From: Candidatus Gastranaerophilales bacterium
GTDB lineage: Bacteria; Cyanobacteriota; Vampirovibrionia; Gastranaerophilales; Gastranaerophilaceae
Assembly (NCBI GenBank): GCA_944323625.1
Contig: CALUTD010000017.1
Span: 1-50,082 of the forward strand
Direction: 5' to 3'
DNA: 50,082 nt
Shown: piece after piece, positions 1 to 50,082 of the stretch
Layout: every line of letters starts with the position of its first letter
How positions within the stretch are numbered: the stretch's first letter is position 1
Made by a program: the position numbers and the translations under genes
Notes under the pieces: generated by a model
The model's input: only the letters and a program-made list of their open reading frames with translations
The model's database searches: none
Told to the model about the DNA's origin: nothing

Positions 1-185
1 TTTAAATCAATATTTCATAAGAAATATTGATTTTATTTTGTTTAAATATTGATAAATATTGGTATATAATTATTATTACATAAGAGAATATATAATATGA
101 AAAAGATAAAATCATTTACACTTGCTGAAGTTTTAATCACCCTGGTAATTATAGGTATTATTGCAGCTATAACTGTTCCTGTTAT
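1..185 (+). repeat. 185-bp direct repeat, copy 1 (prepilin 5' cassette)
   Basis: These bases are identical to 971-1155 over the full length. The repeat holds an inverted repeat (4-33), an AT-rich promoter region with a TATAAT at 65-70, the ribosome-binding region and the first ~30 codons of a prepilin-like gene. Identity stops abruptly at base 186, inside codon 30, after which the two genes are strongly diverged. The left end may extend beyond the window. No good -35 box was found at the right distance from the TATAAT. Confidence 0.95.
4..33. repeat. Inverted repeat, 13-bp arms, upstream of prepilin gene
   Basis: Bases 4-16 (AAATCAATATTTC) pair perfectly with 21-33 across a 4-base ATAA loop, and a T-rich stretch follows. 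It could be the terminator of a gene lying left of the window or an operator for the prepilin promoter. The second copy at 974-1003 has no gene directly upstream on the plus strand other than the orphan leader, which slightly favours a regulatory role. Confidence 0.6.
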
Positions 186-822
186 AGTTAACAAATATCA
201 AGAAAGAATTTTGGTAGAGCGCTTAAAACAAACATATTCAATTTTTTCGCAGGCTTATTTAATGGCTGTGAGAGATAATGGAGCTATAGAAGATTGGGAT
301 TTAGGAACGAAAGATTCTCAGGCGGGAGCCAAAAAAATATATGATATATTAAAACCTTATTTGAATAAAGCAAAAGAATGTGAAACCGATTCAGGCTGTT
401 TTTATTCGGGGACATATAAGTCATTGTTTGGCTCACAATATGCCTGGCAGCCTTCGACTCATAATGTATATTCAAGGGGCGTTCTTGCAAACGGTACAAC
501 ATTTGCTACATGGTCTGCAGGAAGCGGCTGTAAAACAAATATGAGTATATCAGGCACCGGAAAATATAGCCATGCCTGCGGCGCAATTCACGTTGATATA
601 AATGGGGATAAAGCTCCTAATAAAGCAGGTGTTGATTACTTTTCCCTTTTAATTGCAAGAGATGGTATTCTTCCATCTGGAGGTAAAGATTATAAATCAC
701 CATATAATCTAAAATGTAAATATCAAGATACATCAAATACAAACGGAGAAGCATGTGCGTACTGGGTCATAGCAAAGGGCAATATGGACTATAGAAGGCG
801 CGATATTTCGAATCAATATTAA
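97..822 (+). CDS. Prepilin-like (type II secretion/type IV pilin N-terminus) protein A
   Basis: A 241-aa protein beginning with a short basic leader, then Ser6-Phe7 and the class III signal FTLAEVLIT, so Glu is at mature position +5. A hydrophobic helix covers residues 7-30. A prepilin peptidase would cleave between Ser6 and Phe7; the residue before the cut is Ser, not the usual Gly. The C-terminal two thirds are exported, contain several cysteines, and carry a DINGDKAPNKAG-like loop (about residue 168) found in all paralogues of this window, which resembles the calcium loop of major pseudopilins (inference). The start is supported by its equivalence with the paralogue at 1067. The target and partners are unknown. 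Confidence 0.85.
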   Translation: MKKIKSFTLAEVLITLVIIGIIAAITVPVIVNKYQERILVERLKQTYSIFSQAYLMAVRDNGAIEDWDLGTKDSQAGAKKIYDILKPYLNKAKECETDSGCFYSGTYKSLFGSQYAWQPSTHNVYSRGVLANGTTFATWSAGSGCKTNMSISGTGKYSHACGAIHVDINGDKAPNKAGVDYFSLLIARDGILPSGGKDYKSPYNLKCKYQDTSNTNGEACAYWVIAKGNMDYRRRDISNQY

Positions 823-836
823 TTTTTATTTTCTTG

Positions 837-925
837 TTTGCTAAAAGCAGTGAATATATGTTAATATAAATCAAAAAGGAGATAAACTTATCAGTAAATC
901 AATAAACCGCCACGGGGGGGGGTAA
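837..925 (+). promoter_or_regulatory. Orphan poly-G prepilin leader (start codon lost)
   Basis: This stretch aligns with the leader at 35164-35258. It shares the promoter-like region, the Shine-Dalgarno GGAGATAAA, then ATC at 890-892 where the other has ATG, seven codons ending CGC CAC, nine G at 914-922 and TAA at 923-925. Neither the nine-G frame nor the eight-G frame leads to a prepilin; the latter reads into the 185-bp repeat and stops. It looks like a leader cut off from its gene body, probably by the event that placed the repeat copy at 971. Confidence 0.7.
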
Positions 926-970
926 ATTAAACTATAAAAATAAGATTTTATTATTTTTTATTAATATAAC

Positions 971-1155
971 TTTAAATCAATATTTCATAAGAAATATTGA
1001 TTTTATTTTGTTTAAATATTGATAAATATTGGTATATAATTATTATTACATAAGAGAATATATAATATGAAAAAGATAAAATCATTTACACTTGCTGAAG
1101 TTTTAATCACCCTGGTAATTATAGGTATTATTGCAGCTATAACTGTTCCTGTTAT
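971..1155 (+). repeat. 185-bp direct repeat, copy 2 (prepilin 5' cassette)
   Basis: Perfect copy of bases 1-185, including the inverted repeat (here 974-1003), the promoter region and the first ~30 codons of the gene starting at 1067. The sharp end of identity inside the coding region implies a recent duplication or gene conversion of the 5' end only. Confidence 0.95.
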
Positions 1156-1750
1156 TATGGCAAATGCCCAAAAACAAGAAACAATTTCCAAATTAAAAAA
1201 AGTATATTCAACAATTTCCCAGGCAACAAAACGCGCAATTATTGACAACGGCCCTGCCGATGAATGGATAAATGATCCTAAATACGTAGATACAGGCCTA
1301 GACCAAGATTATTATTTTAACATATATATAAAACCGTATTACAATGCGGAAGATTGTTTTGCTCCAACCCCAAAATGTGGTTATACCGAAGATTCCGTAT
1401 GGACAAAATTAGATAATACCACAGACGAGGTACATTATTATGGCCCATTAGCGCATGCATTTATGTTGTCTGACGGAACTTATATTAAATTTTGGATGGA
1501 TGGCGGTCCTACAACGTGTGAAAATCCTTTAGGTGGTGGCTGTTATCCTCAATATTATGTAGATATTAACGGCCCTAAAGGGCCAAACAAATACGGACAT
1601 GATGTTTTTGTATTTGATATTGAATCACCTGAAGGATTAGTAGGTAATAAATATAATGAAGAATTTTGTAAAAAAGGTACAACAGGATACGGCTGTAGCA
1701 CAAAACTTATTAAGGATAACTGGGAGTTCAAAGATGATTATCCTTGGTAA
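1067..1750 (+). CDS. Prepilin-like protein B
   Basis: A 227-aa protein whose first ~30 residues are identical to protein A (97-822) because both lie in the 185-bp repeat. The remainder differs. It has the KSF-TLAEV prepilin signal, the transmembrane helix, cysteine pairs, the loop VDINGPKGPNKYG (near residue 165) and the C-terminal motif WEFKDDYPW. That terminal W-E-x-K-x-D-Y-P motif is shared with the proteins at 17577 and 35223. It is probably a minor pilin or pseudopilin of a type IV pilus/type II secretion-like machine. No assembly ATPase, platform protein or peptidase is in the window. Confidence 0.85.
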   Translation: MKKIKSFTLAEVLITLVIIGIIAAITVPVIMANAQKQETISKLKKVYSTISQATKRAIIDNGPADEWINDPKYVDTGLDQDYYFNIYIKPYYNAEDCFAPTPKCGYTEDSVWTKLDNTTDEVHYYGPLAHAFMLSDGTYIKFWMDGGPTTCENPLGGGCYPQYYVDINGPKGPNKYGHDVFVFDIESPEGLVGNKYNEEFCKKGTTGYGCSTKLIKDNWEFKDDYPW

Positions 1751-1807
1751 ATTACAAATTGCCCGGGATAGCAGAGCGAATAATAAATTTTCAGACAACT
1801 TTAAAAA

Positions 1808-2543
1808 TTATTCTTGAAGCATTTTATATGTACAGCCTGCTCCATTCATATTACTTGTTGATGTATCTGAACAATAAGAATCATTAACACTATAGTATGT
1901 GCTACCTTTAGCTCCCATTGGTAATAGATCTCCGTCATTTGTTAATTGAAACATAAATAGGTCGCGGCCTAATCTGTTAGGACCTTTGCCAAATCCGTTT
2001 ACATCTGCTGAAATGCATGTCTGATTTGAAGTTTGATTTTCTAATAATATTAGTGTACCGTCATTTAAAACAAACTGTCCGTCATCAAAAAGACTAATAT
2101 TTACATTTGCTTTTCCGTTATAAGTTTTATATAGTATATGGTTTTCTCCTTTATAAGCGCTGTTATTTGTATTGGGAATACAAGCTTTATTGACATCGTC
2201 ATGTCCCAATCCGCAATCATACATTACATTTAAGTATTTTGTTAATTTTGATTTTAGAGTATGTAATGATAATTCGGAACTTGCTAGCCTTTCCCCGTTA
2301 TCAAACTGATAATTATCTAAAGCCTGTTTTAAAACAGAATAATTTTTCTTTAAAGAAGATTTTATTGCCTGATTTTGATAATTTGCAAAAATAATGGGAA
2401 CAGTTATAGCTGCAATAATCCCAATAACAACAAGCGTAATTAATACTTCCGTAAGCGTAAATGAAGGTTTTTTAAAAAAACAATAATTATTAAAAACTAC
2501 CTTCTTTCTACCCCCCCCCGTGGCGGTTTTTTGTTTTATTCAT
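1808..2543 (-). CDS. Prepilin-like protein C, interrupted by a nine-G tract
   Basis: Translation from ATG at 2543, preceded by the Shine-Dalgarno AAGGAG, gives MNKTKNRHGGG and then TAG directly after nine G (2519-2511). With eight G, or after a +1 ribosomal slip, the frame continues through RKKVV and a short linker into PSFTLTEVLITLVVIG, a full prepilin signal and transmembrane helix, and on to the C-terminal domain ending at 1808, about 244 residues in all. An ATG at 2224 lies far past the helix and would give a protein without the export signal, so it is unlikely to be the real start. The C-terminal domain has the VNGFGKGPNRLGRD loop of the family. The gene is either switched off in this template, read by frameshifting, or carries a homopolymer sequencing error; two independent loci with the same state make error less likely. 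Confidence 0.75.
2511..2543 (-). promoter_or_regulatory. Poly-G switch or frameshift site of prepilin C
   Basis: On the minus strand the element reads start codon, seven codons, nine G and TAG. The spacing from start codon to the first G is 24 bases, identical to the elements at 890 and 35223. The sequence flanking the tract, CGCCAC before and TA(A/G) after, is also the same in all three. Confidence 0.75.
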
Positions 2544-2828
2544 AAAAATTCTCCTTTTTTCTATCATAATCTTTTACTTTTTTTAATGTATAAATTATAT
2601 CATGTTCTTCAATAATAATGTATCCTTTTGAAGCAAGATACGGTATTAAAGATGCATACCCTTATAAGATGAAGTACCTTTATATTCGACTTCAAACTGT
2701 GCACTGTTCCTTTTCGAAGGAATAAGAGTATTTACAACGGGAGAAACTGATTCATCTTTCCCAAACATAAACCATATTGCAAAAGAAATTAATGTAAGAA
2801 GAAGTATGGTAATTACAGTTGTCAGCAT
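2536..2828 (-). pseudogene. Small membrane protein, frameshifted by one base, overlapping prepilin C
   Basis: From ATG at 2828 a 60-aa frame encodes one N-terminal transmembrane helix (residues 3-20) and ends at 2646. If one base is added near 2660 the frame continues with GYASLIPYLASKG and a protein-like stretch ending at TAA 2538-2536, giving 97 residues. That stop overlaps the ATG of prepilin C (ATGAATAA), the usual arrangement for translational coupling. The continuation and the overlap strongly suggest one original gene with a one-base deletion or sequence error. A TATAAT preceded by TGT (extended -10) lies at 2868-2860. Function unknown. Confidence 0.55.
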
Positions 2829-2859
2829 AATAAAACCTTCATTTTAAATCTACGATTTT

Positions 2860-2868
2860 ATTATAACA
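2860..2868 (-). promoter_or_regulatory. Extended -10 promoter of the small membrane protein/prepilin C pair
   Basis: The minus strand reads TGTTATAAT, a TG-n-TATAAT extended -10, about 32 bases before the ATG at 2828. No clear -35 box is present, which extended -10 promoters can tolerate. Confidence 0.5.
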
Positions 2869-3135
2869 GATTCTCAAATTTTATAAAAATTTTATAGTAT
2901 CTATAAGATTAAAAGTTGATTTTATTTTGTCAAAAGACATATCTGCTTCATTTCGTAAAAACCTTTCGGTTTTTCCTGCTGTCTTGTTTTTGCTTCCTCG
3001 CGGGCAAGCAGTTTGTTTCGCTACCGCTGTCACTCACTTTTGCCTCACATATTCGGGCTGGGCGGCTATGCAGCACATAAAACAATTAAGCAAAATTAAA
3101 ATAAGTTGAGCAAATTTAGAAACCGGCTCTGCCGG

Positions 3136-3517
3136 CGCCCTACGGAAAATCCGCTTCTTGGATTTTCCTCTCGGCTCAGGCATTCTGCTTCATTTCGCAA
3201 AAATCTTACGATTTTTTCTTCATTCCGCCTGCCTTTCGCCTCTTCGGGCTCGCACGCTTCCGCGTGACTCCGCCCTACGGAAAATCCGCTTCTTGGATTT
3301 TCCTCTCGGCTCAGGCATTCTGCTTCATTTCGCAAAAATCTTACGATTTTTTCTTCATTCCGCCTGCCTTTCGCCTCTTCGGGCTCGCACGCTTCCGCGT
3401 GACTCCGCCCTACGGAAAATCCGCTTCTTGGATTTTCCTCTCGGCTCAGGCATTCTGCTTCATTTCGCAAAAATCTTACGATTTTTTCTTCATTCCGCCT
3501 GCCTTTCGCCTCTTCGG
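3136..3517 (+). repeat. 135-bp tandem repeat, 2.8 copies
   Basis: Units at 3136-3270, 3271-3405 and 3406-3517 (truncated) are almost identical with a period of exactly 135 bases. Each unit contains internal hairpins: AAAATCC/GGATTTT, AAAAATC/GATTTTT and CACGC/GCGTG. Parts of the unit recur at 3893-3949 and, inverted, at 50031-50082, so it is a dispersed family. Confidence 0.95.
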
Positions 3518-3735
3518 CGTTCCGCTTCGCTTAAAAATAGGTAAATTTTTGTTAAATAAAGTTGAGCTAAGCTAGAGACCCGCCGCTGCGATAAAAATAA
3601 GTTGAGTAAGGTCGAATATAAGTTAAGCTGGTTAGGACCCCGCCGCTGCGGGCGGGAAATCCGCTCCTCAGGATGACATTAGAGTATTTTTTAAGCAGTT
3701 AACAAGAAAATACCCCCCTCTCTCTCCTTTTCGTC

Positions 3736-3756
3736 AACCTGAACTTGTTTCAGGTT
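3736..3756. repeat. Short hairpin, 8-bp arms
   Basis: AACCTGAA at 3736-3743 pairs with TTCAGGTT at 3749-3756 over a 5-base loop. It lies within the repeat array and has no following T-run, so it is not a standard terminator. Confidence 0.6.
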
Positions 3757-3834
3757 CTGACCAGTATGGGAATACAACATAAAACTACAAATATAAAACC
3801 TTGTAAAATACATGTGTAACTCTATGCCGGTAAG

Positions 3835-3862
3835 ATCCTGAGCTCGCTCCGCTCCTCAGGAT
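3835..3862. repeat. Hairpin with ATCCTGAG/CTCAGGAT arms
   Basis: ATCCTGAG at 3835-3842 pairs with CTCAGGAT at 3855-3862. The right arm with its flank, CCTCAGGATGACA, also occurs at about 3665-3677, showing it is part of a repeated intergenic element. Confidence 0.6.
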
Positions 3863-3892
3863 GACAATTGAAGTATGTGTGACATCTAGCCC

Positions 3893-3949
3893 TCGGGCTC
3901 GCACGCTTCCGCGTGACTCCGCCCTACGGAAAATCCGCTTCTTGGATTT
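3893..3949 (+). repeat. Dispersed partial copy of the 135-bp repeat
   Basis: 57 bases match the TCGGGCTCGCACG-to-GGATTT part of the tandem units at 3136-3517. A more diverged copy follows and ends at the stop codon of the gene at 4071, where TAG runs straight into the CGGATTT edge of the element. Confidence 0.85.
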
Positions 3950-4070
3950 GCTGTTCGCATAACCCTTGCAACCTCATTTCAAAAACCTTACGGTTTTTTG
4001 CATTCGGTCGGGTTATTGCTCCCCTCGGGCTCGTTCGGCCTTCGCCTCAACTCCGCCCTGCGCAAATCCG

Positions 4071-5444
4071 CTATTTTGTTGATAGATATTCGTTAATTGC
4101 TTTTGCGGCTCTTTTTCCTGCTCCCATTGCGTTAATTGCTGTAGAAGAACCTACAGGCGCAACGTCACCTCCGGCATATATTCCATTTACTGATGTTTCA
4201 CCGGTTTCTGCGTTTATAATAATATATCCTTTTGAGTTTGTTTCTAAATCCATGTTATCTTTTAACATAGAAGCTTGAATCGTCGGATTTGGACCTGTTC
4301 CTAAAGCAACAATAACAGTATCAACATCTAAATCAAGAGTTTCTCCTGTCGGAACGGGTTTTCTTCTTCCTGATTCATCAGGTTCCCCTAATTCCATTAC
4401 TTCAAAACACATACCATTGACATATCCGTCTTTGTTGTATATTTCTTTGGGAGCTAAAAGGAATTTAAATATAACACCCTCTTCTTTAGCATGCCTGATT
4501 TCTTCTAAACGTGCGGGCAGTTCGGCTTCTGTTCTGCGGTATGCAATATAAACTTCTTTAAAACCAATTCTAACTGCAACTCTTGCCGCATCCATTGCAA
4601 CATTACCGCCGCCGATTACTGCAACTTTCTCGCCGACTCTGATAGGGGTTGCAGTATCTTCTAAATTTGCCTGCATAAGGTTAACCCTTGTCAAGAACTC
4701 ATTGGCACTGTATACTCCGTTTAAATTTTCACCCGGGATTCCCATCATTTTGGGAAGCCCTGCCCCCGAACCAATAACTATAGCGTCAAACCCGTCATCC
4801 TGCAGTTGTTTAATAGTAATTGATTTACCGACAACAACGTTTGTAACAAATTTAACACCCATATCTTTTAAATTAGATATTTCTTTATCAAGAAAAGTTC
4901 TCGGAAGTCTGAATGGGGGAATGCCGTACCTTAAAACACCGCCGAGTTTATGAAGCGCTTCAAAAACTACAACCTCATGACCGGCTTTTCTAAGGTCAGC
5001 CGCGGCTGTAATACCTGCACAACCTGAGCCTATAATTGCAACTTTCTTACCTGTTTCTTTAATTTCTCCTTTTTTCATACAGGTAGCATCGCCGACATAT
5101 CTTTCCAATGCTCCGATTGCTATTGGTTCTGATTTAATACCCAAAACACATTTGCCTTCACACTGGCGCTCCTGCGGGCAAACTCTTCCGCATACGGAAG
5201 GTAAAAGACTTGATTCCCTTATAACTTCTCCTGCTTTTTCTATGTTGCCTTCTTTAATTTCTTTTATAAAACCGGGTATATCAATATTAACAGGGCAGCC
5301 TTGCACACATCTCGGATTTTTACAGTTTAAACATCTTGATGCTTCCAATTTTGCCTGTTCATCTGTCAAATTAGATTCAACCGCATCAAAATTTGTTCTT
5401 CTTATCATAGGGTCCTGTTCGTGTTGTCTTTGTCTTGTTGCCAT
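4071..5444 (-). CDS. gltA: NADPH-dependent glutamate synthase-like flavoprotein (homotetrameric GltA/NfnB type)
   Basis: A 457-aa iron-sulfur flavoprotein. The N-terminus has two cysteine clusters, CLNCKNPRCVQGCP (near 40) and CGRVCPQERQCEGKC (near 85), for 4Fe-4S centres. A FAD-binding GSGCAGITAA motif lies near residue 139, an NADPH-binding GGGNVAMDAAR near 277, and a C-terminal GD motif in YAGGDVAP. The length fits the stand-alone glutamate synthase family rather than GltD working with a large subunit. No gltB-like gene is nearby. The close relative NfnB/SudA (electron-bifurcating transhydrogenase subunit) cannot be excluded, but no NfnA partner is adjacent. AAAAGGAA precedes the ATG. The stop codon abuts the hairpin repeat array. 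Confidence 0.85.
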   Translation of the reverse strand: MATRQRQHEQDPMIRRTNFDAVESNLTDEQAKLEASRCLNCKNPRCVQGCPVNIDIPGFIKEIKEGNIEKAGEVIRESSLLPSVCGRVCPQERQCEGKCVLGIKSEPIAIGALERYVGDATCMKKGEIKETGKKVAIIGSGCAGITAAADLRKAGHEVVVFEALHKLGGVLRYGIPPFRLPRTFLDKEISNLKDMGVKFVTNVVVGKSITIKQLQDDGFDAIVIGSGAGLPKMMGIPGENLNGVYSANEFLTRVNLMQANLEDTATPIRVGEKVAVIGGGNVAMDAARVAVRIGFKEVYIAYRRTEAELPARLEEIRHAKEEGVIFKFLLAPKEIYNKDGYVNGMCFEVMELGEPDESGRRKPVPTGETLDLDVDTVIVALGTGPNPTIQASMLKDNMDLETNSKGYIIINAETGETSVNGIYAGGDVAPVGSSTAINAMGAGKRAAKAINEYLSTK

Positions 5445-5574
5445 GTTATTTTTCCTTTTTGCTTAATACTTATATTCCTCATTATACTATAACCAATTTT
5501 CTAAAAAAATATTTTCATTAAACTTAATCTTTATGTATAATAAATACTTAAGTAAAAGTTTACGGAGATAAAGT

Positions 5575-6753
5575 ATGAATATTAATAAAAATTATTTAGA
5601 GCTTCAAGACAGTTATTTATTTTCAACTATAGCAAAAAAAGTATCCGAGTTTATCAAAGCAAATCCCAATAAAGAAGTAATCAGGCTCGGAATAGGAGAT
5701 GTAACTTTGCCGTTGGCTCCCGTTGTAGTTGAAGCGATAAAAAAAGCTGCAGATGAAATGGGAAAAAAAGAAACATTTAAAGGTTATGGTCCCGAACAGG
5801 GCTATGCTTTTTTACGTGAAGCCGTTAAAAAGTATTATTCAAGAAAATCCGTAGAACTTGAATCTGATGAAATATTTATATCTGACGGAGCAAAGAGTGA
5901 TTTAGGTAATATTCTTGACATTTTCGGACTTGATAATACTGTTTTGGTTCCCGACCCCGTATACCCCGTATACGTTGATACAAACATAATGGCCGGAAGA
6001 AAAATTGTATATGCCGATGCAAATGAATCAAACGGATTTTTGCCTTTGCCCGATGACAGTGTAAAAGCCGACATAATATATATGTGCTCACCAAACAATC
6101 CGACGGGTGCCGTATATACAAAAGAAAAATTGAAAAAATGGGTTGATTATGCACTAAAAAATAACGCTGTTATCCTTTTCGATGCGGCTTATGAATGTTT
6201 TATAAAATCTGATGAACTTCCTAACAGCATATATGAAATTGAAGGCGCAAAGGAATGTGCAATAGAGTTTTGTTCATTCTCAAAAACAGCAGGTTTTACG
6301 GGAACAAGATGCGGATATACCATAGTTCCGAAAACTCTTGAAAGAGATGGAGTGAAATTAAATAAACTTTGGCTCAGACGACAAACAACAAAGTTTAACG
6401 GAGTTCCTTATATTGTTCAAAAGGCTGCCGAAGCTGTATTCTCAGAAGTCGGACAAAAACAGATTAAAGAAAATCTTCAATATTATAATGATAATGCCAA
6501 AATTATTGCGGAAACTATGGATGAAAAAGGTATATGGTATACCGGCGGTAAACATTCACCTTATATTTGGTTAAAATGTCCTAATAATATGACCTCTTGG
6601 GAATTTTTTGATTATTTACTGAATAACATTGGAGTAGTAGGTACTCCGGGCGCCGGTTTCGGTAAAAACGGCGAAGGCTATTTCAGGTTAACTTCTTTTG
6701 GCGACAGAGAAAAAACAATAGAGGCAATGAAAAGATTTCGCAGTCTGTTTTAA
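5575..6753 (+). CDS. dapL: LL-diaminopimelate aminotransferase
   Basis: A 392-aa PLP-dependent fold-type I enzyme that converts tetrahydrodipicolinate directly to LL-diaminopimelate with glutamate as amino donor, for lysine and peptidoglycan. The N-terminal part ([28 protein letters not shown]) is typical of the DapL family. [11 protein letters not shown] is present, and the PLP lysine is Lys237 in [15 protein letters not shown]. Length matches the ~400-aa family. Shine-Dalgarno ACGGAG lies 9 bases before the ATG and a TATAAT is at 5536-5541. DapL is used by cyanobacteria, chlamydiae and several anaerobes, in keeping with the proposed lineage. Confidence 0.93.
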
Positions 6754-6871
6754 TTTGTCAGCACAAAATTTTTCATAATGAAACTTTATTGAACATTAAG
6801 AGTCTTATAAACAAGAGAATATAAAAAATATATGATTTTGTATTATAATGGAATAGAATAAGGAGAGAGTT

Positions 6872-8101
6872 GTGAAAAAATTTCTAAAAAACACCGCATT
6901 AATAACCTTAGCTTTAGTCGTAGTCAGTGTGAGCTTTAGCAGGAGTAATACCGCTATGGCCGAATCTGAAACCGCTCTTTATGACATGGTTTGGAAAATT
7001 GTTAACAGCAGATATCTTGACCAAACTAATAACGGTCAAAACTGGGAAAGATGGCGTCATAAATATGATGATAAAATTAAAACTCCCGAAGATGCTTATG
7101 TCGCAATTGATACAATGATTGCAAGTTTAAATGACAGATATACCAGGTTTGTTAATCCTAAAGAATTTGAAGAAGAAAAAAGTATGATAAAAGGTTCCTT
7201 ATTCGGAATTGGGATTCAAATAGGATTAAGAGACGGTAAGATTTTAATTATATCTCCGATTGAAGATACTCCGGGGGAAAGAGCGGGATTATTAGCAGAA
7301 GATGAAATCCTGTCAATTGATGGTGCTTCTACTAAAGATATGACAATTGATAAGGCTGCCGATAAAATAAGAGGTCCTAAAGGTACTGTTGTTGAGCTTG
7401 TTATTAAAAGAAAAGGCGAGCCGAATAAAACTTACAAAATAGAAAGAGATGAAATTGAAATAAAATCTATTTCTTTAAAAGTTCCTGAAAATGTTACTAT
7501 AGATGAAAGAATAGGATATATTAGATTAAGTTCTTTTATGGGGCGTAATGTCGGAAATGAATTCAGAGATATTATGCAAAAATACAAAGATAAAGAAGGT
7601 ATTATAATCGACTTAAGGGCAAATACAGGCGGACTTTTAAGTAATGCAATCCAAATATCTGATTTATTCCTTGATGATGATATTATAGTAAGCACAGTAG
7701 ACAGGGACGGTTATAAAGATACGGCGCGCTCAACAAGAAGATATTTTTCTTCGCAGCCTTTAGTTGTACTTATTAACAAGGGCAGTGCTTCCGCAAGTGA
7801 AATATTATCAGGTGCTTTAAAGGATAATCAAAGAGCTATTTTGGTAGGTGAAAATACTTTCGGAAAGGGGCTCGTACAAGAAGTTAAGAGTTTAAGTCCT
7901 TTTGGGGCAGGCCTGAATATTACAATACAAAAGTATTTGACTCCTAACGGAACTGACATTAACAAAAAAGGTATTGCGCCTGATATAGAGGTTAAAATAA
8001 CCGAACAGGATATCAAAGATAAAAATGATGTTCAGCTTAAAAAAGCTCAAGAAATTTTATTGCAAATGATAAAAAATGAAAAAATGTCTGCTAACCGTTA
8101 A
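6872..8101 (+). CDS. Carboxyl-terminal processing protease (S41 family)
   Basis: A 409-aa exported serine protease starting with GTG behind AAGGAGAGA. The N-terminus is a signal peptide (basic start, hydrophobic 8-22, AMAES region). A PDZ domain (about 95-180, with GIGIQIGLRDGK and GLLAEDEILSIDG) is followed by the S41 core. The catalytic Ser307 is in GSASASEIL and Lys332 in FGKGLVQE; their spacing of 25 matches CtpA enzymes. It should trim or degrade periplasmic proteins from their C-terminus. A TATAAT is at 6844-6849. Its 3' end overlaps the convergent gene at 8091 by 11 bases. Confidence 0.92.
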   Translation: MKKFLKNTALITLALVVVSVSFSRSNTAMAESETALYDMVWKIVNSRYLDQTNNGQNWERWRHKYDDKIKTPEDAYVAIDTMIASLNDRYTRFVNPKEFEEEKSMIKGSLFGIGIQIGLRDGKILIISPIEDTPGERAGLLAEDEILSIDGASTKDMTIDKAADKIRGPKGTVVELVIKRKGEPNKTYKIERDEIEIKSISLKVPENVTIDERIGYIRLSSFMGRNVGNEFRDIMQKYKDKEGIIIDLRANTGGLLSNAIQISDLFLDDDIIVSTVDRDGYKDTARSTRRYFSSQPLVVLINKGSASASEILSGALKDNQRAILVGENTFGKGLVQEVKSLSPFGAGLNITIQKYLTPNGTDINKKGIAPDIEVKITEQDIKDKNDVQLKKAQEILLQMIKNEKMSANR

Positions 8102-9455
8102 TTTTCTGATAAATGATTTGAGCCGCATTTAAAACAGGATCAATCGCCGGAGAATATGGCGGAGAATACGGTAAATCCAAATTCATAAATGATTCAAGTT
8201 TTGTTTTACCCAAAATTGCCGGTATCACAGCATTAATTCTTTGATTTACATCACCTTCACCAATACCCTGCAAACCAAGCAGGGTATGTGTGTTTCTGTC
8301 TGCTATAAGTTTTAATGTCATAGTCTCAGGGTTTGGCATATATCCTGCTTTATCACGTTTTGTTACAATTGCATATTCAGGTTGAAAACCAAGTTCTAAT
8401 GCTTCTTTGTAACTTATTCCGATTATTGAAATTGTTAAATCAAAATACTTTGTTATTGTTGAATTGAGTATTCCGTCAAAAAGACAGCTGCCTCCTGCTA
8501 TATTTATTGCTGCACATCTTCCTTCCTTATTTGCGGTTGACCCCATAGGTACCCAGCTATATCTGTTTGTTACAAGATTAAACTTATCTGCGCAATCACC
8601 TGCCGCATATACTCCATAATTTGATGTTCTCATTGTCTTATCGACTTTTATACTGTTATTTACCCCCAGTTTTATATCACTGCCTATGAGAAAATCAGTA
8701 TTTGGTCTTACCCCTGTTCCTAAAACGACAAAATCTGTTTCTATTTCTTTTCCTGAGGAAGTTATGACTTTTGTTACTTCTTGATTTTCATTCCCGGTAA
8801 AAGCTACAATTTCTTCATTTGTTAAAATACTCACTTGCCCGGGATTTCTGCCTATAATATAATCCGTTATCATGTCTGCAAAATCTTTATCAAACATTGC
8901 AAGAATTTGAGGATTTTTTTCTATTAAAGTTACCTGTATATTATTATGAACGAGTGCTTCCATAACCTCTACCGAAATATAGCCGCCTCCAAGCAAAACA
9001 GCTTTTTTTGATTGCAGCATTTTTTCTTTTATTTTTACTCCGTCTTGTATCGTTCTTAAAGTAAAAATATTTTTAAGATTTATTCCCGGTATATTAGGTG
9101 TTAAAGGTGTTGCCCCTGTTGCTATTACTAGGATATTATATTGGACATCATATATATTATTTGATATTAAATCTTTTATTGTTACGGTTTGGCGGTCTGT
9201 ATCAATTTTTATGCATTGCTGTTTTGTATGTATATCTATATTTTGTTTTTGAAAATCTTCGGGAGTTCGCATAATCAACGTTTCAGGATTTTGTATTATA
9301 TTTTCGATAAAATACGGAAGTCCACAGGCAGAATATGATACTATATCTTCTTGAGTATATAAATCAATTTTAATATCCGGTTTTTCACGTCTTAATTTAG
9401 CGGCTGTTTTTGGGCCTGCCGCACCGCCACCTATTATTACTACTTTTTCTGCCAT
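8091..9455 (-). CDS. FAD-dependent pyridine nucleotide-disulfide oxidoreductase (CoA-disulfide reductase/NADH oxidase type)
   Basis: A 454-aa flavoprotein. FAD motif GGGAAGPKTA at residue 9; the single redox cysteine Cys44 in YSACGLPYF is typical of the NADH oxidase/CoA-disulfide reductase branch; a second dinucleotide motif LLGGGYISVE lies near 152; YAAGDCAD is near 285. Expected to reduce CoA disulfide, persulfides or oxygen with NAD(P)H. The exact substrate cannot be told. AAGGCGGA precedes the ATG. It is the last gene of a minus-strand run Hsp20 - small regulator - oxidoreductase. Confidence 0.85.
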   Translation of the reverse strand: MAEKVVIIGGGAAGPKTAAKLRREKPDIKIDLYTQEDIVSYSACGLPYFIENIIQNPETLIMRTPEDFQKQNIDIHTKQQCIKIDTDRQTVTIKDLISNNIYDVQYNILVIATGATPLTPNIPGINLKNIFTLRTIQDGVKIKEKMLQSKKAVLLGGGYISVEVMEALVHNNIQVTLIEKNPQILAMFDKDFADMITDYIIGRNPGQVSILTNEEIVAFTGNENQEVTKVITSSGKEIETDFVVLGTGVRPNTDFLIGSDIKLGVNNSIKVDKTMRTSNYGVYAAGDCADKFNLVTNRYSWVPMGSTANKEGRCAAINIAGGSCLFDGILNSTITKYFDLTISIIGISYKEALELGFQPEYAIVTKRDKAGYMPNPETMTLKLIADRNTHTLLGLQGIGEGDVNQRINAVIPAILGKTKLESFMNLDLPYSPPYSPAIDPVLNAAQIIYQKING

Positions 9456-9468
9456 TTTTCCGCCTTTT

Positions 9469-9708
9469 TTAAAATATCATTCGTTGTAATTCTATTCCGC
9501 TTATCTCTAATAGAGCTTTTTCTAAATTTATAGCATTTTCACTGTTTTCTATCTGTAAAAGTACAATCCCTGTTGAATTACAGAATATTGATGAATTATT
9601 AATACCTATTCTGAGTTTTATAATGCAGTTAAATTCAGATAATATTTCCTGAAATTTAACTGCATTATTAATTTTATCCTGAAGTTTTACACCTACGATA
9701 ACTGTCAT
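9469..9708 (-). CDS. Small ACT-like regulator (TM1266 / iron-only hydrogenase regulator type)
   Basis: A 79-aa protein with the pattern VIVGVKLQDKINNAVKFQEILSE... then LRIGINN and IVLLQIE, a ferredoxin-like ACT fold as in the small TM1266 family often annotated as putative regulators of the iron-only hydrogenase system. It starts 7 bases after the Hsp20 stop without an obvious Shine-Dalgarno, so translational coupling is likely, and is 13 bases from the oxidoreductase. No hydrogenase gene is in the window. Confidence 0.55.
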   Translation of the reverse strand: MTVIVGVKLQDKINNAVKFQEILSEFNCIIKLRIGINNSSIFCNSTGIVLLQIENSENAINLEKALLEISGIELQRMIF

Positions 9709-9715
9709 TTTTTAA

Positions 9716-10177
9716 TTAATCTTTAATTTCCAATTTTTTGGTTTCTTCATTTTCGCTCTTTAACTTTGGCAGTTTAAGTTCTAACACACCTTTTGTAAGT
9801 TTTGCATCAGATTTTTCAACATTTATTTCATAAGGAAAATAAAGAGTTCTTGAATAATTTCCATATCTGAACTCAGATTTATGATATTTATGTTTTTTGT
9901 CCTGTTCTTCTTTTTCGTATTCTCTTTTGGCTTCTATTTTGACATATGATTTATTTACATCAATATTTATATTTTCTTTTTCAATACCGGGAAGTTCAAC
10001 CTTAACGCAATATTCACTATCATATTCTTTAACATCTACAGGCATTGCCATACCTTTTAGTTCCTGTTGAAAAATATATTCGGGGAATATGTTATCAAAG
10101 CTTTTTTGTACAAGAGCATTAATATCTTCATTCAAAGAATTTAAAAAAGTATCAGGTTTTTTAATTAAATATTTCAT
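9716..10177 (-). CDS. Small heat shock protein, Hsp20/alpha-crystallin family
   Basis: A 153-aa ATP-independent holdase. The alpha-crystallin domain spans about residues 45-150 and includes VKVELPGIEKENINIDV, YGNYSRTLYFPYE and the conserved GVLELKLPK. Its Shine-Dalgarno AGGAG is 8 bases before the ATG. First gene of the run leading to 9469 and 8091. No CIRCE element was seen upstream. Confidence 0.92.
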   Translation of the reverse strand: MKYLIKKPDTFLNSLNEDINALVQKSFDNIFPEYIFQQELKGMAMPVDVKEYDSEYCVKVELPGIEKENINIDVNKSYVKIEAKREYEKEEQDKKHKYHKSEFRYGNYSRTLYFPYEINVEKSDAKLTKGVLELKLPKLKSENEETKKLEIKD

Positions 10178-10228
10178 GTTTTTCTCCTAAATAAAAATAA
10201 TAAATTAATCCATTAATATTTTTAAAGG

Positions 10229-10267
10229 AAAAAAACAACATAACATTACCGTTTCGGGTAATGTTAT
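10229..10267 (-). terminator. Intrinsic terminator after the 10277 gene
   Basis: ATAACATTACC/GGTAATGTTAT form an 11-bp stem with a 6-base loop (10267-10240). On the minus strand GTTG and a run of seven T follow. It ends the 10899-10277 unit and separates it from hsp20. Confidence 0.8.
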
Positions 10268-10276
10268 AATAGCTTA

Positions 10277-10588
10277 TTATATAATATCTTCCTGTATATC
10301 AATATCGCCGAGTTGTTTTTGTTTTAATTTATGAACAACGGAATCAACAAGAAAATTATATGATTTGTTTTTTTTAATATCGGAAGAAAATTCTTTAACA
10401 AGCATATCTTCCACCATATTTCTGAGTTTCAAATCTTCTTCTACAAACTTATTATCGGCAATTATAGCATTAATAAGCTCGTCCTGTGATTGAGCACTTT
10501 TTCTTGAATTAGAAAATTTAATCCAGCTTGTTTTTATATTAATATTTTTTAGTTTATTAACTAATTTAAAATTTTTCAAATTGAACAT
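10277..10588 (-). CDS. Hypothetical protein, 103 aa
   Basis: Not recognised. A lysine-rich, mostly helical-looking soluble protein with charged segments (EEDLKLRNMVEDMLVKEF near 54) and no signal peptide or membrane helix. Its start overlaps the end of the gene at 10576 by 13 bases, and a terminator follows its stop, so the two form a small operon. Confidence 0.6.
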   Translation of the reverse strand: MFNLKNFKLVNKLKNINIKTSWIKFSNSRKSAQSQDELINAIIADNKFVEEDLKLRNMVEDMLVKEFSSDIKKNKSYNFLVDSVVHKLKQKQLGDIDIQEDII

Positions 10589-10899
10589 TTAATGTAAACT
10601 TCTCCATTTTTAAAAGAAACGTCGTTAACTTCTTTACAATCGTGCTCTTTTATATATGATAAAACATTTTTAACGTTTTGTACAGTGCACATTTTTTCTG
10701 AAACCAGGTAAAGAATTATATTAAATAAAGATGAATTTTTCTTAATCATCGGCAATTCGTGGGATAAAATTTCATATAACATTTCATAATACCTTTTATC
10801 ATTTAAACTTTGTTGATTGATAACCGGGTTTGTGACACAGGCTTTATTTGAGTCTCTGTTTATCCATTCTATATTGATTCTTTGATGCGAATTTACCAT
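10576..10899 (-). CDS. Hypothetical protein, 107 aa
   Basis: Not recognised. Soluble, with two cysteines near the N-terminal half and a central helical stretch (RYYEMLYEILSHELPMIKK). An AAGGAAT-like Shine-Dalgarno precedes the ATG at 10899. It is translationally coupled to the 103-aa protein downstream. Both sit next to the heat-shock genes but on a separate transcript. Confidence 0.6.
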   Translation of the reverse strand: MVNSHQRINIEWINRDSNKACVTNPVINQQSLNDKRYYEMLYEILSHELPMIKKNSSLFNIILYLVSEKMCTVQNVKNVLSYIKEHDCKEVNDVSFKNGEVYIKCSI

Positions 10900-11068
10900 G
10901 ACTTATTCCTTAACTGATTATCATCCCACTCATAAAAGGTTTCTAAAAATAATATATTTACAAAAAACATTTAATTGTTTACGTTTATTTACAATTTCAA
11001 AAAATAATTAAAGAAGAAAAACTTAAATGCCGTTATAAGATATATAGAGTTAAAAGGGGGTTAACTAA

Positions 11069-11467
11069 TTGCAGAACAATAATAATAAACAAATTGAATC
11101 AATTTTAGATGATATAACCTCAATAATGGAGGAAAATATGATATCTGCAATAGTAAAAAACAACGGTGTATTAGACAATAATGCTGCCGGCATATATTCA
11201 ATAATGCGTAGTAATCAAGAAACAAACAGCAATATACTTAAAGGACTTGAATTATGTAAAGATAATGAAGGTAATTTTAATACAAGCCTTGCACAAATTT
11301 TATGGGATTTAAGCCTTCAAAAAGCCGATATAACTGAAATAACAGATTTTTTAGAGTTTTGCAAAGATGAAAACGGCAATATAAATAAAAGTCTTGCCGA
11401 TACTTTGCATCTGTTTTTCGAAAGCGGTGAGGATAAAGAAAAAATCAAATCATATTTATTCGGTTAG
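11069..11467 (+). CDS. Hypothetical protein with two internal repeats, 132 aa
   Basis: The start is TTG at 11069 behind AAAAGGGGG. The C-terminal half contains two similar units, LELCKDNEGNFNTSLAQIL and LEFCKDENGNINKSLADTL, about 39 residues apart, each with a Cys and an EF-hand-like D-x-(E/N)-G-N stretch. Function unknown. It ends 4 bases inside the convergent small gene at 11464. Confidence 0.6.
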   Translation: MQNNNNKQIESILDDITSIMEENMISAIVKNNGVLDNNAAGIYSIMRSNQETNSNILKGLELCKDNEGNFNTSLAQILWDLSLQKADITEITDFLEFCKDENGNINKSLADTLHLFFESGEDKEKIKSYLFG

Positions 11468-11646
11468 TCTCCCCGAAAAAATCGTTTTTTCGATTCTTTT
11501 TCATCCTCATCCAGCCATACATAAGTTTTCGGCAGTGTTGAAGCAAAAGGATTGTTTAAATCCTTATAATTTATAGGATTTGTTATATAAGAGTTAATTT
11601 TATTAACTCTGTTTTTTATTTCATTGAAATAATTTAATATTTTCAT
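11464..11646 (-). CDS. Hypothetical small protein, 60 aa
   Basis: A basic 60-aa protein with no recognised motif. Support comes from a GGAAGAAC Shine-Dalgarno just before the ATG, and from an end-to-end convergent fit with the upstream neighbour (4-base overlap). Could still be a chance frame. Confidence 0.45.
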   Translation of the reverse strand: MKILNYFNEIKNRVNKINSYITNPINYKDLNNPFASTLPKTYVWLDEDEKESKKRFFRGD

Positions 11647-11718
11647 AGTTCTTCCAACTTAACCAATTTTATTATAAATGTTTTTTATTAATAAAATATT
11701 CTGCTTTATGATAATTTC

Positions 11719-11748
11719 TTGTACAAAATTATTCTACTTGTGTATAAT
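11719..11748 (+). promoter_or_regulatory. Promoter of the response regulator, likely leaderless
   Basis: TTGTAC at 11719-11724 and TATAAT at 11743-11748 with an 18-base spacer. The expected transcription start falls on the ATG at 11755, and no Shine-Dalgarno is present, which points to a leaderless mRNA. Confidence 0.55.
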
Positions 11749-11754
11749 TTAGTT

Positions 11755-12183
11755 ATGAGAAAACGAGTTTTGATAGTAGATGATTCTAAATCATGGCTTG
11801 CATTTCACAGAGAGCTTATACAAAGTTTTTATGGTGAATCTGTTGAAATGTATTTTGCTTTGTCCGCGAAAGAAGCTTTGAAAATAATTGAAGAAAATGC
11901 AGACAATCAGTTCGATTTAATAATAACTGATTTACAGATGGAGTTTGATTTTGAACCTAAAACAGCAGGAGAATGGTTTATTGAAAAGATTCAAGAAAAT
12001 AAAAAATGTTCGGATACTCCCGTTATAATTATTTCGGGCATGATAAACATTGAATCTGTTGCTCAAAAATATGGAGTAGAATATATTCCAAAAAATAGAC
12101 TGATTTATGATAAAACTTTATTGAAATCAAAAATAGAAAAATTCTATAATTTTATAATTTCAGTCAAAAATAATGAAAAATAA
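11755..12183 (+). CDS. Single-domain response regulator
   Basis: A 142-aa receiver domain with no output domain. Asp9-Asp10 (VLIVDDSKS), the phosphate acceptor Asp59 (LIITDLQM), Ser in IIISGM and Lys in YIPKNRL cover the receiver active site. A small insert follows the acceptor (EFDFEPKTAGEW). The open frame extends 36 bases upstream to a TTG, but that part overlaps the promoter, so ATG 11755 is preferred. It likely acts by protein contact in a phosphorelay. No histidine kinase is adjacent. Confidence 0.8.
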   Translation: MRKRVLIVDDSKSWLAFHRELIQSFYGESVEMYFALSAKEALKIIEENADNQFDLIITDLQMEFDFEPKTAGEWFIEKIQENKKCSDTPVIIISGMINIESVAQKYGVEYIPKNRLIYDKTLLKSKIEKFYNFIISVKNNEK

Positions 12184-12293
12184 TAAAAAAAATTAATAAA
12201 AATATATAAAAAATTGCACTTAATATACCATTAAGTTAAAATTTTACTAAAAGAATAATGATTTTTGTTAAAAAAGATATAACGGAGAAAAAA

Positions 12294-14039
12294 ATGACAG
12301 CCGAACAAATGGTAAAAACAGAAAAAATGACCGGCGCAAGAATGTTTTTAGAATGTCTTAGAGAAGAAGGCGTTGATAAAATATTCGGATATCCCGGCGG
12401 AGTTATTCTTCATATTTATGATGAATTGTATAAATGTGATTTTATAAAACATTATTTGGTAAGACATGAACAAGCTGCCGTGCACGCAGCAGAAGGCTAT
12501 GCCAGGATTACCGGGAAACCGGGTGTCGTTCTTGTTACCTCCGGCCCCGGGGCTTGTAATACTATAACCGGTATTGCAAATGCTTATTATGACAGTTATC
12601 CTTTGGTTGTATTTACAGGCCAGGTAGATTCTAAGTTAATAGGAAATGATGCATTTCAGGAATCCGATATTGTCGGAATAACCAGGACTTGTTGCAAACA
12701 TAATTATTTAGTTAAAGATATTAAAGATTTACCGCGAGTTATAAAAGAATCTTTCCACATTGCAAGAACAGGTAAACCCGGTCCTGTTGTTGTTTCTCTT
12801 CCAAAAGATGTTTTGACTGCAAAAGCTGAATTTAAATATCCGGATAGAGTTGTATTGCCCGGGTATAATCCTACATATGAAGGGCACCCTATACAATGTA
12901 AAAAAGCGCTTAAGTTGCTTTGTGAAGCACAAAGACCGGTTATTATCTCGGGCGGCGGAGTTATTCATTCTGATGCTTGGTTGGAAATAAGAGAGTTAGC
13001 TAAAAAACTTAATATACCTGTAGCAAATACTTTGATGGGAATAGGAACTTATCCTCAGGACGATGAGCTTGCCCTTGGAATGCTTGGAATGCATGGTAAT
13101 TACTGGGCAAATCTTGCAGTTAGCAACTGTGATGTTTTATTTGCAGTTGGCACAAGATTCAATGACAGAATTACAGGTTGTTTAAAACGTTTTTGCAAAG
13201 ATGCACAAGTTATTCATGTTGATATTGATCCTTGTTCAATTAGTAAAAATGTTCACGTAGATATTCCTATCGTTGGTGATGCAAAGAATGTATTAAAACT
13301 TGTTCTAAAAGAGTTTAATACAGGTAAATATTCATATAACATTGAAATGCGAAAAGCTTGGGTTGAACAAATTCAATCCTGGAAAGAAAAACGAGTAATA
13401 AGAGCTGTTGAAAACGGACAAATGAGTCCTCAGACTGTAATTGAACACATTTATCAAAAAACAAAAGATTTAAACCCTATTATTGCAACAGAAGTAGGAC
13501 AGCACCAAATGTGGACTGCACAGTTATACAAATTCTCTCAACCGCGCCAATTTATTACATCCGGCGGATTAGGCACAATGGGGTTTGGTTTCCCTGCTGC
13601 TATAGGTGCACAAATTGCGGCACCTGAAAAACTTGTTTTTAATATTGCAGGTGATGGTAGCATTCAAATGAATATTCAGGAACTTATGACTTGTGTTGAC
13701 TATAAAATACCCGTTAAAATTGCAGTTATAAATAATGGCTATTTGGGTATGGTAAGACAGTGGCAGGAAAAAATGTTTAATAAACATTATTCTCAAACCC
13801 CTATTACCTCACCTGATTATGTTAAACTTGCCGAAGCATATGGTGTTTTGGGTATGAGAATAACGGAAGAATCACAAATAGATGAAGCTATTGAAAGAGC
13901 AATTAAGTATAACGGGCCTGTTATTATGGATTTTGTTGTTGAACCTTTTGAAATGGTTTATCCATGGGTACTTGCGGGTAAACCACTAAACGAAGTCCTT
14001 ATGTCTAATAATTGTCCTGAAAACGGAATGGGAGAATAA
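12294..14039 (+). CDS. ilvB: Acetolactate synthase, large (catalytic) subunit
   Basis: A 581-aa ThDP enzyme that joins two pyruvates, or pyruvate with 2-oxobutyrate, in branched-chain amino acid synthesis. Key regions: the catalytic glutamate in RHEQAAVHAAEGYAR, the FAD-binding middle domain, and the ThDP/Mg motif GDGSIQMNIQEL ending in NN (near 440-470). The frame is open from 12258, but the ATG at 12294 has the Shine-Dalgarno CGGAG at the right distance. ilvN follows after 4 bases, so the two form an operon. Confidence 0.95.
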   Translation: MTAEQMVKTEKMTGARMFLECLREEGVDKIFGYPGGVILHIYDELYKCDFIKHYLVRHEQAAVHAAEGYARITGKPGVVLVTSGPGACNTITGIANAYYDSYPLVVFTGQVDSKLIGNDAFQESDIVGITRTCCKHNYLVKDIKDLPRVIKESFHIARTGKPGPVVVSLPKDVLTAKAEFKYPDRVVLPGYNPTYEGHPIQCKKALKLLCEAQRPVIISGGGVIHSDAWLEIRELAKKLNIPVANTLMGIGTYPQDDELALGMLGMHGNYWANLAVSNCDVLFAVGTRFNDRITGCLKRFCKDAQVIHVDIDPCSISKNVHVDIPIVGDAKNVLKLVLKEFNTGKYSYNIEMRKAWVEQIQSWKEKRVIRAVENGQMSPQTVIEHIYQKTKDLNPIIATEVGQHQMWTAQLYKFSQPRQFITSGGLGTMGFGFPAAIGAQIAAPEKLVFNIAGDGSIQMNIQELMTCVDYKIPVKIAVINNGYLGMVRQWQEKMFNKHYSQTPITSPDYVKLAEAYGVLGMRITEESQIDEAIERAIKYNGPVIMDFVVEPFEMVYPWVLAGKPLNEVLMSNNCPENGMGE

Positions 14040-14043
14040 AGAT

Positions 14044-14547
14044 ATGAAACATACAATTTCTGTTTTAGTAAAAAATGAACCGGGTATACTTTCTTGTGTG
14101 TGTGATTTATTCTCTACAAGAGGTTTTAATATAGAAAGTTTAACGGTTGCTTCTACTATTGATCCTACTTTTTCAAGAATTACAATTGTTACATCAGGTG
14201 ATGACGTAGTTATAGAACAAATATGTAAGCAGTTAAACAGATTGATTAATACAATTAAAGTTGTAGAATTACCAAAATCGGCTGATGCTTGTATAGACAG
14301 AGAATTACTGTTGTGTAAAGTAACTGCAAAAGATGATGCAAGAAGTGAAATCCTAAGAATTTCAGAAATATTTGGTGCTAAGATTATAGATGTATCTCCT
14401 GATACATATACACTTGAATATAGCGGTGATAATAGGCAGGTAATGGCTTTGATTGCATTATTAAGGCCTTTAGGAGTAAAAGAACTTGTCCGCTCCGGTA
14501 TGGTGGCTATAACGAGAGAAAATCAGTTTATAAATTTAAATAAATAG
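14044..14547 (+). CDS. ilvN: Acetolactate synthase, small (regulatory) subunit
   Basis: A 167-aa subunit with an N-terminal ACT domain (HTISVLVKNEPGILSCVCDLF) that binds valine for feedback control, and a C-terminal activation domain. The length is typical. It directly follows ilvB, with GGGAGAATAAAGAT as ribosome-binding region. Confidence 0.94.
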   Translation: MKHTISVLVKNEPGILSCVCDLFSTRGFNIESLTVASTIDPTFSRITIVTSGDDVVIEQICKQLNRLINTIKVVELPKSADACIDRELLLCKVTAKDDARSEILRISEIFGAKIIDVSPDTYTLEYSGDNRQVMALIALLRPLGVKELVRSGMVAITRENQFINLNK

Positions 14548-14598
14548 ATTAAAAATATGGCGGGAATAATATAGAAACCACCCTGTTTTTTGCTTGTT

Positions 14599-14632
14599 AA
14601 AAAAGAGGAACGTTATTTTGTCCCTCTTTTTT
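14599..14632. terminator. Bidirectional intrinsic terminator between ilvN and the 771-aa gene
   Basis: AAAAAAGAGG at 14599-14608 pairs with CCTCTTTTTT at 14623-14632 across a 14-base loop. A/T runs on both sides allow termination in both directions for the convergent genes. Confidence 0.75.
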
Positions 14633-14636
14633 AAAT

Positions 14637-16952
14637 CTAATAACTTCCGGTAAACCTTGTTGTTGACTCAGTATTCTCTTTACTGCAATACCATTCAAAT
14701 TCATATTCATCTGTCCCTCTTGGGATTTTGTAAGAATTGCCGTCTTCATCTGTTAAATATACATAATTTGAAGTTATATTTGAAATTTCATATTCTCCAA
14801 CTGATAAATATGTTTTACCATCTTCATCAAACCAATTTTTATTGCTTATGGTTATTGTACCTTCATAGTCATCTGAATTTTGCATATTATCCAACATTTT
14901 TTCAACATCATCTGCAGTTCTGTTCTTTAAACTATAATTATTATATGAAGTTGAAGATGAAGAAGATGATGATGAAGAAACAGAAGAGCTTGAAATTTTA
15001 CTATCTGCACTGTAAATCATTTCTTCAATTGCGTTTCTGCATTTATTTTCGAATCCACTTGAAGACGTTCCGCGTTTAACTTTTATTGTTTCGCCATCGA
15101 CATCTATATATACGTAACTACCTGAAACTTTTGTTATTTCGTATTTTTCTCCGTCTGAAAGCGTTACATAATCATCTGAATTTTCATCATACAATTCTAC
15201 ATCTTCGTTCATTTCAATTGTTGCTTCAAAATCGCTTGTGTTTTTAAGATTATCTAAAACATTAGAGATTTTTGAAGAAGTACTGAAGTTGCTTGATGAT
15301 AATGTTCTGTCTTCATACTTATACGATGAATTTGATGAAGAAACAGAAGAGCTTGAAATTTTACTATCTGCACTGTAAATCATTTCTTCAATTGCGTTTC
15401 TGCATTTATTTTCGAATCCACTTGAAGACGTTCCGCGTTTAACTTTTATTGTTTCGCCATCGACATCTATATATACGTAACTACCTGAAACTTTTGTTAT
15501 TTCGTATTTTTCTCCGTCTGAAAGCGTTACATAATCATTTGAATTTTCATCATATAATTCTACATCTTCGTTCATTTCAATTGTTGCTTCAAAATCTTTT
15601 GTGTTTTTAAGATTATCTAAAACATTAGAGATTTTTGAAGAAGTGTTGAAATTACTCGATGATAATGTTCTGTCATTATATTCATACGACGGTGAAGAAA
15701 CCGAAGAACTTAAAATTCTGTCATCTGCGCTGTAAATCATTTCTTCAATTGCGTTTCTGCATTTATTTTCAAATCCGTCTGAAGATGTTCCTCGTTTAAC
15801 TTTTATTGTGTCACCATCGACATCTATATATACGTAATCACCTTCAACTTTTGTAATTTCGTATTTTTCGCCGTCGGAGAGCGTTACATAATCATCTGAA
15901 TATTCATCGTAGAGTTCTACATCTTCGTTCATTTCAATTGTTGCTTCAAAATCTTTTGTGTTTTTAAGATTATCTAAAACATTAGAGATTTTTGAAGAAG
16001 AATTGAAGTTACTTGATGATAATGTTCTGTCATTATATCTGTATGAAGAATCAGAATCTGATAAATCAGCTGCTTTTGAAATATATTGATCATAAACTCT
16101 TGTTAAATTATCAACACCTACATAAGTAAGTTCATCATGCAAATCATTTCCGACAGCTTTATTAGCTTCTCTCCATTTATCAACCATAGATTCGGTTATA
16201 TATCCTTCTCCGGATAATACATCAATGCCAAACCTATCTTGATAGAAATTTTGGATTTCTTTGCTTGATAACTTTCCGTCAACTTCGTTATTACCATAAG
16301 CTCCGGAATCCAGCCATGCTTCATTTGCCAGCAGGTGGTAATACATACGTTCTGCAGAGCTTGTTGCTTCTGAATGTGAATAATAAGTTAGAATATCATC
16401 TACATTAAATCCGCCTTCAACATTTTCGCTTGTACTATAATTGTTTTCATCAAGCCATTCTTGTATTTTATCTCTTGAAATATCACCGTTTTCATCTTTA
16501 AATGTCGAGGCCCCGGGTATATTGGCTACTGTTTCGGATAAAGCATCCAAACGTGATTGAGTAGAACCCGTTCCGTCTCTGTGGGTGCTTGTTGTGTCAT
16601 TTTGTGTTGTTGACAATATATTTTTCACGTTAGAATATGTCATTTGTGTTGCTGACGTTTTAATATCATTTATCCAGTTGTCAACATCAATATCATAATC
16701 ATTAAAATTATTAGAATTTAAAATATTTTGTGCATCTTCCGCTTCTAATAATTCTGTAATATAGTTATTACCACTTTTGGTTGTATAAAAAATATCTCCG
16801 TCGCCTTCAAAAAACAAAGCTTCATCTTGATTCAACAAACCCTGAAGTATTGATGTGTCATCAGTACTTTCGTTTTCAACACCTTCTTTTTCTGTTTGTT
16901 TAAGATATGATTCAATTAGTTTTTGATTAAATTTTATAGGGTCTGTTGACAT
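14637..16952 (-). CDS. Large acidic repeat protein, 771 aa, EF-hand-like N-terminus and four beta-domain repeats
   Basis: Not a recognised family. The N-terminal ~300 residues are acidic and contain calcium-loop-like stretches such as FKDENGDISRDKIQEWL and NNEVDGKLSSKEIQNF. Then come three near-identical units of about 120 residues (starting near 308, 427 and 547), each running from DRTLSSSNF through VTLSDGEKYEITKV and YVYIDVDG to GFENKCRNAIEEMIYSAD, joined by Ser-rich linkers. A fourth, diverged unit (VGEYEISNITSNYVYL) ends the protein. The repeats are also close at the DNA level (offsets 363 and 357 bases). No signal peptide or membrane helix is seen. It could be a surface or extracellular protein exported by an unknown route. 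Confidence 0.8.
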   Translation of the reverse strand: MSTDPIKFNQKLIESYLKQTEKEGVENESTDDTSILQGLLNQDEALFFEGDGDIFYTTKSGNNYITELLEAEDAQNILNSNNFNDYDIDVDNWINDIKTSATQMTYSNVKNILSTTQNDTTSTHRDGTGSTQSRLDALSETVANIPGASTFKDENGDISRDKIQEWLDENNYSTSENVEGGFNVDDILTYYSHSEATSSAERMYYHLLANEAWLDSGAYGNNEVDGKLSSKEIQNFYQDRFGIDVLSGEGYITESMVDKWREANKAVGNDLHDELTYVGVDNLTRVYDQYISKAADLSDSDSSYRYNDRTLSSSNFNSSSKISNVLDNLKNTKDFEATIEMNEDVELYDEYSDDYVTLSDGEKYEITKVEGDYVYIDVDGDTIKVKRGTSSDGFENKCRNAIEEMIYSADDRILSSSVSSPSYEYNDRTLSSSNFNTSSKISNVLDNLKNTKDFEATIEMNEDVELYDENSNDYVTLSDGEKYEITKVSGSYVYIDVDGETIKVKRGTSSSGFENKCRNAIEEMIYSADSKISSSSVSSSNSSYKYEDRTLSSSNFSTSSKISNVLDNLKNTSDFEATIEMNEDVELYDENSDDYVTLSDGEKYEITKVSGSYVYIDVDGETIKVKRGTSSSGFENKCRNAIEEMIYSADSKISSSSVSSSSSSSSSTSYNNYSLKNRTADDVEKMLDNMQNSDDYEGTITISNKNWFDEDGKTYLSVGEYEISNITSNYVYLTDEDGNSYKIPRGTDEYEFEWYCSKENTESTTRFTGSY
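14990..16045 (-). repeat. Intragenic tandem repeats, ~360-bp units
   Basis: Three copies inside the 771-aa gene. The marker GAAGACGTTCCGCG occurs at 15061 and 15424, and a variant at 15781, giving offsets of 363 and 357 bases. The two units nearest the C-terminal end are almost identical in sequence, indicating recent duplication or homogenisation. Confidence 0.85.
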
Positions 16953-17021
16953 AGTACCATTTTCCTTCTCTTGAGTTTACTTAGATATATATATCGGCAT
17001 TTTAAAAATTTGCTTTAATTT

Positions 17022-17050
17022 TTGTAACAAATATTTACATACAATATAAT
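17022..17050 (+). promoter_or_regulatory. Promoter of the parvulin gene
   Basis: TTGTAA at 17022-17027, a 17-base spacer and TATAAT at 17045-17050. The gene has a strong AAGGAGG Shine-Dalgarno at 17096-17102. Confidence 0.65.
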
Positions 17051-17108
17051 TATAGATTTTGGTTTTTTTTGTGATTATAATTTTTTTATCAAAAAAAGGA
17101 GGTTCATT

Positions 17109-17516
17109 ATGAAAAGAATATTATCTTTAGTATTGGCATTAGGATTGTTAAGCTGTTTTAGCTATATTGAAAGTCAATATAATAATTCAATGTCATCAAG
17201 AGTTGAAGCGGCATCATACAAGCAAGTACAGGCTCTTCATATTTTAGTTCCTACAGAAGCGGAAGCTTTATCAATAAGAGAAGAAATTATGAAGGGGCGA
17301 AATCAACAAGAAATATTTAATAATTTTATGGAAGCTGCAAAAAAATATTCAAAATGTCCTTCAGGTAAATCAGGTGGTATTTTAGGCTGGTTTGGTAAAG
17401 GTGATATGGTGCCAGAGTTTGAAACAGCAGCTTTTAATCTTCCAAACGGACAAGTATCAGAACCTGTTAAAACGCAATTCGGATGGCATTTAATTTATGT
17501 TATATCTAAGAAGTAA
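17109..17516 (+). CDS. Secreted peptidyl-prolyl cis-trans isomerase, parvulin type
   Basis: A 135-aa single-domain rotamase with an N-terminal signal peptide or lipoprotein-like hydrophobic region (residues 4-18, with LLSCF). The parvulin fold is evident from QALHILVPTEAEA, YSKCPSGKSGGILGWFGKGDMVPEFE and GQVSEPVKTQFGWHLIYV. It assists folding of exported or outer-membrane proteins. The small size, without the chaperone region of SurA/PrsA, is notable. It is transcribed alone from its own promoter and terminator. Confidence 0.9.
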   Translation: MKRILSLVLALGLLSCFSYIESQYNNSMSSRVEAASYKQVQALHILVPTEAEALSIREEIMKGRNQQEIFNNFMEAAKKYSKCPSGKSGGILGWFGKGDMVPEFETAAFNLPNGQVSEPVKTQFGWHLIYVISKK

Positions 17517-17531
17517 TTTTTAAAAAATTAG

Positions 17532-17566
17532 ATAAAGGTAGAAACGACTATTCTGCCTTTATTTTT
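17532..17566 (+). terminator. Intrinsic terminator of the parvulin gene
   Basis: ATAAAGGTAGAA at 17532-17543 pairs with TTCTGCCTTTAT at 17551-17562 (one G-T pair), with a 7-base loop and TTTTT after the stem. Confidence 0.8.
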
Positions 17567-17576
17567 AAATATAAAA

Positions 17577-18236
17577 CTATAACTTTAACGGATAATCAGC
17601 TTTAATTTCCCAACCGTCAAGTTGGATTAAATAAGTGCATTCTTCTTCTTTATATTGTTTGCAGGCTTCTATAACTTCTTCGCGAGAATTATAATCATTA
17701 CAAATTGAAGCAGAACATGGCACAAACGGATTATCTTCTTGCCAGTTCGGAACGCCTATGATATTCGTAGATACCGGCGGAATATTAAATACAAAAATAT
17801 CTCTGCCGCTTTTATTAGGTCCTTTATCACCGTTTGTGTCAAAATAAATTTTTCCCTCGTAATATGCATAATAAAAAAACTGAAATTTTGTACCGTCAGA
17901 TAAATAAAAAGTGGGTACTTCACCTCCTGCAAAATCATTCATTTCATATTTTTTGTCAACATAGTTAATATGCTTAACTAAATACCTTGTCTGTACATCT
18001 TCCTGGTCAAATGTTAAGTCTCCGCTGCCTTCCCATTCTTTAAGCGGAATACCTTCTTCAACTTCGGCAAGTTTAATTGCATTATTCATTGTTGAATAGA
18101 ACTTTTTTAATCTTGCTGCGGTTTCAGTTTTTTTGTGATTTGCCATAATAACCGGAACTGTTATAGCTGCAATAATTCCTATAACAACCAGCGTAATCAA
18201 TACTTCCGCCAACGTAAAAGAAAGTTTAGTTTTCAT
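17577..18236 (-). CDS. Prepilin-like protein D
   Basis: A 219-aa protein with LSF-TLAEVLITLVVIG at residues 5-20, a hydrophobic helix, and a periplasmic domain with the DTNGDKGPNKSGRD loop and the C-terminal end WEIKADYPLKL. It is closely related to prepilin E at 35223 (ANHKKTETAARLKKFYS versus ANHKKIETAAKLKKFYS). Unlike that gene it has an ordinary start: ATG at 18236 with AGGAG 8 bases ahead and no poly-G tract. It faces an XRE regulator gene across a 155-base spacer containing its promoter. Confidence 0.88.
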   Translation of the reverse strand: MKTKLSFTLAEVLITLVVIGIIAAITVPVIMANHKKTETAARLKKFYSTMNNAIKLAEVEEGIPLKEWEGSGDLTFDQEDVQTRYLVKHINYVDKKYEMNDFAGGEVPTFYLSDGTKFQFFYYAYYEGKIYFDTNGDKGPNKSGRDIFVFNIPPVSTNIIGVPNWQEDNPFVPCSASICNDYNSREEVIEACKQYKEEECTYLIQLDGWEIKADYPLKL

Positions 18237-18304
18237 ACTTTACTCCTATGTTTCTGATTTTATTATCCATAATTTTACATAAAATCTAATTTATTATGTA
18301 ATGA

Positions 18305-18336
18305 CATGATTATATCATGGTTTTTTATAATCACAA
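18305..18336 (-). promoter_or_regulatory. Promoter of prepilin D with palindrome over the -10 box
   Basis: On the minus strand TTGTGA (18336-18331), a 16-base spacer and TATAAT (18314-18309). The -10 box sits in the centre of the palindrome CATGATATAATCATG (18319-18305), a good candidate operator, possibly for the adjacent XRE protein. Confidence 0.55.
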
Positions 18337-18391
18337 CATTAAATGTTTATTTGCGAATATTTATTATACCTTTATATAAAGGAGTTAAAAA

Positions 18392-18712
18392 ATGAAAAGT
18401 GATTTAGAACTTTTTTCGCAGAAGTTGAAGATTTTGCGTCAAAAAAGAAAACTTACATTAGAAAAATTGTCAGAATTATCTGATTTAAGTCCTAATCACA
18501 TTGCAAAACTTGAAGCCTCAAAAACAAATCCTTCATTTAACTCAATTTGCAGTCTTGCTGCGGCATTGCAAGTAGAAATAAAAGAGTTATTTAATTTTGA
18601 TGATTTAAAGGATAAAGAGTTTATTAAAGATGAATTTCAAAAATTAATAAATTATTCGGATGTTAAACATTTACAGCTATTGTATAAAATTCATAAAGAT
18701 ATAATAAACTAA
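18392..18712 (+). CDS. XRE-family helix-turn-helix regulator, 106 aa
   Basis: Residues 8-65 form a Cro/C1-type helix-turn-helix (KLKILRQKRKLTLEKLSE, then SPNHIAKLEASKTNPSFNSI). The C-terminal ~40 residues are charged and have no known ligand domain. AAAGGAG lies 8 bases upstream of the ATG. It is divergent from prepilin D and may control it. The convergent gene at 18723 ends 10 bases away. Confidence 0.88.
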   Translation: MKSDLELFSQKLKILRQKRKLTLEKLSELSDLSPNHIAKLEASKTNPSFNSICSLAAALQVEIKELFNFDDLKDKEFIKDEFQKLINYSDVKHLQLLYKIHKDIIN

Positions 18713-18722
18713 AGCCGTAATT

Positions 18723-19718
18723 CTACACTTCAAAACCGCTAAAGACTACGGCGCTGTTAAAATTCGGAGTTTCTTCTTTTACTGATTTAAAGAAATCTTT
18801 AACAAGAATAACATTATTTTGAAGAAGTTCAAACCGATTTTCTTTAAAGAAGTTTTCCAATATATCACCGCTTTGCAGATATTTTCTGTTTTTAATATAC
18901 AATTTAAATTTTTTATTTCTTTTTATAATTTTTTTAACAGCAAAAGATAGTACCATAGGATATAATTCTGCGTACTGGGGCGGAACAATTGTATCTACAA
19001 AATAATTAGTATTATCCGTGGTTTTTATTTCGATAAAAGCTTTAACCGTTTTAGATTTTTCATCCGTATAAACATATTTAAAATCGGAGTCGAAGCAAAA
19101 ACCCTGCAAAAGCCTGTCTGAAAATTCACCTTTTTCTTTCGAAAGAGAATATTTATAATGAGTTATCAAGTTGTCATTAAATAAATCGGCAACAAGTTCT
19201 TCATCAGAAGATTTAAAGGGCCTAAAATATGTTTCATCAATTTCCGACGAAAGAAAATTAAGATTGGATACGCTCCAAAGAGCTTCAGTTGAACAAAATC
19301 TAAACCCACAACCTTTAATAAATAAATCAATCAATTCATTTTGGTTATCATCAACAGAAACATAAAATGTGTCAACCCCGCGGGCGCCAAATTTCGCTAT
19401 TACATATTCTACAAGCTGTTTACCTTCATCATATGAATTTTTATTTAAAAACAGACTTTTTATTTGCCATTTATAAGGATTCCCTGACTGAGCCTTAACT
19501 GTTATGAGTCCGTTTAAACTGTTATTGTTATCGTATATAACAAAAGTTTCGGGGAATTTTCTTAAATGTACACTATAGAATAGGTTTTGCAGATAAGTAA
19601 TCGGAACAGAAAGAAAAAATAAGCGTCTATAGCTCATAACATTATCACTGCAGATAACCGAAATGAGTTTTTTAATATGTAATACATCTCTGTAGCTTAT
19701 TTTTTTTATCTTTGCCAT
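18723..19718 (-). CDS. Possible GNAT-type acetyltransferase, 331 aa
   Basis: Starts at ATG 19718 (MAKIKKISYRD) with AGGAA upstream; a longer open frame to 19778 lacks such a site. The protein looks like two GNAT-like halves: LNGLITVKAQSGNPYKWQI with a following helix, GFRFCSTEALWSV, and YFRPFKSSDEELVADLFND near residue 163. No acetyl-CoA P-loop is clear, so the assignment is tentative. Similar two-half proteins are common in cyanobacteria. Transcribed alone. Confidence 0.5.
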   Translation of the reverse strand: MAKIKKISYRDVLHIKKLISVICSDNVMSYRRLFFLSVPITYLQNLFYSVHLRKFPETFVIYDNNNSLNGLITVKAQSGNPYKWQIKSLFLNKNSYDEGKQLVEYVIAKFGARGVDTFYVSVDDNQNELIDLFIKGCGFRFCSTEALWSVSNLNFLSSEIDETYFRPFKSSDEELVADLFNDNLITHYKYSLSKEKGEFSDRLLQGFCFDSDFKYVYTDEKSKTVKAFIEIKTTDNTNYFVDTIVPPQYAELYPMVLSFAVKKIIKRNKKFKLYIKNRKYLQSGDILENFFKENRFELLQNNVILVKDFFKSVKEETPNFNSAVVFSGFEV

Positions 19719-19803
19719 AGAAAAATTCCTACTAGTATTATATAACTTTTTTAAAGTATTGGTAAGAATAAAAAACAAAAAGTTAAAAAAAGATTAATAT
19801 ATA

Positions 19804-19831
19804 TTGAGTAAAAAACTTGATACTTTATAAT
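19804..19831 (+). promoter_or_regulatory. Promoter of the grpE operon
   Basis: TTGAGT at 19804-19809, a 16-base spacer and TATAAT at 19826-19831, 26 bases before the grpE start. No CIRCE-type inverted repeat was found. Confidence 0.6.
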
Positions 19832-19856
19832 ATTAATATATAGAGTTAGGGGAAAT

Positions 19857-20507
19857 ATGAAAAATTTTTTTGAAAATACACTTAATAAAGGAAATCCTTT
19901 TGTAGATAAAAAAACAAAAAAAGGAGATGAAGAAAATATTATGGCTGAAGAAACAAAAGAAAATGAAATAGAGATTAATCAAGAAACTACAGAACAAAAT
20001 GAAGTTCCTGAGCAGTTACAAGAATCTGAGTCTGTTGAAGTACAACAAGAAGAGGAATCTGAAATAACAAAACTGAAAACTGATATGGAAAACCTGAATA
20101 ATCAATATATAAGGCTTGCAGCGGATTTTGAAAATTACAGAAAAAGACAGGCGCAAGAGCGAGAAGCGCTTTTAAAGTTCGGTATGCAAGAATGTATGAA
20201 AAAACTAATTGAAGTTGTAGATAATTTTGACAGAGCACTTCAATCGGTTGAAAACATTGACAGTGCGGAAAAGATGAAGGAAACTTTTTATATTCTGAAC
20301 AAACAGTTAAATGATTCATTAACTAAACTGGGATTGGAGCAAATAAAAAGTGTAGGAGAAAAGTTTGACCCTAATTTACATGAAGCGGTTATGCAGACTC
20401 AAACCGAAGAATATCCGGAGGAAACAATTATTAAAGAACTGCAAAAAGGCTACAAATTGGGTGATAAAGTATTAAGACCCGCAATGGTGGATGTTGCGGT
20501 TAAATAA
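19857..20507 (+). CDS. grpE: Nucleotide exchange factor GrpE
   Basis: A 216-aa co-chaperone that releases ADP from DnaK. An acidic, poorly ordered N-terminus (1-75) is followed by a long coiled coil (YIRLAADFENYRKRQAQER near 95) and the C-terminal beta domain (KFDPNLHEAVMQ, GYKLGDKVLRPAMVDVA). AGGGGAA precedes the ATG. First gene of a long operon ending with recN. dnaK is not in the window. Confidence 0.94.
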   Translation: MKNFFENTLNKGNPFVDKKTKKGDEENIMAEETKENEIEINQETTEQNEVPEQLQESESVEVQQEEESEITKLKTDMENLNNQYIRLAADFENYRKRQAQEREALLKFGMQECMKKLIEVVDNFDRALQSVENIDSAEKMKETFYILNKQLNDSLTKLGLEQIKSVGEKFDPNLHEAVMQTQTEEYPEETIIKELQKGYKLGDKVLRPAMVDVAVK

Positions 20508-20534
20508 AAATTTTATTTGAAAGATTAGAGAGAT

Positions 20535-21656
20535 ATGAGTGATTTTTACGAAATATTAGGAATAGAAAGAAATGCAACTAAAGATGAAATAAAAGCGGCT
20601 TTCAGAAAGAAAGCCAGGCAGTATCATCCGGATGTAAATAAAGCTCCTGATGCGGAAGCAAAATTTAAGGAATTGGGTAAAGCTTACGAAACATTAATGG
20701 ACGACAACAAAAGGGCCACTTATGACAGATATGGGGAAGACGGCTTGAGAGATGCCGGGTTTAGTACATCAGGACCTTTTGACGGTGGTTTTGGGAGTTT
20801 AAATGAAATATTTGAAAGTATTTTTGGAGGGTTTGGCTTTTCTAATTATACTCAAGACCCCAATGCTCCTCAAGACGGTGAAAATTTAAGACTCAACCTC
20901 CAAATAGAACTTGAAGAAGCGGTATTCGGAGTAAAAAAAGAAATAAAAATATCTCACATGGAATTATGTGATGAATGTGGGGGAACGGGAGCCGAAAAAG
21001 GAACAAAGGCTGAAACTTGTCCTGTTTGCGGCGGAACCGGAAAAGTACAGCAAGTTATAGATACACCTTTAGGAAGTTTTAGGCAAATAGCAACCTGTCC
21101 TAAGTGTTTGGGAAAAGGCCAGTACAATTCTCACCCTTGCAAAAAATGTCATGGAGAAGGGCGAGTTGAAACAGAAAGAACTCTTCGAGTTAACATACCT
21201 GCCGGAGTAGATTCAGGTTCCAGGATTGGTTTGGCAGGTGAAGGTAATTGCGGCAAAAATGGCGGACGAACAGGTGATTTAATTGTTGTTCTTTCAGTTA
21301 AAGAACATAAAGAATTTAAGCGTCGAGGCACTGATCTTTTTTCAACTGTAAATCTGTCATTCCCTCAAGCTGCAATAGGTGATACAATAGAAGTTAATAC
21401 AATAGACGGAAAAAAAGAGTTAGTAATACCTCAGGGAATTCAAAACGAGGAAATACTCCAAATAAAAGGTGTAGGAGTACCGGTTTTAGGAAACCCCAAT
21501 AAACGAGGAAATCATAAGTTTATTGTTAAAATACAAACACCTCAAAATTTGAATACGGAAGAAAAACAGTTATATAAAAAGCTTTTTGAAATTAATCGTA
21601 ACAAAAAGCCTGCTTCTAAATTCATTGATAAAATGAAAAATGTACTCCATAATTAA
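20535..21656 (+). CDS. dnaJ: Chaperone DnaJ
   Basis: A 373-aa full-length type I Hsp40. The J domain (residues 1-68) has the essential HPD in YHPDVNK. A Gly/Phe-rich region follows (75-110). Four zinc motifs are present: CDECGGTG, CPVCGGTG, CPKCLGKG and CKKCHGEG. Then comes the C-terminal substrate-binding domain. It stimulates DnaK ATP hydrolysis. It follows grpE after 27 bases. Confidence 0.96.
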   Translation: MSDFYEILGIERNATKDEIKAAFRKKARQYHPDVNKAPDAEAKFKELGKAYETLMDDNKRATYDRYGEDGLRDAGFSTSGPFDGGFGSLNEIFESIFGGFGFSNYTQDPNAPQDGENLRLNLQIELEEAVFGVKKEIKISHMELCDECGGTGAEKGTKAETCPVCGGTGKVQQVIDTPLGSFRQIATCPKCLGKGQYNSHPCKKCHGEGRVETERTLRVNIPAGVDSGSRIGLAGEGNCGKNGGRTGDLIVVLSVKEHKEFKRRGTDLFSTVNLSFPQAAIGDTIEVNTIDGKKELVIPQGIQNEEILQIKGVGVPVLGNPNKRGNHKFIVKIQTPQNLNTEEKQLYKKLFEINRNKKPASKFIDKMKNVLHN

Positions 21657-21667
21657 ATAGGAAAATA

Positions 21668-23293
21668 ATGAAAATAAAAGCATTAATTTTAAGTATATTA
21701 ATATTAATAACCGGGAATTTAAGCGCTAATGCTTCGCAGTTGCCAAAGGAAATAAAAGATTTTTTGCAAGCACAAAAACAGGTACCATCTGTCAGATTTG
21801 ACGGACTTGTTGTATATAATGATAATGTAATGTATATTCCTGTTTTTCCGTCAACTCCTAAAGATGTTGAAACTCTTGAAGTAGTGAAGACATATCCCGC
21901 CAATAAAACAATTGATTCTCTTCCCGACATGGTATTGTTTAATAATAACTACGCACTTTTAAAAGTAATAAGAGTCGACCAAAATACATTGACGGTAAAG
22001 AATATTCCCGATATGCCTACAGAAATTAAAACAGGGCTTTTGCCTCAAGATATGATGGTACCGAGAGGTCTTGTTCTCCCTGAATCTTTTGCTGGTATTT
22101 TGGGTGATGTTGAAATTCCTTTAATTGGCAGCGCTAAAACAGCTACTTTTATTACAGGAAGAAAAACCGCTCCTTTACCAAACGGTAAAAGAATTGCGGA
22201 ATCAAAAAAATATCCCGTTCCGAATGATTTAAAAAACAAACTGTTTTTTGTAAATAATTTCCAAACGGAATTTCTTCAAATTTTTTCTTCTTCAGTATCC
22301 GAGCCCCTATACTCATTAAAAACTTCAGGGGTCATGAAAGATATAAAACCCGTATTGGGCGGGAAATTTATACTTGCCGCAACAAATAATCAAAAAAATA
22401 TTGATGTTATTGATGTTAATAATGAATACATATCAAAAAAAATAGCCTTAACAGCTAATCCGACTGAAATTGCCGTCGATGATAATAATAAAAAAGCTTA
22501 CATAGCAAGTGTTGAAGATGAATCATTATTTGTTATCGATTTAGATTCAATGACAATGAAAGAAAAAATTCAACTTGCCGGTGCACCGCAAAGGCTTTCA
22601 GTATCAAAAGACGGCAAAAAAATTGCATATATGGATATGAAAACCTCTAACGTATATATTCTTGATTTAGAAAATGATTATGAAAATAAACTTATAACAA
22701 ATTATCCCAATATTACCGAATTAATACTTGATGATAATGTTATATATATGATAGCAAGAACAAAGCCAAAATTAAGAATAGTATATTTTGATTTATTACA
22801 GGATAACAAAGTTACTAAAACAAAAAAAGATTTGAAAAAAGAAAAAAGACAAAAAGAAGAAGAAAAAAACAGTGCTGAAACTGAAACAGCCGATGTATTT
22901 TCAGGCTTTGATTTCAACGGACCTTCAGAAGATGAAGAAGAATTGATAAAAAATGCCAAAGTCTATTCAACCGGAATAAAAGATGTTGAAATCGGTACAA
23001 AACCTGTTGATTTAGTCCAAAACGGCAATCAAATATTCGTTCTTTGCGCGGGCAATAATACGGTTTATACATATAATACGGAAGATTCGGAACTTACAAA
23101 TTCTAAACTTCCTGTTGACGGATTTTCTAAAGCATTTACTCCGGTTCCGGGTTCTAATTTAGCTGTTATTACAAATATGTCCGATTTAAAATATGTAGTA
23201 TATGATATGGCAAAAAATAAGTCCGTTCAAACTCAGCCTATTAGCGAATATATTAACATGATAACAATACTGGAAAGAAATAATGGACAGTAG
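21668..23293 (+). CDS. Exported beta-propeller (YVTN-like) protein, 541 aa
   Basis: A signal peptide covers residues 1-22 (hydrophobic, cut after ANA). From about 200 onward the protein has propeller blades of the YVTN type (EIAVDDNNKKAYIASVEDESLFVIDLDSM; RLSVSKDGKKIAYMD). A highly charged Lys/Glu insert sits at 375-400. The N-terminal ~170 residues are not recognised. Probably a periplasmic or surface scaffold. Starts 12 bases after dnaJ and overlaps the next gene by 11 bases, so it belongs to the same operon. Confidence 0.72.
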   Translation: MKIKALILSILILITGNLSANASQLPKEIKDFLQAQKQVPSVRFDGLVVYNDNVMYIPVFPSTPKDVETLEVVKTYPANKTIDSLPDMVLFNNNYALLKVIRVDQNTLTVKNIPDMPTEIKTGLLPQDMMVPRGLVLPESFAGILGDVEIPLIGSAKTATFITGRKTAPLPNGKRIAESKKYPVPNDLKNKLFFVNNFQTEFLQIFSSSVSEPLYSLKTSGVMKDIKPVLGGKFILAATNNQKNIDVIDVNNEYISKKIALTANPTEIAVDDNNKKAYIASVEDESLFVIDLDSMTMKEKIQLAGAPQRLSVSKDGKKIAYMDMKTSNVYILDLENDYENKLITNYPNITELILDDNVIYMIARTKPKLRIVYFDLLQDNKVTKTKKDLKKEKRQKEEEKNSAETETADVFSGFDFNGPSEDEEELIKNAKVYSTGIKDVEIGTKPVDLVQNGNQIFVLCAGNNTVYTYNTEDSELTNSKLPVDGFSKAFTPVPGSNLAVITNMSDLKYVVYDMAKNKSVQTQPISEYINMITILERNNGQ

Positions 23294-23834
23294 AACAATA
23301 GAAATATTAGATAAACTTGAAAAAACACAAGATGAGTTTTGGAATATATCCCACCAAACCGGCAATTTTATAAATATGTTAATAAAGCTTATGAAAGCCA
23401 AAAATGTGTTGGAACTCGGAACTTCAAACGGATATTCGGGCTTATGGATAGCGGATGCGCTCAAAACTACAAACGGAAAGCTCACTACAATAGAGTTTTG
23501 GGAAAAAAGACAATGTTTGGCACGTGAATATTTTGAATACTGCGGTTTCTCAGATATTGTTAATTTTAAAACAGGTCAGGCTTATGACATTATAAAAACA
23601 GAAATAAAAGAAATGTTTGACCTTGTTTTTATAGATGCAAATAAACAAGAATATTTAAGTTTTTTTGAAGTTGTACATCCTCTGTTAAATAAGGGCGGAG
23701 TTATTCTTGCAGATAACATAATTTCTCACGCAAAAAAGGTTGAACCTTTTGTTAATGCAATATCAAACCATAAAGAATATCAGGTTCAAATTTTGGATTT
23801 GCCCGACGGGCTATTAATGGCATACAAGGTTTAG
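23283..23834 (+). CDS. SAM-dependent O-methyltransferase (class I, catechol-type)
   Basis: A 183-aa enzyme with SAM motif VLELGTSNGYSGLWIADAL (near 40), metal and substrate region FDLVFIDANKQEYLSFF and GGVILADNIISH. This is the family of divalent cation-dependent O-methyltransferases such as caffeoyl-CoA methyltransferase. Substrate unknown. Overlaps the beta-propeller gene by 11 bases. Confidence 0.85.
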   Translation: MDSRTIEILDKLEKTQDEFWNISHQTGNFINMLIKLMKAKNVLELGTSNGYSGLWIADALKTTNGKLTTIEFWEKRQCLAREYFEYCGFSDIVNFKTGQAYDIIKTEIKEMFDLVFIDANKQEYLSFFEVVHPLLNKGGVILADNIISHAKKVEPFVNAISNHKEYQVQILDLPDGLLMAYKV

Positions 23835-23843
23835 GGAGTTTTT

Positions 23844-24695
23844 ATGAAAGAAATAATTCAATCAGTAAACGGAGATGAGATTAATCTTTCAAATGTTGGA
23901 ATATTTTATAATGAAGATAACCTAAAAGCGTCGGAAACTGTGCAAATTACAGCAAAGACACTTGAAGCGCACGGAATAAATACCAAAATATTAACAACTG
24001 ATAATTTTACACCCGAAATAACATTTGCCGTTATCTTGGGAGGTGACGGTACAATTTTAAAAGCCGCAAGATATTATGCACCTTTTGAAGTACCTATATT
24101 AGGAATAAACCTCGGTAGACTCGGATTTTTGTCTCAGGCAAAATCATCACAGGCAGATAAAGCAATTGAATATATTTTAAACGGTTCTTTTAAAATTGAA
24201 GACAGAATAATGTTAAGTGCACTTGACGGCAAATTAAATGCGTTAAACGATATTGTAATAAAGGGTGACAGTTTTTCAAGAACTTCAAGATTATATGTTC
24301 ATATAAATGACAACTTGGTGTGTGATTATTTGGCGGACGGAATAATAATATCAACTCCTACTGGTTCAACGGCATATACATTATCTGCAGGAGGGCCTAT
24401 ACTATCACCGGTTTTAGATGCGGTTGTTATTGTTCCAATCTGCCCTCATACAATGAATGCAAGGCCTATCGTAATACCTTCGGATGAAATAATAAAAGTT
24501 ACCTCAAACCCCGATAAGCCGTTATTAAAAATTTCTGCCGACGGTCAAAATACATACGATTTACAAAATAATGAATATATTGAAATAAAGAAAAGCAAGC
24601 ACAAAGCAAAACTTATACTTTTAAATTTAGAAAAAAACTCATTTTATAACGTTTTAAAAGAAAAACTTCACTGGGGACTTTCCTGGAAAGGCTAG
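23844..24695 (+). CDS. nadK: NAD kinase
   Basis: A 283-aa enzyme that phosphorylates NAD to NADP. The catalytic GGDGT is in VILGGDGTILKAARYY, followed by NLGRLGFLS; STPTGSTAYTLSAGGPI is the second conserved block. Length is typical. It starts 9 bases after the methyltransferase, and recN begins one base after its stop. Confidence 0.94.
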   Translation: MKEIIQSVNGDEINLSNVGIFYNEDNLKASETVQITAKTLEAHGINTKILTTDNFTPEITFAVILGGDGTILKAARYYAPFEVPILGINLGRLGFLSQAKSSQADKAIEYILNGSFKIEDRIMLSALDGKLNALNDIVIKGDSFSRTSRLYVHINDNLVCDYLADGIIISTPTGSTAYTLSAGGPILSPVLDAVVIVPICPHTMNARPIVIPSDEIIKVTSNPDKPLLKISADGQNTYDLQNNEYIEIKKSKHKAKLILLNLEKNSFYNVLKEKLHWGLSWKG

Positions 24696-24696
24696 T

Positions 24697-26349
24697 ATGA
24701 TAAAATCCGTCACAGTAAAAAATTACATATTGATTGATGAAATAACGCTTGAATTTGACAAAGGGTTTAATGTTTTTACCGGTGAAACAGGTGCGGGAAA
24801 AAGTATTATAATAGGTGCAATAGATACCGCCCTTGGCGCTAAAGTAAGTAAAGATGTTATTAAAACAGGAAAAGACAGAGCTTATATTGAACTTTTAATT
24901 GAACTTAAAAATGATTTTGATTTATCTCTTTTTACCGATAACGCAATAGAAGTTACAAACAACGAACTTATAATATCCCGCGAGATTCTTACCTCAACAA
25001 CCCGTTCAAGAATAAACGGTGTTATGGTAACACAGGAGTTTATAAAAGAAATAAGAGAAAAACTGCTGGATATTCATACTCAGCACCAGAGCTATAATTA
25101 CATGCAGCAAAAGAGCCACATAGTCCTGCTTGACAATTTTGCACTAAAACCTCACAGAGATAATATATTGTTATTTAAAGAGAAATATACAAAATATCTC
25201 AGTATGCAAAAACGTTTGAAGGAGCTGACTGCTCATACTGAATCGATAAAGCAGCAGGAGGAATTTTTAAAATTTCAGGTTGAAGAAATAGAAAATGCGC
25301 AAATTGAAAACATAAATGAATGTGAAGAACTTGAAAAAGAACTGGATATTCTTGCTAATATAGAGAAACTAAAAGAGCTTTCATATTCATCATACTGGGC
25401 ATTATACGGAGATGAAGGAAATATTATAGATGCCTTAGGCAATATAAAGGCGAATCTTTCAAAGCTTACAAGGATGGATGATTCCGTTCAAACCATTGAA
25501 GAAGATTTTAATAATACGTATGAAACCTTAAAAGAAATTGCAAATGAACTCAGAAATTATGCGGATTCAAAAGAAAACGACAATGAAAGAATGGATGAAA
25601 TAGGTCAAAGGTTAAGCCTTCTTGATAAAATCAAAAGAAAATACGGCAATACGCTTGAAGAAGTACTAAATACTTATGAAAAACTTACAACTGAACTTAA
25701 CAATATAGAAATTTCACAGGATGAAACAGTTAAACTGGAAAAAGAAATTAAAATATTAAATCAAGAATTGGATTCACTTTCATCAACTATAAGCTCTGCA
25801 AGAAAGGAACTGTCAAAAGTACTTTCTTTGGCTGTAACAAAAGAACTTGAAAAACTGGAACTTCCTAAATCGAGGTTTGAAATTGAAGTTACTCCCGCAC
25901 AAATGAACGAAAACGGCATTGACAGAGTTGAATTTTTAATTTCCACAAATGTTTCCGAAAGTCTTAAACCGCTTGCCAAAACCGCTTCAGGCGGTGAAAT
26001 ATCACGTGTTATGCTCGCACTAAAAACAATTTTTGCCAAAGCTGATAACACAAACACTGTAATCTTTGATGAAATAGATACCGGTATTTCAGGCAAAGCT
26101 TCTCAAGCGGTAGCGGATTCAATTGCAAATTTGGCAAAATCTCATCAAATAATATTAATAACACATCAACCGATAATAGCGGCAAAGGCTTCTTCTCATT
26201 TTTACGTTAAAAAAGAGCAAACTGATGTAACAAAAGTAAAAGTATATAATCTTCAAAATGAGAACAGAGTAAAAGCAATTGCACTGCTTGCCGCGGGAGA
26301 AATTAACGAAGAATCAGAATCATTTGCAAAAAACTTACTCGGCGTTTAG
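24697..26349 (+). CDS. recN: DNA repair ATPase RecN
   Basis: A 550-aa SMC-like double-strand-break repair protein. Walker A GETGAGKSIII (30-40), IHTQHQSYNYM Q-loop region, central coiled coils (155-370), signature SGGEISRVMLAL, Walker B VIFDEIDTGISG, and THQP switch. Full length. The nadK-recN pair is a frequent arrangement in bacteria. Its 3' end overlaps the convergent gene at 26346 by 4 bases. Confidence 0.95.
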   Translation: MIKSVTVKNYILIDEITLEFDKGFNVFTGETGAGKSIIIGAIDTALGAKVSKDVIKTGKDRAYIELLIELKNDFDLSLFTDNAIEVTNNELIISREILTSTTRSRINGVMVTQEFIKEIREKLLDIHTQHQSYNYMQQKSHIVLLDNFALKPHRDNILLFKEKYTKYLSMQKRLKELTAHTESIKQQEEFLKFQVEEIENAQIENINECEELEKELDILANIEKLKELSYSSYWALYGDEGNIIDALGNIKANLSKLTRMDDSVQTIEEDFNNTYETLKEIANELRNYADSKENDNERMDEIGQRLSLLDKIKRKYGNTLEEVLNTYEKLTTELNNIEISQDETVKLEKEIKILNQELDSLSSTISSARKELSKVLSLAVTKELEKLELPKSRFEIEVTPAQMNENGIDRVEFLISTNVSESLKPLAKTASGGEISRVMLALKTIFAKADNTNTVIFDEIDTGISGKASQAVADSIANLAKSHQIILITHQPIIAAKASSHFYVKKEQTDVTKVKVYNLQNENRVKAIALLAAGEINEESESFAKNLLGV

Positions 26350-27068
26350 TTTTCACCGGAACAAACCATGCAATTTGTATTCCGCTCTGCCGTTAATTTT
26401 TTAAATTCTGTTTTCAATGCATCAAAAATAAGTAATTGATTGGTTAATAATCCGTCAAACCCCATTATCAATTTCATAACCTCTAACGCTTCTATAGATG
26501 CAATCACAGATACTATAGGGCTTACAACACCTTTTGTTATATATTCGTTTAAATCCGCATAAGGTATTATACAGCGAAGACACGCACTTGAACCGGGGAT
26601 TACGGTCATTACCTGACCTTTAAATTCCGAAACTGCACCGTGAACTAAAGTTTTAGAAGTTTTAACCGCAATATCATTTAATAAAAATTTAGACTCAAAA
26701 CTGTCAAAACAATCTACTATAATATCATACTTTTCAATTATACTTTGATAGTTGCTTTCATTTAATTTGGTATTAAAAGTTTCAATATTAATATCGGGGT
26801 TAAATTTAAGAATTCTTTTTTTTGCAGCTTCTGTTTTTAGTTTACCGGTTTGAGAAGGATTATATAAAAACTGACGATTTAAATTTGAAAGCTCAATGAC
26901 ATCATAGTCCAATATTCCTATATTACCAATGCCGAGTCCGGCTAAATTTACCAAAACATAAGACCCTAAACCGCCGACCCCTGCAACAAGCACTTTTGAA
27001 TCTAGAAGCTTTTTCTGACCTTCCAAACCGATTTTTTCAAGAATAATATTTCTGCTATATCTTTCCAT
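26346..27068 (-). CDS. thiF: ThiF/MoeB/HesA-family adenylyltransferase (E1-like)
   Basis: A 240-aa enzyme that adenylates the C-terminal glycine of a ubiquitin-like sulfur carrier. It shows RYSRNIIL, the nucleotide motif VAGVGGLGSYVL (29-40), DVIELSNLNRQF, and two zinc CxxC pairs (ACLRC near 168, CMVC near 234). It has no rhodanese domain. The start overlaps the bioB stop by one base (TAATG). With thiS as first gene of the operon its likely substrate is that ThiS. Confidence 0.85.
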   Translation of the reverse strand: MERYSRNIILEKIGLEGQKKLLDSKVLVAGVGGLGSYVLVNLAGLGIGNIGILDYDVIELSNLNRQFLYNPSQTGKLKTEAAKKRILKFNPDINIETFNTKLNESNYQSIIEKYDIIVDCFDSFESKFLLNDIAVKTSKTLVHGAVSEFKGQVMTVIPGSSACLRCIIPYADLNEYITKGVVSPIVSVIASIEALEVMKLIMGFDGLLTNQLLIFDALKTEFKKLTAERNTNCMVCSGEN

Positions 27069-27979
27069 TATATTTTAACCAAATTTTTATTGAGTTTTTT
27101 AACTGTCTTTATATCTTCAAGCGGACTTTTACCCGTTGTTGTAAGATAATTCCCAGTTAAAATTCCTTCAACACAATATTTAAGAGCTTTTTCCTGATTT
27201 TCATCAGATAAGCGCATTCTACCGCCGCAAAATCTTAAAATCGATTTGGGATTTGCAATTTTGAATACAGCAAGAGTTCTCAATATATTTTCTTCATCTA
27301 TTTTATTTCCGTAATTTTCAAACGGAGTTTTTGCAATAGGCATAAGAATATTAATAGGTATGGAATCCGGTTCGATATCTCTTAACTCAAGAGCCATTTC
27401 TATACGCTGCTCTACAGATTCGCCCATTCCTAGTATAACTCCGCAGCATAATTCCATACCATACTTTTTTACAAGTTTACATGTATTTAGCCTATCTTGC
27501 CAACTGTGCGTAGTACAAACTTCATTGTAATATGATTCTGCCGTATTTATGTTATGATGGAATCTTTTTAACCCGTGTTTTGCAAGTAATTTAGCCTGCT
27601 CTTCATTTAAAATCCCTATAGAAGCGCAGCTTCTTATTCCTTCTGTTTTATTAATTTCGTCAATTAAGTCAAGAATTTTATCAAAATTTTCTTCATCCGG
27701 TGACTTGCCCGAAGTCACAATAGCAAATCTTATTGCCCCGTTCTTTTTTGCTTCAAGAGCTGCTTTTATTGCTTCTTTTTTGTCAATTAACGGATAATCT
27801 TCTATATCGGTTAGATAATGTGAGCTCTGTGCGCAGTATTTACAGTTTTGAGAACATTTGCCGTTTCTTGCATTTACAAGAGAGCAAAATTCAACATTAT
27901 TTGTCATATATTGAGATGAGAGCTTAAAAAGCTCATTTAAATCAGAATAGTATAACTTTAAAAGTTCTTCTTTATTCAT
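27068..27979 (-). CDS. bioB: Biotin synthase, variant auxiliary-cluster ligands
   Basis: A 303-aa radical SAM enzyme that inserts sulfur into dethiobiotin. The cluster motif is CSQNCKYCAQSSHY. Other BioB landmarks are GIRSCASIGIL, ELCCGVILGMGES, SIPINILMP and the C-terminal GNYLTTTGKSP. The cysteine that in E. coli BioB is Cys97 appears replaced by Ala (RFAIVTSGK), and HHNI stands where classical enzymes have YNHNL. From memory this recalls the anaerobe-type BioB with a different auxiliary iron-sulfur cluster. It overlaps mnmA by 4 bases (ATGA) and thiF by one base. Confidence 0.85.
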   Translation of the reverse strand: MNKEELLKLYYSDLNELFKLSSQYMTNNVEFCSLVNARNGKCSQNCKYCAQSSHYLTDIEDYPLIDKKEAIKAALEAKKNGAIRFAIVTSGKSPDEENFDKILDLIDEINKTEGIRSCASIGILNEEQAKLLAKHGLKRFHHNINTAESYYNEVCTTHSWQDRLNTCKLVKKYGMELCCGVILGMGESVEQRIEMALELRDIEPDSIPINILMPIAKTPFENYGNKIDEENILRTLAVFKIANPKSILRFCGGRMRLSDENQEKALKYCVEGILTGNYLTTTGKSPLEDIKTVKKLNKNLVKI

Positions 27980-29079
27980 AATACCCTCTCTATTATTCCT
28001 CCTCCAAGCACAATATCGCCGTTATAAAATACCGCTGATTGACCGATAGCTATGGGATTTTGTGCTTCGGTAAAAATAACTTCAATCTTATCCGGACCAT
28101 AAGGTTTTATTGTCGCTTCCTTAGGCTCCTGAGCCGAACGATACTTAACGTTACATAAAAGTTCTTTATTAGGTTTTTCAATAGCGGAAAATATAACATT
28201 TGAAACTATTATTTTTTTGTTCAGTGCCGCTTCCTTATATGCAACAACAACTTCATTTGTTTCTTTTCTTAACTCAGTAACATATAAAGGTTTAGGGGCT
28301 GCAATGCCTATACCCTTTCTTTGACCTATTGTATAATTCCAAAAACCTGAATGTTTTCCGAGTATATTACCTTCTTTATCGACTATATTACCTTCTTTCG
28401 GTGCAGCAGATAATATATCATTATAATCTCCGTTATAAAAATCCTGGCTGTCAGGTTTATCTGCAATAACAAAGCCGTATTTTCTTGCAATTTCTCTTAT
28501 TTCTTCTTTTGTATAATTACCTAAAGGAAGTAATATTTTTGATAGTTGCTCTTGAGTAAGTCCGTATAAAAAGTATGACTGGTCCTTTTTTTTGTTAACA
28601 CCTTTTTTTAATATGTATTTTCCGTTTTCAAAATCTATTTTTGCATAATGACCGGTTGCAAATTTATCAAACTTTATACCTGATTTTCTTGCAAGCTCAG
28701 GGAAAATTCCGAATTTTATAAATTTATTGCAGCAAATACAAGGGTTCGGAGTTCTGCCGTTAAGATATTCATCTTTAAAATAGTTGATTACAATATTTTC
28801 ATATTCTCGTGAACAATCAATAACATGAAAGTCGATTTCAAGTTTTTTTGCTATTTCACGGGCTTCTTCTATATCTTTTTTCTTATTTGGACTCAGGCAA
28901 GCACAGTGAGTCATATTTTTACATTCATTTTTTTCAATTTTTTCTTTTAATTCGTTGAAAAAAATACTGCTGCCCCAAAGCGACATAATTGCCCCTGAAA
29001 CTTCATAACCTTGTTCTTTTAACAAAAGCGCAGCTACGGATGAATCTACTCCGCCTGACATTCCGACAAGTACCCTCAT
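27976..29079 (-). CDS. mnmA: MnmA-like tRNA 2-thiouridylase lacking the second catalytic Cys
   Basis: A 367-aa PP-loop ATPase of the family that makes 2-thiouridine at tRNA position 34. SGGVDSS is at residues 9-15, and GHYAKI, KDQSYFLYGLTQEQL and YTIGQRKGIGI are conserved. It differs in the sulfur-handling cysteines. The catalytic persulfide Cys of the usual DSxxICF motif is absent (KPDSQDFYNGDY, near 210-219). An insert with CKNMTHCAC is present near 52, and Cys114, Cys116 and Cys117 form PNPCICCNK. That pattern suggests an iron-sulfur cluster or a different sulfur donor. GGCGGAGG at the end of thiS serves as Shine-Dalgarno, 5 bases separate the genes. Confidence 0.85.
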   Translation of the reverse strand: MRVLVGMSGGVDSSVAALLLKEQGYEVSGAIMSLWGSSIFFNELKEKIEKNECKNMTHCACLSPNKKKDIEEAREIAKKLEIDFHVIDCSREYENIVINYFKDEYLNGRTPNPCICCNKFIKFGIFPELARKSGIKFDKFATGHYAKIDFENGKYILKKGVNKKKDQSYFLYGLTQEQLSKILLPLGNYTKEEIREIARKYGFVIADKPDSQDFYNGDYNDILSAAPKEGNIVDKEGNILGKHSGFWNYTIGQRKGIGIAAPKPLYVTELRKETNEVVVAYKEAALNKKIIVSNVIFSAIEKPNKELLCNVKYRSAQEPKEATIKPYGPDKIEVIFTEAQNPIAIGQSAVFYNGDIVLGGGIIERVL

Positions 29080-29084
29080 ACCGG

Positions 29085-29285
29085 TTAGCCTCCGCCTACA
29101 AAATGAACTATTTCAATTCTATCCTTGTCATTTAAAACAGTTTCTTCAAATTTATCTTTTGGTATGATTTTCATATTTAACTCAACAGCATACAGTGTAG
29201 TTTTTATATCTTGTTTTTTTATAATGTCTAAAAGCGTAGTGTTTTCTGCTAATTCAATATTCTGTCCGTTTATTGTTATATACAT
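29085..29285 (-). CDS. thiS: Ubiquitin-like sulfur carrier protein ThiS
   Basis: A 66-aa beta-grasp protein ending in VGGG, the C-terminal tail that is adenylated and thiocarboxylated. VELNMKIIPKDKFEETVLNDKDRIEIV is family-typical. In thiamin synthesis it passes sulfur to ThiG, but thiG/thiH are not here; instead it leads an operon with mnmA, bioB and thiF. GAGGGA precedes the ATG. Two TATAAT sequences lie upstream at 29317-29306. Confidence 0.88.
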   Translation of the reverse strand: MYITINGQNIELAENTTLLDIIKKQDIKTTLYAVELNMKIIPKDKFEETVLNDKDRIEIVHFVGGG

Positions 29286-29315
29286 ATTCCCTCTGTTTAT
29301 TTCACATTATAATTA

Positions 29316-29367
29316 TAGTCCAAACTAAAAATAATTTATAAATTTTTTATTATGACTTTTTGGACTA
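29316..29367. promoter_or_regulatory. Inverted repeat between thiS operon and divergent XRE gene
   Basis: TAGTCCAAA at 29316-29324 and TTTGGACTA at 29359-29367 form perfect 9-bp arms 34 bases apart. The left arm touches the -10 region of thiS, the right arm lies before the XRE coding start. This fits a paired operator for the XRE protein (inference). Confidence 0.5.
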
Positions 29368-29402
29368 CATACAAATCTTATAAATCATTGCAAAATACTA
29401 AT

Positions 29403-29624
29403 ATGAGAAATGAGCAGGAAAAACAAAAATTATTTGGCAAAAATATTGCAAAATATAGAAAAGCAAAAAAATTAACTCAGAATCAACTTTCTGAAAAGCT
29501 TGATATTTCAAGAGAACATCTTGCTAAAATAGAGACTGCAAAAAGAGGAATAAGTATGAGTCTGATATATAAAATTTGCGAGATTCTTGAAGTTGATGAA
29601 AAAGATTTGTTTGATTTTGAATAA
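29403..29624 (+). CDS. XRE-family helix-turn-helix regulator, 73 aa
   Basis: A minimal Cro/C1-type DNA-binding protein: LFGKNIAKYRKAKKLTQNQL, then SREHLAKIETAKRGISMSL and ICEILEVDEKDLFDF. The start at 29403 gives a normal length; the frame is open to ATG 29352 but that would add 17 residues running through the inverted repeat. No clear Shine-Dalgarno for either start. Divergent from thiS and a candidate regulator of that operon. Confidence 0.8.
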   Translation: MRNEQEKQKLFGKNIAKYRKAKKLTQNQLSEKLDISREHLAKIETAKRGISMSLIYKICEILEVDEKDLFDFE

Positions 29625-29837
29625 GTCTATATAAGTAATATTTATTTTTGCTACAAAATGAAGTACTATATGCATAGCGTATTATATGAAATTATGCTTC
29701 GTATTTTATTGTGTTATTATCAAAGACAATGATTACAATTACCTGATTGATATAAAATTGGTAACTTAAAGACATAACTGCAAGAGTAATTCAAATTGTA
29801 TTCTTTTTTGATAAAGTTTTTTAAAACGGAGAAAAAG

Positions 29838-30842
29838 ATGGATACAATAGTTTTTTACGATATAAAGCAATATGAGCAAATTTTTTTTGAAAAAGAATTA
29901 TTTGATAAATTTAATCTTGACTTTAAAACAACAGAATTACTTCCCGATTCTGATTTATCTTATATGGAAGAAAATGCACCCGTTATTTCCGTATTTACGA
30001 GTTCAAGATTGACAGGTGAAACCCTTAGAAAATTTAAAAACTTAAAGTTGATTCTGACACGTTCTGTAGGATACAGTCATATTGATACGGATTATTGCAA
30101 GGAAAATAATATATTAGTTGCAAATACACCTCATTATGGAGATTATACGGTTGCGGAATATTCTTTCGGCATTTTATTAAATCTTATCAGACGTATTTGT
30201 TTCGGAGAACGTGAATTAAAAAACGGAGATATGTACCCCGAAACTCTTGGCATGGAACTTTTTGACAAAACGATAGGAATAATAGGAACCGGTTCAATAG
30301 GTTCAAAAGCAATAAAAATTGCAAAAGGATTTTCAATGAATGTTATTTGTTATGATGTTTTTGAAAATCCTGAAATAGAGAAAGAATTTAAAATTAAATA
30401 TGTTGATTTAAATACTTTATGCAAATTGTCGGATATAATAACTCTGCACGCACCGTTAAACGGAGCTTCATATCATCTTATAGATGAAAAAAAGCTGGCA
30501 TTAATGAAAGAAAATGCAATTATAGTTAATACTGCCCGCGGTGAACTGATTGATACGGAAGCTCTGTATAATGCACTATTAGACAAAAAAATAAAAGGTG
30601 CTGCGCTTGATGTTTTGGAATTTGAAGAAACAATCCAAAATAAACGACCGGGTGAAAATATTAATCTTAAAAACCTCAGAACTTCTCTAATAAACAATAA
30701 ACTTTTAAACCTTGATAATGTTATAGCAACTCCGCATATTGCTTATGACACAAAAGAAGCAGTAGATAGAATATTAAATCTGACTTTATGTAATTTATAT
30801 GAATTTGTTAATAATGAAAAAGTAAAAAATCAAATAATATAA
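29838..30842 (+). CDS. D-2-hydroxyacid dehydrogenase (D-lactate dehydrogenase-like)
   Basis: A 334-aa NAD-dependent enzyme. NAD motif GIIGTGSIGSKAIKIA (near 143), catalytic Arg in NTARGELIDTEAL, Glu in LDVLEFEE and His in ATPHIAYDTKEA. Most like D-lactate dehydrogenases of fermenters. ATG 29838 is preferred because of ACGGAGAAAAAG directly upstream; the frame is open from 29796. The 210 bases before it hold no other gene. Transcribed alone. Confidence 0.87.
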   Translation: MDTIVFYDIKQYEQIFFEKELFDKFNLDFKTTELLPDSDLSYMEENAPVISVFTSSRLTGETLRKFKNLKLILTRSVGYSHIDTDYCKENNILVANTPHYGDYTVAEYSFGILLNLIRRICFGERELKNGDMYPETLGMELFDKTIGIIGTGSIGSKAIKIAKGFSMNVICYDVFENPEIEKEFKIKYVDLNTLCKLSDIITLHAPLNGASYHLIDEKKLALMKENAIIVNTARGELIDTEALYNALLDKKIKGAALDVLEFEETIQNKRPGENINLKNLRTSLINNKLLNLDNVIATPHIAYDTKEAVDRILNLTLCNLYEFVNNEKVKNQII

Positions 30843-31041
30843 AAAAAATGCAAGCTTTAAAAGTAAGATTTAAGAACTTGCAATATTTACACTAGCCGAA
30901 ACATTAATAACAGATTTATTATACTACTTTTTTATGAGTTCGTAAAGTCCGATAGATGATTTATTTTTATTTTTTGTTAAATCTGTAATATTTGTTTACA
31001 TTATATAAATATTATTATGTTTACTGTACGATAAGGTAATT

Positions 31042-32382
31042 ATGAATGTAATACCAAACATAGCCGGAAAATATAAAGAAAATAAATATTATTTTACAGA
31101 ACTTTTGGTACTGGCTTTTCCTATATTAATTGGGAATTTAGGACATACCTTAATTGGTGCTGCCGATATTTTAGTAGCTGCAAAATATAATATAGATACG
31201 CTTGCTGCAATAAGTATTGCGAATTCAATTTTATTTTCCATTTTTATTTTTGCACTCGGTTTGCTTGATGCTATCTCAATTTTATTGTCTAATTTTCGCG
31301 GAGCAAAATGCAAAATAAAAAAATACCTGTTCTCCAGTTTAATATTTTCTTTAATAATAGCTTCGTTGTTTACTGTTATCTGTTATTCTTCCAAATTTTT
31401 GGTTGACTATATGGGCTTTGAGTTGAAACTTGTTCCGTATATAAAAGAATATATTTCAATAGTATCTTTTTCTATGTTCGGTATGTTTTTATTTCAGGGT
31501 ATGAAACAATTTTTACAAGCTTATGAAATAGTCAAACTGCCAAATTTCATAATATTTTGCAGCGTATTCGTAAATTTAGTATTGAACATAGTTTTTGTAT
31601 TCGGAATTGGGCCAATACCGTCTATGGGAGCAAAAGGTGCCGCAATTGCCACCCTTATAGTAAGAACTCTAATGGGAATTGTATTATTTTTATTTGTATA
31701 CAAAATGATTGATTTTAAAGCTAAAATTGATTTTTCATATATGAAACAACTTATAAAAATAGGTTCTCCTATTGGTGTTGCATTAATGCTTGAGTTTTTA
31801 GCTTTCAATATTGTAACAATTTTATCGGGAAGAGAAGCCGGAATTTATGCAGCCGTTCATAATATATTAACTACAATTTCTTCTTCTACATTTATGGTTC
31901 CGCTTTCCGTTGCAACTGCACTTGCTGTAAAAGTTTCATACAATTACGGGGCTAATAATCCCACTAATGTTAAAAATTATTCACTTGCGGCATATATAAT
32001 GGGGATGACCTTTATGGTATTTGCCTCCGCCGTTTTAATAATGTTTCCTGCTGCCATAATCAATATCTTTACAAATGATTTTGATGTTATGCAAATTGCA
32101 ATGCCTATTGTTGTAATTGCCGGCATGTTCCAGGTATTTGACGGTTTTCAGGTTATATCGGGCGGTATTCTAAAAGGTTTTAAAATGACAAAGATTGTTT
32201 CATTGTGTGTTTTTACGGGATATTGGCTTGTAGGTGTTCCCGTTGCTTATGTATTAGTTTGGAAATATAGCTTGTCTTTAAAAGGATATTGGATAGCACT
32301 TGCTGTTTCTTTGTTATTTATGGGAATTTTACAGGCATCATTTGCGAAATATAAGTATAGTAAATTTCGTTCTAAAAACTAA
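31042..32382 (+). CDS. MATE-family multidrug/cation antiporter
   Basis: A 446-aa inner-membrane protein with about 12 transmembrane helices in two homologous halves. LLVLAFPILIGNLGHTLIGAADILVAAKY at the start and the matching segment IKIGSPIGVALMLEFLAF in the second half are typical of MATE transporters (NorM/DinF-like). Exports drugs or metabolites in exchange for Na+ or H+. AAGGTAATT precedes the ATG. The 199-base upstream gap holds only an imperfect TGCAAG/CTTGCA hairpin. Confidence 0.88.
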   Translation: MNVIPNIAGKYKENKYYFTELLVLAFPILIGNLGHTLIGAADILVAAKYNIDTLAAISIANSILFSIFIFALGLLDAISILLSNFRGAKCKIKKYLFSSLIFSLIIASLFTVICYSSKFLVDYMGFELKLVPYIKEYISIVSFSMFGMFLFQGMKQFLQAYEIVKLPNFIIFCSVFVNLVLNIVFVFGIGPIPSMGAKGAAIATLIVRTLMGIVLFLFVYKMIDFKAKIDFSYMKQLIKIGSPIGVALMLEFLAFNIVTILSGREAGIYAAVHNILTTISSSTFMVPLSVATALAVKVSYNYGANNPTNVKNYSLAAYIMGMTFMVFASAVLIMFPAAIINIFTNDFDVMQIAMPIVVIAGMFQVFDGFQVISGGILKGFKMTKIVSLCVFTGYWLVGVPVAYVLVWKYSLSLKGYWIALAVSLLFMGILQASFAKYKYSKFRSKN

Positions 32383-32680
32383 AAAACTGTATATTTGTAA
32401 AAATTATTAACAAAACTTTATAAAACCGAATACAAATTTTTTTGTAAAAATTTATAAGATTTTTTTAAGATTTTTTCTAAAATGACTATTTTTTTAATAA
32501 AAAATTTTAAAAATTGTTATTTTAAATAAAAAAATCAACTGATATATCCAAAAAATATTTTATGTATATGTTAAAAAACATTTAATAAAGTGTACAAAAT
32601 ACAATTATTAATTTAAAAAATTTTATGTTTGATATACAATGTTAAAGCTAAAGTAAATAATAACAAAAAGGAAATTTAAA
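32383..32680. other. Extremely AT-rich intergenic spacer before glyQ
   Basis: Nearly 300 bases made mostly of A/T runs. It should hold the glyQ promoter: a TACAAT lies at 32635-32640, without a convincing -35 box. No gene, tRNA, T-box-like stem with a T-box sequence, or terminator could be identified by eye. Confidence 0.5.
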
Positions 32681-33571
32681 GTGGGTTTAACATTTCAAGA
32701 ATTAATATTGAACTTATCAAAGTTTTGGTCAGACTATGGATGTATAATTCAACAACCGTATGATATAGAAAAGGGTGCAAGTACAATGAACCCGGCAACG
32801 TTTTTGCGTTCATTGGGGCCTGAACCATGGAATACTGCAATGGTAGAACCTTGCCGCAGACCTACAGATGCAAGATATGGTGAAAATCCAAACAGACTGG
32901 GACATTATTTTCAGTACCAAGTTATATTGAAGCCTTCACCTAAAGATTCTCAAGAGTTATATTTAAAAAGTCTTGAAGCAATGGGAATAGATTTATCAAA
33001 ACATGATGTAAGATTTGTTGAAGATAACTGGGAATCTCCGACACTTGGCGCAGCAGGTGTGGGCTGGGAAGTTTGGCTTGACGGAATGGAAATTACTCAA
33101 TTTACATATTTTCAACAAGTTGGCGGTCTTGAAATTAAACCTGTCGCACTTGAAATTACATACGGGCTTGAAAGAATAGCTATGTATCTGCAAAACGTTG
33201 ATTCCGTTTTTGACGTTATGTGGAATAAAGAGTTAAAATATGGTGAAATTTATCTCCAAAATGAGATAGAACAATCAAAATATAACTTTGAATATTCTAA
33301 TCCCGAAAGATTATTTAAAATGTTTGATTTATTTCAATCAGAGGTTGAATCCTGTGTAGAAGCTAAAATAGTACTTCCGGCGTATGATTATGTATTAAAG
33401 TGTTCTCATACGTTTAATCTTTTAGATGCAAGAGGCGTAATCAGCCGAGATGAAAGAATTAATTATATAAATAGAGTCAGAAGAATGGCTGCAATGGTTG
33501 CACAGCTTTACGTGGAACAAAGAAAGGAACTTGGATTCCCTCTTTTAAAAAAACAGCCATGCAATGTATAG
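32681..33571 (+). CDS. glyQ: Glycyl-tRNA synthetase alpha subunit
   Basis: A 296-aa class II synthetase subunit of the alpha2beta2 type. [63 protein letters not shown] and [24 protein letters not shown] are highly conserved. Start is GTG with AAGGAAA upstream. The beta subunit gene glyS is not adjacent; an amino acid permease follows after 16 bases. Confidence 0.96.
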
Positions 33572-33587
33572 AAAAGGAAAATAAATA

Positions 33588-35144
33588 ATGACAGCTCCAC
33601 TACAAAACATATTAGGAAAATTTGTGTCTAATTTACTCAGAAGAAAAAATACTGATGAGTTTTTAGAGCAATCTGCCAAAGGGGGCTTGAAAAAAACTTT
33701 AAATGCATTTGACCTGATAATTTTAGGTATTAGTGCAATAATTGGTGCAGGTATATTTGTTATGATAGGTTCTGCTGTAATAGGAACACCCGAAAGAGTA
33801 GGGGCAGGTCCTGCGCTTGTTATATCAATATTTTTGGTGGCTATCGCCTGTATATTTCCTGCATTATGTTATGCAGAGTTTGCTTCTATGATACCTGTAT
33901 CGGGCAGTGCATATATTTATACATTTGCAACAATGGGTGAATTTGCAGCCTGGATGATGGGATGGGTTTTAATGCTTGAATATGCAATTGGTACAATTGC
34001 AGTTGCTTCAAGCTGGACAGGATATTTAATTAAGTTATTTGAAGGTTTTCCTCAATTACCGGAAATTCTAAGAAATCCTCCTGTTTGGCTCGTAAATGAT
34101 TATCAAAGTGCGCTTGCTACGGGTGAACAAATTCCTCATTTATTTGGTATTCCCATATGTTTTAATTTGCCGGCAATGTTAGTAATAACTGTTATATCTT
34201 TAATACTTTTAAAAGGTATTCAGGAATCCGCTAATTTTGCCAAAATAATGGTATTTGTTAAAGTTTTGGTTATTGGTCTTTTTATAGCTGTAGGCGCGTT
34301 TTATGTAAGGCCTGAGAATTGGGTTCCATTTGCACCTACAGGTATTAAAGGAATATTGATGGGGGCTTTTGCCATATTTTATGCATATATTGGGTTCGAT
34401 GCCATTTCGACCGCAGCAGAAGAAACTAAAAATCCGCAAAAAAATCTTCCGATAGGTTTAATAGGTTCTTTGGTTATTTGCTCTTGCATTTATTGCCTTG
34501 TTACAATTGTTTTAACAGGCATGATTCCTATGGCTTCAATAGACCTTAAAGCACCAATAGCACATGCAATGAGTTTTGTCGGTCAAGACTGGTTTGCAGG
34601 AGCTATCGCTATAGGAGCTTTGGCAGGTTTAACTTCTGTTCTTTTAGTTTTGCAATTCGGAACTACAAGAATTCTTTATGCAATGGCACGTGACGGGTTT
34701 TTACCTCCTGTTATGAAAAAAATTCATCCTAAATATAATACTCCCTGGGTTATTACAATACTTGCAACCATATTAATGCTAATAGGTTCAATGTTTATAA
34801 ACATGCAAGTAGCGGCAGAACTTGCAATATTCGGTACTTTTTCCTCTTTTGTTATTGTTTGTATAGGTATATTAATATTGAGAAAAACAGAACCCGACAG
34901 ACCGCGTCCGTTTAAAGTTCCTTGCTGCCCATGGTTCCCTATAATAGGTATTGTTTTTTGCTCGGGATTAATGGTAGTTGCTTTAAGAGAAGTACAAACC
35001 GCTTCTAAGTTATTTCCTCTTTGGCTTGTCATTGGTATAATCATTTATTTCTTATACGGTTATCAATCAAACAGAAAACAAGCGGCTTTAAAACTTAAAG
35101 AAGTTGAAAATAAACAAACAGAAGTCAAAGAAATATTAAAATAG
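33588..35144 (+). CDS. APC-family amino acid permease
   Basis: A 518-aa inner-membrane transporter with 12-14 helices. LIILGISAIIGAGIFVMIG is the conserved first helix with the GAGIF substrate motif, followed by CYAEFASMIPVSGSAYIYT, IGFDAISTAAEETKNPQKN and ILYAMARDGFLPP. It resembles the cationic amino acid transporter branch (YfnA-like). Substrate not determinable. AAGGAAAATAA precedes the ATG, and it is probably cotranscribed with glyQ. Confidence 0.9.
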   Translation: MTAPLQNILGKFVSNLLRRKNTDEFLEQSAKGGLKKTLNAFDLIILGISAIIGAGIFVMIGSAVIGTPERVGAGPALVISIFLVAIACIFPALCYAEFASMIPVSGSAYIYTFATMGEFAAWMMGWVLMLEYAIGTIAVASSWTGYLIKLFEGFPQLPEILRNPPVWLVNDYQSALATGEQIPHLFGIPICFNLPAMLVITVISLILLKGIQESANFAKIMVFVKVLVIGLFIAVGAFYVRPENWVPFAPTGIKGILMGAFAIFYAYIGFDAISTAAEETKNPQKNLPIGLIGSLVICSCIYCLVTIVLTGMIPMASIDLKAPIAHAMSFVGQDWFAGAIAIGALAGLTSVLLVLQFGTTRILYAMARDGFLPPVMKKIHPKYNTPWVITILATILMLIGSMFINMQVAAELAIFGTFSSFVIVCIGILILRKTEPDRPRPFKVPCCPWFPIIGIVFCSGLMVVALREVQTASKLFPLWLVIGIIIYFLYGYQSNRKQAALKLKEVENKQTEVKEILK

Positions 35145-35170
35145 TTTTGATAATTTCTTTAAGTTTGTAT

Positions 35171-35258
35171 TTGCAAAAAATAGGGAATAATGATAATATA
35201 AGCAAAAAAAGGAGATAAAATTATGTATAAAACAGCAAAACGCCACGGGGGGGGGTAA
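35171..35258 (+). promoter_or_regulatory. Promoter, leader and poly-G switch of prepilin E
   Basis: TTGCAA at 35171-35176 and TAATAT at 35194-35199 (17-base spacer), Shine-Dalgarno GGAGATAAAA, ATG at 35223, seven codons ending CGC CAC, nine G at 35247-35255, then TAA at 35256. The whole block aligns with the orphan leader at 837-925. Confidence 0.7.
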
Positions 35259-35976
35259 AACAGGGTTAGTTTTTAAAAGTTCTTTCTCTTTTACGTTGGC
35301 AGAAGTACTTATTACGATTGTTGTTATTGGAATTATTGCAGCTATAACCGTACCTGTAGTAATTGCAAATCATAAAAAAATTGAAACAGCGGCGAAGTTG
35401 AAAAAATTTTATTCAAATATGTCTAATGCTGTTAAACTTCTTGAAACAGAATTTGGTTGTCCTATATATGAAATACCTAATATATACATGGATGGCCGTG
35501 ATGGATATGAATTAATGAAAGATAGTTTACAAAATGGAATTCTACAATATATAAATTACACGAGTATAGAGAAAATATCTCAAAATGATAACTATTACAA
35601 TAATATAAACAATATTATATATGGTAACGGAGATATTCCGATTGTATATTTAAATGACGGGTCAATATTTTTTGCGGATGAATGCACTGACACTATAATA
35701 TATGATATAAACGGAGAAAAAGGACCTAATGTTATGGGTAGAGATATGTTTCGTTTTTATTTTATGAGAAATGATGATGATCGGCCGGATCTTGCACAAT
35801 CCTTACCACACTTTAGTGCTGTATGGTTTGATCCAATACCTTGGGAAGAAAATAGCAGTATTGATATTTCTAGAGATACAATTTGGAATTCTTGCAAACA
35901 AAATGGAGGTTGGTGCAGTGCACTTATCCAGGTTGACGGCTGGGAGATTAAAGATGATTATCCGTTAAAATTATAA
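35223..35976 (+). CDS. Prepilin-like protein E, interrupted by a nine-G tract
   Basis: From ATG 35223 the frame is MYKTAKRHGGG, then TAA right after nine G. With eight G, or a +1 slip, it reads on as GGGKTGLVFKSS then FSFTLAEVLITIVVIG and a complete prepilin of about 250 residues to the stop at 35976. The only later start in the pilin frame (TTG 35296) falls inside the FTLAEV signal and would destroy it. The periplasmic domain carries DINGEKGPNVMGRD and ends WEIKDDYPLKL, very like protein D (17577). State in this template: in-frame stop, so off unless frameshifting or slippage occurs. Confidence 0.78.
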
Positions 35977-36030
35977 ATGAAATATTAATTATAAAGGACA
36001 AAATCAACTATTTATAAAAAAGCATTCGTA

Positions 36031-36059
36031 TTGAAAATAAGAAAAAAATATGTTAAAAT
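36031..36059 (+). promoter_or_regulatory. Promoter of the alcohol dehydrogenase gene
   Basis: TTGAAA at 36031-36036, a 17-base spacer and TAAAAT at 36054-36059 preceded by TGT, an extended -10 form. Expected transcript leader of about 30 bases with AAGAAGG before the ATG. Confidence 0.7.
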
Positions 36060-36094
36060 AGCTAAAATGTGTCTCAAATAGAAAGAAGGTGTTT

Positions 36095-37150
36095 ATGAAA
36101 GGTTTTGCTATGTTATCAATAGGTAATACCGGATGGATTACCAAAGAAGAACCGAAGTGTGGGCCATTAGATGCTATTTGTAAACCTATTGCTTTGGCAC
36201 CGTGTACATCTGATGTACATACTGTTTGGGCCGGCGCAATCGGGGACAGACATAATATGATTCTAGGCCATGAAGCTGTTGGTGAAGTAGTTGAAGTCGG
36301 TAATTTGGTTAAGGACTTTAAACCCGGTGATAAAGTTCTTGTATCCGCTATTACTCCTGACTGGAGCTCATTAGAGGCACAGGATGGCTATTCAATGCAT
36401 TCAGGGGGAATGCTTTCTGGGTGGAAATTTTCTAATTTCAAAGACGGAGTTTTTGCGGAATACTTTCACGTAAATGACGCTGACGGTAATCTTGCGCTTC
36501 TGCCTGAAGGAATGGATTTAGGTGCTGCTTGTATGTTAAGTGATATGGTGCCTACGGGCTTTCATGGTGTTGAACTTGCAGATGTTCAATTTGGTGATAA
36601 TGTAGCGATAATAGGTATAGGGCCTGTGGGACTTATGTCTGTTGCTGCTGCCGCAATAAGAGGCGCTGCTAACATCTATGCTGTCGGTTCAAGAAAAAAT
36701 TGTGCGGATTTAGCTAAAGAATTTGGTGCTACGGATATTATCAACTACAAAGAAGGTGATATAGTAGAGCAAATTTTAGACAAAACAAAAGGCAAAGGCG
36801 TGGACAGAATTGTTGTTGCCGGCGGCAATAATGATACATTTGAGCAGGCTCTAAAAATGCTTAAACCCGGCGGTAAAATAGGCAATGTCAATTATCTAGG
36901 CGAAGGTGATTATGTAAAAATACCCCGTGTTGAATGGGGCTGCGGAATGGGGCATAAACAGATTTCTGGCGGTTTAATGCCCGGCGGACGTTTAAGGTCT
37001 GAAAAACTTGCAAGACTTGTTGAAACGGGCAGAATCCATCCTGAAAAACTAATAACTCACAAATTTAACGGGCTTGAAAATGTTGAACCCGCTTTAATGC
37101 TCATGAAAAATAAACCTGCAGATTTAATTAAACCTTTGGTTATTATTTAA
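36095..37150 (+). CDS. NADP-dependent secondary alcohol dehydrogenase (zinc type)
   Basis: A 351-aa medium-chain dehydrogenase very similar in pattern to the isopropanol/secondary alcohol dehydrogenases of Clostridium beijerinckii and Thermoanaerobacter: MKGFAMLSIGNTGWI, LAPCTSDVHTVWAGAIGDRH, LGHEAVGEVVEVG. Zinc ligands Cys37, His59, Glu60 and the Asp in LSDMVPTGFHG are present. The NADP motif is GIGPVGLMSVAAAA, with GSR following. It reduces ketones or oxidises secondary alcohols, suiting fermentation. ATG 36095 with AAGAAGG is preferred over GTG 36089. Confidence 0.92.
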   Translation: MKGFAMLSIGNTGWITKEEPKCGPLDAICKPIALAPCTSDVHTVWAGAIGDRHNMILGHEAVGEVVEVGNLVKDFKPGDKVLVSAITPDWSSLEAQDGYSMHSGGMLSGWKFSNFKDGVFAEYFHVNDADGNLALLPEGMDLGAACMLSDMVPTGFHGVELADVQFGDNVAIIGIGPVGLMSVAAAAIRGAANIYAVGSRKNCADLAKEFGATDIINYKEGDIVEQILDKTKGKGVDRIVVAGGNNDTFEQALKMLKPGGKIGNVNYLGEGDYVKIPRVEWGCGMGHKQISGGLMPGGRLRSEKLARLVETGRIHPEKLITHKFNGLENVEPALMLMKNKPADLIKPLVII

Positions 37151-37173
37151 AGACTGAAAGATTAAATTTACCC

Positions 37174-37209
37174 AAAAAGATGAATTAAATTTTTAATTCA
37201 TCTTTTTTT
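37174..37209 (+). terminator. Intrinsic terminator after the alcohol dehydrogenase
   Basis: AAAAAGATGAATTAAA at 37174-37189 pairs perfectly with 37192-37207, and the stem merges into a T run. It ends the dehydrogenase transcript before smc. Confidence 0.85.
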
Positions 37210-37290
37210 AATATTATGTAATGTTTTTGACTATTACGTTTATTTGTTGTCTAATATAAAATATCTATATAGGTATCATCAAAGAACTAA

Positions 37291-40200
37291 ATGTACATAA
37301 AGCAAATTGAATTAGATAATTTTAAATCCTTCGCAAGTGATATAACTATTCCGTTCTTAAAAGGCTTTACGACTGTATCAGGGCCGAACGGGTCTGGGAA
37401 GAGTAATATCATAGACGGAATTTTGTTTGCACTTGGACTTGCCAGTGCAAGAAATTTGCGTACTGAACAGTTATCCGACTTTATTTCAACTCATACAAAG
37501 AAAAATGAAGCTTACGTTAAAGTTGTATTTGAACCTGAGAATAAAGATGAAAATTCTATCAGTGTAGCAAGAAAAATAAGAAAATCTTCTCAAGGTTTTA
37601 ATAGTGTTTATTATTTGAATGATAAAGTTACTACCTTAACTGAAATTCATACGCAGCTGGAAAAATATCGTATAACCCCGAACAGTTTTAATGTTATGAT
37701 GCAAGGTGATGTAATGGATATAACAAACTGTTCTAACGTTGAAAGACGTAAACTAATAGATGAAATAGCAGGGGTTGCAGATTTTAACAGAAGAATAGAA
37801 AAAGCGCAGGAAGAGCTTGAAACTGTTGAAAAAAGAGTTGAAAATGCAAATCTTATTTTAACCGAAATTGATTCTTCAATAGAACGTTTGTCACAGGAAA
37901 AAGAAACCGCTTTAAAATATCAGAAATTAAAAACCGAAAAATTTCAACTGGAAAGCCAAATTACAACTGTAAAATATTTTGATTTGAAACGAAATTTGGA
38001 ACTTGCACATCAAAATATTTTAGAATTTAACAAAAAGAAAAAAGAAGAAGAAAATAACCTTAAAAAATCCGAAGAAACTCTTTTTGAAATAAAAAAGAGA
38101 TATACGGAAATATCAGAACTTGTAAAAAATAACGGAGAAGCAGAACAAATAGAAACTAAAAAGCAGCTGGAAGAGTTAAAAGGTCATATTTCCAGGAAAA
38201 ACCTTGCAATAAGTTCTGCAGAAAAGACAATTCATGATAATTTAAGGACTATAGAAAATTCAAAAAACGGGATTGAAAATCATAAAGAAAAAATAGAAAA
38301 TATAAAAAAGCAAATTGAGAATAAAAAGGCTGAAATTGTTTCTATTGAAGAAAATATAAAAATTCAGGAATCGGAGCTTCAAAAGATTCTTGAAGAAGTT
38401 TCGGGATTAAATAAAAATGCGGATAAGCAGCTTGAAGAAAGAAATAATTTAAAAAAAGAACTGGAAAAATTAAAAGAAGACGAGTGGAATTTAAAATCGG
38501 AATCTATTCCGTTGGAAACGGAGCTTGCAGCACTAAAAAAAGATACCGAAAATGCGCAAAAGTCTTTAAATGAAGCTGTTTCTTTTAATTCTAATTTTCA
38601 AGAAAACAAAGATAAATTGACTCTGCAAATTGAGGAGTTAACAAAGGAGTCGGAAGATTATAAATTTGCGCAGCAAAACGTAATGTACAATATTGATAAA
38701 AACAAAAATGAAATATCAGATATTATGCATGATTTGCAGATGATGCAAAAAAAGATAGTAACAATAGAGGCGCAAAAGAGTGCCTACGAAGAAATAAATT
38801 TAGGCAGAGCAATTGATTCAATATTAAAAGCAAAAATAAAAGGAGTTCATGCTCCGTTGCTTCAATTGGCAAGTGTAGATAAGGAATATTCGACAGCACT
38901 TGAAGTTGCAATGGGCGCAAGGATGAAAAATATTGTTGTCGATGATGAAGATGTAGCAAAAGTCTGTATCGATTATTTGAAATCTGCAAGAGCGGGCAAT
39001 GCAACATTTTTGCCTTTAAACAGAATGAAAAAGGCTCCATCGGGTTTAAGACTGCCAAGAGAAAAAGGAATTGTAGATTTTGCAATAAATCTGATAGATT
39101 TTGACGACAAATATCTTGACGTATTCTTTTATGCTCTCGGTGAAACTTTAATTGTTGAAGATTATGAATGTGCAAAAAGATTAATAGGCAAATACCGTTT
39201 GGTCACATTGGACGGCAGCTTATTTGATAAATCAGGCGCAATAACGGGCGGCGACAGAAGAGATACGGGGCTTAAATTCAGTCAAAATCAGGATGAAGAG
39301 TTGACAAAATACAAAAATCATTTTGCACAGCTTCAAAATCAGTATCAAGACTTGGAAAAAACAAGAAAAGAACTTGAAGAAAAGAAAGAAAAAATAAGAA
39401 CAAACTATTTAGATACAATGACAGCTTTGAACGGAGCAAAAATCGAACTGAATAATCTTAATAAAAGCTCTGAAAATAATGAGAAAAAAATAGAAGAATA
39501 TAATAAAACTCTGACTGAAAACGCTCCTAAAATCCAAAATACGGAAAAAAAGCTTGAAAAATTGGAATCTGAAATGATAATTTTGAATGATAAAATGCTT
39601 GTTCTTCAAGATAAAATTGCGGAAATTGAAGCAAAGATGTCAGAAGGAGAGCTTAAGAAACTCAAAGAAATGACGGCTGCAATTGAAAATCAAATAAAAG
39701 AATATCAAAGCAGAATTTTAAAATATAACAGTGAAATAAAGGAATTAGACAGAGATATAAACTTTAATATCGAGTTAATAAAAACAAAAGAAGAACAGAT
39801 TCAAAGAATTTTAAAAGATAATGAAATAGCGCAGCAAGATAAACTCAAATATCAAGAGGATATAAAAGAACTTGAAGTTAAAGCTTCAGAACTTGAAGAA
39901 AAGATAAAAACACTGGGCGAAAAACTTATACAGCTACAAAAACAAAGAGATTTAGTTCAAGATGAAATGCTTGCGGCAGAGACTCAAAAAAATAAAATAA
40001 TAAATGAAATTGAAAAAATCTCCGAACAGGTTGAAGCCTTCAAAGCAAGAAGAAGAGAACTTGAACCGCAGTTAGATGAAATAAGAAATGAACTTAAAGG
40101 TAATCAAATAGATATCAATTCTCTAGTGCCGACTGAAATTTCTACCGAAGAAATAACAGGCCGGATTCAACGTCTGCAAAAAAAGATGGAAGAAATGGAG

Positions 40201-40785
40201 CCCGTTAATATGCTTGCTATTCAAGCTTATGATGAGGTAAAAGCAAAACAGGAAGAAAAGAAAGAACAAATTGCAACATTAACAAATGAACGAAAACAAA
40301 TTTTAGAGAAAATGAACGGATATGAACAGGTAAAAAAAGAAACGTTCATGAAAACATATAATAACATTAATGAAAACTTTAAAGATATTTTTGCCAAATT
40401 ATCGGAAGGTGAAGGTACTTTAATGCTTGAGAATCCCGAAAATCCGTTTGAGGGAGGCTTAACAATTGAAGCACAGCCTAGGGATAAAAAGAAACAGAAA
40501 TTAGGGTCAATGTCGGGAGGGGAAAAATCTCTAACCGCATTGGCTTTGGTATTTGCAATTCAAAAATATATGCCTGCACCTTTTTATGCTTTAGATGAAG
40601 TTGATGCAAATTTAGATGGAATTAATGTGGAACGTTTGGCAGAGATGATTCAACTTCAAGCAAAAAATACGCAATTTATAGTAGTTAGCCATCGTAAAAC
40701 TATGATAGAATCAGCTAATAGGACAATAGGTGTTACTCAGAAAGAACATGGTAAAACCCGTGTTACAGGTGTAGTTAGGGACTAA
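37291..40785 (+). CDS. smc: Chromosome partition protein SMC
   Basis: A 1164-aa condensin ATPase. Walker A GPNGSGKSNI (32-41), N-terminal coiled coil (170-500), hinge (about 510-625, with IKGVHAPLLQLASVD and GRDRRDTG-like SGAITGGDRRDTG), C-terminal coil (670-1010), signature GSMSGGEKSL and Walker B FYALDEVDANLDG, plus the D-loop SHRKTMIE. Full length. A TTGACT at 37227 may be its -35. No strong Shine-Dalgarno. scpA follows after 3 bases. Confidence 0.96.
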   Translation: MYIKQIELDNFKSFASDITIPFLKGFTTVSGPNGSGKSNIIDGILFALGLASARNLRTEQLSDFISTHTKKNEAYVKVVFEPENKDENSISVARKIRKSSQGFNSVYYLNDKVTTLTEIHTQLEKYRITPNSFNVMMQGDVMDITNCSNVERRKLIDEIAGVADFNRRIEKAQEELETVEKRVENANLILTEIDSSIERLSQEKETALKYQKLKTEKFQLESQITTVKYFDLKRNLELAHQNILEFNKKKKEEENNLKKSEETLFEIKKRYTEISELVKNNGEAEQIETKKQLEELKGHISRKNLAISSAEKTIHDNLRTIENSKNGIENHKEKIENIKKQIENKKAEIVSIEENIKIQESELQKILEEVSGLNKNADKQLEERNNLKKELEKLKEDEWNLKSESIPLETELAALKKDTENAQKSLNEAVSFNSNFQENKDKLTLQIEELTKESEDYKFAQQNVMYNIDKNKNEISDIMHDLQMMQKKIVTIEAQKSAYEEINLGRAIDSILKAKIKGVHAPLLQLASVDKEYSTALEVAMGARMKNIVVDDEDVAKVCIDYLKSARAGNATFLPLNRMKKAPSGLRLPREKGIVDFAINLIDFDDKYLDVFFYALGETLIVEDYECAKRLIGKYRLVTLDGSLFDKSGAITGGDRRDTGLKFSQNQDEELTKYKNHFAQLQNQYQDLEKTRKELEEKKEKIRTNYLDTMTALNGAKIELNNLNKSSENNEKKIEEYNKTLTENAPKIQNTEKKLEKLESEMIILNDKMLVLQDKIAEIEAKMSEGELKKLKEMTAAIENQIKEYQSRILKYNSEIKELDRDINFNIELIKTKEEQIQRILKDNEIAQQDKLKYQEDIKELEVKASELEEKIKTLGEKLIQLQKQRDLVQDEMLAAETQKNKIINEIEKISEQVEAFKARRRELEPQLDEIRNELKGNQIDINSLVPTEISTEEITGRIQRLQKKMEEMEPVNMLAIQAYDEVKAKQEEKKEQIATLTNERKQILEKMNGYEQVKKETFMKTYNNINENFKDIFAKLSEGEGTLMLENPENPFEGGLTIEAQPRDKKKQKLGSMSGGEKSLTALALVFAIQKYMPAPFYALDEVDANLDGINVERLAEMIQLQAKNTQFIVVSHRKTMIESANRTIGVTQKEHGKTRVTGVVRD

Positions 40786-40788
40786 CAA

Positions 40789-41667
40789 ATGTTAAATAAA
40801 CAAGAGGCAGATAATTTTTATATAAAAAGTTCAATTGAATCTTATGAAAAAGATTTAGGATTCAACCCTGATTCACTGCTTGATAAATCTCAGGACGAAC
40901 TTGACGGTATAGAAGTTCTTGTACAAATGGCAAAACAGGGGAAGATTGACCCGTGGAATATTGATATTGCTGATATTGCCGATAAATATATGATGCATAT
41001 AGCACAAAGCAAATCAAATAATTTAAGATTAACAGGCCGGGCATTATTTTTTCTTGCGGTATTATTAAAACTCAAGTCTAACGTACTTGTAGGTATAGAC
41101 CCTATGCAATTTGAAATAAATGAAGAATATAACCCCGAATATGATGATACGGATGATTCAAGATTTTCTGACGATTTATATTATCAAGACTATTTCCCTG
41201 ACAATGTTATTCCGATTGAAGACATTATTCAAAGAAGAACAAGCGTAAAGCAAAACAGAAACAGAATAGTTACATTAAAAGATTTAATAAGACAGTTAGA
41301 GTTTTATGAACGTTTGGATAAACAGCAGTCGGTAAAAAATTCATTAGAACGTGCAAAAAGAAGAGTACGCAACTATTCTAATATGTCGACAAGCGATATT
41401 ATAAATCTTGCACATGAAGAATATATTGAAAGCGGGGTTAAAATTCTTCATGAAAATCTTACTAAAATTTTTGAAACTGAAGAAAAAGTTGAATTAAAGA
41501 CTCTTACACTTTTGGGGCTTGATAAAATAACCGCTTATATATCGCTTTTATTTTTAACGGCAGAAAGTGATTTTGATTTAGAGCAGGAGGAATTTTACTC
41601 TGATTTATACGTAGTAAAGTCCAAACCTGCGGAAAATACGGATGAAATTACGGCACAGGCGGTATAG
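40789..41667 (+). CDS. scpA: Segregation and condensation protein A
   Basis: A 292-aa kleisin that bridges the SMC heads. GIEVLVQMAKQGKIDPWNIDIADIADKYM (44-75) is the conserved N-terminal part. The central region is acidic and carries a C-terminal winged-helix segment (TLLGLDKITAYISLLFLTAESDFDLEQEEFY). Directly follows smc. Confidence 0.92.
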   Translation: MLNKQEADNFYIKSSIESYEKDLGFNPDSLLDKSQDELDGIEVLVQMAKQGKIDPWNIDIADIADKYMMHIAQSKSNNLRLTGRALFFLAVLLKLKSNVLVGIDPMQFEINEEYNPEYDDTDDSRFSDDLYYQDYFPDNVIPIEDIIQRRTSVKQNRNRIVTLKDLIRQLEFYERLDKQQSVKNSLERAKRRVRNYSNMSTSDIINLAHEEYIESGVKILHENLTKIFETEEKVELKTLTLLGLDKITAYISLLFLTAESDFDLEQEEFYSDLYVVKSKPAENTDEITAQAV

Positions 41668-41668
41668 T

Positions 41669-42184
41669 ATGGATTTAAAATCAAGAATCGAAGCTGTATT
41701 ATTTGTAACCGGAAGAGCCGTTGATTTAAAAGAGATAGCTAAAATCCTTGATGAAGACGAGCTAAAAGTAGAAGATGCAATGCTTTCATTGATTGTTGAT
41801 TATTCTTCGCGCGGCGGTGCTCTTGAAATTGATGATGAAAACGGATATATTCTTCAGGTAAAAGATGAATATATGGATATAGTTGAAAAACTTTGCCCTG
41901 TTGATATTTCAAATGCAGTGTTAAAAACCTTGACAGTTATTGCATTAAAAGAACCCATAAGACAATCCGAACTTAAAGAACTAAGAGGTTCTAATGCTTA
42001 TGAACATGTACAGGAACTTTTGGATAAAGGTTTGATAAGCAGAAAAAAAGATAAGAACGGGCGTTCTTATAATCTTAAAACAACTCCGAAATTTACCGAA
42101 TATTTTAAGATTAAAGGCAACTTTGAAGAGTTGTCTAAACTTGAATCCAAAAGACTTTCCGAACTTTTGGAATTAAAACAATAG
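41669..42184 (+). CDS. scpB: Segregation and condensation protein B
   Basis: A 171-aa protein made of two winged-helix domains that binds the ScpA kleisin as a dimer (SRIEAVLFVTGRAVDLKEIA; TLTVIALKEPIRQSELKELRG). ATG 41669, one base after the scpA stop, is preferred; the frame is open from 41642 inside scpA. Last gene of smc-scpA-scpB; no clear terminator follows. Confidence 0.92.
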   Translation: MDLKSRIEAVLFVTGRAVDLKEIAKILDEDELKVEDAMLSLIVDYSSRGGALEIDDENGYILQVKDEYMDIVEKLCPVDISNAVLKTLTVIALKEPIRQSELKELRGSNAYEHVQELLDKGLISRKKDKNGRSYNLKTTPKFTEYFKIKGNFEELSKLESKRLSELLELKQ

Positions 42185-42289
42185 TTTTTATTATTACCTT
42201 TCATGCTTGCAAACATCAGAACATAAATGACAGCTTTTTTGTTGTTTTAAATTGTTTTAGTTTTATAAATTAAATATTTTGATATGAAT

Positions 42290-42643
42290 TTAAGATATTA
42301 TTTTAATCTTATAATTTTCTATCTTTTCTTGACGTATTAATTTTTTTTGGTTTTCAATATTATTTTTTACTGCAAACATCCAACCATGATTTATATTAAC
42401 AAATAAAAAGAAAGCAGCTTCACTGCCTGCTATTCTTGATATATCGTCTATTAACAGTTCGCCTTTATCCGAAAGTTCAAAAACAGTAAATGACAAAGGA
42501 GCGGAAATAGTACTGTCTATATAAGAATCAAACTTTATTTTACTCAATCTTGTAGTATCTTTTATCAAACTTTGATTTTTAAATGTAGTACAATGCCGGT
42601 ATAAAAAAGTAATTATATCTTCAAGATTATTATATTGTTTCAT
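42290..42643 (-). CDS. Hypothetical protein, 117 aa
   Basis: Not recognised. Alpha/beta-looking soluble protein (FTVFELSDKGELLIDDISRI; FLFVNINHGWMFAV). Its start overlaps the end of the GGDEF gene by 14 bases, implying coupled translation and perhaps a role in that signalling unit. Confidence 0.6.
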   Translation of the reverse strand: MKQYNNLEDIITFLYRHCTTFKNQSLIKDTTRLSKIKFDSYIDSTISAPLSFTVFELSDKGELLIDDISRIAGSEAAFFLFVNINHGWMFAVKNNIENQKKLIRQEKIENYKIKIIS

Positions 42644-44540
42644 TTTTTATCACATTAATAAAGTCATCAACAAGTTTTTCATTCCAGCGTTTGCCGGCTT
42701 CCGATCTAATAATTTTAATTATTTCATCAATACTGTAAGCATTACGGTAGGGTCTATCTTGCATCATTGCATAGAAAGAGTCCACAAGTAATACTATTTG
42801 AGATGTTATGGGAATCTCTATTCCGGTTTTATTATTGGGATACCCTTGCCCGTCCCAATTTTCATGGTGACTTTCAATTATAGGAATGATATCTTGAATA
42901 TTTGTAATGGGTTTTAAAATTTCTCTTGCCGCAATAATGGGGTGGCGTTTTATAATATCTTTTTCTTCATCACTTAAAGGGTCTTTTTTGTTTAATATTG
43001 AATCGGGAATCATAATATTACCGATATCATAAAGCAAGATTGCAAGTTTGAGTTTATCTGTTTCTTCTTTAGATAAATCGAGTCTTTTAGCTAAAATAAC
43101 CGCTAAAATAATTTTAGATTTTGTAGTTCCCGATTTATACATATGGTTATATGTTTGAGAAAGTATATCCGCAATGGAATACAAAGCTTCCGTTGCATCA
43201 TTTTTATCATTAGATTGTATTTTCTCAAGTTTTTTATAGATTTCATTAGCAGTATCTTCATTAACCGGAATACGTTTTTTTGAAAGTAAATCAATAAAAG
43301 TATCAACGGCTGTTTTTTGCCAATTAATTTCATTGTGCTTTTTAGCAATTTGAACTTGATTGCGGCCGTTAATTTTAGCTTTATACATAGCCTGATCGGC
43401 AAGCTCCGTTAATTCATCAATGCGGTCTGAATGCTCAAGAAAAGTTGCAACGCCTATACTTGCCGTTATACCGCCTATAGTATCAAGAGCCTGGCTTTCT
43501 ATTGATTTTCGGATTCTTTCTGCGGCAATAAAAGCACCTTTGGAATCAACCCCGGGCAAAAGCAAGTTAAACTCTTCACCGCCTATTCTTGCCGGAATAT
43601 CTATTGAACGGGCTTCCTTTTTTAATACATTTGCTATCGTTTTTATTGCTATATCACCATACTGGTGTCCGTAAGTATCATTTATTTTTTTAAGAAAATC
43701 CAAGTCCATAGAAATTAGCGAGAACGGCTGTTTTAATCTCAAAGATCTTTCAGCTTCTTTTATTATATTTTCTTCAAAATAGCGTCTGTTGTATAATCCC
43801 GTTAACGGGTCCGTTATTGCCTGTTTTTTAACTTCTTCAAACAAATCTGCCACGGTTATTGCAAGTTCGATTTGATTTGCAAATAGAGAAAGAAAATTTG
43901 TTTCTGTATCAGTTACTCCGCCTCTATCAGATGTAACTATGACACATCCAAAATTTTTATTATTTTTATGCAAAGGAACTATTGTACATGCTTTTGAATT
44001 CATTGCAGAAACTATTTCTTGAATTTGGTCATTATTCAAGCAAGGAAAAAACATTTTTACAACACCTTCTATATCGGGAGTTGAATATATTTTTCTGTCG
44101 TTTATTGATTTCGCAATAATAGAATTTCCCAAATAAGGCAGTTTATAGGTTTCAATAGAATCATTAATATATGAATATATTTTTTCTATATGTCTGTTAA
44201 AAGAATATGCTTTTACTTCAAAATAAGCATCTAAAGTACCTTCCTGTTCAAGTTTTAAAATTGCGGCAAAATTATAATTTAAATCTTCATGAAGGATACT
44301 TACAATTTTATCAAGCATACTTGATAATGGCTGTGATGAGTTCATCATATCCCAAACACTGTTTAATGTAAGGATTGTTTGATTCGCCTGTTCAAGTTCT
44401 TTTGTTCTTGCTGCAATTTCTTCTTCAAGTGCGATATTTTTAGCATATACATCTGCAAAGTCCTTACCCTGCAGATTTATTGAACCGTCTAATTTATTTA
44501 TTTGTCCCAGTAAATCTTTTATACCTGAAAATATGTTCAC
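42630..44540 (-). CDS. GAF-GGDEF protein with degenerate HD-GYP domain
   Basis: A 636-aa signalling protein starting at GTG. An N-terminal coiled coil (20-55), a GAF-like sensor domain (60-215), a GGDEF diguanylate cyclase domain (240-400) with intact ARIGGEEF and an upstream RxxD (RSID) inhibitory site five residues before it, and a C-terminal HD-GYP-type domain (440-630). The HD-GYP domain keeps KRHPIIAAREIL and HHENWDGQGYP but reads LLYDIGN where active enzymes have L-H-D-I-G-K. It should make c-di-GMP; phosphodiesterase activity is doubtful. Confidence 0.88.
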   Translation of the reverse strand: MNIFSGIKDLLGQINKLDGSINLQGKDFADVYAKNIALEEEIAARTKELEQANQTILTLNSVWDMMNSSQPLSSMLDKIVSILHEDLNYNFAAILKLEQEGTLDAYFEVKAYSFNRHIEKIYSYINDSIETYKLPYLGNSIIAKSINDRKIYSTPDIEGVVKMFFPCLNNDQIQEIVSAMNSKACTIVPLHKNNKNFGCVIVTSDRGGVTDTETNFLSLFANQIELAITVADLFEEVKKQAITDPLTGLYNRRYFEENIIKEAERSLRLKQPFSLISMDLDFLKKINDTYGHQYGDIAIKTIANVLKKEARSIDIPARIGGEEFNLLLPGVDSKGAFIAAERIRKSIESQALDTIGGITASIGVATFLEHSDRIDELTELADQAMYKAKINGRNQVQIAKKHNEINWQKTAVDTFIDLLSKKRIPVNEDTANEIYKKLEKIQSNDKNDATEALYSIADILSQTYNHMYKSGTTKSKIILAVILAKRLDLSKEETDKLKLAILLYDIGNIMIPDSILNKKDPLSDEEKDIIKRHPIIAAREILKPITNIQDIIPIIESHHENWDGQGYPNNKTGIEIPITSQIVLLVDSFYAMMQDRPYRNAYSIDEIIKIIRSEAGKRWNEKLVDDFINVIKNETI

Positions 44541-44594
44541 GATGAAACCCGAGATATATTACTTATTTTTTATTATTATATAACTATTTTTTGA

Positions 44595-45629
44595 TTATTG
44601 TAATACCTTTTTTACAATATTTATTATTTCTTTTGAATTAATTTCTTTGCAGCATTGATTTTGTGATGTTTTTAATCTGCAATGCTTTGACATACAAGGC
44701 GAACAAGCAATTTGAGCACTGAAAGAATAATAATTATCTCCAAAAGGCGCTGTTCTTTCAGCACTTGTAGCAAAAAATAACGTTATGACGGATTTTGCCC
44801 CTGAGGCCCATGCTATATGTGCACTTCCCGAATCAGGGCTTATTACAATATCAACATTCTGAAATATATAAGTTAAATCCGCTAAACTTGTAAGCCCTGC
44901 CAAATTAATAATATTATTTGACGAAAAGCCAGATATTATTTGATTTATTAATTCTTTTTCTTTCCCCGATGCGGTAATAATAATATTACAATTATCTTTA
45001 AACTCGTTTATCAGTTCTTGCCAGCCTTCGTTTGTCCAGTGCTTATTCTTCCAGGTTGTTGCGGGGGCAAGTAATATTGTTTTTTTTGATTTATCAATAT
45101 TTTGTATTATATCTTTCACTTTGTCCGAAATAATATTTGAAAAATCGGGTATTATAAATTTAATGCCGCAATCTTTACAGCCTAAATATTTAGCAATATC
45201 AAGATTTCTTTTTACAACATGATAATTGATATCAAACAATTTCCTGCCGGTTTTTATTATTTCGTTTGAAAATATAAAAGAAAATTCTCTTCCGCCATCT
45301 TGAGTGATTTTTCTTTTTGCATTTGAAAAACCCATAATAACAGCACTTTTTAATAGTTGTTGTACGTCAATTACAATATCATAATGTTCTTTTCTGATTT
45401 TTTTTATAATTTCAAAGTATGACTTGAGCTTATTTTTTTTATCAATTACATACACTCTGTTCAATAAAGGATTATTAACTATAAAACCGGCGGCTTTATC
45501 TTCAACAACCCAATCAATAACAGTATCCGGAAAAGACTGTCTTAAAGAATATGCCAAGGGTAATGTATGTATGGTATCACCAATGGCACTGAGCCTTATT
45601 ATTAATATTTTTCTGATATTATTTTCCAT
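44595..45629 (-). CDS. waaC: Lipopolysaccharide heptosyltransferase (GT9 family)
   Basis: A 344-aa glycosyltransferase that adds ADP-heptose to the LPS inner core. ILIIRLSAIGDTIHTLPLAYSLRQ at the start, the sugar-nucleotide site VDIVISPDSGSAHIAWASG (near 270), and ERTAPFGD are characteristic. The WaaC (heptosyltransferase I) assignment rests on overall likeness; another GT9 member is possible. The C-terminus holds a cysteine cluster CSPCMSKHC. It lies downstream of the lipid A genes on the same strand. Confidence 0.82.
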   Translation of the reverse strand: MENNIRKILIIRLSAIGDTIHTLPLAYSLRQSFPDTVIDWVVEDKAAGFIVNNPLLNRVYVIDKKNKLKSYFEIIKKIRKEHYDIVIDVQQLLKSAVIMGFSNAKRKITQDGGREFSFIFSNEIIKTGRKLFDINYHVVKRNLDIAKYLGCKDCGIKFIIPDFSNIISDKVKDIIQNIDKSKKTILLAPATTWKNKHWTNEGWQELINEFKDNCNIIITASGKEKELINQIISGFSSNNIINLAGLTSLADLTYIFQNVDIVISPDSGSAHIAWASGAKSVITLFFATSAERTAPFGDNYYSFSAQIACSPCMSKHCRLKTSQNQCCKEINSKEIINIVKKVLQ

Positions 45630-45641
45630 GTTATTTTATTA

Positions 45642-45672
45642 TTTAGCGGAGGATTTCAAATCCTCCGCTAAA
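45642..45672. repeat. 31-base perfect palindrome before waaC
   Basis: TTTAGCGGAGGATTT (45642-45656), one central base, then its exact complement (45658-45672). It lies between the aminopeptidase stop and the waaC start. On the minus strand no T-run follows, so it is not a standard terminator. It places a GGAGG inside the stem, 24 or more bases from the waaC ATG. Confidence 0.8.
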
Positions 45673-45675
45673 TGA

Positions 45676-46779
45676 TTATATTAAAAATTTTCCGTTTTCG
45701 TATATAAGTTCATTATCGGCGTATATTTTGCCGCCGTTTTTCATGTTTTTTATTAAATCCCAATGCAGACCCGAAACATTTTTTCCTCCGGTATCGGGGT
45801 ATGAAGCTCCTGCTGCCATGTGGATCGAACCTCCGATTTTTTCATCAAATAATATATTGCCAGTAACATCCTGAATCATATCATTTGTTCCGATTGCAAT
45901 TTCTCCGACGAATCTTGAACCCTCATCCATATCAAGCATACTTATAAGGAACTCTTCACCCTTTTCGGCTTTTGCATCAATTATTTTACCTTCTTTAAGT
46001 GTTAAAAGAACTTTTTGAGCCTCATTTCCTCTGTAAATTTGAGGAAAATCAAAATAAATTTGTCCGTTTGCACTATTTTCAACAGGCGAAGTATAAACTT
46101 CTCCGTCGGGGAAATTATATTCTCCCGCACAGCTCTTCCATATTCTTCCTTTTACATTAAAAGTTATATCTGTTTTTTCACCGGTTATTCTGATTGTTGA
46201 TTTATTATTAAGAAATTTGGCGGTTTTTTCCTGCTTTTCGCCGATTTCTTGCCATTTTGCAACCGGGTCATCAAGATGAAGATAACATGCTTTTATTAGA
46301 AATTCTGTATATTCATCAAGTGACATTTTTGCTTCCTGAGCAAGCGCCTGAGTCGGGAAATCCGCAATTACCCAATTTAAATCACCATCAGCAGACCTTT
46401 TTAACATTTTTTCAGATAAATGCTTCATAGCTCCGGAGCGTTTCGCCATTTTTTTTGAATCACTTCTTGCCATGTTCTTTACATTTAAAGGTGCCCCTAT
46501 AGAAATAAGGTTTTTAGCTTTTTCATATTCAAGCTCTGTCATAGGGTCTACATATTCAAGCTGTTCATCCGAAGCATTTTTTATAAATATTTCATTTAAA
46601 CCCTCTACACCTGTTCTTACAACAGGATAGCCGCCTTTTAACAATACCTGTTTATATATCTCTTTTATTAAGGGCTGCGAAAGATAAGAATCTGTTCTTA
46701 TAATTGTTAATTCGCCTTTTTGCACCTTAACTGAATAGTCAACAAGTACTTTAGCATATTTTTCCCATAACTTGTTCAT
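45676..46779 (-). CDS. Aminopeptidase, M29 family
   Basis: A 367-aa metallo-aminopeptidase of the AmpS/PepS type. The N-terminal half contains KYAKVLVDYSVKVQKGELTIIR, and the metal-binding C-terminal half has GSRFVGEIAIGTND, GSIHMAAGASYPDTGG and SGLHWDLI. Broad-specificity cytoplasmic peptide trimming. It starts 2 bases before the lpxA stop region, so it belongs to the lipid A operon transcript. Confidence 0.88.
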   Translation of the reverse strand: MNKLWEKYAKVLVDYSVKVQKGELTIIRTDSYLSQPLIKEIYKQVLLKGGYPVVRTGVEGLNEIFIKNASDEQLEYVDPMTELEYEKAKNLISIGAPLNVKNMARSDSKKMAKRSGAMKHLSEKMLKRSADGDLNWVIADFPTQALAQEAKMSLDEYTEFLIKACYLHLDDPVAKWQEIGEKQEKTAKFLNNKSTIRITGEKTDITFNVKGRIWKSCAGEYNFPDGEVYTSPVENSANGQIYFDFPQIYRGNEAQKVLLTLKEGKIIDAKAEKGEEFLISMLDMDEGSRFVGEIAIGTNDMIQDVTGNILFDEKIGGSIHMAAGASYPDTGGKNVSGLHWDLIKNMKNGGKIYADNELIYENGKFLI

Positions 46780-46781
46780 AA

Positions 46782-47585
46782 CTATACCTCTGTATCTTCA
46801 AGATCATTACATCTTGATAAATAAATACCTCTTTTGGATGTCCTGATAAAATCGGCAATTCTTAATACATTTTTATCATTTGGGAATTGTTCTTCAAGAA
46901 CATCAACAACTTTTGAAAGAGTATATTTTCTTGATTGAATAAGTTTATAAGCTTCACGAATATTTTTTCTTTCTTCGGGTGAAAATCCGCGTCTTTTTAA
47001 ACCAATAGTATTTGGTCCGTGCAAAATTGCAGGACGTCCGTCTGCTTTTGCAAAAGGAGGTATATCCATTCTTGCAGCCGAAAATCCTGATATTATTACA
47101 TATTCACCTATTCTTATATTTTGATGATATACGCTCATTCCGCCTAAAAATGCACCTTTACCAACCTGACAATGTCCGCCTATTGTTGCTAAATTAGCAA
47201 ATATTGCTTCATCATCAACTATGCAGTTATGTGCAACATGGCTTGAAGCCATAAATAAACATTTATTCCCGACTTTTGTAACAGAGCCCTCTTCACCGGC
47301 TGCGCGGTTTATTGTTACATATTCTTTAATAATACAATTGCTGCCTATTGAAGCTTTTGTTTTTTGTCCCTTATAGCTTAAATCCTGCGGAGCTGTTCCC
47401 AAACTTGCAAACGGATATATTATTGTTCCGCTTCCGATTTCACAATACTCTAAATATGCGTTTGCAATAATTTTAACATTTTCTCCAAGAACAACGTTTT
47501 CACCTATAATTACATTCGGCCCGATTTCGCAGCTTGCCGGTATAACCGCATTATCTGCTATTATTGCTGTTTTATGAATTGCCAT
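46782..47585 (-). CDS. lpxA: UDP-N-acetylglucosamine acyltransferase LpxA
   Basis: A 267-aa left-handed beta-helix enzyme that adds the first 3-OH acyl chain in lipid A synthesis. Hexapeptide repeats run through residues 1-190, with the catalytic His in ASSHVAHNCIVDD, and the C-terminal helical domain contains GLKRRGFSPEERKNIREAYK. Length is typical. GGAGGA precedes the ATG. Confidence 0.95.
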   Translation of the reverse strand: MAIHKTAIIADNAVIPASCEIGPNVIIGENVVLGENVKIIANAYLEYCEIGSGTIIYPFASLGTAPQDLSYKGQKTKASIGSNCIIKEYVTINRAAGEEGSVTKVGNKCLFMASSHVAHNCIVDDEAIFANLATIGGHCQVGKGAFLGGMSVYHQNIRIGEYVIISGFSAARMDIPPFAKADGRPAILHGPNTIGLKRRGFSPEERKNIREAYKLIQSRKYTLSKVVDVLEEQFPNDKNVLRIADFIRTSKRGIYLSRCNDLEDTEV

Positions 47586-47594
47586 AAATTCCTC

Positions 47595-48047
47595 CTACTT
47601 TTTACCGACTATTGAAAACATTAAATCCGCTTCAACTGCAAGCTGTCCGTCAACAAAGCCTTTAGCATGCGCTTTAGCTATGGGACCTTTAATTTTAACA
47701 AGTTCGGATTCCATATCAAATCTGTCACCCGGTTTTACCTGTTTTCTAAATCTTACTCCGTCAATACCTGCATATAAGAATAATTTGTCTTTATATTGGG
47801 GCATTGGCATTAAAACACCTGCCGACATCTGTGCCATCGCTTCCAATTGCAATACACCCGGAAATACCGGATTGCCGGGAAAGTGCCCCTGGAAGAACTC
47901 TTCGTTCATTGTTAGGTTTTTATAGCCTTTACAATACTTACCTATAACACATTCCGTTATTCTGTCTACCAATATAAACGGATACCTGTGCGGTATCATA
48001 TTCATGATATCAATAATATCAAACTGTACGATTTGTTCTTCTGTCAT
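47595..48047 (-). CDS. fabZ: 3-hydroxyacyl-ACP dehydratase FabZ
   Basis: A 150-aa hot-dog dehydratase of fatty acid synthesis. IPHRYPFILVDRI, the catalytic His in GHFPGNPVFPGV and Glu in LQLEAMAQ are intact. Its start shares one base with the lpxC stop. Placement between lpxC and lpxA is the common arrangement, balancing fatty acid and lipid A use of hydroxyacyl-ACP. Confidence 0.95.
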   Translation of the reverse strand: MTEEQIVQFDIIDIMNMIPHRYPFILVDRITECVIGKYCKGYKNLTMNEEFFQGHFPGNPVFPGVLQLEAMAQMSAGVLMPMPQYKDKLFLYAGIDGVRFRKQVKPGDRFDMESELVKIKGPIAKAHAKGFVDGQLAVEADLMFSIVGKK

Positions 48048-48856
48048 TAGTCCTCCATAATTAATTTATTTTTTAATTCTTTAGCGACAATTGTATGGAC
48101 ACTATGCCCCGCTTCTTTTACTATTATTTCTGCATTAAAATTTAGTATATTACATCCGGCAAGATAAAAATCTCCGATTAAATCGAGTATTTTATGTTTT
48201 ACCGGCTCAAATTCCGATTTTAATTCTGCAGTATAACCTCCTTCACTTGTAAGTCCGAGCGTATTTTCCAAGCTCGCTCCCCTTCCGTAGCCGGCTTTTT
48301 GAAGTGCTTCAAGTTCATCTAGATATCCGAAAGTTCTTGCTTCTATTATTTCATTCAATTTATCCGTATCTAAACTTACCCATCTGTTTTTTAAATCTTT
48401 ATGCTTGAAATTAACACTATATGTAACATTTAATCTGTCAGAAGGAAGTATTACCAAATGAGTTTTACCATTTAAATATTTAATACATTCTTTTATCGTA
48501 TATTTCTTTTTATCAGGATTTATAATTCCCGCAGAATTAAACGCTTCTGTCCATTTCTTTGATGAACCGTCTAATATTGGCAATTCAAAATGGGATAAAT
48601 ATACATCAACAGAATCAATGCCGCATATAGCACAGGCTGCCATAAAATGCTCTATAAGCATTATGTTTATACCATCTGCTCCTATAACCGTACAATGCTG
48701 TGTTGACACAACATTATCAATATTTGCCTCAACGGTTTTTCCGCTAAAATGGAAACGTATGCCTTTCTTATCAGAAGGACAAACTCTTGCCTCTGACTCC
48801 ATGCCCGTCATTAAAGCAACTGATTTTAAAGTAATTTCTTTTTGTATTGTGCCCAT
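48047..48856 (-). CDS. lpxC: UDP-3-O-acyl-N-acetylglucosamine deacetylase LpxC
   Basis: A 269-aa zinc deacetylase, the committed step of lipid A synthesis. Conserved blocks: LIEHFMAA with zinc His and catalytic Glu, LPILDGSSKKW, KHKILDLIGDFYLAG with zinc His and Asp, and AGHSVHTIVA with the C-terminal His. Slightly shorter than the E. coli enzyme (305 aa), as in cyanobacterial relatives. Two bases separate it from lpxD. Confidence 0.95.
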   Translation of the reverse strand: MGTIQKEITLKSVALMTGMESEARVCPSDKKGIRFHFSGKTVEANIDNVVSTQHCTVIGADGINIMLIEHFMAACAICGIDSVDVYLSHFELPILDGSSKKWTEAFNSAGIINPDKKKYTIKECIKYLNGKTHLVILPSDRLNVTYSVNFKHKDLKNRWVSLDTDKLNEIIEARTFGYLDELEALQKAGYGRGASLENTLGLTSEGGYTAELKSEFEPVKHKILDLIGDFYLAGCNILNFNAEIIVKEAGHSVHTIVAKELKNKLIMED

Positions 48857-48858
48857 TT

Positions 48859-49929
48859 TTAATCCTTTAAAAGGTGTTCATAGTCTTTAAATTTATTAAC
48901 GAGGTCTTCAGCCTTTTTCATTGTTTTCATATGCTTAAGAAAATCTTTTCTGGGCATAGCCGGTGCCCCTATCAATATTGTTTTTTCGGGAAAACTTCTT
49001 GTTATACCGGCTTTTGCCATAATTATAGAGTCGCTTCCGATTTCAATATGGTCTGCCATTCCGACCTGACCTGCTATAACAACTCTGTCGCCGATTTTGC
49101 AGCTGCCTGCAATACCTACTTGAGATACTATCATACAGCCTTTCCCTATTTTACAGTTATGACCTATCTGCACAAGATTATCAATTTTTGTCTGCTCGCC
49201 GATAACGGTATTTTCTATAGTACCTCTGTCAATACAAGTATTTGCACCTATTTCAACATCATCTTCTATTACAACGGAACCGACAGAAGGTATTTTATAA
49301 ATTTTTTGATCTGTATTATCTTCTTTTACATTCCCTTCATGACGCGCATTTTCAACATTATTCGGATTTTCGGTAACAAAACTGAAACCGTCCGCTGCAA
49401 TACTTACACCGTGTTGAAGTATAACTTTATTTCCTATAATTGCATTATCACCTATGTTGCAGCCGGGATGGAATAAACAATTTTCGCCTATTTGCACACT
49501 TTGACCGATATAAGTATTGGCTAATATTTTCGTGTTATTTCCGACTGAAACATTTCTTGAAATTACAACATTAGGGCCTATTGAAACATTTTCTCCCAAT
49601 TTTGCCGTAGGGTGAACAGTTGCACTTGGATGAATGCCCGCATATGACTCAGGTGGCATATAAAATAGATGTAACAATTTCATCATTGCTAAACGAGGAC
49701 GCTCTGCTTCAATAGTTGAAACAGTCTCAGATGTAACACCTATCGGTACAAGCGCTGCTTTTGCTTTTGTCTTAGATAAATTTTCAATTTCATCTTCATT
49801 CAAAGCTAAAGCAAGTGTATTTTCATCAGCAAGCAAAGGCGGTCCTAATCTTGATATTTTTACATTTTCAAGCTTTGTTAAAATACCGCCGACTATTTCT
49901 GATATTTCTTCCAGTGAATATTCGATCAT
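48859..49929 (-). CDS. lpxD: UDP-3-O-(3-hydroxyacyl)glucosamine N-acyltransferase LpxD
   Basis: A 356-aa beta-helix acyltransferase. The N-terminal uridine-binding domain (1-100) precedes hexapeptide repeats (105-320), with catalytic His in [10 protein letters not shown] and the Gly-rich [23 protein letters not shown]. Length is typical. AAAGGG lies before the ATG. First gene of the lipid A operon; its promoter lies in 49930-50030. Confidence 0.95.
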
Positions 49930-50030
49930 TTATGTAGCCCTTTTTAATACTGTATTTCATAGTTTATTTTATAACGATGCAGAAAAAAATACAAATTTTA
50001 TACAAAATGTCCGAGCAAAAAGTTATGATA

Positions 50031-50082
50031 GCGGATTTTCCGTAGGGCGGAGTCACGCGGAAGCGTGCGAGCCCGAAGAGGC
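50031..50082 (-). repeat. Inverted dispersed copy of the 135-bp repeat, cut by the window end
   Basis: The 52 visible bases are the reverse complement of part of the tandem units at 3136-3517 (GCGGATTTTCCGTAGGGCGG onward). As at the gltA stop codon, the element edge is preceded by ATA, giving ATAGCGGATTT. It continues beyond the window. Confidence 0.9.

Follow-up and report, generated by a model that had tools for sequence, protein, structure and literature searches.

Why would a prepilin gene be kept one base out of frame with its start codon? This question is raised by a locus on the minus strand of the window, by which we mean the whole analysed stretch of 50,082 nucleotides (contig CALUTD010000017.1, positions 1-50,082, assembly GCA_944323625.1) from a Candidatus Gastranaerophilales genome, here called the host genome (G000). 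Minus-strand positions 2543..2508 read ATGAATAAAACAAAAAACCGCCAC-G9-TAG (codons ATG AAT AAA ACA AAA AAC CGC CAC GGG GGG GGG TAG). At G9 this is an 11-amino-acid leader ORF, MNKTKNRHGGG-stop (2508..2543, minus strand), with the ribosome binding site (RBS) AGGAG at 2551..2555 on the same strand and the G9 tract (2511..2519) located between CGCCAC and TAG. With one G fewer, or two more, the frame becomes MNKTKNRHGGGRKKVVFNNYCFFKKPSFTLTEVLITLVVIG and is open to the stop at 1808. The prepilin encoded there (1808..2510, minus strand) has no start of its own, carries the class III signal SFTLTEVLITLVVIG and is in frame with the leader ATG at G8 or G11. A type IV prepilin motif is present: the region 1808-2482 matches PF07963 with 22.9 bits (cut-off 21.2) and TIGR02532 with 20.0 bits (cut-off 16.3). 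The closest paralogue, C14:30296, shares 79% amino acid identity at a dN/dS of 0.24.

A copy of the same design is found on the plus strand, with an 11-amino-acid leader ORF, MYKTAKRHGGG-stop, at 35223..35258, a G9 tract at 35247..35255 and a prepilin at 35256..35976 that is again without its own start and in frame at G8 or G11. Its region 35278-35976 passes the TIGR02532 cut-off (17.1 versus 16.3 bits), and a PF07963 profile search of it gave no match. In neither prepilin is there an ATG between tract and cleavage motif. The first-pass annotation had described the minus-strand locus as an ATG followed after 24 bases by G9 and TAG, with the prepilin in frame only at one G fewer, and had pointed out that the copy at 35223 agrees in the start-to-G distance, the CGCCAC flank, the tract length and the immediate stop. 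All of this was confirmed, the stop being TAA at 35223. The flank is indeed present at both loci, but CGCCAC is merely one version of a more general (N)GCYAC. A chance origin of the G9 runs in the window is excluded, as six overlapping G8 matches (three G9 runs) were counted compared to a mean of 0.20 in shuffled sequences.

The third run is part of a CGCCAC-G9-TAA site at 908..925 on the plus strand. Here the leader start is mutated, with ATC in place of ATG, and the prepilin is intact: 3′ of the site, at 1067..1750 (plus strand), lies a prepilin with its own RBS and ATG that matches both PF07963 and TIGR02532. Between the tract and this gene, a terminator-like hairpin with a 13-bp stem (AAATCAATATTTC/GAAATATTGATTT) and a subsequent T-rich run are located at 974..1003 (plus strand; +52..+81 from the tract end). 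The same layout defines class B loci, in which the leader ORF ends and is followed some 50-80 bases on by a hairpin with a T-rich tail, then by a promoter-like sequence, an RBS and an intact prepilin. The hairpin is conserved at other class B loci and carries compensated variants (AAGTCAACATTT/AAATGTTGACTT and AATCAATGC/GCATTGATT, beside the pair in the window). The sole reading that extends to +40..+127 is that of tract lengths of 2 mod 3, and in most cases it enters or passes the hairpin. Judging from this arrangement, leader and hairpin of class B are a possible candidate for a phase-variable attenuator. That a conserved leader peptide is itself the functional product is unlikely, since the 908 site lacks the ATG and poly-C leaders encode different peptides. 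At the start of the window (1-822), the contig begins within a class B spacer that is followed by another intact prepilin (97-822), which indicates that contig ends fall in the repeated 5′ region of prepilin genes.

The leader family in the host genome

In the host genome (1.99 Mb, 37 contigs, 96% complete), 121 tracts of G8 or longer were found, and 117 of them were fetched and classified. Prepilin leaders contain 57 of the 117, namely 54 on the sense strand (tract within 80 bases of a prepilin motif) and three in antisense orientation, where the leader carries poly-C; the family thus comprises at least 57 leaders. A further 25 tracts (class B) lie 80-400 bases 5′ of a prepilin, which in most cases comes with a start and an RBS of its own; the remaining 35 have no prepilin nearby. 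The two loci of the window, which the first-pass annotation took to be independent, are both members of this one large family with a common leader. A genome-wide count of CGCCAC-Gn-TAR sites, suggested there as a check, gave 18, and the broader pattern YAC-G7+ occurred 85 times; backward-read controls gave 0. An ATG exactly 24 bases before the tract, together with an RBS, was observed in 39/53 sense leaders, and a promoter-like TATAAT region is located upstream. At canonical leader loci we found no alternative ATG; the start lies only 5′ of the tract.

Tract lengths are narrowly distributed. All 117 tracts together comprise 63 G9, 46 G10, 6 G11 and 2 G8, and the 54 sense leaders 32 G9, 20 G10 and one each of G8 and G11. 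Read backwards through the tract, the prepilin frame stays open in 53/54 sense and 3/3 antisense leaders (56/57). In 42/53 sense leaders, a length of 2 mod 3 (G8, G11) would bring the prepilin into frame, and every canonical G9 leader requires n-1 or n+2 to join the start ORF with the pilin ORF. As assembled, only 7 of the 56 readable leaders are in frame (7/53 of the sense ones). Nevertheless, the frame continues for at least 158 codons past the FTL motif, i.e. over the full length, in 51/54 sense genes, and the closest prepilin pairs show dN/dS values of 0.09-0.38 over the whole gene. These long open frames and low ratios indicate that the prepilin frames are under selection although they are out of frame in the assembly. 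Three sense genes are clearly broken (C3:66287, where ATG is changed to ACG, C21:16392 and C21:34488). Recent paralogues differ in tract length (8/9 and 9/10). As in contingency genes, a repeat tract sets the frame of an otherwise intact gene.

Tract lengths in relatives and in other genes

A second species, the rabbit-gut Candidatus Gastranaerophilales bin Lapin-001__bin51 (G008), carries CCGCCAC-G9-TAG on the opposite strand, so that its leaders read ATGGAAAATAAGCATCAAATCTA-C9-GTGGCGG... and are in frame at C8. Such poly-C leaders number 28 in this genome and three in the host genome. One of 33 leaders of the rabbit-gut species is in frame. Its prepilin-linked tracts are exactly 9 long in 39/41 cases versus 12/35 for its other tracts (p=1e-8), and those away from prepilins range from 8 to 12. 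This uniformity argues against free drift, since neither a length of 9 nor one of 10 is ON. Elsewhere in the order, prepilin leaders contain tracts of G8-G12 whose flanks are unrelated, and a search of the genome contigs of other species found no class A leader. Among 11 leaders outside these two genomes, eight are one base too long, three one base too short and none is in frame (L350 and L372 come from one genome; L353/L355 and L323/L327 are counted once each). Eight of eleven being exactly one base too long argues against slippage switching. Tract lengths that keep the pilin in frame in related genomes had been named as the outcome that would speak against the first-pass annotation; the relatives show the opposite and keep the pilin out of frame.

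In genus g27, start-to-tract distances of 29 and 30 are paired with tracts of 12 and 11, respectively. The same genus contains G12 leaders of the same family that have no prepilin motif within 300 bases (L371, L373, L377-L380), several of them with a repeat like CGTCATCCTGAGCCGAAGGCGAAGGATC 3′ of the tract. The G9+ tracts are unevenly spread. The 35 genomes of genus g1 have a bimodal distribution without MutS1 loss, with 16-119 tracts each in about 20 genomes and near zero (0-3) in about 11, and other sampled genera have 0-6 per genome. Loss of mismatch repair was considered as a cause and rejected, because MutS1 was found in the host genome and in 57/58 genomes searched (E<=0.001).

Tracts of this genus are not confined to prepilins. 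They also interrupt long ORFs of other genes and occur in promoter spacers and in leaders of beta-helix/adhesin-like proteins, some of them ON and others OFF. Where a non-prepilin tract is flanked by two long frames, 28/57 are in frame, 17 are one base too long and 12 one too short. Prepilin leaders of the two genomes are in frame in 8/89 cases, compared to these 28/57 (Fisher p=8e-8; the frame rule for non-prepilin tracts is a different one, and since many leaders are related copies, the p-value overstates independence). The first-pass annotation had argued that equal tract lengths fit a maintained frameshift device better than random phase states. On this evidence the states are not random, whereas a frameshift device is not required.

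The flanks of the non-prepilin G8+ tracts in the two genomes are biased as well, with C at -1 in 69-74% (genome C 15.6%), A at -2 in 46-54%, A/T at +1 in 69/70 and A at +2 in 49-74%. This flank is independent of orientation; in another genus the C follows the tract on its 3′ side. In two relatives (L195, L199), a G9/G10 tract separates a -35-like TTGCCA from a TATAAT box and is probably a promoter-spacer switch. A large beta-helix/adhesin-like family (L065, L067, L068, L070, L185, L179, L066) carries G9/G10 just before the signal peptide, and most of its members also show a CCAC-Gn-TAA flank. CGCCAC as a coding signature was rejected: it also occurs on the opposite strand of the rabbit-gut prepilins, in promoter spacers and in leaders of adhesin-like proteins, and the context AC-Gn-WA is common to non-prepilin tracts as well.

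A proposed slippage switch and its rivals

We propose that the G tract is a phase-variation switch, operated by replication slippage between the start codon and the prepilin cleavage site and OFF by default. From the sequence patterns we assign this reading a probability of about two in three. The gene would be ON only at a tract length of 2 mod 3 (G8 or G11); at G9 or G10, translation from the ATG would stop within a few codons and no prepilin would be made. The part of a class III signal peptide before the cleavage site, in which the tract lies, is removed by prepilin peptidase. Removal of the glycine-rich leader would leave the mature pilin free of the tract, so that its glycines or prolines would be no burden on the pilin. 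With at least 57 leaders, nearly all at an OFF length, few pilins would be made per cell at once, and the selection would shift through slippage. Direct observations are the layout, the prepilin frames, which are open and conserved, the excess of OFF lengths and the spread across the order. From them we infer length switching in cells, a consequence for expression and selection for the OFF default, for which use of the pilus as a phage receptor or host recognition are possible reasons. Consistent with a switch in DNA, the tract serves in either orientation (poly-G and poly-C leaders), and the lengths in this AT-rich genome are mostly 9 and 10, as in Campylobacter poly-G tracts. On the other hand, the presence of MutS1 means that there is no loss of mismatch repair to raise slippage, which counts against slippage switching.

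Alternatively, the off-by-one length could be the working state, with a low and controlled amount of prepilin obtained by +1 ribosomal frameshifting (at GGG-G or CCC-C) or by RNA polymerase slippage. The rarity of in-frame leaders would agree with this, as would the compensation of distance by tract length in genus g27, the stop codon directly after GGG in class A at G9, and the predominance of n_ON+1 in several differently flanked families (nearly all leaders of the rabbit-gut species as well as most of those from other species). The majority of OFF tracts exceed the in-frame length by exactly one base. However, the 20 G10 leaders of the host genome need the opposite shift, so that a +1 frameshift could not serve them, and seven leaders are in frame. 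Poly-G and poly-C leaders behave alike, which suits slippage of DNA, and non-prepilin tracts also show more n_ON+1 than n_ON-1 (17 versus 12), so part of this bias is general. No single conserved slippery site and phase was found across members, as both G9 and G10 are common, tracts are of G or of C and the stop varies. We therefore consider such reframing unlikely. Two pointers in the first-pass annotation lose their weight here: equal tract length is no sign of a frameshift device when 9 is the commonest contingency length and sister leaders have G10, and the immediate stop is missing in other leader classes and in the poly-C class. Slippage switching that is OFF by default accounts for the pattern with no need for a programmed frameshift.

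The tract may also be a site of exchange between copies. Among host paralogues, the similarity of two copies over the 60 bases before the tract says little about their similarity over the 60 bases after it (r=0.22). Five pairs have 96-100% identity over 60 bases 3′ of the tract and 69-83% (mean 76%, background 68%) on the 5′ side. In C6:32335/39447, C9:6473/C17:914 and C2:58486/C12:63640, identity switches at the tract or the adjoining CGCCAC(A), at silent and noncoding sites too, and in some pairs it extends from the tract over about 150-220 bp. C9:30020 versus C9:30888 is the reverse case, with a shared leader and different downstream genes. Such abrupt changes in close paralogues mark the tract as a recombination joint, and these sequences would fit gene conversion or an exchange of cassettes that is bounded on one side by the tract. 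Pilin variation in Neisseria involves pilE and pilS, the pilS copies being without starts or promoters. By analogy, most copies could be a silent archive that donates by gene conversion to a few expressed prepilins, the exchanged segment being bounded on its left by the tract. The uncoupled flanks, the five near-identical pairs and the identity tracts starting at the G run speak for such an archive. Yet promoterless donor copies were not found, every copy having its own promoter-like region, RBS and start; dN/dS stays below 0.4 over the whole gene, seven copies are in frame, and in the rabbit-gut species the two sides are more coupled and often similar together (r=0.49). This makes an archive improbable. 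A combined reading, in which a G or C run near the start puts the prepilin genes of the order exactly one base out of frame, a low level of product arises by regulated reframing or by rare -1 slippage kept as a reserve, and the tract is also the exchange joint, appears quite unlikely, though less so than the archive.

Least probable by far is that the off-frame lengths are homopolymer errors of sequencing or assembly. The genomes are metagenome assemblies, and G-tracts are hard to size (PMC9187656). But no single shift mends both the G9 and the G10 genes, several species from different assembly projects agree, and about half of the tracts that other genes carry in these assemblies are in frame, which argues against a general homopolymer error.

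Known switches and the pilins of Gastranaerophilales

Switches of the Neisseria Opa genes use pentamer repeats. Like the leaders described here, Opa is a paralogous surface family with independent frame switches, and pilE/pilS concerns type IV pilins with recombination among copies; the host leaders differ in having their own start and a poly-G switch for each copy. The Opa family has about 11 phase-variable paralogues (PMC3745409). Poly-G contingency tracts of Campylobacter are 53% 9G and 26% 10G (PMC6321876). Campylobacter phasomes resemble the present case in being AT-rich, dominated by G9/G10 and mostly in surface genes, with both promoter-spacer and coding tracts (PMC6321876). Their strains have about 5-81 phase-variable genes of mixed kinds (PMC6321876), whereas about half of the 121 tracts in the host genome belong to a single gene family, in which OFF lengths strongly prevail and the flank of the tract is conserved.

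The closest pattern is that of Bifidobacterium breve, where replication slippage of -1+3n at a G-tract rejoins the two parts of a pilin precursor (PMC9187656). As here, the pilin precursor genes of the gut commensal B. breve UCC2003 (bbr_0113, bbr_1889; sortase-dependent pili) are interrupted near their beginning by a G-tract, which separates a short ORF with the start from a long one; they are mostly off, and -1+3n slippage fuses the two ORFs (PMC9187656). The B. breve structures differ in being sortase pili with Sec signals in one or two clusters; the proteins studied here lack the LPXTG motif and sortase cluster, bear the type IV prepilin motif and have at least 57 leaders in both orientations. 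Slippage switching of the B. breve type, multiplied and applied to type IV prepilins, is the best reading of the pattern. We found no report of phase variation in Gastranaerophilales in the open-access literature searched, and the openings of its abstracts on Gastranaerophilales and type IV pili do not mention tract switching.

If this reading is true, few described sets of slippage switches within a single gene family would be as large as this one from an uncultured gut lineage. Most such genes will appear truncated or start-less in ordinary annotation, so that the pilin repertoires of Gastranaerophilales would be misread. The OFF default raises the question of how local slippage alone would let a few of dozens of pilins be expressed.

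Follow-up and report, generated by a model that had tools for sequence, protein, structure and literature searches.

On the minus strand of the window, i.e., the whole 50,082-nt stretch of Gastranaerophilales DNA analyzed here, ORF calls place four genes in the order thiS, mnmA-like, bioB and thiF (29285-26346). The thiS gene (29085-29285; ORF and profile match) encodes a 66-aa sulfur carrier protein with the C-terminus GGG, which scores 79 bits against TIGR01683 (thiS; cut-off 37). The mnmA-like gene (27976-29079) encodes a 367-aa tRNA 2-thiouridine synthase of a type without the residue equivalent to E. coli Cys199, for which we use the name MnmA*; it reaches 387 bits against NF001138 (MnmA; cut-off 284) and carries the domains expected of an MnmA, i.e., PF03054 (PP-loop, 224 bits), PF20259 (70) and PF20258 (68). 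Downstream, bioB (27068-27979) encodes a 303-aa biotin synthase (TIGR00433, 360 bits vs. a cut-off of 225), and thiF (26346-27068) a 240-aa E1-like adenylyltransferase with two CxxC pairs (PF00899, 260 bits vs. a cut-off of 28) that fell below every NCBIfam cut-off among those listed. Both the reading frames and these scores confirm the four-gene cluster put forward in the original prediction. Its description as overlapping holds for mnmA/bioB (4 nt) and bioB/thiF (1 nt) but not for thiS and mnmA, which lie 5 nt apart. A scan of the operon for promoters and terminators returned 9 promoter-like sites vs. 15.3 expected, and no terminator-like site on the minus strand. The operon copy was the single ThiS found in the genome, the window ThiF its sole PF00899 match, and a search for a second, canonical mnmA left the window MnmA* as the only strong PF03054 match.

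The site of the canonical persulfide Cys (E. coli Cys199) aligns with the catalytic loop D210-Y219 of MnmA* (DSQDFYNGDY; 28423-28452, minus strand). As predicted, this loop, ADKPDSQDFYNGDY, contains no Cys, whereas all 14 canonical MnmAs compared from this order have a loop Cys. MAFFT placed Tyr215 opposite Cys199 and HMMER treated Cys199 as an insertion beside Tyr215; neither alignment put a Cys of the window protein at the persulfide site. The site was likewise without Cys in all 105 aligned MnmA* rows, comprising 80 loci from a DNA-motif scan (in which the Tyr was fixed by the motif), 24 proteins from a family search, picked by the same loop letters while the other 14 readable rows of that search have Cys, and the window protein. 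Only MnmA matches stronger than 1e-20 entered this alignment, from which a fragment (G015) was left out, and the reading of genus-g1 loci below; in further row sets, 63 of 71 rows longer than 345 aa were kept, 62 of these being aligned with the window protein, and 110 of 120 rows were kept in another. Invariance of Tyr215 across the 80 scan loci is thus built in by the search motif. In 27 rows that the loop motif had not selected, residue 215 was Tyr in 25, Phe in 2 and Cys in none, and the two Phe make a catalytic or ligand role of the Tyr hydroxyl unlikely. Of the 105 aligned rows, 21, of the Elusimicrobiota type, have Cys at position 216, directly after Tyr215; this residue could carry a persulfide there, which counts against the explanation we favor below.

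Other cysteines of MnmA* are strongly conserved. Cys61 (codon at 28897-28899, minus strand) was found in all 102 readable rows of the 105, and Cys114 and Cys117, which form the CxxC of a TPNPCxxCN motif (28729-28740, minus strand), in 105 of 105; all three were also present in each of the 27 unselected rows. Cys89, seen in 91 of 103 readable rows, is a fourth candidate residue, and ten MnmA* proteins contain no cysteines besides Cys61, 89, 114 and 117. Of the three Cys typical of Fe-S thiolases of the CxxC-C kind (the CxxC pair and a loop Cys), MnmA* has the pair and lacks the loop Cys, for which Cys61 is a candidate substitute as ligand. We rejected the notion that Cys61 is a newly gained insert relative to the canonical MnmAs of the order, as it corresponds to the first conserved Cys in both E. 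coli and S. pneumoniae MnmA and is therefore not special to the MnmA* clade. For E. coli MnmA, the cited part of PMC11784392 gives Asp99, Cys102 and Cys199 as proposed ligands; the first conserved Cys falls outside this set, which counts against ligation by Cys61.

The same part of PMC11784392 names two MnmA classes, CC-CxxC-C (C-type, Thermus thermophilus) and C-DxxC-C (D-type, E. coli), and MnmA* lies beyond both. It shares with them the PP-loop, PRC-barrel and C-terminal domains, the first conserved Cys and the CxxC, but the final Cys is missing in every row, with Tyr or, as in the two unselected rows above, Phe in its place. Cys61 is preceded by Ala, Ser or Gly in the rows listed, and not by Cys as in the CC of the C-type. 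An AlphaFold2 model of the window protein (pLDDT 93) had E. coli MnmA as its closest fold match (2det, TM 0.88), while TtuA/Ncs6 structures were remote matches (5ztb and 5gha, TM about 0.33). Our literature search, for which ThiS was a poorly selective keyword, yielded no recognized account of a thiS-mnmA-bioB-thiF operon or of a Cys199-less MnmA.

Judging from sequence, a clade of such MnmAs with a C-CxxC-[YF] pattern is present in Gastranaerophilales, Elusimicrobiota, gut Alphaproteobacteria and others. Within the order, we found MnmA* in 75 of 192 genomes (mostly drafts; 182 at least 90% complete), the class being assigned by BLAST score and coverage, with all 75 at E-values of 7.4e-92 or better, the next match at 9.0e-67, and loops read in a subset. 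MnmA* was the sole MnmA in 62 of these 75 genomes, 46 of them without ThiS, and stood beside a second, canonical-type MnmA in the other 13, where MnmA* may not be the enzyme that makes s2U34; this counts against the explanation we favor. Across phyla, in 50 motif-scan genomes that overlap the order sample, MnmA* was the only MnmA in 44 and a full-length ThiS occurred in 9. This count includes G064 on its full-length matches, one of which may be a MoaD-type carrier; it leaves aside another G064 match covering profile positions 38-76 alone, as well as 20-26-bit matches inside ORFs of 699-759 aa. Genus g1 had a canonical MnmA in 0 of 23 genomes, ThiF in 3 and full-length ThiS in 2, so that 21 were without it (21-28-bit matches lying in ORFs of 653-751 aa were not counted).

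The cluster itself is free of thiG and thiH, as originally described, but both genes are encoded together on another contig (C3; ThiG, 344 bits; ThiH, TIGR02351, 517 bits vs. a cut-off of 380) of this genome, in which no ThiS besides that of the operon was found, an outcome that the original prediction had named as refuting it. With its family profile, its C-terminal GG, and ThiF and ThiG in the same genome, the carrier has the attributes of a ThiS of thiamin synthesis. The set thus resembles the ThiS-ThiF thiazole pathway in its TIGR01683 ThiS, PF00899 ThiF, ThiG and ThiH, and differs from it in that thiS and thiF sit beside mnmA and bioB rather than thiG/thiH. Over the 192 order genomes, ThiS and ThiG were each found in 48 and together in 45 (Fisher p 1.6e-36), whereas ThiS occurred in 18 of the 75 genomes with MnmA* vs. 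30 of the 117 without (Fisher p 0.87); these tests treat genomes as unrelated, and PF02597 may miss some of the short ThiS proteins while some of its matches look like MoaD. All 18 genomes with ThiS and MnmA* carry ThiG, ThiS was found in none of the 55 MnmA* genomes without ThiG, and 30 of the 48 ThiS genomes are without MnmA*. The carrier showed no regular co-occurrence with MnmA* in the order, nor did carrier and E1 in the 23 genomes of genus g1, and on these grounds we rejected ThiS as its required donor. Overall, ThiS tracks ThiG and not MnmA*, which gives no support to the proposal that ThiS feeds the thiolase as a rule; since relatives without ThiS keep the same MnmA, the carrier is most likely there for vitamin B1.

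In 7 of the 18 order genomes with both ThiS and MnmA*, from 6 genera and 4 families, thiS immediately precedes mnmA*, the two genes being co-directional and 0 to 23 nt apart. The association is thus recurrent, and the complete gene order was also found in G195, so that the other refuting outcome named, an order unique to this genome, does not apply. Genome G242 has thiS-mnmA*-thiF next to a bioB that most resembles the one in G027, vs. clustered thiF and bioB (thiS called in three) and no mnmA in the four congeners read, so that the set looks transferred together; mnmA* and thiF are also linked in G062. This linkage and the apparent joint transfer go beyond what a vitamin role alone would call for, and count against the explanation we favor. 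With a thiS product ending in GGG, they would fit a ThiS thiocarboxylate, shared with ThiG, as the MnmA* donor wherever the cassette exists, ThiS-less relatives having switched to free sulfide; thiocarboxylate donors have precedents in Urm1/Ncs6 and TtuB/TtuA (cited part of PMC8584467). MnmA* resembles those systems as a PP-loop thiolase with a proposed three-Cys [4Fe-4S] cluster and a ubiquitin-like donor next door, but the carrier is missing from most MnmA* genomes. Moreover, the ThiS and MnmA* genes lie on different contigs in 11 of the 18 genomes with both, including all ten such genomes of genera g31 and g32. Weighed against the lack of any ThiS-MnmA* association in the order and the 46 genomes with MnmA* as sole MnmA and no ThiS found, ThiS as the donor in every cassette seems unlikely; in genomes that have the cassette, it may be a facultative one. 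Around the 80 scan loci we recognized no recurrent sulfur-supply neighbor, i.e., no cysteine desulfurase among the 22 neighbor families listed (named by eye); a CysK-like gene was seen at 3 loci, and 15 loci have a BioB/HydE-like radical SAM gene at most two genes away.

The BioB of the window carries the radical SAM CxxxCxxC (Cys42, 46 and 49) and qualifies as a biotin synthase. Two extra cysteines, Cys32 and Cys155, are also found in PDB 8vdw and 8vcw; their places are taken by Ser and Ile in 1r30 (E. coli). In this respect it is alike to the Type II biotin synthase reportedly described by Lachowicz (JACS, 2024; cited in PMC11089781), from which we take 8vdw and 8vcw to come; the enzyme is an ordinary biotin synthase that shares its additional cysteines with these two solved structures from outside E. 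coli. Of the 21 other genus-g1 loci read, 14 have bioB no more than about 500 nt from mnmA, and full-length ThiS is absent from all 14 genomes, leaving the proposed feeding of BioB by ThiS unsupported.

Taken together, we consider this operon to be a sulfur-cofactor cassette rather than one ThiS-driven machine, in which MnmA* thiolates U34 with neither ThiS nor a Cys199 persulfide (probability about 0.62). ThiS and ThiF would most likely give the sulfur donor for thiazole synthesis by ThiG/ThiH, encoded on the other contig, and BioB makes biotin. MnmA* would be the cell's tRNA U34 2-thiolase, independent of ThiS; from its sole-copy status in the order, we infer s2U34 synthesis in tRNA Glu, Gln and Lys. 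Its PP-loop would adenylate U34, as in MnmA, with no persulfide on Cys199. A [4Fe-4S] cluster would sit on Cys114/Cys117 and a third ligand, most simply Cys61, and its free iron would carry sulfide before handing it to the activated uridine, the sulfide coming from a NifS/NifU system (a NifU-NifS pair, which exceeds its cut-offs at 320 and 548 bits, is encoded in the genome) or from free sulfide of the anoxic gut. In the cited part of PMC8584467, TtuA has a [4Fe-4S] cluster held by three Cys, with a possible free-sulfide route in carrier-less organisms. The specific proposal that a widespread clade of C-CxxC-[YF] MnmAs of gut and other anaerobes makes s2U34 with neither Cys199 nor carrier, via a Cys61-ligated [4Fe-4S] cluster and free sulfide, ThiS-COSH being an optional donor where the thiS-mnmA-thiF-bioB cassette is present, is one we advance tentatively, at less than even odds.

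MnmA* might instead keep persulfide chemistry on another Cys (Cys61, Cys117 or Cys89) and have no Fe-S cluster, as the invariance of Cys61, 114 and 117, the frequent Cys89, the NifS cysteine desulfurase of the genome and the dispute over cluster use by E. coli MnmA (cited part of PMC11784392) would allow. We find this rather doubtful, as the canonical site has been lost from a loop that is otherwise retained, and the CxxC is present, which in the Thermus CxxC-C MnmA goes with a [4Fe-4S] cluster (cited part of PMC8584467). A protein that is no tRNA thiolase at all, and instead assists in ThiS loading or has a part in making thiamin or biotin, would account for the linkage to thiS, thiF and bioB and for the 13 genomes with two MnmA types; it is made highly improbable by the retained PP-loop, PF20259 and PF20258 domains, by the 62 genomes with no other MnmA, mostly without ThiS, and by the absence of MnmA* from 30 of 48 ThiS genomes.

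How MnmA transfers sulfur to U34 is itself disputed, between a Cys199 persulfide and a [4Fe-4S] cluster with sulfide, and E. coli variants that lack Asp99, Cys102 or Cys199 do not rescue thiolation (cited part of PMC11784392). A natural clade without Cys199 that provides the sole MnmA in 62 of 75 and 44 of 50 genomes makes this question directly testable. It also carries a caution, i.e., that a conserved gene cluster alone is no proof of a shared carrier. If true, a carrier-less MnmA* with a Cys61-ligated cluster would be a natural experiment against the model of a persulfide on Cys199.

All four genes of the predicted thiS-mnmA-bioB-thiF cluster lie on the minus strand of the window, on contig C17 of a 2.0 Mb, 96% complete genome. 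Each name has Pfam and NCBIfam support: thiS (29085-29285), mnmA (27976-29079), bioB (27068-27979), and thiF (26346-27068), the product of the last scoring below every NCBIfam cut-off listed. Their description as overlapping genes holds for mnmA/bioB (4 nt) and bioB/thiF (1 nt), but not for thiS, which lies 5 nt ahead of mnmA. The 3′ end of thiF and that of a convergent ORF, RecN-like by sequence reading (24697-26349, plus strand), overlap by 4 nt (26346-26349). We read the cluster as a sulfur-metabolism cassette.

As originally noted, the window MnmA lacks the persulfide cysteine (Cys199, E. coli numbering): its catalytic loop reads SQDFY, against SQD[VI]C or SQG[VI]C in the canonical, Cys-containing MnmAs of the order. 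A profile search of 38 genomes, its own included, retrieved SQDFY in 24 MnmAs besides that of the window and a Cys loop in 14, among readable loops. When 105 Cys-less proteins were aligned, Cys114 and Cys117 (window numbering) were present in 105/105, Cys61 in 102/102 readable rows, and Cys89 in 91/103 readable rows. The DNA scan that supplied 80 of the 105 rows used the loop motif as its query, which selects for the Tyr in their loop; the Cys positions lie outside the motif. Across 27 rows found without the motif, Cys61, Cys114, and Cys117 were each present in 27/27, and residue 215 was Tyr in 25, Phe in 2, and Cys in 0. Ten proteins carry Cys61, Cys89, Cys114, and Cys117 as their sole cysteines. 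By alignment, the first Cys conserved in the E. coli and S. pneumoniae MnmAs is the counterpart of Cys61. PMC11784392 names the MnmA classes C-DxxC-C and CC-CxxC-C; the Cys-less clade would read C-CxxC-[YF] in the same scheme.

The motif scan, using one genome per species, matched at least 119 stretches, and the 80 listed include, by title, Gastranaerophilales, Elusimicrobiota including Endomicrobium, animal-gut Alphaproteobacteria, a Spirochaete, a Lentisphaera, and Adiutrix, among others; the named near relatives of the window MnmA are Candidatus Gastranaerophilales MAGs. In a quick tree, a branch with SH-aLRT 100 parts all 97 Cys-less rows from 13 canonical rows, the latter drawn from this order only. 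Because their MnmAs branch within the Gastranaerophilales portion of this tree, MAGs titled Fusobacterium (L177) and Acinetobacter (L161) are probably mislabeled. At the 80 scanned loci (L157-L236), a BioB/HydE-like radical SAM gene lies within two genes of mnmA in 15, and a NadA-like gene occurs at 8, mostly directly upstream on the same strand, both named by reading.

The original prediction made ThiS a possible sulfur donor of this MnmA. In the same genome, thiG (344 bits) and thiH (517 bits, cut-off 380) adjoin on contig C3, and one ThiS and one ThiF are encoded. Among 23 genomes of genus g1, 21 encode Cys-less MnmA (G015 has a contig-end fragment ending before the loop, G009 none), and none of the 23 yielded a canonical MnmA. 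Two of them (G000, G019) encode both full-length ThiS and full ThiG, and three encode ThiF. In G019 (L333:1565-2711), the ORF after ThiF is 112 aa long, rhodanese-like by reading, and has no NCBIfam match at 1e-10. Across 192 genomes of the order, ThiS and ThiG were each detected in 48 and together in 45, with ThiS in 18/75 genomes with Cys-less MnmA vs 30/117 without. ThiG accompanied all 18, and ThiS was found in 0/55 Cys-less-MnmA genomes without ThiG. The Cys-less type was the sole MnmA in 62 of the 75, 46 of these without ThiS. Among 50 of the 80 scan genomes, a sample partially overlapping the 192, it was the sole PF03054 protein in 44, and full-length ThiS occurred in 9. From these counts, ThiS seems to be retained for thiazole synthesis, and Cys-less MnmA persists in its absence. 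The oddity first noticed is genuine, but it was linked with the wrong neighbor.

The linkage of thiS with Cys-less mnmA is nevertheless real. In 7 of the 18 genomes with both (G000, G195, G242, G221, G027, G034, G036), thiS directly precedes mnmA with a 0-23 nt gap; in the remaining 11 the two are on different contigs. The gene order is not unique to the window's genome: G195 has exactly this order plus cysK, G027 thiS-mnmA-thiF-bioB-cysK (CysK named from 68% identity to that of G195), G034 thiS-mnmA-thiF, and G036 thiS-mnmA-metY-like (MetY by sequence reading). Four genomes read from genus g19 cluster thiF and bioB with no mnmA; ThiS was called in three, and its match in the fourth overlaps a different ORF call. 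Their congener G242 carries thiS-mnmA-thiF next to a bioB that shares 71% identity with the G027 one, as though the set had been transferred together. Facultative donation from ThiS to Cys-less MnmA is possible. Where thiS is unlinked to mnmA (L335, L336, L339, L340, L342, L343), it adjoins queE-like or MoeA-like genes (by reading) or metY, not thiG, perhaps a sign that the carrier has other uses. G034 and G027 each encode two ThiS-like proteins (L039:3328-7488, L343, L055), one by CysK-/MetY-like sulfur-assimilation genes and one before mnmA.

A ThiS route to biotin, also proposed, finds no support here, because 14/21 other g1 loci read have bioB no more than about 500 nt from mnmA, in genomes without full-length ThiS. 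The window BioB has two extra cysteines, Cys32 and Cys155, absent from E. coli biotin synthase (PDB 1r30) and shared with PDB entries 8vdw and 8vcw, which we take to be Type II biotin synthases of anaerobes.

How, then, might Cys-less MnmA obtain sulfur? The window protein retains the PP-loop domain and the two other domains of MnmA, and the closest fold matches of its confident AlphaFold2 model (pLDDT 93) are E. coli MnmA-tRNA structures, with TtuA a remote match. We propose that it would adenylate U34, which would then be attacked by sulfide bound to a [4Fe-4S] cluster, with the CxxC and, most simply, Cys61 as its ligands. There is precedent in a review (PMC8584467), which describes clusters held by three Cys in TtuA and in MnmA of the CxxC-C type, and free sulfide as a possible source in organisms that lack the carrier. 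The genome encodes a NifU-NifS pair; of nine PF00266 matches, seven are weak and two strong, NifS and a protein that reads as phosphoserine aminotransferase. Alternatively, a persulfide on another Cys is possible. In 21/105 rows, of Elusimicrobiota type (e.g., L162, L167, L170, L176, L188), the residue after Tyr215 is a Cys (DFYCGDY), to which the persulfide site could have shifted in that branch. It is the Cys199-less MnmA clade that is worth following.

Follow-up and report, generated by a model that had tools for sequence, protein, structure and literature searches.

Poly-G tracts in coding leaders as probable frame switches of a large prepilin family in a Gastranaerophilales genome

The prepilin gene at 35223-35976 of the window, the 50,082-nucleotide stretch of DNA analysed here, is interrupted behind its leader by a tract of nine G. 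Slipped-strand phase variation of individual pilins is the best account of this arrangement, and on comparative sequence grounds the tract is very probably a frame switch, one of about 61 in the genome. The account draws on the anatomy of the gene, its family-wide recurrence, the conserved ON frame, the intact ORFs behind OFF tracts and the differences in tract length among near-identical copies. Slipped-strand mispairing in replication would add or remove one G. A ribosome starting at the RBS-linked ATG would, when the tract has 8 or 11 G, translate through a Gly-Gly-Gly leader and continue into a type IV filament prepilin, for which cleavage by prepilin peptidase before Phe-Thr-Leu-Ala-Glu is predicted; with 9 or 10 G, translation would end at the tract or shortly beyond. 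Most cells would have a given pilin OFF and only a minority would have it ON, yielding a mosaic of pilin types. We infer that the switching is reversible and that the pilins are expressed, cleaved by the peptidase and displayed at the surface.

The genome (label G000), a Candidatus Gastranaerophilales-type MAG of 1.99 Mb in which the window forms contig 17, was analysed in the stretches around tracts and prepilins. The gene is laid out as follows, features for which no other support is named being read from the sequence:

35171-35199, plus strand: putative shared promoter P1, with TTGCAA at 35171-35176, a 17-nt spacer and TAATAT at 35194-35199
35191-35192, plus strand: extended -10 TG of promoter P1
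35210-35214, plus strand: Shine-Dalgarno AGGAG, at the same position in nearly all family members
35223-35246, plus strand: leader MYKTAKRH, eight codons from ATG 35223, ending in CGCCAC
35247-35255, plus strand: G9 tract, the proposed slippage switch; 8 or 11 G are in frame with the prepilin, 9 or 10 out of frame
35256-35258, plus strand: TAA, the end of translation in the G9 state
35257-35976, plus strand: ON-phase prepilin reading frame, stop TAA at 35974-35976 (TIGR02532 match, AlphaFold2 model)
35290-35973, plus strand: mature pilin, predicted from the ON-phase frame, starting at the F (35290) of the signal SFTLAEVLIT

An earlier, sequence-only reading of this DNA had described an RBS-linked ATG that opens a short ORF closed by TAA right after G9, and AGGAG, ATG, eight codons, G9 and TAA were all found in place. 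The ON-phase frame from 35257, which lies one base out of phase with ATG 35223, translates as KTGLVFKSSFS-FTLAEVLITIVVIGIIAAI (its opening also written KTGLVFKSSFSFTLAEVLIT), and with eight G at 35247 one unbroken frame extends from ATG 35223 to the stop at 35974-35976, as had been proposed from the loss of one G. The further claim that no alternative start keeps the signal is likewise borne out: the window gene has no ATG, GTG or TTG in the prepilin frame between the tract and FTLAEV, and its first in-frame start, TTG 35296, is already within the signal. Restart at a downstream start was rejected for the family as well, an in-frame ATG between tract and signal occurring in only 2 of the 61 gated genes.

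The prepilin signal that had been recognised downstream of the tract scores above the profile cut-off, the ON-phase window protein matching TIGR02532 (prepilin N-terminal domain) at 17.1 bits against a threshold of 16.3; Pfam N_methyl was not among the matches for the truncated form of this prepilin. An AlphaFold2 model (mean pLDDT 86) comprises an N-terminal helix of 53 residues (3-55) and an alpha/beta head. A Foldseek search of the PDB with this model gave no significant fold match, and the N-terminus of the prepilin profile matches the solved chains of geopilin, PilA and GspG. The protein combines an N-terminal cleavage/methylation motif with a long N-terminal helix and a C-terminal globular domain, the hallmarks of type IV filament prepilins, and the ON-phase product is predicted from its sequence and model to be such a prepilin.

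The tract is one of many. Runs of at least eight G on either strand number 121 in the genome against about 5.5 expected from the dinucleotide content of the window, and the window itself holds 3 runs of at least G8 or C8 against 0.14 expected on the same basis, its longest G run apart from the G9 tracts being at most 5. Pure homopolymers of at least 8 thus stand at ORF 5' ends above chance, as at contingency loci. The pattern CYAC followed by at least seven G occurs 74 times in the genome, each time with eight G or more, and its reversed control 0 times. An automated rule, under which a few members are doubtful, identified 61 prepilin genes with a tract between an RBS-linked ATG and an FTL(A/S)E(V/I)L signal; 86 matches to the prepilin family were counted in the genome. 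The earlier description of a G9-gated prepilin therefore holds, except that it took for a single gene what is a set of about 61 in this genome, with others in further genera. A second member lies in the window:

2511-2519, minus strand: G9 tract of a second gated prepilin, out of frame by one base, with its leader ATG at 2543-2541 and the prepilin running down to 1808

The commonest form of the cassette consists of a 24-nt leader ending in CGCYAC, the tract, TA(A/G)A and 49 nt to the signal; a 24-nt leader ending in CYAC is common to most forward-type copies, and TAA or TAG follows the tract in most copies. In a second form, which reads TGGVFLSKKSFTLSEVL, the leader measures 26 nt, and a few copies carry an inverted motif, with a poly-C tract read as PPV. 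In L136, L140, L142 and L014 of this genome and in most gated prepilins of the same-genus genome G259, the CYAC-G-run-TA motif is inverted and poly-C occupies the same place in the gene; the peptide changes from Gly to Pro, yet the DNA motif flanks are kept in both orientations. The promoter-like arrangement TTGCAA-N17-TAATAT with an extended -10 TG lies upstream of 69 tract leaders, well above shuffled controls, the motif having been defined on the same family. A search for the cassette sequence in viral contigs found nothing. Tract-free prepilins also exist (e.g. window 17577-18236 on the minus strand, L412-L417 and L420), and in the paralogue L419 the leader is present with an interrupted tract, CGGGGTGGGGTA, in frame.

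Two further observations concern the same genome. In L122-L124 (G000:C4:3849-9736), tracts lie within apparent polysaccharide genes (nucleotide-sugar dehydrogenase-like, DegT-like aminotransferase and acyltransferase), and by hand reading the acyltransferase tract seems out of frame. A tandem repeat at 3136-3517 of the window comprises 2.8 perfect copies (100% matches) of a 135-bp unit and is open on either strand.

Recurrence on this scale bears on the fear, voiced in the sequence-only reading, of a homopolymer error in sequencing or assembly behind which the window tract would truly be eight G. That the assembly is a MAG lends this some weight; it is nevertheless an extremely improbable explanation, given 121 tracts with conserved context, the mixture of lengths from 8 to 11 at loci built alike and the presence of this design in other genera whose genomes were assembled independently, and family-wide recurrence together with the independent assemblies excludes such an artefact as a general explanation.

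The lengths and frames of the tracts carry the argument further. All tracts read in the genome comprise 2 of length 8, 62 of length 9 (53%), 46 of length 10 (39%) and 7 of length 11; the 61 gated genes have 9 in 34 cases, 10 in 25, and 8 and 11 in one each. As at contingency loci, one length class modulo three joins start to body and the others truncate: for 48 of the 61, only lengths of 8 or 11, two above a multiple of three, are in frame. Most genes therefore need G8 or G11 to be ON, and the usual lengths 9 and 10 are OFF; in the assembly, 7 genes are ON and 54 OFF. The ON share is below one third with a binomial p of 1e-4, a value that overstates independence since the copies are related, and the 7 ON genes compare with 7.9 expected from random pairing of the observed lengths and frames. 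Because the ON count matches chance pairing, the OFF bias lies in a common frame set against the modal lengths, not in gene-by-gene selection, and there is no sign of selection on individual loci. With the commonest lengths out of frame in most members, each pilin would be expected to be OFF in most cells.

The idea that the prepilins behind OFF tracts are decaying pseudogenes has a few damaged members in its favour: L119 has no ATG and contains a stop, and L240 has an early stop. The bulk of the family argues against decay. An ORF of at least 150 aa is kept behind the tract in 52 of the 54 OFF genes, the body being intact while OFF, and the ON frame between tract and signal is nearly free of stops; over the 49 nt after the tract in 33 aligned copies, 1 stop falls in the ON frame versus 83 and 36 in the other frames, the single exception being L119, whose ATG is also lost. 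We regard wholesale decay as very improbable. Variation after the tract shows only a weak bias to third codon positions when periodicity is used as a test of translation, a point that counts against the proposed switch.

The sequence-only reading had offered slipped-strand phase variation, programmed +1 frameshifting and transcriptional slippage side by side; the comparative data support the first, speak against the second and leave the third as a possible contributor. A prfB-like ribosomal frameshift, in which GGG with a stop in the A site and an SD-like G run would yield prepilin from a G9 gene, agrees with the G9 copies, which read GGG GGG GGG TAA/TAG, and with the commonest OFF offset, since one base too many is found in 34 of the 61 genes here and 27 of 28 G259 tracts are at 9. 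It is quite improbable all the same. The A-site stop after the slippery codon occurs in G9 copies only and is absent from G10 and poly-C copies, and the G259 copies are mostly poly-C, with neither a stop after the tract nor an SD-like run. Nor is there one direction of shift: 34 genes would need to lose a base and 20 of the 61, being one short, would need the opposite shift, so no single shift rescues both classes. Near-identical copies also differ in tract length, and 15 of the 34 gated genes in the genome G042 are already in frame. On the mixed offsets and the poly-C copies, programmed frameshifting is disfavoured as the explanation.

Differences in length among close copies are what slipped-strand mispairing would leave behind. 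Tract length differs in 6 of 15 pairs with near-identical downstream flanks in this genome, in 121 of 203 in G042 and in 12 of 45 in the genus g14, these pairs being paralogues, not strains; tract length thus varies between near-identical sequences among paralogues, as at contingency loci, in all three, and in none of 126 pairs in G259. Since mutS1 is intact in this genome, hypermutability through loss of mismatch repair is not indicated, and on the evidence of this gene such loss was rejected as a cause.

Transcriptional slippage would generate both in-frame and out-of-frame mRNAs from DNA of a single tract length, and with them low constant expression of every pilin. Any tract length on either strand would do for this, and it would account both for intact ORFs behind OFF tracts and for the uniform C9 of G259. 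Taken alone, however, it leaves unexplained the DNA length differences among near-identical copies and the Campylobacter-like length distribution, and as a complete explanation we consider it improbable.

The same-genus relative G259 weighs against phase variation. It has 28 gated prepilins, 22 of them gated by a poly-C tract (read MENKHQIYPP-RGGKTLAFTLSEVL at the ON length). Its gated tracts are exactly 9 long in 27 of 28 genes, with 27 of 28 genes OFF, and are more uniform than its other tracts (Fisher p = 3e-4). This uniformity is the main observation that slipped-strand slippage alone leaves unexplained; recent amplification or gene conversion could be the reason. G042, of genus g3, has 34 gated prepilins, 15 of them ON, with lengths of 9-11, and in genus g14 the modal tract length is 12; in both genera the prepilin-leader tracts differ from those in G000 in their flanks and modal lengths. 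At least one such tract is present in 251 of 288 genomes of the family, many with 30-120, which suggests a lineage-wide poly-G habit. Tracts sampled in other same-genus genomes sit, from their translations, in glycosyltransferase-like, FkbM-like, acyltransferase-like and other surface-type genes, and across 39 same-genus genomes tract number shows no correlation with prepilin-family copy number (rho -0.01). In L472 (G273:C3:69736-76835), four similar open frames of a membrane-protein-like family each start directly after a poly-C tract. L250-L257 (G125) represent a different dispersed element, with G11-G12 and once G22 after GGTTTCCAC, apparently not before prepilins.

At about 21 loci the tract lies in a short upstream ORF that is followed by an intact prepilin, typically MKKIKSFTLAEVL, the FTLAEV signal coming 120-167 nt after the tract. 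One such cassette is found in the window (890-1067), and other examples are L012, L148, L161, L163, L241 and L243:

914-922, plus strand: G9 of the third cassette in the window, in an upstream ORF whose start codon (890-892) is ATC instead of ATG
974-1003, plus strand: terminator-like hairpin (13 bp, with T-rich sequence following), located after the tract-bearing upstream ORF and ahead of the intact prepilin at 1067-1750

With ATC in place of ATG, the window's upstream ORF at 890 is probably dead. At all these loci but L011 the upstream ORF is followed by a hairpin, mostly 11-13 bp long and with a T-rich run behind it, about 45-80 nt downstream of the tract, and changes on both sides at 6 of 12 predicted pairs indicate covariation. 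With 8 or 11 G, the upstream ORF remains open over at least 12 codons; in most copies its stop is reached within or beyond the hairpin, in the rest at most 15 nt upstream of it. With nine G the ORF closes at the tract in 21 of 22 copies, and with ten G most copies close at the second codon beyond it. It is enticing to speculate that slippage here controls a transcription attenuator under the same frame code as in the directly gated genes. With 8 or 11 G, a ribosome that enters or nears the hairpin would keep it open and transcription would reach the prepilin; with 9 or 10 G, the usual stop at the tract or within a few codons would let the terminator form. We rate this proposal as unlikely. At the loci read by eye, a promoter-like TTGAYW-N16-TATWRT lies between hairpin and prepilin, so the downstream prepilin may have a transcript of its own, and the upstream ORF could be what remains of a gene that was once gated directly. 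At L027 (G000:C2, about 88130, minus strand), the upstream ORF in its 8-G phase ends at a TAA adjoining the RBS of the next prepilin, an arrangement that looks like translational coupling.

Poly-G phase variation is known mostly from the pathogens Campylobacter, Helicobacter and Neisseria, and a literature search, most subscription journals lying outside its reach, found no report of phase variation in Gastranaerophilales. A gut-associated lineage next to cyanobacteria appears to hold some sixty prepilin copies under individual frame switches. If the switching is real, any one cell would bear a small pilin set of its own, which would matter for how uncultured commensals adhere, resist phages and evade immunity. 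Gene callers can also miss tract-gated pilins in MAGs of this sort, or such pilins can seem truncated.

The type of switch is already known, from poly-G contingency loci, and the closest organisational parallels to the present family appear to be the 11-gene opa family of Neisseria and the vlhA family of Mycoplasma. The opa repeat is a pentamer located within the signal sequence, whereas single G runs lie ahead of the prepilin signal in the present family, whose members are several times more numerous. Like opa (11 genes), the prepilins form a paralogous surface-protein family whose members would switch stochastically, the switching here being deduced (PMC11868660, PMC3745409). With vlhA of Mycoplasma gallisepticum they share a large paralogous family, an own repeat for each gene and the inactivity of most lengths, one vlhA repeat length being considered active; the vlhA GAA repeats switch transcription from a position about 40 nt ahead of its start, whereas the tract in the coding leader would act on the frame (PMC6258824). 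Campylobacter likewise has ORF tracts of at least eight G in an AT-rich genome, a length peak at 9 and 10 (53% of its poly-G/C tracts at 9 and 26% at 10) and frameshift ON/OFF control, with 18-39 poly-G contingency loci in diverse genes (PMC6321876). In contrast, about 61 genes of one prepilin family stand here under one shared leader cassette, most of them need 8 or 11 to be ON, and poly-C predominates in a same-genus relative. Novelty lies in how many genes of a single family are involved, in the cassette they share, in a frame that is set against the modal lengths, and in the occurrence of G and C tracts alike.
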